DNA of 64,000 nt from assembly GCA_029717555.1 (NCBI GenBank), contig JAMDHS010000002.1, positions 124,001-188,000 on the forward strand, given 5' to 3'. A model generated the notes under the pieces. That model did not search any database. It saw nothing but the letters and a program-made list of their open reading frames with translations, and was not told the origin of the DNA. The stretch comes from Peribolospora baueri (lineage: Eukaryota > Basidiomycota > Peribolosporomycetes > Peribolosporales > Peribolosporaceae). Positions 1 to 64,000 of the stretch are shown here, in pieces. Position numbers and translations under genes: made by a program. Each line of letters begins with the position of its first letter. Position 1 is the first letter of the stretch.

Positions 1-4
1 TCCC

Positions 5-850
5 ATGGCCGCCGCCAGCGACATCGACGTCAAGCGCATCCGCAGCTTTAGCAGCCCAGAGCCCCACGCCGAGCCCCGCGTCGAGCCCGGCTCACCGGGC
101 GGTTACCCTTTCTATTCGCCTCCTTCGCCCGCTGTGTCGCTCCTATCGCCTTTGACCAACGGCACTACTGCTCCGACGGCCAGCCCCGGTCCTCGCTCGC
201 CTCCTCCTGCCCACGGCTCGTTCCCATCGCCTCAGCGCGCTCCTCATCCGGCCTACTACCACCCGCAGTCGGCTTCCCTCGCTCCTCCCTCGCCCGGTCA
301 CTCGATCCATCACCGTTCCCATCACTCTCACTCGCGTAGCCAGCCCTGCTCGCCGGCGTACCAGGACGGCCACCACCCCCATCAGCACCAACACCACCAC
401 CACCAGCACAGCGGCAGCGTCGATGGCTATCCCGACCTCCCGCCGCCGCCAGGCTCCGTGCTCCCGCCGTTGCGTGTCCCTTCACCGCGCCACTACGAGT
501 ACGCGCCGTCCTCGGCCATTCCTGAATTGGCCGCCGCCAACCACGACGACCAGCGTCATCATCATCATCACCATTATCCGCACCACCACCACCTCGCCCC
601 CGTACCAGCCACGTCGACGTGGCGAGCCGCCATCCCATCGCTCCCTCTGCCACTCCCTGCCACCTCTCCCACCGCCAGCGACCTCTCGAACCCGGTCCCC
701 TCGGCAGCAGCGGCGGGGCACGGAGCTCGAGTCGAGCCTGGCTACGCGAACGCACACGGGCACATCCATGGACATGGACATGAACATGGGCTCGGCACGG
801 CGCAGCTGCCGCCTCTCATGGGCTACCTTCGCGAGGAGAAGTCGATTTGA
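5..850 (+). CDS. His/Pro/Ser-rich protein, probably the C-terminal exon of a larger gene
   Basis: An open frame runs from near the window edge to a TGA at 848-850. It is very rich in Pro, Ser and His, with His-rich patches around residues 100-135, 180-195 and 250-262, where HGHIHGHGHEHG occurs. No folded domain, signal peptide or membrane segment is visible. The ATG at position 5 may be internal, because the frame starts at the window edge and the composition resembles the disordered tail of a fungal transcription factor or signalling protein. The final residues (LPPLMGYLREEKSI) are the only part that is not low complexity. I do not recognise the family. The His-rich runs could bind metal, but that is inference. 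GC-ending codons and the clean stop support real coding. Confidence 0.55.
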   Translation: MAAASDIDVKRIRSFSSPEPHAEPRVEPGSPGGYPFYSPPSPAVSLLSPLTNGTTAPTASPGPRSPPPAHGSFPSPQRAPHPAYYHPQSASLAPPSPGHSIHHRSHHSHSRSQPCSPAYQDGHHPHQHQHHHHQHSGSVDGYPDLPPPPGSVLPPLRVPSPRHYEYAPSSAIPELAAANHDDQRHHHHHHYPHHHHLAPVPATSTWRAAIPSLPLPLPATSPTASDLSNPVPSAAAAGHGARVEPGYANAHGHIHGHGHEHGLGTAQLPPLMGYLREEKSI

Positions 851-1287
851 CTTGGACTGGACCACTCGCTTCTTTCGTTATCGTTCGTCGCCCTCGTTTG
901 CTTATTTCTTTTTTCGTCAGTCGGTCGCGATACGTATGGACGCTTTCTCGTGATTTTTTCGTCGCACTCCTCTCTCTTCTTTTGATCGGGTTTTGGTTCG
1001 GGTTTGTAACTGTCACCTCCACATCCCTTTTCTTCTTCTTTTTTTTTTTTGTCGTTTGCCGCGAGTCTCCCTCGCCATTCCACCAAGCTGAGTGAGGTTA
1101 TTTGTAAAGTAAAAAACACAACACAAACACGGCTCTCTTCCTTCCCTCTTATTACTAGTTCGTCTGTCTGTCTGTCCGTCGGTCAGTCCGTCGGTGAGCG
1201 GTTGGTTTGACAAACTTGGAACACTTCCGCGACGTCGTACACACACTGGTGTTTCGTGCATGCGTGCGTCCGCTGAGATGACCTCCC

Positions 1288-1326
<39 letters not shown>

Positions 1327-1766
1327 GAAAGAGAGAGAGAGAGAGAGAGTGTGTGTGGAGGTTCGAGCAGTCCCAAAGACCCCAATGGTCTTGGATTTCC
1401 CTCCTCCTTCAGCGCTTTCTCCCCCCTCGCCTCGTGTCGTGTCGTGTCGTCAGTCGAAACAATTCCTTCTCTGGACGGCCCATGTGAATGGCCGTATAGC
1501 CGTAGACGGAAGGAAGTGAGGGACGGCGGCGTGGGCGAGTTAGTTCGTCGGACCGACCAGACTCGATCGATCATGCTGTTCTGTTCACCCAACCTAACCC
1601 CCGTCCCATCCTTTCGTTTACGACAGATTCACTTTTGTGGACGACACCCGAGGACGCGGTCATGTTCCAATAGGGTTTCATCCATCTCAGATGTCCGTCT
1701 CGGACGGCGCGGTATAAGTACATCACATCGTATCTCATCGTCACCACACATCGACCCACCCCCCCT
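851..1766. other. Tail-to-tail gap with microsatellites
   Basis: This lies between the stop of the His-rich protein and the stop of the VPS9 gene on the other strand. It holds pyrimidine-rich 3' UTR-like sequence, short GTCT/GTCC repeats near 1159-1195, and a compound TA/GA microsatellite. No gene is seen. Confidence 0.6.
1288..1357. repeat. Compound (TA)n-(GA)n-(GT)n microsatellite
   Basis: Alternating TA, interrupted twice by C, spans about 1288-1326. A GA run follows to about 1349, then a short GT run. It lies in noncoding sequence between two convergent genes and is likely length-polymorphic. Confidence 0.9.
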
Positions 1767-4700
1767 TCACTCGGGCACCACGCTCTCCTCGTGGAACGCG
1801 CCAAGCGCCTTGAGCGCGTCGGCCAACCGCCGATAATCGGCCAGCAGCCGAGCCACCTCGCCCAGACGGAGCTCCTCCTCGGAACATTCGAGGAAGCGCT
1901 GGATGGGCGGCGCGAACGTCGTGCTGCCGCCGGCGGACAAGGCGGACGTCGACGGCACCGGCAGTGGGACGGTGGACACGCCGGGAGACGAGGAAGACCT
2001 GTCCGACTTGATCGACGCCGACGAGCCCAGCAGCGAGGCGCGCTTTGCATTGAAGGAGAAGAACGGAGTGCCGGACTGAAAACCAGACGGCGCGTTCAGC
2101 ATGTCGTCTCAACCAACACGACCTTCCCCGGCGACCCACCTTGCTCGAACCCACGCTCCCGCCCGCGCCCGCTTGTCCCGATGCCGGCGGAGACACGCCG
2201 AGGTTGAGTACAGAGGCCACCAGCTCTCGACCCCTCTCTTTATCCCTGCTCTCCTTGTCGCCCAAGCTGAACCTCGAAAGCACGGGCAAAGCGGCCAGCC
2301 TGCCGCCGATGGACAACTTCTCTGCCGAGCGCTGCTCCTCCTTCCTCTCTCCCTCCTTCCCGCTCACACCAGAAAGGATCGAAGTCAACGACCGAACGCT
2401 CCTCGCGTCGCTCTCGTCTGCCCCGCCTCCGCCGTCCCTCTCCGACGCCACCTCCTGTAGCTCCCGATGCGCTCTCTCTTCCTCCTCCTCCTCTGCCCTG
2501 CTTTTCGATGTGATGCTCAAGCCGCCAAAGCTGGTCCTCCGCATGAGCGAAGACGGAGCGAGCCGCGATGCCCCGCCCGAGAGGACATTCCTGACGTCCT
2601 CGATCGTCCGAGGCTGTTCCACCGCCTCGTCCGCGTTGGACGAGCCGAGGAAGCGACCAAACGCGCTCACGCTCGACGCCATCACTCCGGACAAGACGCG
2701 GTTCGAGTAGTCCGCCAGATCGCCGATCTCTTGTGTGACCCGGCCGCGGATTCTCTCCGGCATCGACGCGGTGATCACGTCCGCTCCAGCCAGGTTGAAG
2801 TTGACAGAGGTGGAATGCCGGGTCACCACGGGCGACTTGTCCTGAAAGCTGTCGGTGAACCCACGTGTCTCACTCCTTCCGTCAGCATTGGTCGTCTTCC
2901 CGGACAAAAACCGGGGCGCTTTTCCCGTTGGTCCGCGACGACTTACCTCAACACCCGGTCAGAAGACAATCCCAGCGTCGGCATGTCCACCTTTTCGAGG
3001 AACTCGACGACCGCCTGCGTATTCACCAGACAGAAAGACGTTTCTCCGCGGACGAGACTCTCGCAGCGAAAGCGCTGGATGAAGAGCAGGTTGGACGCCA
3101 GCTGGTGCGGGTTCGACGTCACTACCGAGAAGATGAGGACGGGCAGGATGAGGTCTGCGCTTGACGTCGCCGTTTTCCTCTCCGCCGGCGCCTCGGATTG
3201 GGCTACCTGCTTGGGTGGTGACGAGGCATCTTCCTCCGGAATGGCCCCCGCCGACGGCGCAGGTGTCCGGGACTCTCGCGCCTTCGTCTCCGCGAAACTT
3301 TGCACCCGGGGCGTCTCCTCTCCGTCTTCTTCTGCTGCCGGCACCTGGAGCAGATTGTCTTCATTTGATCGTGTAGCAGCGCTGACTTCATTCTCGTTGA
3401 GCTCCACCTCGGCGTCCCTTGGAAGGTGAATCGATGGCGTCTCGTCCACCTCGTCATCCGTGGGCCTGTTCTTCGCGTCGTCTTGTCGCAGCTCGACGTT
3501 CGGTATTTCGGACAGGCCATCTTTGGGAAACACAGAAAGGAGGGGGAGGTCAGGCGACCTATGCCGACGGGACGCCCACAGAATGATACCCGGCGCACGC
3601 TCACCGACGATGACCCGGTGCGCCGCGACGAGGACGGAGAGCTTATCGGCTGGCGAACGGCATCTTGGCTCCTGTAGTCGTTGTAGCTCTGTCGCAGCGG
3701 CGGAAGCAAAGACCTGATGAGCGCAAACGGGGACTGACGACCGACTTCGGTAACGCTCACCTTCCCCACAAGCAGAAACGAGCTTGGCGAGTTTATCGGC
3801 GGTGTCGCGTCCCTCCTCCGTATCGCCTTCAGGCACGACGACGCCTAGGTGAGACAGCGCAAGGCCGAGGACATTGAACGCTGCGATGCGCGAGGCGAGC
3901 GCGTCGTCGTGGAAGGCGTCGCGGGAGGTGAACGGACAGAACAACCTACGGCGCCCGGGGACGAGACATTGAATTAGCTTCAGTCGATGGCGTCGTCGGT
4001 CCGCCCGTTCAGTGGATTTGCTCAAACTCACCGATCGTAGACCTCTGAACAGACAACGCTCTCGATCTTTTCGACCGCCGCGTCGACCAAAACCTCGAAC
4101 TCATCATCATCGCATAGTTCGTGGCTCGATCCCGTGGCGGCCCAGACGACGGGCAGGTCGTCCTCCAGGCAAGCCCTCACGTCAGACAGGAAATCCTGCA
4201 GCCCGCCAGAAAGATCTTCAGGCACCGACTGGTACAGCGGCGGCCCTAACAGATGGACATTGCCAAAAGAGGATGGGGTGATTGTCGCCGTCGATGCTGT
4301 CAGATCCTCCGCCGCGTCCGCGTTGGCAGCAGCGGGGGGCCGTCTCCACGTGCTCCGGATGGGAAAGAAACGCGATAGGAACCTGAGGCATGTGGGAAGG
4401 CATGTCAGCCTCTACAATGCGGCTCGCAACACCAAAGGACGCGCGCATGCGGAGAGAAAAGGAGGGAAAGCTCACTGGCGAGCCCGCACGATAGCTCCCT
4501 CGGGCAATCCTTCGAGACGCCTCTCCACTCTAGTACCGACGGCCGCGCCGAGATCCTCGAGCACCTTGGCCTTGCGCAACATTCGGTCGCACACCCATAC
4601 CGAAATCTTGGTTTCCTGACCGCCCTCGCTGTGATGCTCAGCCGATCGCTCGGACCAGGGCGTGGCGCTGCCTGAGTTGCTCACGTACAGATCCCCTCCG

Positions 4701-5986
4701 CTGGTCGTACTTTCTGTACCCAACTGTGCGCCTTGATCCGGTGACGCAAGCGAGCGCGTTCTACCTTTTCCGGTTCCGGCGAAAAGGGTCGCAAGGGACG
4801 GCGAGCGAGAGGAAGAGGGCGCTCGTGACAGATCTGGCCGTGGTGGGAGGGGTGGGGGTCGAGGTGCAGGCGGAAGGGCGAAATCATCCTTGAAGGACGC
4901 GAGTCGGAACTTGGGGAAGAAGGAGTTGGAGCTCGGGAGGGGAGCCAAAGCGTCGAGGACGGTGCTGAGACGGAGTCGGAGGACGCCGCTCGTCAGTCGA
5001 CTTCATGAGAGCCTGAGGGAATTGGCGTGCTTACCTCCTCGAGGAAGGATCGCGCAGCTCGCTAACGAAGATCAAATCCTCTCTCGGAACGAAACTCTTG
5101 ATCGTAAGCTGATTTCTAAGGAGGAAGGGAATAGGCTTGTTCAGCACCTACTCGTCTTTGTGCTCTCCATTTGCTTGGTGAGCCTCACTCATCTATTGTC
5201 CCTCGCAATCCCGACAACGATACAATCGAAAGAGAGGAAGAACCAGATGGCGGCTTAATGGCCTCGGCGGATAGCAGGATGTGATCATATGGAACGGAAA
5301 GGGCCAAATCCGGGGAACCGAGTGGCTCTTGGGGCAGTAGAAGCGTTGCCTGATGTTGGCAATCGGTAGAGGCGTGAGCACATGTTAAGCGAGCATGACC
5401 GATAAGAACAAGCCATGTGTGCGTACGATGTCAAAGGTCCTTCGCGCTAACTCACCCGTCCAGAGCTTACCAGCTCCGCTAGCTCGGCCCATTCGCCGTC
5501 CACGGCAGCCTGGAGCCTCTCCAGCATCATCCACCCAGCACTATCCAAGCCGAGCCCAAGCTCTTGGGCCGAACCCTTGAGCTGCTGAAGATGCAGCTTG
5601 ACCGTAGAGTTGCTCCCTGGCGCCAGGGGCGCATGCGATGACAGTGCGGCATCTGCTGACGTCGACAGCGTCGGTCCAGCGTGCAGGGCAGAGGTGGCCT
5701 GCGCCGACGACGGTCCGGACGAAGTGGCAGAAGCTGCTGCTGCTGCTGTTGCTGCTGCAATTTGGGAAGCATGAGATTGAAATGGTCGAGAGGGAGCGTG
5801 ACGAGGAGTATAGGAGACGGTATACGTCTTGGAACCGGCCGCACTGCCTTCCACGGTCTGAGCGTGCCCAGCTTTGGCGTTAGGGTCGGCGGCGACGGGT
5901 TCGGCGCCCAAGAGCGGGTGCCCGCTCGCCTCGGCGCTGCGGGACGAATTGAGGCGCTTGCCGGCAGAGCGGCCGAGCGAGCTCAT
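1767..5986 (-). CDS. VPS9-domain guanine nucleotide exchange factor (Rab5 type), multi-exon
   Basis: Minus-strand gene, ATG at 5984-5986, stop at 1767-1769, at least eight exons. The N-terminal exon is Ser/Ala-rich (starts MSSLGRSAGKRLNS). Next come segments around 5350-5190 and 5120-5030, then a Pro-rich linker near 4950-4700. The middle carries a VPS9 fold: a helical-bundle part (4225-4028, then 3960-3780), followed after a linker by the catalytic core at about 3160-2940, with ADLILPVLIFSVVTSNP, FIQRF and a following segment typical of VPS9 domains. The family activates Rab5-like GTPases on endosomes by releasing GDP. The C-terminal third (2900-1767) is Ser-rich and probably disordered. Exon joins use GTGAGT, GTGAGG and GTAAGC donors. 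It shares a divergent promoter with the ATO transporter. I cannot say whether the orthologue is Vps9, Muk1 or another member. Confidence 0.8.
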
Positions 5987-6112
5987 GAGGGGCAATGTAG
6001 AAGGGAGAAGGCGGCGAAGATGAGGGAAGGAGGTGAAGAGGGAAGGGCCAAGATAAATATCGACATGGATGGGCGGCCCATGCACGACACCACGTTCTTG
6101 CCGCAGTGCCCA

Positions 6113-6120
6113 TCACGTGA
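6113..6120. promoter_or_regulatory. TCACGTGA E-box palindrome
   Basis: An eight-base perfect palindrome 127 bases upstream of the VPS9 start. CACGTG cores are bound by bHLH factors such as Cbf1, Pho4 and SREBP types in fungi. Function here is inference. Confidence 0.4.
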
Positions 6121-6544
6121 GAACGGACGATGGAGTCGATCGTTGTATGCGTCCGACGTCGACGACGACGATCGAGCTCATCGTGGGGGCTTGCGACAAC
6201 TCGGTGTACCTCGTCGACTGACACATTTGCTCACGTTGCCTGCGTTGCACTCGTCAGCCGGAAGCAATCAGAGCCGAGGGCAGATTGTCGCCCAACTAAC
6301 CTCCGCCCCCGCCCCCCCTCCGAATTGCCCGCCTCGCCCCCTTCATTTCTGTGACCTGACAAAGCACGTCGCCTCGAAAGCAAAATGAGCAACGAGACAC
6401 GCATTAGTAACAGAGATATCCCTCTTACGGGCTGTGATTCCCCGTGAGCCGAAGTAATGACAGTCTCTTTTGCCCAACATGTCGTTTGCATTGCTTTCGA
6501 GACGATGACGAGCTTGCGAGGTCATGGAATAACAAGATGGGGGC

Positions 6545-6551
6545 TATATAA
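6545..6551 (+). promoter_or_regulatory. TATA box of the ATO transporter gene
   Basis: TATATAA lies 120 bases upstream of the ATG, and a pyrimidine-rich stretch follows it. Position and sequence fit a core promoter of a strongly regulated gene, as expected for an acetate transporter. Confidence 0.6.
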
Positions 6552-6670
6552 CCCTGGCCCTCCCTGTGCTCGCCGTCTCTTATAGGCCCATCCTACGCCT
6601 TCCTACTCGTCTCCTTTCCAGCCAGTCCCACCTCCTTATTATTTCCTGCTCTCCCCAGCCCTTGTTCACC

Positions 6671-8300
6671 ATGGCTCTCTATAGCCAGGACACTGAAAAG
6701 GTTCGGTTGCTCACCGAGCAGAGCCCGACGATCAGTATTTTCCTCCGGCCCATCGCACCTCCCGCTGCTCTCGGCCTTGCTGGGTTAGCCTGACAATTTT
6801 TCGACAGAGGGAGTGAAAACCTGTATCAGCAGGAGGGGACGGTGACTCGCACTGGTGGATGCTGATCATCACGCCTGGATTCTTGGCCCGTCGCACACAG
6901 TCTTGCGGGCTCTACTTGGATTGCAGCTACTTGGATCGCGGGATGGTGGGGAACCGGCAGCGTGAGTCGTCCTTCCTTGGGGTATCGCTTTGAAAGTTCA
7001 CCCAAGGGGACCACTGACGGCAGACTCGACGCTCATCCTTGTTTTCCTTTCACCGTTCCCGCAGTCGCCCAATGTTTTCTTTCCCTTCGTCGCTTGTGAG
7101 CTTCGCGTCTCTTCGGTATGAGCGCGGAGTTCCTTTGCTCTGTCCATGTCCCGTCTGACAGCCATTTCGTTTTCCTACCTCGTGCGCGACCGCCAGTCTG
7201 GGGCGGCCTGGGACAGTTTATAGCCGGCCTGTACGGCTTCCCTGCCCGTGACACTCTCATCACAGTAAATTAGCGTTTATTCCCTCGCGCTCCATCCCCA
7301 ATCCTAGCTTACAAGTTCCTCATACCCTCTCTCCGCATATCGCAGGTGATGCACTGCCTATGGGGCTCCTTCTGGATGAGCATCGGCTTCGTCTATCTCC
7401 TCACCGCTACAGGCGCTTTGCCTCCCCACGCCATCCACGAGCACTTTGTCGAGCTGGCCACTTGGATAACAGTCAACGCTGGTAAGTATTTCCTTCGCTA
7501 GAGGCTGCTTCACCGCGAATGCAAAAGGGTCATCGCTGAACAGGTATTTCGGTCGTCCCCCTCACCTGCTCGCCTTATTCTCTGTAGCATTTACTTGGGT
7601 GGGCGCCATCGCCGCCTTGGCTCGCGACCTAACACTCTTCCTAGTGCTCTTTTTCCTCGCTACGGGTTCCACGGTCGCCATGGCGTGCGTTTCTGTGTCG
7701 TCCAGCGTTTCTTCTCTTCCTCAAGCACTGTGACGTCGCTAAATGCCTTTCTCGCTCTCGGCTCCTCGTACCTTCTCTTCGATTGGCCTATTCGCTTTCG
7801 GATTGCATAGCGGCTGGTACCAGAACTCCGAAGCCGCGATCAGGGCGGCCGCTTATTTCTGGATATTTGCTTCCATTGCGGCTTGGTGGAGGTGGGTAGA
7901 CAACAACGGTCTCTGCTCTTCGCTTTGCCCCGGCTTGCTCGGTACGATTCATGTCCTTGCCTTCGTCGCCACTCACGAGCTCCTGCACTTCTGTCGTCCT
8001 CGCAAACTCCTACAGAGTCACCGTCTACCTCTTGGAAGAGGCGTTCGGCTCTCCCGATACGGAATCAAGCCCTCGATTCTCTAAATTCTACCCCGGTGAG
8101 TCGCATGCTTTAGTTGGCGCCTTCAGCAGCAGTCATGACATGGGCGACCTTAGAATTTCCTCGTGGTGCACGTGCTGACCGCCCTTCGCTTCGTGCTCCT
8201 GTCGAAAGTCTTCCGCATGAATCGTGAAAGGGCGCGCCCGCTGGTTGCCCCGGGCCTCGGAGAGCCAGGCGTCAAGCGCGGCATGCCTGGCGCTGTCTGA
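6671..8300 (+). CDS. ATO/GPR1/FUN34/YaaH family acetate transporter
   Basis: I rebuilt nine exons: 6671-6783, 6901-6961, 7065-7095, 7197-7264, 7346-7481, 7588-7684, 7811-7891, 8016-8095 and 8209-8300. They give 252 residues in one frame. The family moves acetate or ammonium across the plasma membrane through six helices. Visible hallmarks are RPIAPPAALGLAGLAGSTW at the first helix, VFFPFVAFWGGLGQFIAG, a strongly hydrophobic middle, AAYFWIFASIAAWWRVTV and the usual tail LGEPGVKRGMPGAV. The last exon begins inside the frame at an unusual GAAAG acceptor, which restores FYPVFRMN. The intron at 7685-7810 is odd: the residues just before its AG read IGLFAFGL, as in relatives, yet there is no earlier usable AG. 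TATA at 6545. It meets the AN1 gene tail to tail. Confidence 0.9.
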
Positions 8301-8775
8301 GGCAATCTGGGTCGAGACGAGCCCGCCCTCTTCGACGTCGGCTATGCGGTGGTATAAAGCCTCTGGTGTCTTTGTACGTCGTGTCAGCATTCGTCCCCAC
8401 TATGCCACGATCGTCCGCCCGGACGACAAACGTCCCTTACGTAGGAGCGGTAGCGGATTTCGGTCGCGTCCAGTTTGGTTACATCGTCCACTTGCCTCCT
8501 CTGGCACCCAATTTGAGAAGCGGGAAGTCCCGCCGATTTTGTATTCCTCGCTCACAAATCGCTCCCTTCTCTCGGCATCCTTATCTTTCAGCTTCGCCCG
8601 GCAGAGACGAGTCTTGGTCAGTCAGAGGGGGAGGGATGGCGAAAAAAGAAGCCAAAGACGCCTTCCGTCTAGCTATATGTTCACGATGGTGAGATTTCGT
8701 AAGAATGCTTTCGATGACCACCAAATAAGCGTGTAGACAACCTCTCGATGCCATTTCATACCGCACGGTCCAATC
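8301..8775. other. Tail-to-tail gap
   Basis: This holds the 3' flanks of the ATO transporter and AN1 genes. Short frames on both strands have no family signature. I see nothing functional. Confidence 0.5.
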
Positions 8776-10252
8776 TCAAGGACGGTCACCTTGAACGAGC
8801 CACAAAGATTCGCCATCCTCGACCGCGTCCCCGAGGCGAGCGGCGGTAGGCAAAATCGAGAAGGGCAGAAATGGTTCGCGAGAATCATTCTCGCTTTGGC
8901 CTTGGTCGGAAGTGTGCTTGACTAGGTGTAGGACCTAAGTGAAGAAAGACGGGGGAAAGGAATGGAGAATTTTTAAGAATGACTAGCGCACTCGGCTGCA
9001 TGAGCACGCCTGTATGGCATACCCGGCGCAAGCCAGACATCCACGCGGAAGGACATAAAGTAAGCCATGCCTCACTTCTTCAGGGCCGCTGGCAGTGTTG
9101 TTCCGGTTTGTGACCTTGAGATGGTCTGCGATGCAATCTAGTGCTCGCCCAACGACAACGTCCTATAGACATATATGAACAAAAGGGGTAGACAGTGTGG
9201 TGTACATAGTACACAGTGAGCGATGCGTGCAGGGACTGGAAGGATGAGGTAAAAAAAAATTCCAGATCGCTCACCTTGTTGAAGAACAATGCCTTTCCAC
9301 CTGCCGCCTCAGGCTTGCCAACTCCGGCTCTTGCACTCGTACGCGCAATGGATTCAGGGACCTCTCCGACTTCCTTCCATTCCAAGTCCTTCCTCACAAC
9401 TACGTGCACCCTCTGTCCCATTAGCACATTCCCCTTACTTCCCGATGCACGTGGGTCACCTTGCTCTGCCTTGTGACGGAGCTTGACAAGCTCGATCTGG
9501 CGGAGCTTCTCGAGCCGTTGGCGATCCCTATCGTTGAGGTGCGGGGCTGACTTTGAGGTAGCCAGGGTCGTTGAGATCGGAGAAGTGGAAGGAGAGCTAG
9601 AGGTACTTTGCAACACCTCAGTTTCTGCAGAGGGAGCTGGCTTCGCTGCCAAGTTGGCGGCCGCTTGGCCGTGCGGAAAATGCTTGGCGAGCACCGCCTG
9701 AGCGGCTGCTCTTCTCTCCAGGGCCTTGGCTTGTGCTTCCTCTTGCTCCGAAGGCACCGGACAGTGATGAGACGGAGGATGGCGATGTCTGACCACCACA
9801 AGGTTCAAAAAAGCAAACACGAGCAATCCTCATTCAGACCAGTTGTTCGAAAAGACGTTCGCAATCCTCATTCAGACCAGTTGTTCGAAAAGACGTTCGC
9901 ATAAGCACGATTCATCTACTCACTCAGGACAGAACAAGCCCCTACACCGCGGGCACGACAGCTTCGTCGTCACCGCCCCATCCAGCGCCTCCACTCCTTG
10001 CGGCCCAAACTTCACGCTAGTGGAAGCGATGGAAGCCTTTTTGCACCCTTTCACCTGACATGGCAAGCCGCTCTGTTCCGCTTTCGGCCCAGGTTCGATT
10101 GAAGATGGAACGGAGGCGCCAGGACACGAATCATGCTGCCAGGGGAGGAAGTGCTGCTGGCAGAAAGGTCTGGAGCATGAAGGGCACTTGATGGGGAGGA
10201 AGTCGAGCGTAGAACATGAAGAGAGGGAGCAATGGGTTCCTACGTGCAGCAT
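8776..10252 (-). CDS. AN1-type zinc-finger protein with C-terminal ubiquitin-like tail (Cuz1/ZFAND1-like)
   Basis: Four minus-strand exons, 10252-9924, 9788-9275, 9162-9076 and 8934-8776, join in phase to give 362 residues. Exon 1 has an AN1 finger near the start: CSTLDFLPIKCPSCSRPFC, then HFLPWQHDSC. A second Cys/His set spans the exon 1-2 join and ends LFCPEHRHPPSHHC. A charged linker follows. The last two exons read DCIADHLKVTNRNNT and ARLGDAVEDGESLWLVQGD, the usual end of a ubiquitin-like domain in Cuz1/ZFAND1 proteins. The family links the proteasome and Cdc48/p97 during arsenite and protein-folding stress. The last exon lies past an in-frame stop and would be missed without the splice. 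Intron 1 holds a perfect tandem duplication. Confidence 0.85.
9825..9900. repeat. Perfect 38-bp tandem duplication inside an intron
   Basis: Two identical 38-base copies, 9825-9862 and 9863-9900, sit head to tail in the first intron of the AN1 gene. Being identical, they look recent. The unit is not a multiple of three, which suits its intron position. Confidence 0.95.
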
Positions 10253-10504
10253 GGTCGAGCACTATTGGAGTAAGAGGACGAACGAGAAGGCGGTTTGCGG
10301 AGTCCTCACGTGCTCATCTGTTTGGAGCACGGGCCAACACGCCATCGGCCAGCCTAATTCGGCAGGCCCTTTGCAGGCCTCCTTCGATTCCCAGGGCTGA
10401 TATCACGTCAAGTTTCACTCTGTTGGACAACGTTTCAACAGTGCAGATGTGCCATCCACGAATGAAAAACGAAGATACTAGAGTACAGGGAGGTGAGAAC
10501 GATG

Positions 10505-13500
10505 TCATGATCCTTTGGGAGTAGAAACCGCCGGCGTGGAATCGCGCGACGAAGTGGAAGGCTGAACGGGAGTAGCAGGCGTGGCCGCCAAACCCTCGTT
10601 TTGGTCAGAGCCGCTGCCGTCGCTGAGAATCTCCATGTACGCGGCTAACTTGGTGCGGTTGGCCCCTTGCTTTCGGAGGAGGTACTCGCGCAACGGCTTC
10701 TTGAGCGCTGGCTGCTTCTCCACCACATCCTGCAGCTGCGTCTTCTGCAGCTGACACAGGGCCGCAAAGCTTTGAGGGGCCGTCTGCTTGGCGCAGAGGA
10801 TGAAGCCATCCCAGAGAGTGGGGTTGTTCCAGACTCTTTTGGTGATGAGACGAGTAAGCAAATTCGTCGAGACATAGCCAGCCAGGGACTTGTATGCTGA
10901 GACGGCCATGATCACCTACGGGAAAAAAAAAAAGTAGTTTCAGTCACGGCGGTCGGTAGAGGAAACGAATCGGGTTAAGACAAGCCCGCTCACCGTTCGC
11001 ATGAATAGCAGAGGCAGCTCAGACTCATCCACGAGTTGCTGCAAGACGGCCGCGAGCACTTCTGCTCGGTACACGTCAGTCATGGAGAAGCAGATGGTGA
11101 TGGCCATCACGGTCGCCTTGAGGCCAATCTCCTTCTCTCGCTCGTGCAAGAGCACCATGAGCTCTGTCGGCGTGAGCAGTTCGCTCTGTCGCACACGCGG
11201 AACATTGGTCGACGCTGTGCCGAAGTTGGCCGGTGGAGTGGTGACGATGGAGGAGAAGACGGACCTGACGAGGGCCTCGTCTTCAGGCTTTTTGCTGTTG
11301 AGCACCGTGATGACTCGCGGAACGTGTTTCATGATCTCCTCCTACACAAAAGGCGAGCAGATGAATAATTACCCTTGCGAGTACCACACCGCGAGCGATT
11401 TGAGAACCTACCTTGTTCAAATCGGGCATGATTGGCATCAAGAACCTCGGATCGACCTCCCTCTGACTGACGAGACCCTTTACGAGTGCAACTATTGCCG
11501 GCGTACGGCCCTTCTCAGTGAGGACGTTAAGGATACGGAGTGCGAGCGAGTCGGCACCAGGAGGGAAGTTGCGGAGGAGGGTGAGCAGCTTGGAGTTGCT
11601 TGGACCGAGGGATCGAACGAGAGCAGAGATGTGCTTCTGGACCGCCTCCTGGACATGAGGTTGCATCGACGGGTAAAGGTCCATCACCCTAGCACGAGCA
11701 GTGATGAAGACATAACATTAGTAATGGTCTCCAATCAAACAAGCTTGATCCGCCTTCGCTCGCTTCGACTTACTCATTCAAAAGCTCCGGCGCCTTGACG
11801 GACAGGACAAACGGCAGTTCCACGTGTCTGAGCACGTCTGCCTCCGTGTCCAGCGGGGGAAGCTCGAAGGATTCGGATCCCACATACTCGTCGATGATCG
11901 AGCCATCTGGACGATCCAACTCGCTTTTGGCCTCTGCTGGCGTGCCGTTAGCGGAATCGCCATTTATAACTGCACCTCCCGCCAAGTCCATCTCCGACGC
12001 GGACGGTTTCCCTTCGGGAGGTTGCGTCAGTCGCCGCAGCAGGAACGACGCGTACTGGCGGACGACCGTGTCTAAAGCCTTGGTGTCCGGAACCCATCGG
12101 CGAACGGTATTAATGGCAGCGAGGCGAATGATTTTTTCTACGATGGCAGATAAAGAAGAACGGGGGAGTGAACAAGAATGAAGACGAACAAGAACACTAG
12201 ACAACAAGGAAGGGCCAGGAGGACGACTGGACATACCCGCATGTGTAGTGAGACCCAGCAGCGCATTGAGAGTTTCCTTGCGACTTGTTGGTCGCGAAGT
12301 CGCGATCTCACGAAGAGTGGTGAATGCAGCTGTATTGCTGCAAAACGCCGCCCATACTTAGGTCAGTTAAAGAAATTGGCGCAATGAAGTCGTTCGACAA
12401 AGTGCAAATATGGCACTCACCGATCTCGATCCGGATTGAGACAAAGATTGCGCAATTTATGAATGATGTCGGAAGGAATGGAAGGCAGGTCGAGGAGGAA
12501 GTTCACGAGCGACTTGGTGTTACCGTCTACGGCGCCGATGAGCTCGTCGAACAGTCGTCGGAGCCACGTCGTGTAGTGGCGCGGAGCCTGCAGTATGAGC
12601 ATGTGAGAGAGGTGGGTGAGAAGACGCAACACAATGCCAGGTGCGCCGAAATAAAGCGTGCAATCCACTCACCTTGTCGTTGACCTTCAGCACGAGCCGG
12701 TCGTTGTGCCACTCTTCGTTCATCCACAACGTCGCAAACCCAACTCTGTCACGAAGGGACGAGTGTGGGGAGGAAGAGAAGGAGGAGCTTTTTCAACGAC
12801 TGACTGTATAGACGTAGCTACTGCCAAAGACGGAACTTGAGGCACAAGAGATACTAACCTCGACTTAAAGTCGGCGAGAACGAAGTCGAACATCATCTGG
12901 CGAACTGTGTCCGCCTTCGTTTGGAGTCCTCGAGCCGCTGCTTTGCCGCCCTTGCCTTCCGCCACGACCCTTCCTTCCATTTCGCCCACTCCCTCTTCTG
13001 CTCCACCCTCCACTTCCATCGCGTCTTCCATGCCCTCTCTCGCTTCTGCTAAGCCCCTCGTGGCGAGTCTCGCCAACAAAAGCATCCAGATTTCCTCCGC
13101 GCTTCCCGTCGCCATCGAAACCCGCGTGGGACTTTCCTTTTTCGCGCCGTCTGTCGACGAAGACACGGCGACCCCACCTTGCTGGCCACCGAGGGCAAGG
13201 CCAAAGTCGCATATTCGTGCTATCGAGTCACGCACCAAGGCGATGCGAGTCGCTTGAGGGAGCGGCTCTGGTGGAGGCAAGGCGAAATTCTCCAAGCGGA
13301 GAAGCGTGCCCGCGGACCTTGATGACGTACTTGGCTCTTGCATTCCGTCCTGCGACAGACCGACGCGACACAAAGTGCTTGAGATCACAAACGATGGCGC
13401 CCGATCCGGCCGCCGCAGAGGAGAGAGCTTACCTGCATGGCCGCATTGAGCCTATCGGGCTCGAACTCCTCGAGCTCTTCGTCCATGTCGATCTTGAGCG

Positions 13501-15473
13501 GGTCAAGGGGCTCCATTTTGACCAGCACTTCGTCCGCGGCTTCCGCCCCAGCCGTCGGAGTTTCCCTCTGCTCACCCCAGGCTGCGGGTTGGGCAGGCGG
13601 GGGCTGGGTCGCAGGCGCGTTCAAAGCGTCGCGTACGCGCTGTATTTGGCAACAGGAACTCAGCGTGAGAGGGGCTTGACGGATTCGGCACACAAACAGC
13701 ACGAGGCGCTCTCACCTGAACGGCGGCTTGCAAAGGTCCCTCCGGAACAGCTTGCAGAGTGGCGATCAGCAGCTCTATGGTGATGTTGATCGGTAAGGTA
13801 GTGACGTCGAACTGAGCGAGCGGATTCCTCTCCACCTCCGGGCCCATCGCTCTCCTGAGCGCGACAGCGCCCTCCACACCCCCAACGTCTCCTGGAAGAG
13901 AGCCAGAAGGACCGGCGACCGCGGTGGTGGTGGAGCGGTAAGCGTTCTTAGGCTCTAGCCGTTGCCGCTTCACCGCTCGGTCCGAGAGCTCGTCAGTGAT
14001 CATTTCTCGTTTCCGCGTCGCTTCCGCTTCGCGCTTCTGTCGGTGCTCTCGCGCTGCTTGATCCATTCGCTGTTTCTGACGTTCCAACGCTTCCTGGGCT
14101 TGTAGCGCTGAGTCGCCTGCGGCGCCGTTGCTGTTCGACGATGACACGTGGACAGAATCAGATTAGACTTAGCGCCAGCACGTGGGCAAAAGAGGGAATG
14201 TTCGCAAGCTCACCGAAGGAGGTGAGTGAGAAGAAGGCGCGCTGTGTTCTCCACGTTTCGAACGCGCCAAAATGACTGTCCTTGTAGCGCCGCCGGCGTC
14301 CACGCGATCAGAGATTGCACTACGATGGCCCCAACTCTTGGTCGTGACTTCGCCAAGCTGCCGAGCGAGTTGATCGCCGCCATGACGAGATCCGGCATTC
14401 TGATACAACAAGGAAGCGCGACGGAATCTCATCAGTCTAAGGATGCACTTCTCTCAGCGCCTGTTTACGGAATCCAGTCCGCTCACGAGTTGGTGAAGAG
14501 GAAAGTGACGAGCTTCTCCAAAAGCATGTTTCCCTCCTGTTGGAGTAGCTCCACATCGAGAAAAGGGTGATCGGGTGGGATGTGACTGAGGTTGGGATCT
14601 CCACGGTCGCGAAGCTACACGAAACGGAAGAGGGGCGTTTCGAGGGATGAACAAGTTCAGCGTTATACCAATACACCACGGTGTTACTAGGAGATGGGAA
14701 CTCACTCTAGGGTCGGCCGGTCCTTTCGTCTGAACTTGGATCATCCGAGCGAAGCACTTCATCGCCGCCAGCTGCACACCCCTCCCGCCTTTCTCGTTGA
14801 GGTTTAGAACGTGGGTCTTGGCGGACACCACTTGGTCCCATATATCTCGCCGAGAGCGGTTTAGACACCTGTAAGGACAAAAAAGGGCCCACGACAAGTG
14901 CAGCGGGACAGAACGAGTGAGCAGGCCAGCGAATAGGCTTCCATCAGTGCCCGTGAAGAGAAACAACCGAAGACATACAAGAAACGAATAAGAGATGGGT
15001 ATATGCTCGCTAAGCACTGGACCGCCGTCTTGACGAGGGACGGGTTACCCTCCTTAAAGATGCCGAGGATGGCGGTGAGGGACTGAGGCGCGACTGGAGC
15101 GTGAAAGAAGAGGGTTCAATAGAGCGGGTCAGTGTCCAGCCTTGACGTCTTTTGCAAGTCCGCGCGTCCGCAGTCCGTTCAAACACTCTCCCATTTTAGA
15201 CAATATCGGACACTCACGATTCGATTTTGCCTCGGAAGACAGGGCAGGCCTACAGAGTGCGAGCTCCATGATCTCTACGATCCATCGCCTGAGCACCGAG
15301 TTGGCACCGGTCAGCATCTGCATGAACGTCTGGTACAAGATCGGGATGGTGCCCGGCTGCGCCTCGAGCGCCACGCGCAGCTTGGAGAGCTGCTGGGACT
15401 GGTTGGTGGGGTCATGGGAGGAGGCGAGGGCGGCGCTGAGGAGGTTTAGAGCGTCGCTGCCGCCCGACGCCAT
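10505..15473 (-). CDS. PTA1: Symplekin/Pta1, scaffold of mRNA 3'-end processing
   Basis: Large minus-strand gene with many exons, ATG at 15471-15473, stop at 10505-10507. The N-terminus (MASGGSDALNLLSAALASS, then WIVEIMELALCRP) matches the HEAT-repeat start of symplekin/Pta1. The middle has a Pro/Ala-rich and charged stretch near 14150-13400. The C-terminal exons carry the symplekin C domain: a helical repeat section from about 12700 to 10950, the motif VWNNPTLWDGFILCAK, and a Ser/Thr-rich tail. Symplekin holds together the cleavage and polyadenylation machinery and binds the Ssu72 phosphatase. The exon chain is clear at both ends. I did not verify each middle junction. It starts 439 bases from the divergent V-ATPase gene. 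Confidence 0.85.
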
Positions 15474-15911
15474 GGCTCGTGTTCGGTGGGGGATGGAAGG
15501 GAGGCAAGGGAGGGAGCGCGGAGACTGAAGGCGGCTGGCTGGTTCCCCTCACCCGACGAGGGTGGAGATGGGGCGGCGGCAAGGTCGGTTCCGACGTCGA
15601 ATGAGGGAAGCTGGCTGTGCGTGATGTGATGATGATGGATCGCAGACCCGTGTTCGCAACACGGCATCGACGAAAGACAGGGCAGTGGGATGGATGGAGA
15701 TTCGAGCGACGCTGCCGCAGCTCCGGTGATCGACGGCCTTGGGCGGGCCGGGCGCCATCGAGTGCCCCCAGCCCCTGGCCGACGCTGACAGCCGACGTTC
15801 CATCTGGCTTTCACCCACATCCTACATACAAGGCTGCCTGCGATAGGCCACCATCCTAGTTGCTGACACTCTTAACCTCGCCTTCTTCTTATCTGCGGTC
15901 CTTTGCACGGC
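15474..15911. other. Divergent promoter region, symplekin / V-ATPase G
   Basis: 438 bases between two start codons. It is GC-rich with no TATA box and no recognised motif, as is usual for housekeeping promoters. Confidence 0.55.
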
Positions 15912-16600
15912 ATGGTGAGTCTGGTGGGAGAGGCGCAGGCGGAGGCCGAACCGTGGAGCTGATTGGGGCGCCCCCCGCGTCGCACCGTCATCCCTCACAG
16001 GCGGCTTCGAACTCCCAAGGCATTCAGACGCTTCTCGAGGCGGAGAAGGAGGCGGCGAAGATTGTGCAGAAGGCCAGGGCTTGTTCGTATTTTCTTCTCC
16101 TCTCGTCGCTGTTCCAGACACGAAGTAGCAGCGGGCGTTTGAACGTTTCGCTAACGGGAGCTTGCCGCTATCCGCCATCGTGGCGACTCTGCCCGCCCCT
16201 GTCTCGAACAATGCAGATCGAACTCAAAAGTTGAAGGACGCACGGACAGAAGCGGCTAAGGAGATCGAAGCTATCAAGGCCCAGAAGGAGAAGGAGTTTG
16301 CTATCTTTGAGAAGGAGGTGTGTCCGCCATCTCATCGACTCCACTCCCTTCACTGTTTTCGGGACACGTCGAGATCGTCTTATACTCATTTTTCTGGTCT
16401 ATTTTTGTGTAATCGTGGGATATAAGCACGCTGGCTCTACGACCTCTTCGCAATCTGCGGTGGACGAAGAGACGAAGGAGAAGCTTGCCGAGCTGGACAA
16501 GTCGTTCGAGAAGAACAGGGAAAAGGTGGTGCAAAAGCTTCTTGATCGGGTCGTCAAAGTCGAGCCCAAGTTGCATCGCAACCTCGTCAAGGTGGAGTAG
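15912..16600 (+). CDS. VMA10: V-type proton ATPase subunit G
   Basis: Four exons: 15912-15914, 16001-16082, 16217-16317 and 16427-16600. They give 119 residues, the usual length of subunit G. The first coding exon is only the ATG, followed at once by a GTGAGT donor. Residues after it (ASNSQGIQTLLEAEKEAAKI, then KLKDARTEAAKEIEAIK) are the conserved N-terminal helix of subunit G. The rest is a charged coiled coil ending in KLHRNLVKVE. Subunit G pairs with subunit E to form the peripheral stalk that holds the V1 head during ATP-driven proton pumping into vacuoles and endosomes. The stop region shows an inverted repeat with the downstream sequence. Confidence 0.92.
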
Positions 16601-16710
16601 AACGGGGGAGTGGCAAGGGGCTGGAAAGCAGGTGAAAGCTGGGGCAGAAGCTTTTCGATCGGGACATCGGGTGGAGCCCAGCATCATAAGGGTCGACGAG
16701 GTTGCGATGC
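16573..16710. repeat. 16-bp perfect inverted repeat across the V-ATPase G stop codon
   Basis: The bases at 16573-16588, in the last codons of subunit G, are repeated as an exact reverse complement at 16695-16710. A degraded direct copy of the preceding part (16531-16567, compared with about 16646-16681) lies next to it. The pair could form a long-range hairpin in the 3' UTR or be the remains of a rearranged local duplication. Confidence 0.8.
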
Positions 16711-17261
16711 CACCCGGGCTCAAGGCGCGGTGGAAGTGTGGACGAGAGGCTGGAGAGGTGGTGGAGTAGGCTAGGGCTCGCGTACATGACTCGGGTGCCC
16801 GCGGCTTGTGCAGCCGGCATTTATTGTTATCCACAATTCCGATGAACGTGGTTCACCTAGAGCTGAGTCTCGGCTAGGTCGGTAAAAGCCTCGAGCTCAC
16901 CGGCGTGAGTGTCTCGAGTCCAAACGACGCTCCCCTTTCGCGTCGCAACTTGAGCTCCCCGTTCGCGTCGTACACATCCCTCACGCTCGCTACGGCCATC
17001 GTGTACACACCGGCCGGCACCGAAGCACTGGACAGCCCGATCGAGCATGCCGTCGGTTCGGTGATCTGTGGTGTAGCTATGCCAGTTTACTCTCGCAGCC
17101 ATGGGAACTCGTTGTGGGTGATTGGATCTTCGTTGAGGCTAACGAAACCCACCTCAGTTTCTTCTGGCACATGGACGATCTTTTCCGCGAGAGAATCTGC
17201 AGGTCGTCCTTCATCCTTTTTACACGGTAGGGAAAGAAAAGAGGACGTGCGCTCGCACGTC
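16601..17261. other. Tail-to-tail gap with a coding-like minus-strand frame
   Basis: This lies between V-ATPase G and the SnoaL-like gene. On the minus strand, one frame from about 17220 to 16880 has GC-ending codons and protein-like sequence, with VHVPEETEVGFVSLNEDP and later VYTMAVASVRDVYDANGEL. It is broken by a single in-frame TAA near 17085. I could not join it to the SnoaL gene or find an intron that removes the stop. It may be the remains of a host gene, an extended 3' exon, or chance. Confidence 0.35.
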
Positions 17262-18343
17262 TCAAATGTCGACCTCCTCTCCATCGAGCCACGCTTTACA
17301 CTGTGCGTACAACCGATCGTGTTCGGGGCCTCTTGCACCGGGCATGTCGAGCTTAACAGAGACACCCATCGTGAGTTCCTGTGAGCAAAGGATGGAGGCC
17401 GGATCAGCGGAGACGCCCACAAATGGGACCGGTAAGCCGAGGCGAACTTCGGCGTCCTGGGAAATTCGCACAGTCGAGCCTGTCGAGAGACTCGCCTGAA
17501 AGTAAGCGAGGTAGCGGTAGCCAGCGGGGTACCGCCGAAGCTTGTCCCCGTCGATCCGTGGCACCGTCACTCCGTCCACGGGGATCACCTTGTCCTTCTC
17601 ATACCAGAGGCGCACGAAGCGAGCCCCCCAACGCCCGTCTAGCTTCTCGAAGAAAAAGCAGAAACGACAGTCGCATTCACAGTCCACTTCCACCACGTCC
17701 TCCTCCGATGCGCCCACCGAGCCGCCTTCGGACCCGGCCCTGGGGACGCTGAAACGCTGGGAGATGGTCGCCTTGAGTTTGCACACCGCGCGCGCGCCGT
17801 CGGGAGTGATATCCACGGTGGCTGTCATACATGCACGCAAGCGCCAGCGAAGGTTGGGTCAGACGGCTCTGGCAACGACCATGAGGCCCGCGAACACGCT
17901 CGATTTCGCTTGCGCGGAGCCTCACTTCCTCACTCATCACTTACCACCGTGGCACCGATGCATGATCTGCGCCCCTCGGTCCATCCCCGCTTGTGAGGCC
18001 TTGATGAAGTCATCTACGTGCACGCGCCCGCTCCAGGTGGTGTAAACGTACGCGTCCTGGCGGAAGATGGAGCGGAAATTGGCCCATTCGCGGGCGTCGC
18101 TATGGGAGCGGGTTCCATCAAGCCGGCCCAAAGAAGACGAACCCGAACGATACGGTGGAATCAGGTTAGCCGCACTGCCAGCTGGGGTAACGGGGTACGG
18201 GCGTTCGGACTCAACCGATATGCAGGCCACCCCTCAGCGAGCTCCCTGATTTTGAACCGCTCTAGGGCGAGGACGTCGGGCCCGTTGTTCCGGATGGCGT
18301 TCTCCGGGCGCGTGCCCTCTGGGAGGGAGTGGAGGTCGGGCAT
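17262..18343 (-). CDS. SnoaL-like / NTF2-like domain protein
   Basis: Three minus-strand exons, ATG at 18341-18343, stop at 17262-17264. The first gives [10 protein letters not shown] to WPAYR. The second, entered through an ATAG acceptor near 18100, reads [19 protein letters not shown] and on to HRCHGG. The third starts [20 protein letters not shown]. The [16 protein letters not shown] and HRCHGG blocks match fungal SnoaL-like proteins, which have the cone-shaped NTF2 fold. It ends WLDGEEVDI, also usual for the family. Members are often small-molecule enzymes or dimeric binding proteins, and the substrate here cannot be told. A Cys-rich acidic insert ([15 protein letters not shown]) sits near the middle. 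Confidence 0.75.
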
Positions 18344-19106
18344 GGTAATGGCGAGTGAGAGTCGGTACGAGCGTCGGTAGCGTTGTCAATGGGCAGGAGG
18401 TGACCGAACGAGCGCCTTGGCGAGTCGGTACGCGATGTGTGGGCCTTGTTATGGCCTCCGGACGAGGTCGGCCTCCTCGTGCTTACCCCGCAACTTTGCG
18501 CCGGTAAAACTTTTAGCCACGTCGCCGCCCGGTAGAAGTATGTAGGCGCCGGGTGTGAGTTGTCCAGGGAGATCATGATTGAGGGAGGGGGAAATCAGAT
18601 TCACTATATACAGAGCGCAACGAGCGGGCGGTTTGCCCGATCGCTCGTGGAAGCGATGAATAAGCGAGGAGAAGGAAAGCGATGACGAACGGAGCGACTG
18701 ACAGAGCGTGTCCGAGAGGAAGGAGTGCTGCGGGCGCGTGGACCGCCGGTTCTCACCAAGCTTCGCGATCACCCTCGCTTCTCGTCATCCTAGTGTGCCG
18801 TGTCGAATATTAGAAAACTTGTATGACATGGCAAAAGACGCCTCGACATTCGAGTGACCGCTCGTGTATCTTATTTTTAACACACGCGTTCTTTGCCCAG
18901 CAGCGAGGACGGACCGCACAAGCGGGATTGGCAGACGAGTATGCGGTATGGAAGAGGAAAATCTCGTTGATTATATTGGTACAGCACTGTACGAGTACTA
19001 GTGCTGCAACGTCGTCCTTGCAAACAAAGGTCTTGTCGGAGCTTTTCCACCAGCAGAATGCAAACGACGGATATATGCACAGCAGCCGACCGGATCAGAC
19101 TGCTCT
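18344..19106. other. Gap upstream of the SnoaL-like gene
   Basis: This is promoter and 5' flank of the SnoaL-like gene and 3' flank of THI6. A small minus-strand frame (18449-18772) ends near a good GTAAGC donor at about 18486, so a 5' UTR exon is possible. No product is recognised. Confidence 0.45.
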
Positions 19107-21661
19107 CTAGGTAAATATTTCCACCTTCGCCCGCTGCAACAAGTCCTCCGGCGTGAGATTGTAGAGCTCGTCGATCAGGGCGGAAAGGAACGTGCCCGAA
19201 CCCTTGACGTCCGGGCGAGCTGCCGCAATCTCTGCTGCGATGCAGATGGAGAGGACGCTGTGGAGGATCGCAGGGTGGCCGAGCGGAGCGGTAGGATTGA
19301 CAAGGTCGGTCAGTCGGTCGTGGAGGAAGAAGAGAACAAGAGAGCGCGGACAGCTCACCCGCCAATAGCAGCGGCGAACATGTCCCCGTCGACGAGAGCG
19401 CCTTCCAGTTCTCCCTCCTTCTCGGCAGCGGCGAAGCAAGCGATGGCTGAACCCGTGGCGCAACCGGAACCGGTGATGGACCCCAGGAAGGCGTGGCCGT
19501 TGGACAGTTTCGCGACCCGATAGCCGTCGGAGATGTAGTCTTCTGCGCCTGTGAGGGCGACGATGCAGCCTAGGTTAAGGGGGGACCGACCGACGACGGT
19601 GGCATGATGAGGATGAGAGAAGAGATTGAAGCCGTATTCAGGGATGAGCTCGCTGTGGAGCATACAGTGGATGGCCGAGCCGAGGAAGAGTACTCACGCT
19701 CTCGTCTGGCTAAGTTCCTTACGACGTGAACGGGGTCCGTAAAACCGCTTCCTGCACTGTCCACGCCTCTGCTCTGGACCTGAATTATGCCAATAATGGA
19801 GATAATTGAGAAAGATGAAGGATGACGACTCATGATGGAGCGTCCAACGACGCGGATGGGTCCACTCACCTCAGCCGAACCTACGAGAGAACCCAGTTCC
19901 CCGGCGTTTCCTTTGATGACCGTCGCTTGCCAATGATTGAGCAGGGCTGGAAGGCGAGAACGAGCGACAGGGTCTGTCAGTCCACAGAGACACTTCCAGC
20001 AGGCCGCTTCATCCTAGCGGCCAAGCCGGCTCGCGTGGCTGGTGCTGTGATGCTGATGGCAATGAACAAGAGCAGTGAGAGAGATGCGGTTGAAAGAGCT
20101 CACCTTTGGTGGTTTCCTTCCTTACCTGCGTAGCCCCCGCTCCGACGGGATCGAACACGATGGGTTTGCGATTCATGTTTGCCAAACGGCCCGCAACACG
20201 CATAGCTTCGATTTGGTCCGCGCCAAGGGTGCCAAGATTGATGAGCAGAGCGCCGAGCACGGGGCTGAGGTCCGCTGCCTCAGCGGCCAGGCTAGACATG
20301 ATAGGCGAGGCGCCAAGGGCGAGCGTAACATTGGCCGAGCCGTTCTGGAGAAGACAATAGGTAGTGGAGGGAGGGGTTAGCGAGCGCATAAGATGAGAAG
20401 GGTAGGGCTGAGCGGCCGGGCGGGAGACTTAAGAAGCATATGCACCTGAACGACAGTGTTAGTGATCTGATGAATCAAGGCTTTCCCTTTCTTCACCTCG
20501 GCCAAGCACTTCGCCGCCTTCGCCACATATCCTTCCTTATAGCTCAAAGAAGGTGCTATAGAAAACACGCTTTGAGTATTGATCGCCTGAGCAAGGCGAT
20601 GCTTGAAAGCTCGAACGATCGAGGCGGTCTCGGATGCAGAATCGCGCACGGACGAGGCGGCCACGATGTCAGAGATGATCGCGAGGCCATCAACAGCGCG
20701 CAGAGAGCTGGAGGTAGAGACAACCGAGTTGGAGGGAGCGGTACCGGGAATGAAAACGGAACCGTGGAGGACTCGGGGGGCATTCTCGCGTTTGATACCA
20801 CCTGGTATTCACAACGGGAAAGATGACGGGAAAGATTAAGCATCGCGTTGTTTTCCCGCTGCCCATCCCGTCTCTTTCGCGCAGGATCTCACCGATCGTG
20901 ACGGCCTTGACGCTGTGGGGCAACACCTCCAAAATCTCAGCCACGCCCCTCGGTCCCAAGCACTCATAGATCAACGTCTTAGAGTTGGTCGGGTAACAAG
21001 GTCCGACGCCGACGTAGTCCGCCCCTTGTTCGACAGCTTGGCGCGCTTGTTCGACGCTGTGGACGGACACACCTATAATGGCGTCTGGGCCCAGGAGTCG
21101 GCGGGCAAGGGGGAGATCCATGTCTTCTTGGCCTACGTGCACTCCTGAGGCGTTTACGGCGAGGGCGATGTCGACTCGATCATTGATTAGCATGGGTACG
21201 TTGTACTGCGATCGAGACCGATGGGCAATGAAAGGGAGCACAGGGTCGGGAAACCGGGCGATATACGTTATGCGAGGGCGAGGTCAGCGAGAGCGGGTAA
21301 GAGACTGCCCTTCACCGCTTCGCCGTGCTCCTCACCGACCTTGTCACAGACCTCCTTGCTCCTCCTGGCGACCTCGAGGAACTCCCTCGTGTTTACATCC
21401 TTCTCTCTGCACGAGATCAAGATTCGGCCGGATGCTCCAACGTCAACATCGGTTCCCGTCCTCCCTCCACCGAAGCTAATCGCGGATCTGACGTCTGCGC
21501 CTCATCGTGAAGGAATGCTTCGGTCGTGCTCACCGAATCTGAACGAGCGTGACCCCTCCGAGGATGGCGTCTTCGAGGCATTTGAACGCGTCTCGTCCCG
21601 GGGGCATGACATGGCGCCCGGTGACGAGATACAGAGAGTAATCGACGCTGGGCTTGGGCAT
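19107..21661 (-). CDS. THI6: Bifunctional thiamine-phosphate synthase / hydroxyethylthiazole kinase
   Basis: Minus-strand gene of about eight exons, ATG at 21659-21661, stop at 19107-19109. The N-terminal half is thiamine-phosphate synthase: it starts MPKPSVDYSLYLVTGR, then VTLVQIR, NVPMLINDRVDIAL, SGVHVGQEDM and GADYVGVGPCYPTNSKT. It couples the pyrimidine diphosphate to thiazole phosphate. The C-terminal half is hydroxyethylthiazole kinase: HQITNTVVQ, NVTLALGASPIMS, PIVFDPVGAGAT, VALTGAEDY and the catalytic GSGCATGSAIACF. This order matches fungal Thi6, which completes thiamine monophosphate synthesis in the cytosol. I found no TPP riboswitch core upstream or in the introns, although some fungal thiamine genes carry one. 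Confidence 0.93.
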
Positions 21662-22327
21662 GGCGTGAGTCTTGGGGCGTTTGATTGCCTCGCTGTCTTT
21701 TCTGTCTCGCCGACGACGGTACGGTGAAACTCACTCACACTCATGTCGGCGACTCACTTTGCCCTTCGCCTTCGAGTGCTGCGGCGGGCGGACCGGGAAG
21801 AAGGCAAACGGCGATCGATCACTGACGATGACGCCGATGCCGAGAAGCGCTGGCGGGCTCGCCCCAGTGTGCGGTTTGAGCGGGAAGTGCCACAGCTATA
21901 TGGGCATTTCCATCGAGACGAAGGCGAGTTGCTGCTTCGCAGAGCATGCACGATCGTCTGAGGAGCGAATCCCGTTTACGAGATGGAGCCCACCGGGGTG
22001 GCGCTGCCAAGGCCCGAGACTCGGCCGAAGCGTGCGCGACGCGTAAGAAAGCCGCAAGATCTTATCACCTCCACTTGCAACTTGCTCCGACCCGCCTGCC
22101 GGCGCTTGCCGCACCCTCGCACACATCGTCCACCAGTCAGGACAAGACAGGTCAAGACAGGACGTGTTGTCTGACCTCGACAGGACTTCCTTCTTGCCTC
22201 TTCCTCTTCATCCACCCGTTGCTCTTCTCTGCCTGCTTTGCCCCGCTCCACGCTTTCCTGCTCTCTCTTCTTAGGCACCACCTTCCACCCTCGCTCGGCC
22301 TCGCCAGCCACTTCGCCCACCTCCAAC
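21662..22327. other. Divergent promoter region, THI6 / glutamate-cysteine ligase regulatory subunit
   Basis: 666 bases between start codons. It is GC-rich, with a pyrimidine-rich stretch near the + strand start and an imperfect palindrome at 22149-22177. No clear TATA box. Confidence 0.5.
22149..22177. promoter_or_regulatory. Imperfect palindrome with AGGTCA and TGACCT arms
   Basis: AGGTCA at 22149-22154 and its exact reverse complement TGACCT at 22172-22177 flank a partly symmetric centre, 151 bases upstream of the + strand start. It could be a dimeric factor site. No factor is assigned. Confidence 0.3.
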
Positions 22328-24614
22328 ATGACACCCGCCACTGGCTCTCCTCCGGCTCCTCCAGTTCGACCGCCGGCCCATCCCGAGCAGGCACCCTTTC
22401 GCACGCTCCTCCTTCACACTCACAACGTCATCCGAGCTCTCCAGCCCTTCTTCTCCCCGCCCGTCTCCAAAACTTCCTCCTCCGACAATCTCCGCGCCAA
22501 CGGTAACGGCCTCGCCGGCACAGGCGTCCCCTCCTCCTCCGATTCCTCCTCCGCTTCCTCCACCTCTGTTTCGGCGCCAGCGCCCGCGACGAGCGGGTCT
22601 CGGTATGGCACGGGCGAGCTGCCCAATGCCGTGCACGAGACGTTGCACCTCGCCCTGGATGGCGACTTTCGGGAAGAGGTGGCGAGGCGCAGGATGGACC
22701 TGGAGGGCAAGTGTTCCGATGACACGGGCAACAAAGGTCCTACGGACGGGCTTCCGCTTGGCGTGAACGGTGTGCAGCCCAACGGAAATGGAGAGGGCGA
22801 AAAGGAAGCTGGCGAGCAAGAGGCCGGACCATCGATCTCGTACCACTTCCATCCGCCGACGTCGACGCTCAGCATCCCCCATCCTGCCAGTATCCCCAAC
22901 CCCATTGCTCTGGACCCCTGCTGTCCTGAGCCGAGAGAGGCATATGATGTCACCGTCAAGTTTTTCTACCTCTCGTCGTCTGCCCCCGCTGAGGCGGACG
23001 GCCAAGGCGAGGGGAGGGGCGAGTACGGCGGAAAAGAGACCGAGAAGCGAGATCGCTTTCCCGCAGAGTGGGCCCTGCAAGGATTGGAGCGGTTGACGAG
23101 GACGACGGGCCTCATCACCGTCGACACCTTCATCCTGCGTTTTCCGGACGACGAGTTGGAGAAGGACGCCAGCACGGGCTTCGAGGGTGTGAGGAGCGTC
23201 TGGGCGGTGAGTGAAGCTGTACCGCTCTCCGTCTTCCTCGTCTGTCGTTCATGTCGCTTGGCAATTCCTTCGGTCCTTATCTGTCTTCTCTCGTTCTCCC
23301 TCGCAGACCCTCTCCCCGCAACCTTCTTTGCTTTCCCTAGGCGTAGCGGACTTCACTCTCCAACAGCTCCAATCGTTCATGTCCTCCCTCTCCCTACCTC
23401 CTCCTTCCCGGCCAAGTGACGAAGACAGGGAGCAAGGTCCCACCGTCCCGAGCCTTGCGCCCATACCGAACCCCAATCCGAGCACCAAAGCAGCTACGGC
23501 CTCCGTCCCTTCCTCCGACCCGCAACCGGTGGCCGGCCCGGGCACGCTGCCTTACCAAGCACCCCTCTCCGCATCGACGGGCACTACTAACGGTACAAAC
23601 AAGGACGTCTCTCCCGCACGCTTTTCTACCCTTAGCCGCACCTTCTCCAACGTCGTCTTCTCCACGCCGAGCGCGACACGCCGACTTAGAGTCAACCAGG
23701 TGAATCTACGCGATCTCAGCAATGGACCAACAGCTGGTTCCGGCTCCGGTTCGAAGGCTGGAAGCCCAGGAGCGCGCGCGCCTGAGCTGGAGGCATTGAG
23801 CAGCTGGTGCAATGAGAATGGGGTGGGTCTGAGCGCTCATGGCGATCCGAGAGGTAAGCTGAATTCTCGATCTCAGTTTTCTTCTTTGCCTCCGCTCCCC
23901 CCATTTTTTCTTCTTTCGTTTTCTTGTTGTCCCGCGCTTTCCTTCCCCGTCACTCTGCACGTTTGATCGCTACGTCGCTTGGCCATTTCGCCTTTCTGAT
24001 AATCCTCTAGCTCGCTTATTGACCGACGGTCCCTTGGCCTCCCTTCTTTTATTCTCTTCGTCTCTCTTCTTTCCATCAGACATTCTCCCACCACAAACCC
24101 TTCCTTTCCTCCTCTCCGAGTTTCTCCCCGCCCTACCTCATCCATTGCCTCCTCGCGCTGACGCCTCGCTCCGCCGCGTGCGAGAGCGGGCCTGGCCTTC
24201 GACCAACGGCAACAACGTCGGCGCCGATGCCAATGGTGCACCTCCCGTGCTGGGCAAGGTAGACGGTGTGAGGCCTCTCTGGGCTCTCAAGTACACCGTC
24301 ATCATTCGCGACCGTGGCGTCGTCGCTGACAAGGGGTAAGTCTCTTGCGTGGCGTAAGCCAAAGTCGACGCGCCCGTTTTAAGGGTTGTAACCTTGGCGG
24401 TTTTTATGTTGCGGAGAGTCTCAAAGTTGTCTGCGGACGAGAAAGGAGACGAACGGCACTCGACTGACGAGCACTCTTTTTCCTTTTCCTCGCTAACCCC
24501 CTACCGCCTCTACGCATCTCTGCTTCGAACGAACGACCCACTTTACTCTATGTCGCTCTCTCTCTGCGATTCGTCGTCGCGCCCAGCTACATCCTCTGTG
24601 CCGAGCTCGACTGA
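22328..24614 (+). CDS. Glutamate-cysteine ligase regulatory (modifier) subunit, GCLM-like
   Basis: Four exons, ATG at 22328 and stop at 24612-24614. The fold is that of aldo-keto reductases. Recognisable parts, in order, are LGVADFTLQQLQSFM, RVNQVNLRDLSN, WCNENGVGLSAHGDP, ILPPQTLPFLLSEFLP and RPLWALKYTVIIRDRG followed by VVADKGYILCAELD. These match the substrate-pocket strands and C-terminus of animal and fungal GCLM. The subunit binds the catalytic ligase and raises its affinity for glutamate in the first step of glutathione synthesis. The N-terminal region has Ser-rich and acidic inserts that are longer than in animals. The last exon is short and reached by a GGGTAAGT donor and a GCCCAG acceptor. 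Confidence 0.85.
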
Positions 24615-24971
24615 TACTATAGACCTTGTAGACCGTGTTTGCGCCCAGACAAAAAGAGGCGTTTTCTCAGAAGGCGCCTTCAAAGAACGGCCATTTGGAA
24701 TGATCGTGATTTGTTGGGTTGGACAGATAAGATAGCACACAGAAAAGATGTAACTCGGGCAGTGGAGCGCCCGTCTGTTTTAGTTCGAGGGCGCCGGCGA
24801 TGTGCGAAGGCCTAGCAGCGACTCTTCCCTGGGCGTGGTGATCTTCCGGCAAGATCGGGACGTCACCCAGAAAAAAAACGAAGGATCGGCCGCAGCAAAA
24901 ATTCCATGAGATGAACAAACAGGTCGCTCTCACTTCGCGAATAGGCGATTACGTCTTGCAGACCTCCTACT
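24615..24971. other. Short gap between tandem genes
   Basis: This is the 3' flank of the GCLM-like gene and promoter of the PPR gene. No TATA box or gene is visible. Confidence 0.5.
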
Positions 24972-27275
24972 ATGTTCTGCCGCCGGGCGTTCTCGTGCTC
25001 CTCGCGAGCTAGCTCTCGGGCATCGGACGGAGCGGCTTTCTTCTCCTTCCAGCCTGCGACACGTTTTCACTCTGGGCCGTCTCGTCGCGCACAAGGGCGT
25101 CCGTTCGTGGCGGCGGACACCGGGCCACGACCAGGTCCTTCTCGTTCTCGGACATCGTCATGGAAAGAGAGCCAGGAACCATCGACGTCTTCATTCGATC
25201 GCGGAAGATCCTGGAAAAGGGGCGACAAAGCTCGATCGTCGCGTTCAATTGAACAAGGACCATCCCGCAGGACGACGAGGGACGATGGTATAGACGCACG
25301 GTCGACGGAGCGGCCAGGGACTCGCAAGCCCATGGGGAAAACGATGGGTCCACGGAAGGTGGAGAACGGCTACGGACCCGACGGAAGATGGTACGGATCG
25401 GACCCGTACAAACTGTCGGACGAGGTGAAGCGGATCGTGGCGCGCGGGGGACCAACGAAGCTTCTTCGCGCCGTCGAGGTCGTCTCGAACGCGAGCAGGA
25501 CGGCTCAGAGCACGGTGGTGTGGAACCAACTCATTTCGGAGGCGTCGAAAGAAGGAGACTATAAACTGGTGTGGTCGTTGTATAATGATGTGAGCCGGCC
25601 TCTCATCGCTCGCCCTGAGCTTTCTGTCCGTGGACGCTGAACGGGTTCCGCTTGGCTTTGATGACTTGTTCTTGGCGCAGATGAAGAAGAGGGGATTCCA
25701 ACCGTCGAACAAGACCTTTTCGACCATGTTTTCCCTTTCTTCCAAGGTCCGCACCCTACCAGATGCCTTCATCACTCGCGCGACCTCAGTGTACCGAGTC
25801 GCCATGTCCTCCGAGCGGACACCTGAGGACAGTCGCGACGCTACCAAGACGGACGTTACGAACGCATTCCTTTTTCTCCTGGGGAGCATGAGGCGCATGG
25901 ATCAAATGATGGACGTCTTTGCCTCGATGCCCAACAGGGGACCTAATGCGCCTAACGTCAAGACGTACGGAACTGTACTGGCCGGTCTATCTCAGAGCGC
26001 TTATGCTTCGAGACAGCCTGTCAGCGACTCCGGCGCCATTGAAAGGGCCAAGCTGGTGTGGAGACAATGGGTTCAGGCAGCGCAGAGGGATAACGTACCC
26101 GTCGACGCGAACGGCCTCACTCACTTGTTATCGCTCCTGAAGAAGGTACGCTATCTCGTCAGCGGGCATTCTTGTCTTCGAGTCGAACTGACTCGTGTCC
26201 CTCGCATTTCCTTCTCCGTCTCCTTTAGGCCAAGCGTTTCGACGACAGAGTGTCTGCGCTACCGATCATTCGCGATTGGTTCGGTCTCCGTGCGCCAGAA
26301 GAAGAGCCGTTGTCCAGATCGTTCGCTCCAAGTGCTTCCTCGGCGTCGACGACAGAGCCGAAGCGGATACCTATGGACGAGCAGGCCTTCACCGCTGTTC
26401 TCAAGCTCCCTCTCTCCATACAGCGCTATAGACTCACGTTGGCATACTTTGATCAAGTGCTCTCCCCTGATTTTACCCTACCCATCAGTCTACAGCACTG
26501 CAAGCTGGCTCTGTTGGGTTGCGCCGGAGTTCAGGACAGCATCCGGGCGTTAGAAATCGTGCGAGGGATGATGAGACTCGAGGACGGCGCCGAGGGCTTA
26601 CGCGACAGGATAGAGGACTTTTCGCCGGACCTGGACGCGATGCAGATCGCCATGAAAGCGTGCTGGGGTGCGGGGGACTGGATGCGCGCCAAGGAGCTAT
26701 TCGACATCTATCTCTCCCAGATCATCCGACGAGGCGCTCGCAAACGCGATTTGCACAACGTCCTCCTGGACACGGTTCGGAGCGGAGACATGGCCACCTT
26801 CACCACACACGCTCAGCTCCTCTCCTCTTTTGCCCGCGCGGCCGGTTCGCGGAGCCACACACCGAACATCCTCGAGTGTCTGCGACTGCTTGACGAGCAC
26901 ACCGACTCGTTCGATAACAAAGCTCTCTTTCCTTCCCTATCTTCTTTGTCATCGGAAGGAGGGAAGTCGACGACGACGTCCTCTCCTTCTCAACGCCATG
27001 ATGTCGCCACCGTGAGAGAAGGAGGCTCGCGCAAAGATCTCTTCTGGCAGGCGAAGCTGGCCGCAAGCCTCGAGTATGTGGCGATCAAGCTGGTTGACGC
27101 GGTGAAGACCGAAGAGGCGGTCGCGAGCGGGCTGATGTTGTACGAGAAGGACGTGAAGAGGTGGGAAAGGCTGGGCAACGTTTGGGGCGCTACGAGGGGC
27201 TCGCTAGAGGCGGAGCTGAAGAGGCGGGGATCGTCTAGGGAAGAGGAGGAAATCGATGCACGGGCGGAGGCGTAG
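24972..27275 (+). CDS. Mitochondrial pentatricopeptide-repeat protein
   Basis: Three exons, 24972-25589, 25681-26145 and 26229-27275, give 709 residues. The first 60 residues are rich in Arg, Ser and Ala with few acidic residues (MFCRRAFSCSSRASSRASDG), typical of a mitochondrial presequence. An Arg/Ser-rich linker follows. From about residue 165 onward, helical repeats resemble PPR units: VVWNQLISEASKEGDYKLV, LLGSMRRMDQMMDVFASMP, NVKTYGTVLAGLSQSAYAS, and MQIAMKACWGAGDWMRAKEL. Fungal PPR proteins of this size bind mitochondrial RNA for processing, stability or translation. The RNA target cannot be told from sequence, and the fungal family diverges fast. Confidence 0.75.
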
Positions 27276-27715
27276 AGGGCAGTCGTACATATGTGACCAC
27301 CCTCTGCGTTATGATCGCCATTCATCTGTTCCATCAATATGCTAGGGACTTTAGCTGCGAATGGAAATCGCTAGCAAAGCCTGACAGGCAGTGACGTATA
27401 AACTCGAGTTCCTGGCACTATCGGTTGAAGGATGGCCGCGATAGATGAAGGGCGAAGCGCATAGAGCGAACGACACGCAAACAAAGGGGAGTGGGCGGAT
27501 AACAATAAATGGGACCGTTCCAGCATGGAGCAAGAAACAGGTCTCCTCGAAGTAGGGTAACCAGCGGTCGCTCCTCGTTCGGTCTGCCTGCGCTCCAGAA
27601 TGACTTGGCGCCCCGAGGCGGCCACGATCAACGCGCGGCAAAAGGGGTATAACAAATGGCAGCGCGCGTCGAAGGGCCATCTCGCGCGACCTCTTTTACT
27701 TCCGGCGGCCAACCC
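27276..27715. other. Tail-to-tail gap
   Basis: This holds the 3' flanks of the PPR gene and the WD40 gene. Frames here show no family signature. Confidence 0.5.
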
Positions 27716-30700
27716 TCACCCTCCCCTCGCCCTCCTCTCCTCCTCTTCCACCTCTTCCCGTTCCTTCTCCTCCCTTTCCTGCCTCCCTTCCTCCTCCTCC
27801 GCCGTCCTCTCGTCCCAAGTCCAGCTTCGCAGCACCGCGTCGTCCCCGCAACTGACGAGCAAGTTCTGCTGTTTGTTCCATACTGCCCCGTACGCCGTAC
27901 CAGTGTGACCACGGAGCGTCTGCAGGACCTCGGACGACTCTTGATCCCACAGATACACTGTTCCATCCTCGGACCCGCCAACGAGGAGCGACGTGTGAGC
28001 GAAGGAGGAGCGGATGAAGTTCTTGGACGTGTTTTGATGGCCTTTGAATCGGCGGAGCGGGCGGAGCTGCCAACGAGGACGGACGACGGAAGATTACGTA
28101 GAAGGATAAGCAAAGGAAGGAAACGGTTGACGAATCAGAATCGTTCCATAAGATATCTATCCCCGCTCTGCTCTACCTACTCCAGCCGGGCGCGATCTGA
28201 ACTGCTAACTCACCATTCTGACGTCCCACAACCGATTTGAGTTGTCCTTTGAGCTACTGATGAGCATCGTCCCGCTTTCGTTCATCTCCACCGACGTCAC
28301 TTCGCCCAGATGGGAGGTGATAGTGCGAATGCAGAGGCCCGAGACGGCGTCCCAGAAGCGGATGGTTGTGTCTTTGGAGCTGGACAAATAAAGAGCGCAA
28401 AGGAAGAAGAAATTGGCTCGGCATAAGCTCTATATCTAGGCGGTCATGGCTGCCACGTTCCCTGTCTTACCCGGTGACGATGAGATTCCCAAGCGGATTG
28501 AAGATGGTGCTCGACACGCCCAGCTGATGCCCCGTGAACGTCTTGATGACCGTGCCCGTGTGGAGGTCGTACATGCGCACAAGCTTGTCGTACCCGCCGG
28601 CCACTGCGTGGGGCTGCAATAGTGGGTGCGTTTGTAGCGAGGGCGGAGGAAGGCGTAAAGAAGCTATTGTTAGAGCTTTTCGAACATGTGATCGGCTGCA
28701 CCGTGCATCCTCATTGGTCAAAAGAAATGGAGACGAGCGGCTCCGCGCCCTCTTCGCTCACCTTTGATGGATGAAACCTCACGCTATACATGTCCCCCTT
28801 GCTTCCGCCCAAGCTCTCTCTCAACACCCGTTTTTGAGCGTCCCAGATTTTGACCGTGCCGTCCGCACTGGCGGAAGCCAGGAGCGAGCCAGAACGGGTG
28901 GCGTCGACGTCCCACACTCGAGAGGTATGGCCTTCAAGAATGGATAGGCAGCGCGACGTCGAGGTGTCCCAGAGGCGGACGGTATTGTCGCTGCGCGCGG
29001 CAGAGAAGAGAGGGAGAAAGCACGGACGACGTGATTTGAGTGAGTTGAGGTACAAGGCACGCTCCCCTCGGCTCTAATCGCAAGTAACTGAAGCGAGCGA
29101 CTGACCTTGACCCGCTAACGATCTGCCTCCCCTCATCCCCGACAAAGCGCACGCATTTCACGTTCTTCCTGTGCCCTTTCATGACTGAGTGCACGGCATT
29201 GGGAACGATGAAGCTCGCATAATCTTCCAGTAGTCTGTTCCATCGGTGCGCCACAAGACGCGCAAGACGCGATGGGGTAGTAAGACAAGAAGCAAGCGCA
29301 TAATGACCACCGTCTGTCCAGCATGGGACGAGCAGACAAAAACGACGGCTCACGTGTTCACTTTAGGCGCCTTCTTGGGATGGTACCTCGAAAACTCAAT
29401 CTGGTAGGCCACGGCTTGGTTGAGCAGCGTGACGAGACGATGCGGCGGAACGTAGACCGATCCTGTTGGACAGCGTGAACGGCGGGAAGGAGGAAGAGAA
29501 ACAGATGATATGAACGACGAAACCCCGACTAACTGTCCACGACCGTACGACACACAGATCACTCACCCTCTCTCTCCAACCGATCAATCTCAAGCATGTC
29601 CCGGAACTGCTCGACCAGTTTCTCCCTTGCCGGTCCGATTCCCTCCCAGTTACTGAATGAGGGAGCGTCGGTAACAGTCTTTGCGGAGAGAAGGTAACAG
29701 AGATCTCTGAACTCGTTCGGAGTGGGCTGATAATGTTCTAGCGGTTTGAGGCGTTTGTTCAGGAAGGTGAAGGCCTACGGGGAGGAGGGCGAAGAAGAGA
29801 AATGCTTTCTCAGTGGCGAGATGTGCGTCATGCGACGTATCTTTTGCACCTCTCGACGCACATACCTTCTGAAATTCCCTATGCTCGACGTGCTCGAGGA
29901 ACTGTTGCTTGTATACGGCGTACAGGAACGCCTTGTGGTTCTTTACGAGCGGACGAGAGCACAGCTTGTCCACTTCTGCCCAATCGCCGTCTAGCGCAGT
30001 GCATCGGCGGAAGCGATGGCGCCAAGTTATGAGTGGAGGTGAATGAGCGAACGACCACCAAACAAGCAAGTCGTTGGACCACTTGGCTTACCCAATATCG
30101 CCTTCTTGAGCTTCTTTCCTTCGCTCACCCTCTCGTCCCTCTCCGTATTCTTGACATTCGCCTCCTCCTCAAGCATCGAGGAAGTTTGAGTGAACCCTTC
30201 GTCGGCGAGGTATTGTGAAATGATGCGCATGATGTCCTGTCGTACGTAGGTAATCGGATGCAATGAGAAGTGAAGCACGTATGGTTGAGGGAATGAGTGT
30301 GAGTCAGTTCCGGTGAAAGCACTCGAACGAGAACGGCCGCCAGGGGGAAACTGGAGGATGTAAGCGAAGAACAAAGGATCTGCCCACAAGACAGCGCTGT
30401 GAACATGAAACGCACATCTCTAAGCTTCGGATCGTTCCTCTGCAACAGTCCCTCTGAAGGCCTGATTCCGTGCAGCTGCAGACCAACGTATTCGTGCTCG
30501 CGAACCTGGTCCAGGAGCCTGCAGAGTGCGGTGAGCAAAAAGGAGAGGACGAGAAGATATGGGTGGCATGTGCAACTCCTTGTCAAACAAAAAAGCGTAA
30601 AGAGATTCCGCCAACAATGAGGCAGATGCAAGGAGAAACGTACATTTGTCTCCTCCTCTTCCAAGCCTCATTGGTGCTTCTACTCGCCGCCCCGCTCGTC

Positions 30701-31362
30701 CGCACCATCATGGCCATCCCTTCTGCTTCTTGTTCGGGTACGAGGGTCAGCGGTGGCGGGCTGTTCCCGTCCATGCCACTGGCAGCAACATTACTGACAT
30801 TATTCGGACGCGAATGAGGAGCAGGTGCAACCTGTGGCACCGACTGGGCGATCGCGTTGGCACCGCCTCTCCAGGCTAATGCATCGTGAGGAAGGGGTCC
30901 GCTGTCTACGTCTGTTCCGTTTGAAGTGGCCGGTCGAGACGTTGCGTCTGAGGAAAAGAGTAGAGATGTAGACGTGGGCGCGGTGCTAGTGGTGCGCGGG
31001 TGGGACAGGTAGAGCGGTGCGCTGTCCTCTGGGGCGAAGGTGGTCGCCGAGGAGGAGGTAGGCAAGGAAGCAGGTGCCGAAGCGGAGGTGGGCAGGGGAC
31101 GGTAACTCATCGAGGTTGAGGACAAGGGAAAAGGATGAGTATAAGAGTGGGTGCTTGTTGAGGGAGCCGAAGAGACGTAGGAAGAGGTGGCTCGTGCTGA
31201 AGGCGCTGACGTCGATGCCGGTGGCAGCGCAGGACCGTCCAGGCCAAAGGAGCGCGAGAGCTGGGGCTGGGGTGTGTGAGCTTCCGAGGAAGAGCCAGGC
31301 GACGCGGGTAATATAGGAGAGGCGGGGACCTCGTTGGAAGGCGGCATGGAAGAGGAGCTCAT
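27716..31362 (-). CDS. LisH/CTLH-containing WD40-repeat protein (SMU1-like layout)
   Basis: Minus-strand gene of about eleven exons, ATG at 31360-31362, stop at 27716-27718. The first 230 residues are Ser/Thr/Pro-rich. Next is MRIISQYLADEGFTQTSSML, a LisH motif, then a CTLH-like helical part with LCSRPLVKNHKAFLYAVY. After YVPPHRLVTLLNQAVAYQIE come at least seven WD repeats, for example SDNTVRLWDTSTSRCLSILE, ASADGTVKIWD, GGYDKLVRMYDLHTGTVIKT, SKDTTIRFWD, SKDNSNRLWD, GGSEDGTVYLWD and a last divergent one. The tail is Glu/Arg-rich. LisH-CTLH-WD40 proteins include splicing factor SMU1 and the GID7/WDR26 ubiquitin-ligase subunits. The PPHRL segment is closest to SMU1, but overall I cannot assign an orthologue. 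Confidence 0.75.
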
Positions 31363-31678
31363 CTTTGCAGCGGCCGCCGGAAGGAGCGAGGAGGGGAGGA
31401 AGAGAGGATTGCCGACAGACCTTCGATGGTGGATATCCGTGCGGCGAATGCGAGCCTCGATCACATCGCCCACTTGATCAGTTCTTGAAGTCACGTGCAG
31501 GACCAGAAGATTTGGGTCCACCAGGGTTGCTTGGCCTCCACACTCGGTCCTTAGGACTACGTGGCTTCATACGAGCATCTCCATTCGTGTCCTCAATCTC
31601 AGAGCGCTCCTCGACGGCGTGGACTCTCTTTCTCCACCTCTTTTAATTGTTCTCGTTGCGCAAAAGCGATTAACAGCC
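31363..31678. other. Divergent promoter region, WD40 gene / riboflavin synthase
   Basis: 316 bases between two start codons. A CACGTG core is present near 31492. No TATA box is seen. Confidence 0.5.
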
Positions 31679-32923
31679 ATGTTCACAGGACTTGGTGAGC
31701 GTGATCTTTGAGAAACGCGGACGTTGTGCACGCTGGAGCTGACCAACGCATCGCCTGGCCCTTCTGTCACTACGTCCCTGCCCTCACGTTTGCCATTACA
31801 CGCAGTGGAACACATGGGCACGATCACGAAGATCGAGCCGCTGGACGAGTCGACGTCCGGCGGAGGAGGATGGAGTATGACGATCGGCGACTCGGCGCCG
31901 GTGCTGGACGACTGTCACATCGGCGATTCCATTTGCACAAACGGTTCGTTGCCCGTCATCCGTCATAGTTGGTCCGAGGATTATTAGGGGGGTCTAGGAT
32001 TGTGCTTTAGTAGGCGGACCAGTTCGACTGAGCCAGCTGTTCTTCGTTCCTTTCAGGCGCGTGCCTTACGGTGACCGAGTTCGACAAGGACAGCTTCAAG
32101 GTAGGCATCGCTCCAGAGACGCTCACTAAGACCAACCTCGGTGAGCATTTGTGGAAGAAGCGTTCTGTTGTGTTCCCATTGCTTTTTCTCCTTGCTCGAT
32201 CGGTCAATTGATAGATATGGCCTTCTTCTTATGCTTGCCCACCACCGGCAACGTGCGAACGGACAGGCGATTTGAAAGTCGGCGAAAAGGTCAACTTGGA
32301 GCGAGCAATGGCGGCACATGTGCGCTTTGGCGGGCACATGGTGCAGGTGCGTTCTCATTTCCTTATAGCCCGGCTTTGCCATGTTATGCGAAGCATGTCT
32401 TCTGTCTAAAATTCTTCCTTTTGTTCTTACGCTCATTCACCCCTTCTGCGTCCTACCACTTCGTCCTCTCCCTCAGGGCCATGTCGAAACGACTGCCGAA
32501 CTTGTCTCGGCTACACCTACCGGTAATGCCGTCACTCTTGGTCTCCGACTACAGTCCCGACCGGGCCTCCCCGCGCCAGCATCTCTCTCGCCGTATCTCA
32601 TTCCCAAGGGCTACATCACCCTCGACGGCGCCTCTCTCACCCTCATCGACGTCTCTCCGCCCGTTTCCTCCGACAACCAAGCGGCTCAGGTGGAGTTTAC
32701 CGTTATGCTCATCGCTCACACGCAAGCGCACATCACGCTCGCAAGCAAGAAGCCCGGCGACCGGGTCAACGTCGAGCTGGACATGGTCGGCAAGTACGCC
32801 TATCGCGCCATTGCTGGAGCTGCGGCGGGAGAGGGGAAGGGGAAAGAAGGCGTGGAAGATGCGCTGGAAAGGATGGTAGAGCGAGTTTTGGAGAGGGTGC
32901 TGGCGAGAAGAGGTCTCCCATGA
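31679..32923 (+). CDS. RIB5: Riboflavin synthase alpha chain
   Basis: Five exons, 31679-31694, 31806-31943, 32057-32140, 32267-32346 and 32477-32923, give 254 residues. The first exon is only 16 bases (MFTGL plus one base) and continues VEHMG, the invariant start of the family. Two lumazine-binding barrels follow: the first with GDSICTNGACLTVTEF and HMVQGHVETTAEL, the second with YITLDGASLTLIDV and a matching GDRVNVELDMVGKYA. The enzyme converts two molecules of dimethyl-ribityl-lumazine into riboflavin and a pyrimidine that is recycled. It forms trimers in the cytosol. A Gly/Lys-rich insert precedes the C-terminal trimer helix. Confidence 0.95.
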
Positions 32924-34699
32924 GATCGGCAGGTCGACATCGGTTTGGAATCGGAGTCACTTGGTTTAAAAAAGGGAATGGTCGCTCCGGCGCAGTGCTG
33001 CGCAAGCTTGGATGTGACCACCTTACGGTCCCAATTTGTAAACGATGACAGCCGGCATAGGCTTTTCCAGGGGTTTCCTTGTTACGATCCAAGATCACGG
33101 GTGCTGTAGTGATGGAACGCACGCCTTCATTGGAAGGACCGTGGATGGAGGGCCATCATGGGGTGTTTGTCGTCTGAAGCAAACCAATGCGGACGTCGGA
33201 GGACTCATGACCGACCGAATGCTCACCGTGCCTGTTGAAGTGCGCTCGCCCTGTTGACGACCTGAATGGTCGGAACGCCGAGCTTCCTGTTGTTCACAGA
33301 CTGCGCGGTCGTCGTCCCACTTTCGGCGCCAACTTAGTTCTGCGTCTCGTCGAGGATGTCGAGTTGGTTGAGGTCTGCGTCAGTCAGGCCGGACGTCTCG
33401 GAGATGTCGGCAAAGGTCGAGGCCATCATCCGCCCCTCCTATTCTCGTTGATGACAGGCCCGCGAACAGCCCAGCCGGGCGCCGATCTTTGCGCTCCCCG
33501 GCCGTGGCCCTCTCGTCCAAGTCCCTTGAAAGGAACCAGTCCCCTCATGCCGCCTCGCGTCAGGTTACTGAGAATCGAGGGCACCTCGTCTGGCAGCTCG
33601 ACTCCTCCGTGGAGTTCGGCTTTTATAATCTACAGGAGAACCGGCTCGGGCATTGTACCAGAGCCCGTACACGGCAGCCGATTTCGTTCGTGAGGATTAC
33701 GATCGTCTTTTGCGCGCCGCGAGCGACAAGGCGGACCGTATTTCTATTTCATCTTCCTCGTCTTTATGAAATCCACTGTGCTCCGCATGCGCAGTTTCGA
33801 ACCTGCGCCCACAAATTGTCCTTCCCCTCGTCCGGGCACAACGATGAAAAATGCGTTCGGAACAGGGTAGGAGCGGAGGTGGATAAGAGGGCGCTAGATG
33901 GGCTCGGCAGATCAGTACGGTAAAGCGCGGATGGGAGCGGCTCGTTTTGCCGCGAAGGAGTTGAGCTGAAGACGGAGGAGGGAGAGCGGGAAAGAAAGGA
34001 AAAGGAAGAAAAGAGAGCGAACGACTCGAAAAAAGAAGAAACCATGCTGCCTGACGTAAGTCGTCCCCGTTCCGACCTGCACGATGGCGTCTTTCGCTTC
34101 CGCGCCTGTCTCATTGACGTCCGGCGGCCCGACACGTGCGAACGTGACGAGGGTAGGAGCTTCAGGAAGACGGGCAACTGGCTGCAGCAAAGCGGTGTTG
34201 GCGCTGACGGCGAGCGGAGACAGCTGGTACAAGCAACAGATCGATGAGGCACGAATTGCCTGATTAGGAAAGTCGAACGAGATGTCCATTCCGATGCGCC
34301 GGCCTTGAATGCGCCTCGCCGCCTTCTTGAAGCATGTCCTTCTCGATGACGCACGTCTCTGCTACTCTTCACTCTTCATTCACTACCACCACCACCACCA
34401 CCACCACAAACGCCTCTCCTCGCTGCTTACGACAGGCACATACCTCAGGTAGGCACAGCGCGAGGACGCGCGGGCCGTATGGCTTGCTCAACCCTCTCAT
34501 AGTTGCACTGACGTGGCCCGCACCCGCTGCTCTTCCTTCCTGTAACCCGCCGATCACGTGCACGCGGACGGCTCACTTGCCTGCATGCGCACGATCTTCC
34601 AGTCATCACCCAATCTCGTGTAGAGCAGACACTGTCTCCTTCCTCCCTGCCGCGCCACTTCGCTCTTCCTTCCTCGCTAGACGACCAGCGTTTCGCGAA
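32924..34699. other. 1.8 kb stretch with unresolved minus-strand coding-like pieces
   Basis: There is no recognised gene. On the minus strand several pieces have GC-ending codons and protein-like sequence in different frames: MRGLSKPYGPRVLALCLPE (34500-34444, ending in a GTATGT donor), AIRASSICCLYQLSPLAVSA (from about 34262), HFSSLCPDEGKDNLWAQ near 33830, ELHGGVELPDEVPSILSNLT near 33610, and FADISETSGLTDADLNQLD near 33405. A strong polypyrimidine-AG lies at about 33965. The first two pieces join in phase, but later joins need weak splice sites. A (CAC)n run is at 34381-34408. This could be a small multi-exon gene or a decayed host gene. Confidence 0.35.
34381..34408. repeat. (CAC)n trinucleotide microsatellite
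   Basis: About eight CAC/ACC units in noncoding sequence upstream of the HAD phosphatase gene. Confidence 0.85.
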
Positions 34700-36435
34700 A
34701 TGGCTGTTCCGCTCAAGTATGCCGATGCCAAGGTGAGTGCGATGAAGAGGTGGCGGAGGACGGGTTGCTCTCCGTCCGAATGGATTGGATAGGATCCCAT
34801 CTTCGCCTCCTGCCTGCTCTTCGTGCGGACGGATGGACGGACGGACGGACGGGCGGGCGGGCGCTAAATTTCAGCTTGGATGGTCCGTCCTGGGTCGGTG
34901 CGAGGGGGGGAGAGCAGGGCCATTGCGCTTGAAGCGAGGCTCGATTCCTGCCACTTGCGACGTTCCCTCAAGGATCAGCTGATGACCCGAATGCGCTTAA
35001 TTTTGTTATCTTCTCGCTTTGAATAGTACGTCTTCCTGACGGACTTCGATGGTGAGCACAGACCAGCTTCTAGTCGGCTCGTCTATTCATTTTCCACCGC
35101 TTTTCGGGCGCTAACGGTGTTGCTATGCTCTCGTCACTTCACAGGCACCATCACCACCGAGGTGCGAAATGCCGTCTTCGCTCCTGATACCGATAGCCTC
35201 TGGTCTTCGTTGCAGTTGCCTGCACGACGACTTGATCGACAAAGAAGTTTGATGCTTACTCATTTGCTCTCTGCTTCGGCCCTGCCAGGACTCGAACGAC
35301 CACATGGTCGACACCCTCGGCATGGGCTACACTGAGCGTCGCAAGCTCAACGAAAAGATCATTGACGGCAGCCTCAATTTCCGCGAAGGCTTCCGCCAGA
35401 TGCTCGAGTCGGTCGATCGGCCTTTCCCGGAGTTGAAGGAGATCGTTAGGAAGAGTGAGCTAGAGGATGCGCTTGTGCCGTGGAAAGGGAACCCTCTTCG
35501 CCTCGTTCCTTCTCTCCACCCCTGGTTCTCACGTTTCTCCATCTCTTTGTGTCCATTTCCGGATTCCGTCTCTCTCCCCTTTTTCAAGACATTAAGCTCG
35601 ACCCTGGTTTCAAGGAGTTCTACGAGTGGGCCAAGTCTGTCGGCATCCCCGTTATCGTCGTCTCCAGGTGAGCTCAATTTTTGTTCGTCCGCTGTCTCTC
35701 TACCAACCTGTTCAGTCTTCTCTTTCCAGGCCAATTTTTGCTCACCTTCCGCTCGTTTTCACGCTTGCTCGCTCGATCGCTCCGCAGCGGCATGACGCCC
35801 ATCATCCGTGCCATCTTCTCCAACCTCATCGGCGAAGAGGAAGCGAATCAGATCGAGATCATCTCCAACGACGTCAAGTACCACGACGAGAAGGGCGACA
35901 AGTGGGAGATTGTATACCGCCATCCTGAGACGTGCGTACTCTCTTTCGTCTTTTAATCCACGCACACCCTCTGTGTGCCGCTGTGTTTCGCGTTGTAAGG
36001 AGCCTCTTCGACGCTTAGGCTGACATGTCATCCCACGGACGGATGGGCTTTCGGTCGCTTGGCTCTGCTCCTTTGTAGCTCCTTCGGTCACGACAAGTCC
36101 ATGTCCATCGCCCCTTACCGCCAGCTCGCTCAGCGACCCACCCTCTTCTTTGCCGGCGACGGAATGTGAGTGCAGTCAGCTGGCCAACAGAAGGGCCGTA
36201 AGGCTCTTCCTAACATCCTTATCTTTCTTTCTCTCGCAGCTCGGACATGTCCGCGGCTCGCCACGCGGACGTTTTGTTCGTCAAGAACAAGCAGGACAAC
36301 GACCTGGCGACTTATTGCCGCAATGAGAAGATCCCTTTCGTCCTCTTCGACTCCTTCTCCAACGTTAAGAACACCGTCGATAAAATCATGAAGGGCGAGA
36401 TCAAGAAGGAGGAAGTCTCCAAGATTCACGTGTGA
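34700..36435 (+). CDS. HAD-superfamily phosphatase (MtnX/phosphoserine-phosphatase-like, HAD-IB)
   Basis: Eight exons: 34700-34732, 35027-35051, 35145-35161, 35289-35454, 35589-35667, 35787-35931, 36080-36165 and 36240-36435. They give 248 residues. Exon 3 is only 17 bases. Motif I is FLTDFDGT (residues 14-21), with the nucleophile Asp17 and acid Asp19. Motif II is IPVIVVSSGM, and motif IV is FFAGDGISDMSAARHADV. The cap is helical, as in subfamily IB. Enzymes of this type dephosphorylate small molecules such as phosphoserine or diketo-methylthiopentyl phosphate. The substrate is not decidable here. Exons 1-4 carry the whole first motif across three introns, and all phases agree. Confidence 0.88.
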
Positions 36436-37090
36436 GTCGTGTGGGTCGTAGGTCGTGAGCCTGGAGCGGACCCGGGACTTGTCTCTTCGGGCTGGCCCTG
36501 CAAGAGGGGCAGGCGAGCGGAAGATACGACGTCGTAGGGAGCGAGGTGAGCGGCGGGTCGTAGATAGACAGAAAGGGTTAGGGTTAGGGGCACTTTTAGA
36601 GCCCGTGGGATGTGTCGGCGCCTTTGAATCCCTTGTTCGTTCAGCATTGCATGCAACGCAATAGTAGTAGACATATGCACAGGTCACCGCTGGCTGGATA
36701 CTTCCTGCGACCTACCGGGGCCGTTCGAGGTATCCTTGTCCACGTGTTCCACAAGCCCGTTTGCTTTTAGACGTCCACCCTGCTCCTGCTCTTTCTTCAC
36801 GGATATGACCTCTATTCTAAACGTCGACTATCGAGCGCGCGGCTCGCATGCTTTGACCATCGTCCGTTGAAGATACAGTACAGTCAGTAGACACCGACGG
36901 GAGGGAGACAAGCGAGATTTGAGGATAATGCATCGCCGTTCCCGACCTGGGAGTGCTCAGTTACCGCAGCAATTATGATCCTTCCGCTCCCTGATAATCG
37001 GCGAGGCAGAATGAGGCAAATGCGCATCGAATGCGGCCGCAACCATTCGTCGACGCTGCCAGCCTCACAGATCAGACATAGATCTCTACC
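36436..37090. other. Gap with a short TTAGGG-like run
   Basis: This is the 3' flank of the HAD gene and promoter of ATP11. Bases 36574-36590 contain two TTAGGG-type units, too few to be a telomere remnant with any certainty. No gene is seen. Confidence 0.5.
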
Positions 37091-38717
37091 ATGCTCCTCG
37101 CTCGCTCCCTTTGCGCTCCCTCTTCCTTCACATGTGGTTCAGCTGCGGGTGTCTGGCGCGCTATGAACCGGCGCCAGGGCCTGCAAACGTCTGTCTCCCG
37201 ACCGGCGTCGGTCTGCTCCGCGTGGACTGAGGTCGTGAATCCTCTGCGACGTGAGCAGCCTCGGCCAGGCGAACAGGTACAGCAAGCGGCTAGCAGCGAG
37301 ATAGAGGGAGGAGATGGGCAGTCAGGCACAGCGACCAAGTCGCTGGCGGAGCGGAGGATGGAGGTGGAACGCAAGTACGCCGAGGCGTTGAGAAGGAAAA
37401 TGGTGGAGTGAGTGTGGATGTGAACTGGCGAGGCCTGTATGACCCCGAGGGGCTATCGGAATCTTTGGTGGCTGCGACGTCTAGAAGATGGAGGACAGGA
37501 TGAACAAATCGCTTCTCTTTTCTCTTCCCATGCGTTTCATCTCCCCAGGGAGGGCGTCTCCAGCCTGGACGAGCTGCGCGAAAAGGTCAGTAAGGCGCGC
37601 GCGTCTGCCTCGGAGGGCACTACCGCTTCTCCGCTCCCTTCTGCCAGCGTCACGGAGAAGGCGGCACGGCTAGAGGAGCAGATCTTGGCCAGAGCGAGGG
37701 AGGAGATGCGCAGAAGGAAGGAGAGCGGTACGGGCGAGGGTGAAGGTGGCAAGAAGGCCACAGGACCGGTTAAGGTGAGTCTTCCAAGTGGACGTGTCCC
37801 TCGTTCGTTTCCTCTTGCTTTGCTCATTTGGCTTCCAACCCGTTATCTTTCTTCCTTTCTTCCACTCGCGCTCCCAGCCTCTGACGTCTATCATCAACCT
37901 CTCCAAGTTGATGTCGGAGGATCCAAAGACTATCAGCGAGCTCTGGACGTCCTACCACACGCTCAAGAACAAACTCTCCGCCGTCATCCCCGCCGACACC
38001 TACCGGGAGATGATGACCCTTGCCCGGCGCTATCCGAAGTTCATCTTGCCTCTCCCGCGCGAAGTGACGGTGTCTGACGAAGCCTCTTCCGACAATGGCG
38101 CTGGAGAAGGAGAGGCGGAGAAGGAGAAGAAGCAAGGCTACGAGATGCAGTACATGGAGTGGGCCTTCCTCCCTCCCTCGCCACAGCAATCCCAGGCGAC
38201 CATCTCGGCCGCCGCCGCCGCCGGTGCCACCTCCCCCTCGTCCCCCGCCACGCCTTTGGACCCCGCCCGACCGCGACCCGAGTCTCACCCATCGACGGTG
38301 CTGTTCACCCCCTTGGCCGAGTATAAGCTGCGGCAAGAGTTTGCGCAGCCATTCCTCGTCCTCACGCATTACACCGATTTGATAGACTCGAAAGGCCTTG
38401 TCCTCATGAGGGGCGAGATCACGGGCGTAGAGGAGGAAGTGGAAGTGCCGGCTGGCGAGGGGGGCGAGGAGACGACGCGAGGCGAGGGTGAGGCGGACGC
38501 TGGGGCGAAGACGAGGACGGAGGTGCGAAGCAAAGGCCGCATGGAGCAAAGGGACGCCCGGCTGCTCGTCATGGGCCTCCAGCGATTCTACCTCGCCGAC
38601 AAGCAGGCCGGCGCCGAGAAGGCGGCGGAGGAGAGGGGAAAGCTGCTCCGAGACTTCCACGAGCGGCCGCACGAGTTCGATCTGCAGAAGCTCATCAGCA
38701 CTGCGTTCGTATTGTAG
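37091..38717 (+). CDS. ATP11: F1-ATPase assembly chaperone Atp11 (ATPAF1 family)
   Basis: Three exons, 37091-37407, 37549-37774 and 37878-38717, give 460 residues. The N-terminus (MLLARSLCAPSSFTCGSAAG) is a mitochondrial targeting sequence. A charged helical region follows, with KSLAERRMEVERKYAEALR. The Atp11 domain begins near SIINLSKLMSEDPKTISELW and holds LWTSYHTLKNKLSAVIPA, then RRYPKFILPLPRE, YMEWAF, EYKLRQEFAQPFLVLTHYTD and LMRGEIT. Atp11 binds free F1 beta subunits in the matrix and prevents their aggregation before alpha-beta assembly. This copy is longer than the roughly 320 residues of yeast because of Ala/Pro-rich and Gly/Glu-rich inserts in loops. Confidence 0.9.
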
Positions 38718-39253
38718 ACGCCCAGCAGGTCCGAGCCAGCCTTGGGCGGCGCCTGCAGCGGTAGACGTAAATAGACGGATGACGAGCACACGCACAAGAG
38801 CAGGCTGAGGAAGGGAGAAGGCGCCTCTCTGGCGCATTCTGCTCTGTGCTCGTTTTATCGCTGGAGGAAGATGACTCTAGCGTCGATGTCGTCCAAGGCG
38901 AAGACTACAAATACAGTGAAGTGATGGGTAAAGGTTGGAAGAGCGCAAAATTCAAGCTTGTTCAAGGCAACAGCCTCGGACCGCCTTCGTGCGTGGAGAC
39001 GCCAGCGGAAGGACTCGACTGAATGGAAGAAGAGATTTGGGAGAAGACCCGACTGGGTACACAGGCGACTTGAGCCATCACGACTTCCTGCCGTCAAGCT
39101 ACGGTGGAAACCATAAGGCAGCCTGAGGTGCTGCTGGTGGAAATCATGAAGCGCCCGTTGATCGAGCTTTGGATCGAGCGACCATCCATATCGGAGCGAT
39201 CTGCGCCAAAAACGAGAACCGTGGACAGACAACCGTTTCCGTCTTTACGTTCA
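38718..39253. other. Tail-to-tail gap
   Basis: This holds the 3' flanks of ATP11 and BUD20. A minus-strand frame at 38855-39232 overlaps it but shows no family features. I see nothing else. Confidence 0.5.
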
Positions 39254-39773
39254 TCACTGCTCTATGCCTGTCATCTCCACGGCGCCGGAAGTAACCGAGG
39301 TCGAAGCTCCCGGACCTCGCTGTCGGGTGTCCGTACCGGACAAGCCAGCGGCCTGAAAATGGGAAGACATGGGAATGACGGGATAGTTACAATTGGAAAG
39401 AGTAAGCAGGGGTTCAGATGAGGCTCACTCGTGTGCGAACGACCGCGCTCACCTTGTCCGCTTCTTCCTGAGTGTAAGCCGGCTCCTGGAGCTTCTTGAC
39501 TCTTCGCTTATGAAGCTTGCTTCTTCGGTGCCTCTCCCTCGCCTCCTCCCCATCGAAATGCCGGTCGCATTCCACGCAGTAGAACTTTCCCAAGCCGGGC
39601 TTGTCGATGTCCGCCTCGGCGGGCTCGAGCAGCGCTTGCTTCTTCTTGGGGTCGTTCAGGTTGCCCTGGATTTGATCCATATCGAGCTTGGAGGCGCTGG
39701 AGCGCGTCCGCATCGAGCGGGCGACATCTCGGACGCCGTGATGACGACGAGAACGCTTCTGAACTCTGCCCAT
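39254..39773 (-). CDS. BUD20: C2H2 zinc-finger ribosome-biogenesis factor Bud20 (ZNF593)
   Basis: Two minus-strand exons, 39773-39453 and 39352-39254, give 139 residues. The Lys/Arg-rich N-terminus (MGRVQKRSRRHHG) is followed by DLDQIQ-type residues, here LDMDQIQGNL, and one C2H2 finger, FYCVECDRHFDGEEARERHR then SKLHKRRVKKL. PAYTQEEADK precedes the splice. The second exon gives AAGLSGTDTRQRGPG and ends TGIEQ, matching the family's AAGLG tail. Bud20 shuttles with pre-60S particles and helps their export from the nucleus. The donor GTGAGC is read through in the open frame, so the true C-terminus lies 200 bases further than that frame shows. Confidence 0.92.
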
Positions 39774-40141
39774 GTTTGGCGACACCTGGCGAGGGATGGT
39801 TGGTGCTGTAGTAGGAGAGCGGACGGACGGCTTCACGGGTCGACTAGGGGGAAGATCGAAAATGCTGCGGCAAGCCGTCTCGCCAAAGGTCCGTGCGCCA
39901 ACGACGCGCCCCGCTCTAACACCGTCTGTATGCCTTGACGGCACGTCGCTCCACTCTACACCTGTGGTCCTTTCCTGAAGACGAAGGCGCCGCCGCAAGT
40001 GAGCGAGAGTACACGTTTGCATATATTCTACTCAGTACATACGGGGGGAGATGCTTCTAAAGACAAGTGAGAACACAAGACGTCGCGTACCCGGTACAGT
40101 AGTCCCCCCCTCACCCCCTTACCCAGGAAATGCACCGTTCC
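39774..40141. other. Gap between BUD20 and PRO1 (same strand)
   Basis: BUD20 promoter and PRO1 3' flank. The BUD20 frame stays open upstream to about 40022 but without family residues, so I kept the ATG at 39773. Nothing else is visible. Confidence 0.5.
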
Positions 40142-42370
40142 TCACTCGCCTCGTTGCGCAAAGGGGTGCAATGCAATCTGGTCGGTGACATAGTCCGAGT
40201 CAACATAGCCGAGGATTTTCTCGATGTGGTAACTGGGCGGTCATAGGTGGGCGGGCCGCGGAAAGGGATGGGAGGGGTGTTGGCTGAGCTTCTGGCAGCG
40301 ATGAAACGACTTCGCGATGGAGAGACGCCCTCCCCGTCAGTCCGCGGAGGTGCCACTCACCTCTTCATACCCTTGATTCTATCGATCTCCACGCTGTTAT
40401 AGTTCGCAAGCCCGCGTGCCACTTCCAGCAACTCCCAGCCATCGTTGAGCCAGTCCCTTTCGTGAGACGTCGAGTCGTGGTGATCATCGTCGAGAGCCGA
40501 CATGGAGATTGAAGGTGAGGGACCTGATGTGGCGACGGAAGAGACCACAACTTCTGCTCGGTCAAAAGAGGGAGTAGATAATGGCGATGGGGACGTTTCA
40601 GAAGCGCCCCTGTCGCTGCCCGGACCAGATCCCGATCTCGGTCTTCGTCGCACGACAATCCTGACCGCCTGACCGCTCTCCCAGCTACCCTTCACGCCGA
40701 CGACACCTGCAGGAAGTAACCTCCCTCCGCCTCCTCTCGAGCTGGACACGAACGGGCCTTGCCGCGGCGTGTTCGTCCCGTCCGAGGTGATCTCTCCCTT
40801 TCCTGCGCCAGCGGCGGCAACGGCAGCAGCAGAAGAGCTGGTTGGCGCCCTGCCTGACGGAGAAGGTCTGTTCCGTCTGGCGATGGCGTAGTACGCGCCC
40901 TCATCAATGTAAACCGTCCCGGCCGCAGGAAGACCGTGAAGGATGGACCATTTCCTCGAGGGAAGAGGGTGCGCAGAAGGGAGGAAGAGGGTGTGGGGCG
41001 GGTCGAGCTCCAGCTCCGACGCCAACTCCGGCAGTTGCTCCGACTTTGACGACGACAATGGCCCATTCGCCGTGATAGCTTCCGCACCATTCGGCGTCGA
41101 GTCGACGGGAGCGGAGTGCATGGAAGCGGCAAGGGCGGGCGTGCCTCGCTCAACAATATCGATGATGTTCTGCGGCGTGGCGGCATTGGCGATCACTGTC
41201 GCTACTCCTGCCGCTGTGGCCAGTTCGGCTGCGATGAGTTTGGTTTGCATGCCGCCGGTTCCGAGGGAGGAGCCTGGTGTGGACACGGAGACTAGTGACA
41301 TGGGAGCGGCACAGGGGGAAGGGGAGAAACGGGAAAGCCGTGCAGAATGGAAGATTGTGAGCAGATAGGGCGAATCGCCGCGAGGACACGTGTACTTGAA
41401 ACGACGCTCACCCTGCTTTCTGAGCTTCTCCAGGTCCCTCACGATCCCGATCTTCTTCGGCAACCCCCAGCTCCCGTCGCTCCTCTGCACCTTGACGCGC
41501 GGGTTGCTAGTATAGAGCCCGTCAACATCGGTCATGAGCACCAGATAATCCGCCTCAACCATGCCGGCCGTGATGGCGGAAAGCGTGTCGTTGTCGCCAA
41601 AGCGCAGCTCGGACACGGACACGGTGTCGTTCTCGTTCACGATCGGAACAACAGACATGTCGAGGAGCTCGGAGAAGGTTCTTCGTGCGTTGAGGTAGCG
41701 TGTTCGCTAAATGGGGACCATGGTGGGCGGAGATGGAATTTCAACGAATGCGATCTTACCACAGCGTGACCAACGGCGATCTGCTCTTCTCTCTGCATCG
41801 TCCTTTAACCTCGATTCCATGCGAGGAAAAAGATGCAGTGGCTCACATCAGAAATATCGCCTCGGGTGAGTAGGACCTGAGCGATCGGCTGCTCTAGCTG
41901 GCCGAAGAGGTTATCCCAGAGCGCGATCAGGCGACCTTGTCCGATGGCCGCCAAGGCCTAAAGAAGCGTTTAAGCAGAAGCAAGAAGAGATAATCATGCT
42001 TCAGCGCAACATTTAATTGATGGAAAAGACGCCCTTCTTCCCTCGTTCCCTCGTGTTGCCGGTACCTACCTGCTTGGCACTAAGTTTGCTGGGCTTGCTC
42101 TCCATGTTCATCCTCTTCAACCCTACCCCGACGGCGCCGGAGCTGACAATGACGACCCGGTATCCCTTATTCCGAAGCCTGCATACCGTCTCTACTATTC
42201 CAGATAGGATAGATATCCGGGGTTGATGCGTTTGCTCGTCACAGATAGAAGAAGTGCCTGAGGGAAGTCAGCTCGGGCCAATGTGTTCAACCGGCGAAGA
42301 TATACGTGGGCTCACCGAGCTTGATGACTATAGTGAGCGGGTGGGCGGCCTTGCCGGCCGGTGTGTGCAT
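40142..42370 (-). CDS. PRO1: Glutamate 5-kinase with PUA domain
   Basis: Minus-strand gene, ATG at 42368-42370, stop at 40142-40144, about seven exons. The first exon is [19 protein letters not shown], the nucleotide-binding start of amino-acid kinases. Next come [90 protein letters not shown] and [20 protein letters not shown] domain follows, split by long Ser/Gly/Ala-rich inserts, and ends [20 protein letters not shown]. The enzyme phosphorylates glutamate in the first committed step of proline synthesis and is feedback-inhibited by proline in relatives. The inserts inside the PUA part are unusual. The last exon is reached through GTGAGTGG and GCCCAG sites. Confidence 0.92.
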
Positions 42371-42883
42371 TGTGGGATGGCTCCTAGGTTAGGTCTTCGT
42401 TGTTGTCGTCGTCACGATGTCCGGCATTCCGTCCCTCAGTCTGCCACTAGTTAATCGTCGCAGAAGTTGATGACGATCGACTCATCGATGGTCATTGCAC
42501 GTGACCACACGGGATTTAATCTTCTTTGCATCGATCGTACCCGCGATGTCTCTATAACTGGCAGACGTTTACATCGGCGCTGTAATCTGAACACCATATC
42601 TTTTCCCGACACTACACTTCCTTACTGGGCATTTCTAAAGCTTGGGCCACGTTTTGTCATTCTTCCGGCCTCCCTTCGCAAGAGCCAGCGAGTGTACGCA
42701 TCTCGGAGGAGAACGAGAGGCGGCGTCGCATGTCGATTCTCACTTCTGATTCGGCATAGACTCTTCTATGGGACCTGACATCTGACGCAACCTCACTATT
42801 CCTGAACGACGATGCTATCGCTAGCAGGTTTGCGTCTTTGTCACCCGACGAGGCAGCTTTTTCTCTCCAGCTGGCAGCTACGC
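42371..42883. other. PRO1 promoter / alcohol dehydrogenase 3' flank
   Basis: 513 bases. A CACGTG core occurs near 42498, about 130 bases upstream of the PRO1 start. No gene is seen. Confidence 0.5.
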
Positions 42884-44676
42884 TCACTTCCACATGTCGA
42901 GGACCACGCGTCCCGCCAGTTTGCCCGCGTTCATTTCCTGTTAAGCAGAGAGCGAACGCGACAATGAGTAGAGGGGGGACCAGACAGATGCACACATCTG
43001 CAACCCAGCCGCTCATGCTCACCTCATACACCTGCTGGAGCTTGTCAAGAGGCTCTACCTTGAAGTGGGTCATCACCTTACCAGTGCCTGACGGACAAGA
43101 TTGAACTCGTCAGCGAACTTGCCTCACAAAATCTACAATTTGGAACGTCGATACCATCATAAAGGCGGTATGAGAACGAGATAACTGCGTACTAGGGATC
43201 TGGATCGCTTCGACTGCGTCCTGGCGGTTGCCGACGTACGATCCCTTGACCCTCAATGACCTGGTGACGGTGGAAAACACGTCTGGGTGGCCAAGACAGC
43301 CGACACGAGCGCAAAGGATACAATTAAAGTGAGCTCTTATGCCGGTGAAAGTGATAAAAGGCGCACCGGCCTTGACCTGGGCACCTCGAGGCAGGCCGAT
43401 CGCGACGAGGGTGCCGTGAGGGCGAAGGTAGTCCAGAGCCTGCTCGTACGCTGTGGGGTTGGCAGCTGACACGACAGCCCCGTGCGGGCCTATTCCATCA
43501 GCAGCATGCCTGACCTCAGCAACGACGTCCTTGCTCTCCATAAAATCGACAAACGCCTCTGCGCCCAGATCGTCTTTGACGAGCTTGCGTTTATCTTCAC
43601 CCGTATCGATGCCGACCACCTTTAGAGAAGAGCAATAATGCATGTTCAGTCTTTCTTCCTAGCCTCTCCACCCATGTCCAGCTGGCAAATCCTAGCTTGG
43701 AGACTCACGCGCAATCCAATGTAGTGAGCATACTGTGAGGGGAAATGGCGATTGAGTGAGATCCTGCAGTGCCGGACTGGATGACAAGTGGCAGAAGGAA
43801 CTCGCCTGCACGCCTAAATGCCCCAGACCGCCGCCCGCTCCGAGGATGACAATCCAGTCGTGAGGCTTGAGGTTACACTCTTTGATGCCCTTGTAGATCG
43901 TCAATCCACCACAAAGATAAGGGGCACAGGCGTCGAGAGCCAATGTCTTCGGGATCGGCGTGACGTGATTGGCATAGGAGACACAGAACTAACCGAGTGT
44001 GGAATTTCATCCAAGTCAGAATCCACTTGGAGAAGTGTTCTCCCGGACACCAATGTCTAACCTAAACCCCTCTCACCTGTTGAAATGCTCCATCAACAGT
44101 GTATCCATGATTGAGAGCCTTTGGACAGACAGGTTCATAGCCCTCACGGCAAAATTCACACTGGAGGCAGGAGTTGGCTAGCCACTTGCAGCCGATCCTC
44201 TGACCTATCTCCAGATCGGTCAACGTGTCTTTCCCAATGGCAACCACAATACCTGCGCCTTCATGTCCGCCGATGAGTGGCATCTTGGGTGGCACAGGCC
44301 AATCACCCCTGCGTGAGAGGGAAGCAAAAATAAGAGTGGATGCTCGTGGCAGCTCCCCCAAGTTGACAAAGCAAATGAGAAATGCCCTCACAGCATTGCA
44401 TGGAGGTCGGTATGGCACACTGGGCACGGCAAACGGCAACGCGGCACACAAGCTCTAGGTCAAATGGCATTCAACCCAGCTCAATTGACGGACGTTGCAC
44501 TCACCGCCACAATAGATGATCTTTAGAAGTACCTCTCCAGGCTTGAGCTCGTCAGGTTGCTTCACCTTCACCTCCTTTATCTGTACCGGGCCGCCTAGCT
44601 TTTCAACGACGGCGGCCTTCTGCGTCTTTGGAATATCGAACGTGAGCTCTTGTGGATGCGGCTGAATCTTGGTCAT
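42884..44676 (-). CDS. ADH1: Zinc-dependent alcohol dehydrogenase (ADH1 type)
   Basis: Minus-strand gene of about eight exons, ATG at 44674-44676, stop at 42884-42886. The reading starts [20 protein letters not shown]. The catalytic zinc ligands are in [12 protein letters not shown] and [13 protein letters not shown]. The structural zinc cysteines are in [15 protein letters not shown]. The NAD-binding turn is [15 protein letters not shown], and [19 protein letters not shown] and [11 protein letters not shown] follow. The last exon is [17 protein letters not shown]. Such enzymes interconvert ethanol and acetaldehyde in the cytosol, with NAD, and act as tetramers in fungi. One exon (YAHYIGLR) is only about 25 bases. 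Symbol given by family resemblance; the orthologue among ADH paralogues is not proven. Confidence 0.9.
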
Positions 44677-45004
44677 CTTGGAAGTCAGCGTACGTCGTAA
44701 TCGTTCAAGAACGAGGCACACGTAACCGGCACGGCGCGGCGAGCCTTTTTAACGGCAACCTCGTCGAGAAACGGATTTGGCCTGGCCTGACTCGCGCTGA
44801 GTGAGCAAGTGTAAGCAAGTGTCCAAGCAATCGTACGAGCTAGTACGTCTTCGTCAGCACGTTCGAAGAATGTGAAAATCGCCGGTCGCGAATGGAAATG
44901 CTCTTTTAACTCCACCTCGGACAATACGTCGCATTTCATAGAGTTTTCGCGTTCTTTACAGGTTCGTACCTTCGCCCTCGTCCTCCCTCTTGTCCGCACC
45001 TTTG
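44677..45004. other. Alcohol dehydrogenase promoter region
   Basis: 328 bases upstream of the dehydrogenase start. No clear TATA box. A minus-strand frame from the upstream hydrolase continues through it but is out of its coding frame. Confidence 0.45.
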
Positions 45005-47122
45005 TCAGTGAGACTTGATAAAGTCGAGTGTGAACTTGTCTGTCTCCTTCGGGTGACTTGCTGAGAGGAAATGCTGCCCATCCTGTTGGGATCGTTGGTA
45101 GTATAGAGTTGGTATCAGTGATGGAAGCGATACAGTTGCCGCCGAAGTTGAAGAGCGACTCACTTGGATAATCTGTTCCAACCGCGCACGAACAAAAGCG
45201 CATAGTCATAAGCTGCAGCTGAAGAACGGACACTCACGATGACAGGATACTGACCTCCATCTTCACGTCCCGCGCGTTCTTGAACATTGAAACCCAGGTT
45301 TTGGTGCATGCCACCGAGTACACGGCGTCCTTAGTGCCTTGTAATCGACGGTATGCCCCAAAAGATTTTCGGAAAGACGGTCAGATGTGAAATTACGACC
45401 GAGGTCAAGGTACGAAAAGGCTCACTCACCATGCAGGACGAGGACGGGAACGGTGATCTTCTGGATTTCATGTTCAAGACCTTCCCTCTCAAACAGGCAG
45501 CGCGTGGCCATCAGGAGCCTGTGGGCATTCGTATTCATGAACAGAACAAAGAACACCGCATGAGCTTTGTTGAGCCAGTCACACGGTAAAAGACAGCGAT
45601 CTGTGGGCGCGACGTCGAGTATCCATAGATGCGCTCACCTCTTTCTCCCTTCTTCATGAGCGTAAATGAAGGTATGCTCCTTGCGCCAGTACGAACGCGT
45701 CTCGGGTTTGAGCGTCTCCCCTAAGCCGACATGGAGGACGTCGTCGGTGAGCTATTATGCCGGGAATGGAAGACGGGAAGTAGAAGATTAGTTTCATCGA
45801 GTCGACACAATCTGGCACTCCTCGCTCAACCGATCTCAAATGGACATGGACGCGCAAGTGCACATGTAGATATGTGAACGAAGAGACGAGAGACGCACCT
45901 TCTCAGGGCACACCCAATCGGGCGTCGGCTTATCGGAGATGAGGATATGAGACCATTCCTTCCACACTTTGCGGACCTGACGGTCAGTCGAACAGAGGAC
46001 GGATAGGGTCATACGCAGGGGGATGATCAGCGCCATTTGCCTCGCCGCTCTTCTGACACTGTCAACGTCTGAGCGCAGCACAAGTCTACGCCACGACTCA
46101 CGTCCCAGCAGCCGAGCTCACGCGTCTCTTCTACCTCAGGGAACATCGAAGTGCTTTCGGAGGCGTGGGCGAACGAAAGCAAAGCAGTGCAATTTACAAG
46201 GTAAGCTTACCTTGACGAGATATTGCCAGCCACACGACAACCGGGACCAATTCATTTGGCTTTCTCGTTCCCCTTCCTTCCCTTGTTCGTTTCACCGACT
46301 CACCCGAGCAAAATGATCCCATTCAGCCTATCCGGCTCGAGGATGGCCATGCGAGCGGCAATGAAGCCGCCCTGGGAGGTCCCGAGGACGTAACATTTGC
46401 GAATGGCAAGGTCATTCTGTTGCGGTCAAAGGACCAAAAATCACGAATTTGCCGATTACTGGCTGCCGATGAGTCTTTCAAACTACCGGTGGCCTTCATC
46501 GCTCGGCTCACGATGACATCTGTCGCCGGCCAATGCGATAAAGAAATGACGCCGGTGCGGTAGGGGGTAAGGGGAGCGCATGAGCAGCGGCGGTAAAGAC
46601 CGGACCAAACGACAAGACATGCTTCCTGCGCTTTGGGCCACGCCAGGGTCCCAACAATCTCACCTAGGCACATCTTTGCCGTGTCTTTCTCACGAAGGAG
46701 GAGGAAGGACAATGAGAATAAACTAGATGAAAGACGGGAGCGGCACGGGAGGGCGACACCGCGCTCGACCTCAGCTTACCCCAGAACGTGAAGACTTCGG
46801 GCCCCCTCGTGTACCCGTGCCCAAGCTGTGTCGTGTTGTGAGAGAATGAAGGACCGCCAAATGTCGATCGGCTCGTCCATGCACATCCTTGAAATCGACC
46901 ACAGACAAAAAATGAGAACAAACGACGAACCTCATCAATGGCCAACAGGTTCACCGCCGCTGTCAGCTCGGGGTCCTTCTGCTGATCGAGGTACAGCGCG
47001 CCGTGCAAGGTGAACGAGTGGAGCAAGACCAAAGTGGGTTTGGCAGGGTCGATGACGTCTGGGAACGTGCGGTAGGCGACCTTGATGTCCCCGGGAAGAA
47101 GCAGCGTTTTGACTTGGTCCAT
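45005..47122 (-). CDS. Alpha/beta-hydrolase fold protein, function unknown
   Basis: Minus-strand gene of about nine short exons, ATG at 47120-47122, stop at 45005-45007. It starts MDQVKTLLLPGDIKVAYRTF, then TLVLLHSFTLHGALYLDQQ (oxyanion region) and LLAIDELGHGYT. The nucleophile elbow is YVLGTSQGGFIAARMAILEP, with Ser in G-T-S-Q-G. A later VPVLVLHG gives the acid strand, and DGQHFLSASHPKETDKF supplies the catalytic His. The triad and order are complete, so an active esterase, lipase or related hydrolase is likely, but the substrate is unknown. No signal peptide is seen. Junctions in the middle (46700-45400) rest on frame and splice-site agreement, with some uncertainty. Confidence 0.72.
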
Positions 47123-47881
47123 GTTTTCTTCTTTTTTGCTCCCTGTGTTCCTTCGTGCGATCGCTTTGTAGGCTCGCGGCGAGGTGGAGTCCAGTCAGTC
47201 CCGCGAAACGAGGAGAAGCGCTGTCTTATTCCTCATCCTCGAGTCCGCCTTTCGCCTCTCCATCGGCGACACGCATGGGATCGGCGATGCGATGAGTAAT
47301 GTCGGACGAGTCCCGTGGCGTAATTGGATCGAGGTGAGCTGCACGTGAATGAGGAGGGGCACTCTTTTGAGATCGTCAACGCACATGGTCAGATTTTATC
47401 AGGCAATGCGCACCGCCTGCACGACCGAGCTCACCTCTCGCAGCGCCGACCAACACCGACGTTGCAAGTTGAGGAGCAGATGTTTAATTAGATTAGGGAT
47501 TTCGGACCGGAGGCCGTACAAGGCCGTCGCTGCCGCACGAAGCTTCCGCGCCAGGTTATATTTGCGGGGACGAGCCGTCGACGCAAATCTCGCCGGCCCG
47601 CTGATCACCTCCGCCGGCAGCGACGTAAGGGCGCTTGCGGCCAGGGTCCGGGCTCCTCATCCATTGCTGGGCCCAGTGCTGCAGTTGGACTGACCATGCT
47701 CACGCCCGCCAAGATCTCCGAACCTATGGCCCCACATGCGGCGCACGATCCGCCTTACGCTTCGGGTCAGGAGCATGTCCACTGCTAGTCAGGCCAAACA
47801 GAAGTCGCTCCAGTGCGAGTACAAAAGGAACTCCTTATTCTTCTCTCTCTTCTTCTTCTTTCGCAGGCCCATCGCACAAAG
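47123..47881. other. Divergent promoter region, hydrolase / alpha-L-fucosidase
   Basis: 759 bases between start codons. Small frames here have no signature. A pyrimidine-rich run (about 47838-47867) precedes the fucosidase ATG. No TATA box stands out. Confidence 0.5.
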
Positions 47882-50800
47882 ATGAGTTACAAACCCAAAT
47901 TGCTGAACACTTTCCTACTTCTTCTTGCCGGACTGGGCGTACAGCTCGGCCGAGCTCTTCCCAGCCCGAACCAGCTCGAAGAGATCAGACCTGCCGCATT
48001 CTTTGATCCTCGCGCCCACCTTCCCACGAACAATATCGCCAACACGACCTCTTCTCCCCAGCTCCAATTGACGCTCGTCAATTCGACGACGAAATGGCAA
48101 ACTGTCGACGGTAAGGACGCCCAACAGATCCTCGTCTGGATCAACAACACCTTCCCAAGCGTCGCCAGCGATGGATCCGATTCCAGCGGCTGGATCACTG
48201 AGCCGTACACTGTATGGATCGAATCGGATGCCGTCACGACGGTGCAAGCTCCAACGATTCAGCGGTTGCGACCGGGTGATCAAGTACGTCGGTCTCGCAG
48301 TCTCGAGGTACACACGAGCGGAATTGGCGACGACAGCTCTCACGTTTTCGCTTTTTCTGCTCTTTGTCCTGCCCACCGAATGGCAGGCCCGCGTCCAAGT
48401 CGGCGTTACGAACAAGCTGAATGTGATCCCCGGAACCCTGACCAACGGCACCGTGACGGTCAAGGACCCCCTCGGCAAAGTCGTCTTCTCCAACTCCACC
48501 AGTCTCATCGCCGGCATTCCCGAGTACAAGGACACAAACTCCAGCCTCTCTACTCACCAGGCTCCTGATTGGGTGAGTCCTCGAGTGCTGCCACCTGCAA
48601 ATAACAGGATGCAAATACATGGAACGACGTGTCATCGATATGTTTCGACGTTTTCGCTTGTCGCAGTGGGACGGTGCAAAGCTAGGCATCTTCGTACACT
48701 GGGGAGTCTACTGTGAGCGCTCTATTACGACCGCTCGTTCTCCTCCCTCATTGCTAACAAGTCCCTCCCCCTTTAGCCGTTCCTGCATGGTCGCCGTCCG
48801 GGAAGCAGGTATGTAGCGTTGCTTCGTTGACGTCTTTGGAGAAACGAGTTTCACAGTTGCCTTGTTCGGTCTCTTATAACAGTATGCCGAATGGTATGTG
48901 TCAGGGATTTTGCGCACACTTTTGAAGAGGTCTAAATGGGTTTCAGTTCGACCTTACCGGCCCTTCCCTGACGCAGGTGTAAGTCCTCAGTCGAAGTTGA
49001 GATGCACACAGGCGCCGCTAATCTCTTCACTCAATCTTGCCCAAATTCTTAGATTGGGTGAGTGAGAGCTCGTACACAATTTCAAGTACCGTGGGAACCC
49101 ATCTGTTAACACATGATATTGGCTTGGTTTTGAAATAGTACCAACAACATGTACCCAGGTAAGCAGTGACCGACCTTTCCGGTAGACGTTAAGTCTGACG
49201 TCCGAATGCCTAACCCGACGCACCGTACAGCAATGCTTCTTCATGGACCTGGACTTACCATAAAGAGACGGTGAGCATGTTCTACCGTACGAGGCCGTTT
49301 CGGAGCAGCTTCTGTGCGCTGACCTGGCTTCCATGACGAAAATGAAATAGTACGGTGAGCTGTCTCCTTGCAGGTTTCCTCTCAACCGATGAGAACGTGG
49401 CCTGAATCCTCTCATGTTCCATCTTTTTGATCAAGGCGAGAACTTTACGTACGACGACTTCATACCTCAATGGAACACCGACACCTTCAACGCCAGCGAG
49501 CTCCTCAGCACTATCGCGGGATCGGGTTCCAAATACTTTGTCATCGTGACGGTACGCACAAGTTTGTTGGCCTCGGCGTTTTGCCGGTTTTATGCTCGTC
49601 ATCCGTTTCCTGACGTGAGCCTCTTTCCCTTGCTTTGCTGGACTGCTTTAAGAAACACCATGACGGCTTCGCTCTGTTCGACACCAAGAATTCGAGCAAC
49701 AGGAACTCGCTCAAATATGGCCCCAAGTGCGTCCATTCACCCCTTCTCCTCTTCTCTACCCGTCTATCTTCTTTTCCTGCCTTTGCCCCGCTTCCATATT
49801 GACCTCCTGGTCCCTCTACTGCCGGCAATTGTTTTGTTTGCAGGAGGGATCTGGTCGCGGAGATCTTTGCCGCGGCACAGAAGGAGTATCCGGAACTGCA
49901 TCGAGGAGTATGTCGCTTTTTTTTTTTCAGGAACTTTGTCGAAACACCGGAGGCAAGGTCGATCTCACCTTTTCGTCGTGTAACCCTTGCAGACCTACTA
50001 CTCTCTCCCTGAGTGGTGAGAGCGCTCGCCAAGCACAGACTTTGCCGTCGCACCCGTCTCAGCTCACGCTCTCGTTCTTCTCTTTCAGGTACTCTCCCGC
50101 CTACAAGCCTTACGGCTTTATTAGCGAACCGGTGCACACCATCGCCCCCGGTCTCATGAGCGGTTCCGGCTGGCCGGGCGGATATGCTCCTCATGCCTAC
50201 TTCCCAAATCAAACAGAGGGGTATCTTGGTGAGTCAATCTGCCCAGTGCGCTACCCAACTGTATTGTGGAAAACCGCCTCATCATCCGTTCCTTGAACTC
50301 TCAATTTCCGACATCTCTCCTGCAGGCTATGTGGAGGTTGACGACTACTTGACCGATATTATGAAGCCGCACATGGAAACGCTCATGTATGACGAGCGGT
50401 ACCAGACGGAGGTCTTGTGGTGAGCTGGCCAGCGCGAAAATTCAGCGAATGAACTTTCTCAGCGATGACCTCACACCTCGCTTTCACTGTCATCTGTCGC
50501 CCGTCCTTCAGGTGCGACATCGGAGGCGCTACGATCTACGGAGACATTGCTGCCGATTGGTACAACTGGGCCAAAAACCAGTCGAGAGCGGTCACGGTAA
50601 ACAACCGATGTGGCGTTCCCTACAGCGACTACAAGTTGAGTTGATATTCGGCTCGATTTGCCCTGCCTGGCGTTCTAGCGCACGATGAACCTTATACTTG
50701 CACCTTCCCTGCCTTCTCTGCTTGACTACTCAGCACGCCAGAGTACGAGACGCTTAGCTATACCCAGCCGACGCCCTGGGAGAGCACCGAGGGCGCTGAT

Positions 50801-51795
50801 CCTTTCTCTTTTGGATACAATCGGTGCGCTGTTGAGGCAGGTCCTCCATCCGTTCGAGCTTTTGCTCACACAAGCTACTTGTTGCATGATGTAGGAACAC
50901 AACACCTTCCGGCTATCAGAATGCTTCGGTCATCATCCCCAAATTTGTAGAGTGCGTATGATGACCTGCTGTCCCGTCGTGAGCTCTCACCATGCTGACT
51001 CCATGACAAATCGTTGGCCATTTTGGTGAATAGCATCGTGTCCAAGAGTGGGTCTTCTTTATCATCACAACCATAGAACGTTTCGTCTAGTGCCTCGCTT
51101 CCTCCTCATTTGGTTTGCCGTTCTTGTTGCCCTTCATTCCTTTCCGACTATGTTTGCCTGCAGATGGCAACTATCTGCTAGATATTGGTGAGCAGTTTTG
51201 GCTCTCTCTCTATTCTTTTTTTGTAAAAGTGCCGGCTGGCGATTAATTTATCCTCTGCTTTCTTACGCCCTGCCCAACCAGGCCCTCACGCAAATGGCAC
51301 GGTTGTCGCTGAAGAAGTGACCCTCCTCCGTGACCTCGGCACATGGCTCTCCCACTCCGGTGAAGCCATCTACAACTCCTCCTACTGGGGTCCGACGTCT
51401 GAGGACGCGAACCTGCGCTTCACCACCCAGCCAGACGCGTTTTACATCACCTCGCTCGTTCAGCCAGGAGCAACTTTGACCACGAGCATGCCGGTGAGCG
51501 GGGCCGGCGATGGATGCTTCATCGATCAGCTCCGGATCGTGTGGTCCCTTGTTACGTGACGCTGTCATTGACCGCTTCATTGCTTCCAATTCGTACCTCC
51601 TCTGTACCAACACTTACCATCCGATGGAACTAGATCCCCATCCTCAAGGGCGACAAAGTGACCATGCTCGGCGGCACGGGCAAGCCACTGGACTGGTCCA
51701 TGAACGGTGGCAACCTCACCATCTCGGTCGATGTAGAAGAGGTGAAGAAAGTCCAGTGGGCTTGGACTTTCAAGGTCGCTTACGCCCAGGCGTAG
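47882..51795 (+). CDS. Secreted alpha-L-fucosidase, glycoside hydrolase family 29
   Basis: A gene of at least 18 exons, ATG at 47882-47884, stop at 51793-51795. The first 26 residues are a signal peptide (MSYKPKLLNTFLLLLAGLGV, cut near ALPSP). An N-terminal beta-rich region with several N-glycosylation sequons follows. The GH29 barrel starts at WDGAKLGIFVHWGVY and SVPAWSPSGKQ. It includes YAEWYWYQQHVPSNASSW, ENFTYDDFIPQWN, YFVIVTKHHDGFALFD, and VLWCDIGGA, where Asp is the expected nucleophile, then NNRCGVPYSDY. A C-terminal beta domain follows. The enzyme removes alpha-L-fucose from glycans outside the cell. Between 48883 and 49354 the exons are 11, 2, 5, 20, 40 and 4 bases. All joins use GT-AG sites and keep one frame. 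Confidence 0.9.
48977..48978 (+). other. Proposed 2-nt micro-exon (GT) of the fucosidase gene
   Basis: The two bases lie between an acceptor ACGCAG and a perfect donor GTAAGT. Skipping them gives a TGA after YAE; including them, with the next 5-base exon at 49053-49057, restores the conserved EWYWYQQH reading. Flanking introns are 83 and 74 bases. Confidence 0.75.
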
Positions 51796-52165
51796 TAGCG
51801 CGGCCAAGATCTGCCTGCGATCATGGTTTGTGCGTATTCGAGCGAGCACCGATGGCCGTGAGCGTGATAGACGTTCACGTCTAGTTCAGTGGCATGGAGA
51901 TTTGCGCAAGCATTACACATTCCAAGACAAGTGCAAGCAGAGATACAGGAAAAGGAAGACCAGACATGTAGCGGAAGACAACACGTCATGCGCCTACGGC
52001 GGTATGACAAGGATGACATCGATCCCTTATGTATCGCGGCTATTCTTCCTCCACGTAGTTCCTGAATATGACACGACGATGAAAAGCAAAACAGCAATGG
52101 GGGGTGGGGGGGGGGGGAGATGAAGGGAGCAAAGGGGGAAAATTCGAGACGATCAATACCAATTC
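51796..52165. other. Tail-to-tail gap with a G-rich run
   Basis: This holds the 3' flanks of the fucosidase and BAR-SH3 genes. A G-run (52099-52118), broken once by T, could form a G-quadruplex on the + strand. No gene is seen. Confidence 0.55.
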
Positions 52166-54666
52166 TCAGAAAAAAGTTTTGGCGGGCGGGCGGTCAACAA
52201 GAACCGAGACGCACCCAGGAAAAACGCCCTGCGCGCCATTGATCTTGCCAGTCCACCAATCCTCAGAGCTCGGCGTACGCTCGACGAGCTCTATCCGATC
52301 TCCAGCCCTAAAGCTCAAATCGCCTTCTGCCTGTGCTGTGAAGTCGTACAGCGCCTTGACGTACTTGATCCGAGGCGCCGCGCCTGGCTTGGGCTTAAGA
52401 GGGGGAGGTGGGGGAGGTGCTCGTTTCCCTGACACGCTCGAGGCCGTACGAGAAACTCCAGCGCCGGCACTGTACGGAGGTGGAGAAGTGGCCGAGGACG
52501 CGGAGGCGCTAGCGCCGGAGCTGTTCGAGTTTTTCTTTTTGAGAAGGGCGGCTGATGGCGGAAAAGGGGGAGGTAAGGCATTGCCACGACAAAGTGAGTG
52601 AACGTGCGTCATCGTCTGTGAGTCACACGATGAGGTCTCATCCAGACCGAATAGCCGCTCACAAGGCGGCAACCTCTTTTGAATTGTAAGCGCCTCGAGC
52701 TGACTGATAGTATCTCCAAGCTGAGCAGCGTAATTATCCTCCACGGTGCCCGATTGGAGATCGATCTTTCCTTCTGCGAAGACCTGAACTTTTTCCAGCA
52801 CGAGGTAGTAGACATTGAGCCTGGAGAGAGAGATGTAAGGGTGAGCGAGACGGCTGGAGCAAGCAATCACCACTTCCACCATGTCGACATGTTAAGTGCC
52901 ACTCACTGCACGTAGTAAAAGGAGTAGAACAGGGGCGTGATGAACTGCGTGGCGAGGTCGAAAAAGCGCGGGAGCTCTTCTTTCATGATGCCGTTGTAAT
53001 GCTCGTACTCGCTGGCTGCTGCTTCAAAGTCTTGCTCAAGCTAAAATCACGCATGCCATCGAGCAAGGCACACATACGTCCCGAAAAAGAGTAAAATGGA
53101 AAGTGAAGGCAGGTCAATGGTAAGAAAATTGAAGGATCAAAACTGATCGGCGATGTACCTTGAACAAGTTCTGCTCGTCTTTGAGGGATTTCTCCTTTTT
53201 ATCCCGCAGCTTGGTGTACGAGTTGTTGTACCTGTCGTAGTCGATGAGCTAAGATAAAGGTTGACACGAAATGAAGAGAAAGTTAGCGTGAGACCCTTTA
53301 AGCAAGCAGACAACCGAGGCCATGGCCGAGTTCCACGTGGAGCTCCAGATGTTGTCTCCTTCCGAACCATCCACGCACCTTGTGGTCCCTCTTCGTGATC
53401 GTCTTCCGGACCTTCTTCAAAATCTCCTGGAATTCCTTAACAGGTGCCACAATCCTGCTGTCGATCAACTCGATCTCCGGGAGGAGAGTCTCGCGAAGCT
53501 CCTCCATGTGGGTTTGGTATTGCGAGATGTTGACAATGGTATCGGCTGACGAGGGATGCTTCTTCTCCAAACCGTATTCGGAGCCGTGCGGCTGGCTAAA
53601 AATGGGGAGAAGACACGTCGGACTTAGAGGTGCACACCCAGGATTCCGAATAGAAAACCGCATGTACCTTAGCAGGCGCACTCACAAGACCTCGTAGAAA
53701 ACTCGACCGAATTCGGCTCCGGCAGTAAGCATGGCTGGGAATCAAGAGAAGTCGGTGTTGCGTCACGAAAGCGTAAAGGATCAGCCCATAACCTTCGCAC
53801 GACCAATTCGACAACAATCCCAGCTCCACCGCTAATGCTCACAAGAGACATTATCCCGGAAGACGACGGAGTCCTTGAGCAGCTTCTGTGCGTACTGCTC
53901 GATAGCCCCAAACTTGCGGTTGTACTCGTCAAACTCGGCGTCACTGGACTCTGGAGGGCGGGAGAAGACCAGACGAACGTTCGTCAACGGGAAATTCCAA
54001 CCGTTGGTGGATGACAGCAAGGTCATTGCATCCTCCTGATTCGGATCTCCTGCGCACGTGCTGGGTATAGCCGGAAGGCAGTCGCAGATTCAAGACTGGC
54101 CAGCACTCGGCCTCTCGTTCATGCTCCATGATCGTTCCGCACCAAGCTGGGATGCAGTCCAAATCTGACCAGGCCAATCTACTCACTTTGTGACATGCCC
54201 ACCTTGGAGGTGAATATATGCGGCGTCCTGCGGAAGGGAGAAGGCAAATGCCGAAAAGTGTATGCAATAGACACGGTCAAATCCGTCATTCTGCAAGTTC
54301 CACGCAATCCTACGGCTTAGAAGGGGCAACAAGAGGAACCTAAGAGTGCCTATGTCCTCCCAAAGCTCAACCACCACGTTCCCGCATCCTTGTCCAGCCG
54401 CCTCCTTATCGGCACCAACGAATAGCACTCTCAGCCACGTCTTGACCTGACTTCTCATGGCTAACACTTTCCGGGCCACTATCAAGCTCGCGACCGCCTC
54501 TGTGGTAATTCCCTCTTGGAGCCAGAGGCTCGCATGCCCACGACCCTACCATGAGACCGGCTGGTCGCCCTGGTAATCCTTCGACGGTCTCCCGGGGCAG
54601 GATGTAAATACTGAAACATCTGACTACGTCTACGCACCGCTTCATAGCCTTGAGTGTTCCCTTCAT
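52166..54666 (-). CDS. BAR-domain and SH3-domain protein (Rvs167/Hob1, amphiphysin type)
   Basis: Minus-strand gene of about nine exons, ATG at 54664-54666, stop at 52166-52168. It starts MKGTLKAMKR and RTPHIFTSKVGMSQ, the lipid-inserting N-terminal helix. The BAR domain follows: FDEYNRKFGAIEQYAQKLLK, ISQYQTHMEELRETLLPEIE, KTITKRDHK and YEHYNG, through QLEALTIQKRLP. A Pro-rich, Ser/Ala linker leads to a C-terminal SH3 domain, ALYDFTAQAEGDLSFRAGD and WWTGKINGAQGVFPGCVS. These proteins bend membranes at endocytic pits and bind actin factors through SH3. The window also codes AP-2 sigma and a Rab5 exchange factor, but neither is adjacent. Whether this is the Rvs167 or Hob1 orthologue is not decided. 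Confidence 0.88.
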
Positions 54667-55465
54667 CTTGACTTCTTTTTGCTGACTTGCTCAAATGACG
54701 GTGGAACTGCGAGCCGACGATCCAAGTGACGTCGTGGGCGAGGTCGGGGCTAGGCCTTGCCTTGGGGGTCGACCGTAGAGGCGACTTTGCGCGAGGAGGG
54801 TGCGGCTCTTCTCAGCCTTACCTGGCTTGCCGGTCTGGCCTGCTGGATTGGTTTCCGAGTGAGAGGTGGGTAAGAGAGAAGGATGGCGAGAGGATAAGAA
54901 GTGTCGGCCCATCTCCGCCTCGCCTCCGGTTCGGCGGTCGCTCTCGGCTGTGCCCAAGCCTCCGATCGGACTGGGTCACGTGGAGAGCCGCGGTTAGGGT
55001 TACTCGAGCTGGGCCTGTTCGCCGCTCGCCGAGCCCAACTGGATGCTCCACTGTGCTGGCGGCAGCCAGGGGGAAGCGAGTGAATACGCGAGTAGATAAA
55101 ACTGGCGGATTTGTTTCTCAGAGCCATGAGGTAGAGGACATTGGAGATTGTGAACTTGACGATCAATGAGGTGTAGCCTGGAGCACACAGCGAGGCAAGG
55201 TTGCCAGCGTGCGTCGACGCGCCGGCGAGTGGAGGATTTCATCTTGCCGACCGATCACAGCGACAACGGAACCGCTTCGCCGCTCACCACCAAGCCAGCT
55301 CATCGGCGCACATACGCACACATACCTCTTTCTCCCTTCCGCCTTGCTCATCTCTCTCACTGCGGGTCACGAGAACGACGAAGCACACACTCCTTCTTCC
55401 CTTCGCTCTTTCATACCCTCGCTCATCACCGCCATCCAAGGCGGCCACCTCTCGCAACGCGTACC
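54667..55465. other. Divergent promoter region, BAR-SH3 gene / signal-anchored protein
   Basis: 799 bases. It has overlapping small frames on both strands without family signatures and a single TTAGGG-like unit near 54995. No clear promoter element. Confidence 0.5.
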
Positions 55466-56724
55466 ATGGCGCTCGACCTCACTCACGAGATCCTCCTCGG
55501 CCTCTGCTTCTGCCTTGGCCTTGCCCTCTACCTTAAGTCGTACCTTCCCAGCCCATCAGCGGCGGCAGGGGGCGCGGCGGCCGACTCGGATTCCTTGAAG
55601 AGCACAAAGGCGGGCGGCGGAGGTGCAAAGAAGAAGAAAAAAGGCAAGGGGAAGAAGGCGACGTCTGACACGGCGGATGTGGGAGGCGAGCGGGAGGCGC
55701 CTGCGCCCCAGCCGGTCCCGGCGGAGGTACCGGTAGGAAAGAAGAAAAAGGGCAAGAAGTCGGCGACAGGTTCAAAAGCTGGCAATGCCAGCACGGATGA
55801 GGCATCGCAATCGACGCCGGCAGCAGCAGCAGCAGCAGCACAGTCTCCTTCTCCTTCTCCGCCTCCCTCGTTTGCAGCGGCGGCAGCGAAAGCGGCGCCG
55901 CCTTCCGCTTCTGAAGAGCGCACCCAGCAACAGCAGCAGCAGCAACAACAGCATGAACCGCAGCGTCTGTGGCGCCCACAAGAACCAGACCGGGATGCCA
56001 TGGACGACATGATCGACCGAGAGGTGGAGCCCGAGACGAGATGGGCTCGTGTCGTGCGCGTGACGAGGGAAGATGACGACAACTCGGTTGGAAAGGGCGT
56101 TCCTTTGAGTCAGGAGGACAGGGACGCGGGGTGGGAGAGCGTGGGGATTGGGCGGGCGAGTGAGTACGACCGGGCGGCGCGCGGTTCGGCGGCCGTCGTC
56201 AGCCTCTTCTGCTGACGTTTCCCCTTCTCTTTCCCCTTTGTTTCTTCTGCTGCCCCCGCCCGTATCTCGCAAATACAGAATCTCGAACTCAGGTTGCCTC
56301 TAGCCTGAGCGACGCCAAGCCAACCACATCCGCCTATACCTCTCCCAACCCCTTCACCTCCCTCTCCACCAGCACTTCCTCCTCCTCTTCCTCCCCGTCC
56401 CCCTCCCCAGCCCCATCCCAGGCCGCCCGCGCGTCCACAGCTGCGCCGCCGACCAAGAAGCAACGCCAAAACGCGGCACGAGCGGCGCAGAAGAAGGCGG
56501 AGAAGGAGGCTGAGGAGAAGGACAGGCTCGCCAGGCTCGCTGCATATCGGAGGCAGCAGGAACAGGAGAGGATGGCTGCGTCTTATAAGAAAGGTGGTGG
56601 TGGGGCTGCCGGTGCCGGTGGGGCCGGAAAGTGGAGCAGTCGTGGTGAAGGCAGTGGCGGTGGTGGTGGCGGTGGTGGAAGCAGGACCAGCGTTAATCCA
56701 AATGGGGCGTTGGTGTGGGATTGA
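55466..56724 (+). CDS. Signal-anchored, Lys-rich low-complexity protein
   Basis: Two exons, 55466-56159 and 56279-56724, give 379 residues. Residues 8-28 (ILLGLCFCLGLALYLKSYLP) are one hydrophobic helix, a likely signal anchor in the ER or outer mitochondrial membrane. A Lys-rich patch follows (KKKKKGKGKKA), then Ala, Ser, Pro and Gln runs, including nine consecutive Gln near residue 160. A more ordered acidic stretch (AMDDMIDREVEPETRWARVV, then DRDAGWESVG) is the best candidate for a conserved core. The C-terminal half has a charged coiled coil (RQNAARAAQKKAEKEAEEKD) and a Gly-rich tail ending ALVWD. I do not recognise the family. The layout recalls ER-anchored ribosome- or RNA-binding proteins, which is only a guess. 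Confidence 0.65.
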
Positions 56725-57180
56725 CAGCCCTTCATCAGAGGACGGATTCTGGGAAATGCCAGGAGAGAACCTGGATGCATAGGGATGCCGCGTGGAGCCC
56801 AGAGGGCGGGTGGCGCGGCGTGGGAGAAATGCATGCATGCCGGCGGAGGCCATGCGAGTACTCTCTACTCTCTAGGGCAAGTAGCCACTTCATCCTGCAG
56901 ACTGTGTGACCTCGGTAGCCGATTCAACCTCATTCTCAATACCACAATGAGTTTGGTCTGTCTTCGATCGCACGTGTCCCCGTCGGTTCTCCTAATCCAT
57001 CACGAGGACGCACGACGATCGACTCGAGAATGAAGTGACGATGCGGTCTTCCCGTCCTCGTTCTATTCCATTCACCGATCTAAAAGAAGCACGCTAGCCA
57101 AGGAGATAGATGCCTTCTACTTTCCAGAAATCCTATCGATCTGACGGCACCCGGAAAACGCGGCGTAAGCGAAATCTAAA
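56725..57180. other. Tail-to-tail gap
   Basis: 3' flanks of two convergent genes. I see nothing else. Confidence 0.5.
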
Positions 57181-58901
57181 TCAACTCGCCAAGAAGCGGC
57201 CGACGACGTCCATAAATTCGTTCGGCTTCTCGCTCTGCACCCAATGCCCCGTGTCTAGCGTTTCTAGGCGCATGTTTGGGAAAAGGCTTTGGGCGATGGG
57301 GATGTTTTTCCGGTTAAGGTATCTGCGAACGCCGTGGGGGAAGACAGGACGGTGTCAGTCGGCGTTAAGCCGAGGGATCGCATTGCGGCCCGGACGAGCC
57401 CTCGGGGTAAGGAATAAGACACGGCGAGGAAAGACGACTTACTTGCTCCTCTCTCCCTTGAGGAACAGCGTCTTTCCATCCCACGTCTTCGTGACCCCAT
57501 CGTTCCCCTCCTTTCCTTCCGCAGACGCCGGCGGTAGGTATGGAAAGCTGCCGATCTCGGCAAACCCACGGCTGATGATATCGATGGGGATACGCCACGA
57601 GAAGTGCTCGGAGCCGAGCGAGCGCTGGAGGTTTGTCAAGAGGAATTGGCGAACGGAGAGCTCCTGTTGGGGGCGGAAGGAAGGCAAGGCAGAAGCCGGG
57701 TCAGAAAGCAAAACGCGATGCCATGCCGTGAGAGATGGAACCCAGATGGGCGGGTTAAGAAATATACAAGACATTGACAACACCCACACTCTCGTAAGGC
57801 TGAAGACGACGATCCGCCTCCACCCTCGTAGAAACAGGGCGGTCCTGCAAATCGAGCATGCCCTTTACTAACCCCTCGAACTCTGGGGTCAGGCGTCCTC
57901 GAGCAGGGGACATGTCGACCGCGATGAGGTGCGACAACTTTACGCCGGACGTCTCTAACTCTGGTGAAAGGGCCAAGGTGAGAACCGTCTTGCCGCCCCT
58001 GTCCAATCAATTCGTGGAGTCCGTAGATCCCATATGAGTGCTCTGCTCGAGGAAAGCCAGTTTCGCGTACCGACGAACGACAGAAGTGCGAAACCCACAT
58101 CGAGTGTCCCATCAAAGCCACTTCCCTGAGCTCCTTCTCTTTGACGAACCGGAGCACGTCTCGCGCCATGTCAGCGTAGTGCATTCCTTCGATATGCGGC
58201 GAAGTGCCATGGTTTCGGAGGTCCTGTGCGGAGCAGGGAGGAGACGTGCACGCGAAAGTGAGAAAGGGAAAGATTTGTTGAAGCCACTGTGACGGGTGAG
58301 GGAAATGCTTGGGGGAAGCCAAACTGGATCGCTTACGAGCGTGTATACCGGCATGCCGTAATTTGCGGCCATTGCCTTTCCCAGTGACCGCCAATTCTGT
58401 TTGGAGCCACTGTGTGGCGGACGGCATGGACGTCCGAAAGGAACGTACTGTCAGACGCTAGCTGGTCCCCCTTCACACGAACAGCACCAAACTGAGACGG
58501 GAAGGACGCTCACAAAAGACCATGGCAGACTACCAAACTCCCATCCGTATTCACCGTCCTCTTCGCCCCTGCCGGAGGTTGGTAGTGGTCATATGCTAGC
58601 TCCACAGTCTTGCCGGTCGGCGAGGGTGCTTCAGGAGACGCTCCTCCGGTCGTGACAAAGCGGGTCAGAGGCAAGGCTGAAGTTGCAGACACTGAAGGAG
58701 GGAGCTTCGCCCTTGCCGAAGTGCGGGTGCTGTTTGGAAGCCCTGTGGTTCGAGGTGTGGGCGATGGTACGACAATCGACCGGGCGGGACGATGGCATCA
58801 GAGAAACATACGTCGGTCACTCAGAACCGTTCCAAAAACTTGTTGGTCCCAGACTGACCTCTTACGAGCAGACCCTGTCGGGCGACGCCAAGAGCTGCCA
58901 T
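57181..58901 (-). CDS. ABHD11-like mitochondrial alpha/beta hydrolase
   Basis: Minus-strand gene of about seven exons, stop at 57181-57183. It carries LAYDHYQPP, LVVCHGLLGSKQNWRSLGK (oxyanion loop), DLRNHGTSPHIEGMHYADM, ALMGHSMGGKTVLTLAL (nucleophile Ser in GHSMG, split by an intron), LIAVDMSPARG, TLFLKGERSKY and LDTGHWVQSEKPNEF with the catalytic His. These match ABHD11 and yeast Eat1/Imo32. Members are mitochondrial hydrolases or acyltransferases with ester or acetyl-CoA substrates. The start is not certain: the main exon opens without an ATG. An upstream ATG at 58899-58901 gives MAALGVARQGLLVR, a plausible presequence, but only through a weak GTCAGT donor at 58858. It is divergent from AP-2 sigma with only 170 bases between. 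Confidence 0.8.
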
Positions 58902-59071
58902 GTCCGCTGATGCAAGTGACGAACAATTGTTGAAGACGAGTGGAGCGACCTCTCGAGTCCGATTGGCATATAGGCGGCTGCGGAAACGCGGATCGGCGAC
59001 CCCGCACCCAACAGATCGGCGTCCCAGCCGGAGACCACCATCGGCCGGCCCTTCTCGCCGTCACCACCACC

Positions 59072-60185
59072 ATGATCCGCTTCATCCTCGTACAGGTGAG
59101 CCATATCTGACTCCAGGCGGAAGCGTTGCTTTTGCTCATATACGCCAGGCGAGGCCAAGCTCGGCAGCGTGCGCATCGACTTGCTCCAGGCTCCGTAGCT
59201 AAATCCAGTCGTCTTGCGTCTCCGACCTTTTAGAACCGTCAAGGGAAGACGCGGATGGCCAAATACTATGTCCCCTTTGACGACGACGAGAAAGCTCGCC
59301 TACGAGGGGAGGTGCACAGGCTCATCGCGCCCAGGGATCAGAAGTATCAGAGCAACTTCGTCGAGGTGAACGCCTGGAGCCCACAGAAAGACCGGAGCCG
59401 AGGAGTTCTCGTAGATGCAGCTCTGACCTTCAGTTTGGTGTCGCACGCCGGCAGTACCGAAACTACAAGATCGTCTATCGACGCTACGCGGGCCTGTTCT
59501 TCTGCGTGTGCGTCGATGCGAACGACAACGAGCTCGCATACCTTGAGGCCATTCATTTGTTCGTGGAGGTGCTTGGTGAGTCCTTGGCTATGAGAGCTGC
59601 TTCATCCTCTCAAACGTTCTGGCAGTCCTTTAGCCCTGGTGGCTGGCGGGCTGATTGAACGTTAGTCAACCATGGCGTACCGCGAGGTACTGACGTCCAT
59701 CGTTCACGTTTCTTTTCTCTCTCGCCATTCAGACGCCTTCTTCGGGAACGTCTGCGAGCTCGATCTCGTCTTCAATTTCTACAAGGTGAGTTTGGAACGG
59801 CAGTTAAGGACAGCACTGGACATAGGCGGGTTCGTCGCCGCTCGTCGACTACACTCGAACGAGCGTGTCGTAGCGAGTACGCTCCTTTCTTCGATCGTTC
59901 TGACCGAATCTGACCAATGTGCCTTCTACACTCTCGACTCCACCATGTCGCTGCAGGTATACGCCATCCTCGACGAGGTCTTCCTTGCAGGAGAAATTGA
60001 GGAGACGAGCAAAAACGTGGTGCTCAACCGGCTAGACTATCGTGAGTGTCCGTGACACGTCGGGCGAGCGTGCATCTCGCCGTGCCGCGTACACCGAGGC
60101 TAACTAAAGCTATGCGTGTGCTTTGCAATCCGTCTCTTCGCACCCGTCTCTTCCCTTGGCCACTGTAGTGGAACGGTTGGAATGA
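59072..60185 (+). CDS. APS2: AP-2 clathrin adaptor complex subunit sigma
   Basis: Six exons, 59072-59095, 59234-59365, 59455-59575, 59733-59785, 59957-60041 and 60169-60185, give 143 residues, the usual length. It reads [20 protein letters not shown], then [73 protein letters not shown] and LERLE. The start and the NRQGK and YAGLFF blocks are those of AP-2 rather than AP-1 or AP-3 sigma. The subunit helps form the core that binds dileucine cargo signals at the plasma membrane. The first exon has 24 bases and the last 17, both with clear GT-AG sites. Confidence 0.95.
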
Positions 60186-60297
60186 AGTAGCCCCCATTTA
60201 CAACTTTTAGAGTCGCTCGTACTATTTCGTGGAGAGATAATGCCTCTCAAACTCCTTCCCGCTCACGCATCCTTTCATGAACATGCCCAGTCTTCAT

Positions 60298-63190
60298 TCA
60301 AGCAAAGGCGCCTACTAATGGAGGCGCCGCTCGAGTCGCATTAACGGTCCTCACCACGCCCAACTGGAGGCTGAACCCCCGGGTACCCATTTCGAACGCC
60401 TCGGCGAGGTCGTCCATGTTCACATGAGGCCCAAACGTCCCCACGTCTTTCCACTCGTAGATGAACTCCCCTTCTCCATCTCGCTTCGATGCCTCCCCTT
60501 CGTCCGGCAGTTGAACGTGCCGGCCCAGCCTCGCGCGGGCGTACGAGGGCGTCAGAAGCAGGACTATGGGGGCGCTATGAGGAGTTGAAAGAGCCTCGGC
60601 GAGCGTGTCAAGCACTCTGGCGGGGCTCGCGCCTGCGAGGTCCGTAAGGACTGTTGTCGAGACTGAGCGTACAGGCCCAAAGAAGCACGGCGAGGCGGAG
60701 AGGTTCGTGAGCATTCGATGAGAAAGGTAGCGGAGTTGAAAAGGTGGGACTTCCTCACCATTCCCCTCCCTTCCCACCGGAACGACTAAATGAGTCGGCG
60801 TCATGAACGTCTTCCAAGTGATCAAATGGACTCGGTTCCGTCGTCCAAGGCAGAGGTCGTCGTCAAACGGCAGATCAGACATCGTCGTCACCGTCGAAGT
60901 GGAGGAAATGGCGGTCGTGTTGGGATCGGAGAGGAGGAGGGCGTTGAGATGAAGAAGGGAGGGGACGATGCCACCTTGGTGGAGAAGACCGAAAAAAAGG
61001 GCTAGGAGGGCCTGTTGTAAGAAGTGGGATGCCAGGGCCTGTTGTAAGAAGTGGGATGCCAGCTAGTCGATACGAAGAAGGAAGTGGGAGGATCCCACTG
61101 GTGAGCACAGGCCGACCTCCCTCCACATGCACGCATTTTCTGCTTCGCGCTCGAATTCATTCGCCTCGCCGTCCACAAAGCTACCCCATGCCCACGCCAC
61201 GCACCCACGCTCTTCTCCTTTTAATCATTTTCCTCGTATAGGCCGCAGATGGCCTATGCAATGACCTAGCGAAGAGGAAAGAGGCTGGAAGGACGAGCGG
61301 GAGGAGGAAGCGAGGTTCCTGGTGTGGCTGGGTGGAGAGAAGGCCGATGCCGACGAAGATGGTGCTGAGGCAGACTGGGGAGTACGAGGAGAAGGAAGGA
61401 GGTACATCGTCGGTGAAAGGGATCGGTTGGATGAATAGCACCCAACCCGGGATCGGAGATGGATGGAATGGGAACAAATCGTCTCACTTTTGGATATAAA
61501 CGCCTCCTCTCCCTCCGCCCTGGACCCAGCTTTCGACTTCGGTTCTCTCCCAGTGGCAGCCCCACCCTTCGTCCCTGCCACGACCTCTCTGACGATCGTC
61601 CACCCCTCGAACAGCACCGTTACCCACACCGCAACACCACAGACCAATGGCATATTGACGACGCCGTGCAACCACTGCGGGTGCAAGCCGTGCTGCGCCA
61701 GGTTCTCAACACGGGAGTTGTACAGTAACGAGTTGAGGGGGGTGAGTGTGATGTGGCTCGAGATGTGGGATAAGAGTCGGAAAGGGGAATAGAGGTTATG
61801 GGAGGGTGGAGGGTGAAAGTAGAGTGTGTCGAAGGCAGAGAGGAGCAAGGACATTAGGAAGAAGGAGAGGATTGCTGGTATGAGGCTGTTAAGCATCTTT
61901 AGAAGGCGAGTGCTGCATACCGGAAAAGGCAAAAATATTCTCTGAGTACATACGCGCGGAGGACAAGGCTCGATGCGAAATCGAGAACGCCGGGGCACAA
62001 AGACGTCTCTTACCTCCGGCGCTCTTGTGCTCCATGGACTATACCAAGTTGCGAATACCGATGAGCCAATCCAAGCAGGGCAATTGCGCTGGGGAGAGCA
62101 AAGGCGAGGAAGGTGATGCGATTGAAAATTCCAAGGGCGCACAGGATACCAAAACCTGTAGTCAGAAGAGTCCATGATGTTCGTCGGTGGTTAAGGGAGC
62201 GAGATGGATTCTGCGAGGGTGAGAAGGGGTCAGACTAGATTTTTACGAGCATGTTGGAGCGACAGGACGTGGCACGCTCATTCTCGCTCCCGCCCACACC
62301 CTCCGCAATCCTCACCTCCTTGATCTCTTGCACGGCGACCGGCTCCGCGGTTGCAGTTTTGAGCTCTTGTAAAAGAAGAAGCAAGCTAGCGAGCAAGACG
62401 GCCTCTAAAGAATTGGAGAACGGTCGGAGCTGGTACGTAAGGAGAACGTGTGAGGAGGCCAGGATTGTGAGTCGTTGAAAGATTGCTTTCTGGGAGGGGG
62501 CGGAGAAGGGGAGTCTCCAGAGGGCGAAGTCTGTGCAGGCGGAGTACTGGCGTGAGCCAAAGGAGCATTGTGAATCACTGGGGAAGAGATAACCGCTCAC
62601 CGAGAGCAAATGATAGCACAAGAAAAGACACCCTCTCAGCAAGGAAGATAAGGGCGGCAGGTGGGCCTGTCCAAGTGCGGCACCCAGAGTCCAAAGCCAA
62701 CGTCGCGTGCCACGCCAACCGGAGTATGTCAGCTTCAGCGGTACGACAACTCCACACCTGTCTTTCCTCCAGTGAAATGATAGTCTAGCCGGACTCGCCT
62801 CTATCGTGCCCGAAAGCCATCCAACCGGCCGTGAGTAACCACAAAGGGAGACCCGTGGTCAAGTAGAGAGGGACGATGGAACGACAGGGGAAGGTCGGGT
62901 CAAACTCCCACGTCCTATGAGCGTCAATGCCAAGCACGTCGCCTGTTCAATGGACCCACGTACCGTCCAACGTCAGTCTGGCGGCATCTCTCTCAAGCAG
63001 TCCGTCGGAATCAAGGGTCCACGCTGACAGACCGGCGCCGACGGAGGGACTCACCGGCTACGACCTCAGGGTTCTGAAAGAACTCGTCCGGGTGGATGTA
63101 CGAAGTGCCGAAGACGGCCGCCACAAGCCGTAGAGCAACGACGCAGAAGTAGACCGTGCGCCATGTCGTCGCCGCCGCTGCCGGGCTCAT
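60298..63190 (-). CDS. SMP3: GPI mannosyltransferase 4 (SMP3/PIG-Z)
   Basis: Minus-strand gene, ATG at 63188-63190, stop at 60298-60300, about seven exons. It starts [20 protein letters not shown] and [17 protein letters not shown], with the family's acidic HPDE loop. Then come multiple membrane helices, [70 protein letters not shown] and [12 protein letters not shown]. These are hallmarks of the PIG-Z branch of GT22. The enzyme adds the fourth mannose to the GPI precursor from dolichol-phosphate-mannose in the ER, which is essential in fungi. The last exon (to 60298) would look like a separate gene at an internal ATG (60882), but the HQGG block upstream joins it to this one. Its acceptor is duplicated. 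Confidence 0.88.
61008..61061. repeat. Perfect 27-bp tandem duplication carrying a 3' splice site
   Basis: Two identical 27-base copies, 61008-61034 and 61035-61061, each contain a minus-strand TTACAACAG acceptor of the SMP3 last intron (donor at 61204). Exon starts at 61038 or 61011 are both in frame; the first adds nine residues (ALASHFLQQ) before ALLALFFG. Confidence 0.95.
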
Positions 63191-63465
63191 TGTGGTCAGC
63201 AAGACCGGACGAGGGTGCGGACATGGACCTCTTTTACAAATACCGAAGCAATAGAAGCAGCTCGGACGAGTGACTGCGGCAACCGCATGACGTTGCGTCG
63301 ATCACGTTGGGGTGACCAGGCACGCGCTTTCCTCGCCTCGTCGCCTGCCGAGGTTGTCTCGAGGCCGCGTCGTCATCGGTCTCCTTGCTCGTCACCACCA
63401 CCCATCCTCCGTCCCATCTTCCATCTCCTCCTCGCACGCTCGTCTCTGGCGGGCATCCTCCCACG

Positions 63466-64000
63466 ATGCCCCCTCAACCACGAAGGACCCCCGTCTCGGC
63501 TCGCCGGTCCACGCCAGGCTCTGCCTTCGACGAGTCGCTCATTCCCACCCCGCCGATCAGGTTCGATGACGATGAACCCCGCAGCGCCACAAAGGCCAAG
63601 GCTGATATTCGAAATAGCGCTAAGGTGCGTATCATCCTATTTTTGCCTAGGATGTCAACTCCAGTCGGCGAAGCAAGTGTATAGTCTGCTCGGCTTCGTT
63701 GGCTCATGACAGACGTCGTCGTTGCTCGCTCTTCGAAGGCCAAGCGCAAGTCTGGCGGTGGATTCATGTCCTTTCTAGTTGGCTTTGCTGCCCGGGTCGC
63801 GCTTTTCTATGTTCTGATAGGGTGAGCATTTCCTCTATTCTGACGGCTTCGCTGAAGCTCGCTATCCTCTAGACTTACCTTCTCTCTCTCGCACAGCGCA
63901 TTATACATCTGTCCGAAAGAGACGGACTACCTCGGCACGTCTGCCTCCCGACCTCTTTGTCGATCTCTCAACGCCGTGGAGACCCGCCTCGAGCCTCTTG
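63466..64000 (+). CDS. N-terminal part of a membrane protein, cut by the window end
   Basis: ATG at 63466-63468. Exons 63466-63624 and about 63682-63821 join in phase, and a third begins near 63898 after a CACAG acceptor. The first exon is Pro/Arg/Ser-rich (MPPQPRRTPVSARRSTPGSA, then IPTPPIRFDDDEPRS). The second has a basic stretch (KAKRKSGGGF) and one hydrophobic helix (MSFLVGFAARVALFYVLIGA), followed by LYICPKETDYLG and CRSLNAVETRLEPL. A soluble N-terminus, a membrane helix and a Cys-bearing segment after it suggest an ER or nuclear-envelope protein, but I do not recognise the family. It is divergent from SMP3 with a 275-base shared promoter. Confidence 0.55.

Follow-up and report, generated by a model that had tools for sequence, protein, structure and literature searches.

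Exons of 2–5 bp are cited for Arabidopsis, Drosophila, and human in the introduction to a study of Fusarium (PMC12940212), and exons of a single nucleotide have been published with RNA evidence in Arabidopsis (PMC4674806) and in Fusarium (PMC12940212). The Fusarium exon, which lies in the CYP621A gene, was discovered because no in-frame junction could be made between the exons on either side of it, and the same report states that such exons are often overlooked by annotation (PMC12940212). For the 1-nt exon of Arabidopsis APC11, the authors favor intron definition combined with successive intron removal (PMC4674806). Exons smaller than the 2-nt exon considered below, which the initial annotation of the locus had placed near the smallest known, are thus already in print.

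The locus lies within a stretch of 64,000 nucleotides (hereafter the window). In our best explanation overall, to which we assign a probability of roughly 0.87, it is an intact and very intron-dense fungal gene for a GH29 alpha-L-fucosidase, in which seven short U2-type introns would cut 82 nt of strongly conserved coding sequence into a run of six micro-exons that are spliced by intron definition and ordered removal. The coordinates of the run and of other features of the gene are collected in the table. If the term micro-exon is limited to internal exons that lie between two spliceosomal introns and do not exceed 30 nt, then five of the six exons, each of 20 nt or less and flanked by canonical AG and GT, qualify by size, and the 40-nt exon exceeds the limit.

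Table. Features of the predicted fucosidase gene (window positions)
Feature	Position	Strand	Length (nt)	Content and remarks
GH29 alpha-L-fucosidase gene	47882..51795	+		23 exons, no internal stop; PF01120, PF16757
Exon 4	48777..48808	+	32	Flanks the run upstream; ends in ...SPSGKQ
Exon 5	48883..48893	+	11	Y, A, E plus two W226 bases; donor 4.7, preceding acceptor 4.3
Intron 5	48894..48976	+	83	GTATGT...ACGCAG
Exon 6	48977..48978	+	2	GT: W226 (third base), Y227 (first base)
Intron 6	48979..49052	+	74	GTAAGT...TCTTAG
Exon 7	49053..49057	+	5	End of Y227, W228
Exon 8	49139..49158	+	20	
Exon 9	49231..49270	+	40	
Exon 10	49351..49354	+	4	Y249 and first base of G250
Exon 11	49436..49551	+	116	Rest of G250, then ENFTYDDF
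Exon 14	49993..50015	+	23	
Exon 20	51034..51047	+	14	Further micro-exon of the gene
Exon 21	51164..51187	+	24	

The complete reading joins its 23 exons across 22 introns into a coding sequence of 1941 nt and a protein of 646 amino acids. This protein matches the Pfam alpha-L-fucosidase profile PF01120 (E=5.2e-82) over residues 180-550, covering profile positions 13-345 of 345. The C-terminal domain PF16757 is matched with E=2.8e-5 and 25.0 bits, marginally below its cut-off of 25.6. Among 7992 candidates scored, 4212 proteins match it with E <= 0.001, and the best of these, at about 50% identity, come from Agaricomycetes (50% over 92% for the top one). D422, which we take to be the catalytic nucleophile of GH29, is aligned with D in 115 of the 116 homologues; the motif KHHDGF begins at residue 289. 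The segment YAEWY, which is spread over the first exons of the run, falls in the Thermotoga enzyme chain on residues 64-68, of which E66 and W67 presumably line the active site. On the profile match, the aspartate, and the HHDGF motif, the predicted product is a GH29 alpha-L-fucosidase. Elsewhere in the gene, intron 17 (window 50635-50733) has a very poor donor (GTTGAG, -6.8), below those of all 36 introns of the yardstick set described below, and the protein still continues correctly across it (VPYSDYNTPEY).

Joined together, the six exons supply 82 nt, equivalent to 27 codons with one base left over, and no individual exon length is divisible by three. Their translation aligns without gaps with YAEWYWYWQHNPANASS... 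of Dendrothele, and likewise with the Dendrothele/Schizophyllum group. The predicted spliced sequence across the run contains YAEWYWYQQHVPSNASSWTWTYHKETYGENF. The residues that depend on the smallest exons are strongly conserved: W226 is W in 112 of 116 homologues, Y227 is Y in all 116, Y249 is matched in 113, and G250 in 114. If the 2-nt exon is omitted, the frame reads GAA TGA, and this exon would therefore set the frame.

To score alternative paths through this DNA, we used a profile of 47 columns derived from 116 of 120 homologues, with the window protein itself and four broken-looking models excluded. A spliced-profile dynamic programme was allowed GT-AG introns of 45-170 nt and exons of any size, with no penalty for introns and no weight on splice-site strength. 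Its unconstrained optimum (132.82 bits) is identical to the six-exon path, and alignments to single homologues returned identical exons in 18 of 18 cases (six of the 120 homologues, each at three intron costs). Once exons shorter than 3 nt were disallowed, the top-scoring path reached 119.17 bits, which is 13.7 bits lower, and it read YAEWYSSYQQH with an extra residue and used donors of -4.6 and -8.8. Larger minimum exon sizes gave 90.4 bits (5 nt) and 80.3 bits (8 nt). These results uphold much of the initial annotation, which had listed exons of 11, 2, 5, 20, 40, and 4 nt (each is found at its coordinates with AG before and GT after), had described the introns as a uniform 72-83 nt (the seven measure 74, 83, 74, 81, 72, 80, and 81 nt), had held that the frame is kept only by these exons (the same path is the optimum), and had recognized YAEWYW as a conserved GH29 segment (consistent with the gap-free alignment and the conservation of W226 and Y227).

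The further assertion that the match is not due to chance is also borne out, since shuffled or substituted DNA rarely attains the real score. Dinucleotide shuffles of the whole stretch reached it in none of 200 trials (maximum 64.1), nor did shuffles of exons 6 and 7 with introns 5-7 (0/200, maximum 125.5) or of the 2-nt exon with introns 5-6 (0/200, maximum 127.5); for the 4-nt exon together with introns 9-10, a single shuffle of 200 reached it. Substitution by other DNA of the window attained the score in 0 of 300 trials for the whole stretch, 0 of 800 for exons 6 and 7 with introns 5-7, 2 of 1500 for the 2-nt exon with introns 5-6, and 0 of 500 for the 4-nt exon with introns 9-10. Based on the 2/1500 substitutions and 0/200 shuffles, the 2-nt exon alone, with site strength ignored, is roughly a one-in-a-thousand fit.

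The strength of the splice sites was judged against a yardstick of 36 introns from the same genome, obtained by aligning housekeeping proteins to it (two beta-tubulin-type genes, actin, EF-1alpha, PP1, and an alpha-tubulin). One 365-nt intron was left out for its length, and the alignments of calmodulin, a second alpha-tubulin-like protein, a PP2A-like protein, and ATP11 were excluded because they were less secure. In the run, the scores of the seven donors span 4.7-10.5 (yardstick 5th percentile 3.7, median 9.1, minimum 3.1), and those of the acceptors span 1.5-5.4 (5th percentile 2.0, median 5.6). Three of the 14 sites fall at the 6th to 8th percentile, namely the acceptors of introns 7 and 9 (AAATAG, 1.5; 6th percentile) and the donor of intron 5 (8th percentile), and the run as a whole lies within native strength. 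The description of every flanking AG and GT as good thus holds for the donors as a set and is too generous for these three sites. With lengths of 72-83 nt, the run introns are shorter than the yardstick introns (median 94.5, range 69-227; Mann-Whitney p = 0.004) and also shorter than the other 15 introns of the fucosidase gene (p = 0.03). Every run intron has a loose YTNAY branch-point pattern within its final 50 nt, as do 28 of the 36 introns of the yardstick, an observation that adds little.

The smallest exon deserves separate treatment because it could in principle be read in other ways. An enumeration of single excisions found no equivalents for the 4-, 5-, 11-, and 20-nt exons. For the 2-nt exon, exactly three single excisions would give the same mRNA, which is possible because exon 5 adjoins GT in the genome. 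Exon 5 could accordingly extend over 48883-48895 and be followed, with no 2-nt exon, by one 157-nt intron with the borders AT-AG (48896-49052) or GT-AT (48898-49054). Such a length is possible in this genome, given that one of the 36 yardstick introns measures 227 nt. However, every version has non-canonical borders (AT-AG, TG-GA, or GT-AT). U12-type donors resemble ATATCC, and the AT-AG alternative begins with ATGTGTCA, which differs from this and does not identify it as a U12-type AT-AG intron. Moreover, the strong AG/GT/GTAAGT arrangement at the 2-nt exon would have to be a coincidence: among 468 AG/NN/GT places on both strands of the window it is the only one to reach thresholds set at its own scores, and substituted DNA attained the same protein score in just the 2 of 1500 trials given above. 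We consider a single non-canonical intron improbable. It is also conceivable that a GT after position 48895 was lost in sequencing or assembly (for example by a change of GTGTATGT to GTATGT), such that the true exon 5 has 13 nt and precedes one GT-AG intron of about 157 nt. The loss of a dinucleotide from a GT-rich place is plausible, but this explanation requires the same coincidence. It would also dispense with the 2-nt exon only, and the run of micro-exons would persist because no single excision can stand in for the exons of 4 nt and 5 nt. We therefore judge a lost GT very improbable.

The arrangement at 48977, in which AG is followed by GTGTAAGT, has the form of a recursive splice site, and the initial annotation had raised recursive splicing as a possible explanation. 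The site might then be a zero-nucleotide ratchet, or part of a stwintron, that adds no bases to the mRNA, and nested introns of the latter kind have been reported in fungi (PMC12403724; PMC5639578). The donor such a ratchet would use, GTGTAA, scores 1.4, and -1.3 after the first step, which is below all 36 yardstick donors, and complete removal would join TATGCCGAATG to ATTGG and produce the GAA TGA noted above, with its immediate stop. In addition, enumeration shows that introns 5 and 6, in either order, are the only canonical two-step removals that yield the conserved residues. No other canonical nested pair gives the conserved W-Y-W, and these two introns keep the GT, unlike a [D1,2] stwintron, in which an internal intron splits the donor of an external one and nothing of either is retained. 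The proposal of a recursive site that adds no bases is thus scarcely credible. Of a different nature is the idea that skipping of the 2-, 5-, or 4-nt exon leads to nonsense-mediated decay, with exon inclusion regulating enzyme output. Skipping of any one exon of the run would shift the frame, and a regulated micro-exon has been described in a fungal transcription factor (PMC11121469). However, nothing in the sequence points to regulation, and we consider this role unlikely; it would in any case supplement rather than replace the explanation that we favor.

We conclude that a true 2-nt exon is the best reading of this DNA and the sole solution among those with canonical GT-AG introns. The initial annotation had proposed to look for cDNA reads containing the two bases, but the non-canonical 157-nt AT-AG intron would yield an identical mature mRNA, which cannot distinguish a GT exon from such an intron, and so cDNA alone cannot prove the 2-nt exon.

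If the run of six exons is spliced as predicted, each of its introns is most likely recognized across itself, since each has its own donor and acceptor and lies near the short end of the genome's size range. Intron definition, which had been suggested from the beginning, remains the natural reading for a genome with short introns in which the run introns are shorter still than 36 others. U1 bound to a donor and the complex assembled on an acceptor could not share two bases, and the complexes at the two ends of the 2-nt exon would overlap, so that introns 5 and 6 would have to be removed successively. The order of these two steps would be free, because either order leads to the same product and leaves the flanking bases unchanged (GGT/GTAAGT and CAG/G). 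Ordered removal of one intron after another is likely for this gene. A more specific proposal, which we advance tentatively and at somewhat less than even odds, is that six exons essential to the frame, none of them divisible by three and three no longer than 5 nt, cannot be spliced except by ordered, intron-defined removals, and that the 2-nt exon represents a two-base step between overlapping complexes. If this is true, the run would be a natural test object for splicing without any exon recognition. Seven introns within 82 coding bases leave scarcely any exon for factors to bind, so that nature here provides an extreme case for both intron definition and ordered splicing, and the 2-nt exon in particular would challenge simple pictures of exon recognition.

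The micro-exons probably arose from independent intron gains that landed close together, by analogy with other carbohydrate-enzyme genes of basidiomycetes. When 22 introns were placed at random in 1941 nt, 38% of the 200,000 trials left a smallest exon of no more than 2 nt, and the 2-nt exon therefore needs no special origin. Exons of up to 5 nt numbered three or more in 10% of these trials. Seven introns fell within 82 nt in 0.27% of them, a frequency for a span that was chosen after seeing the data, and independent random gain thus fails to explain the clustering. Recent introner-type repeats are not apparent. In a genome search that leaves out common words and limits its scoring to first-look candidates, the 627-nt stretch matched nothing but itself, and among the matches listed within the 22 introns of the gene, the longest that involves a run intron is 10 bases.

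Other genes of this genome may also contain very small exons. Near its 3′ end, a beta-tubulin gene (L026; G000:C103:174000-177000) has an internal exon of 11 nt, CAACATGCAGG, whose omission lowers the alignment score by 26. Actin has a weakly supported 14-nt exon, without which the score drops by just 5. In the calmodulin gene (L055; G000:C162:68700-71200), the N-terminus is apparently split, with candidate exons of 7 nt (ACCGAGG) and 12 nt (AGCAGATCTCTG) that have good splice sites; the alignment is imperfect, with one stop further on. This N-terminus offers another natural test case for tiny exons in the genome.

The relationships of the fucosidase and of ATP11, another reading frame of the window, point in different directions. 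The nearest named records for ATP11 are mostly from Ustilaginomycotina (Tilletiaria, Sympodiomycopsis, Exobasidium, Ceraceosorus, and Pseudozyma) at 43-48% identity, with several closer records at 45-50%, and on this one marker the host probably belongs to that group. The first named match to ATP11, record P0127 (46%), is labelled as the fern Adiantum nelumboides and groups with the smut-relative fungi, and it is probably a contaminant. Unlike the case for ATP11, Ustilaginomycotina are absent among the named proteins in the 120 best fucosidase matches. In a quick tree of the window protein and 69 homologues chosen from the 120, the fucosidase adjoins a clade of 15 Agaricomycete proteins with an SH-aLRT value of 97 and a branch of 0.92, a long-branch join that may be false. 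It is possible that the gene was transferred from Agaricomycetes, or that it was solely retained beside them.

Four of the 120 public GH29 models (P0027, P0028, P0030, and P0033), all from basidiomycetes, look garbled, shortened, or devoid of residues in or beside this same stretch, hinting that small exons or introns trouble basidiomycete annotation. Automatic gene finders would probably miss the run with its 2-nt exon, which suggests how annotation can lose conserved enzyme segments in intron-rich basidiomycetes.

Among known systems, Fusarium CYP621A resembles the fucosidase gene as a fungal enzyme gene with a constitutive, ultra-small exon that is needed to complete a conserved motif (PMC12940212). 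It differs in that the host is an ascomycete and the exon has 1 nt, stands alone between two introns, and is documented by 20 orthologues and SRA reads (PMC12940212), whereas the fucosidase exon has 2 nt, belongs to a run of six in a basidiomycete, and is known from the DNA of one genome. The 1-nt exons of plant APC11 (PMC4674806) and VPS55 (PMC8831610) are likewise far below the size expected for exon definition, but they are lone tiny exons of plants and are reported there as experimentally verified. Closer in lineage are the P450 genes of Phanerochaete chrysosporium, an intron-rich basidiomycete with short introns, in which 41 genes have exons of 29 bp or less; in the portions of that report dealing with small exons, the smallest has 6 bp and no run of six is described (PMC1184071). 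The lipS genes of Dactylellina also combine very small exons with richness in introns in a fungus, and they differ in coming from an ascomycete and in having two 3-nt exons (PMC5639578).

Consecutive micro-exons are described outside the fungi as well. Flatworm MEGs share with the fucosidase gene the presence of micro-exon runs, but their exons are divisible by three, such that skipping varies the protein (PMC7653826), whereas none of the six exons here is so divisible and all are needed for the frame. By the definition given for that class, under which at least half of the exons are shorter than 70 nt and divisible by three (PMC7653826), only 2 of the 23 fucosidase exons (57 and 24 nt) qualify, which places the gene outside it. 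Adjacent micro-exons of 5 and 12 nt in plants (PMC8831610) and those in a peptidase M1 gene of Zygnema (PMC11096116) are similarly neighboring and overlooked by annotation; they comprise two exons rather than six and come with RNA evidence and evolutionary comparison (PMC8831610, PMC11096116). Among the matches listed from the open-licence PMC literature, we found no fungal run of six exons of which none is divisible by three. A basidiomycete alpha-amylase gene with massive intron gain is again alike in encoding a polysaccharide-degrading enzyme and in carrying 8-22 short, uniform introns, and it differs in belonging to Agaricomycotina and in its inferred transfer from an actinobacterium (PMC3584928). 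Tiny exons were known already, down to 1 nt in plants and Fusarium, and the run in the fucosidase gene is best regarded as an extreme new case of them.
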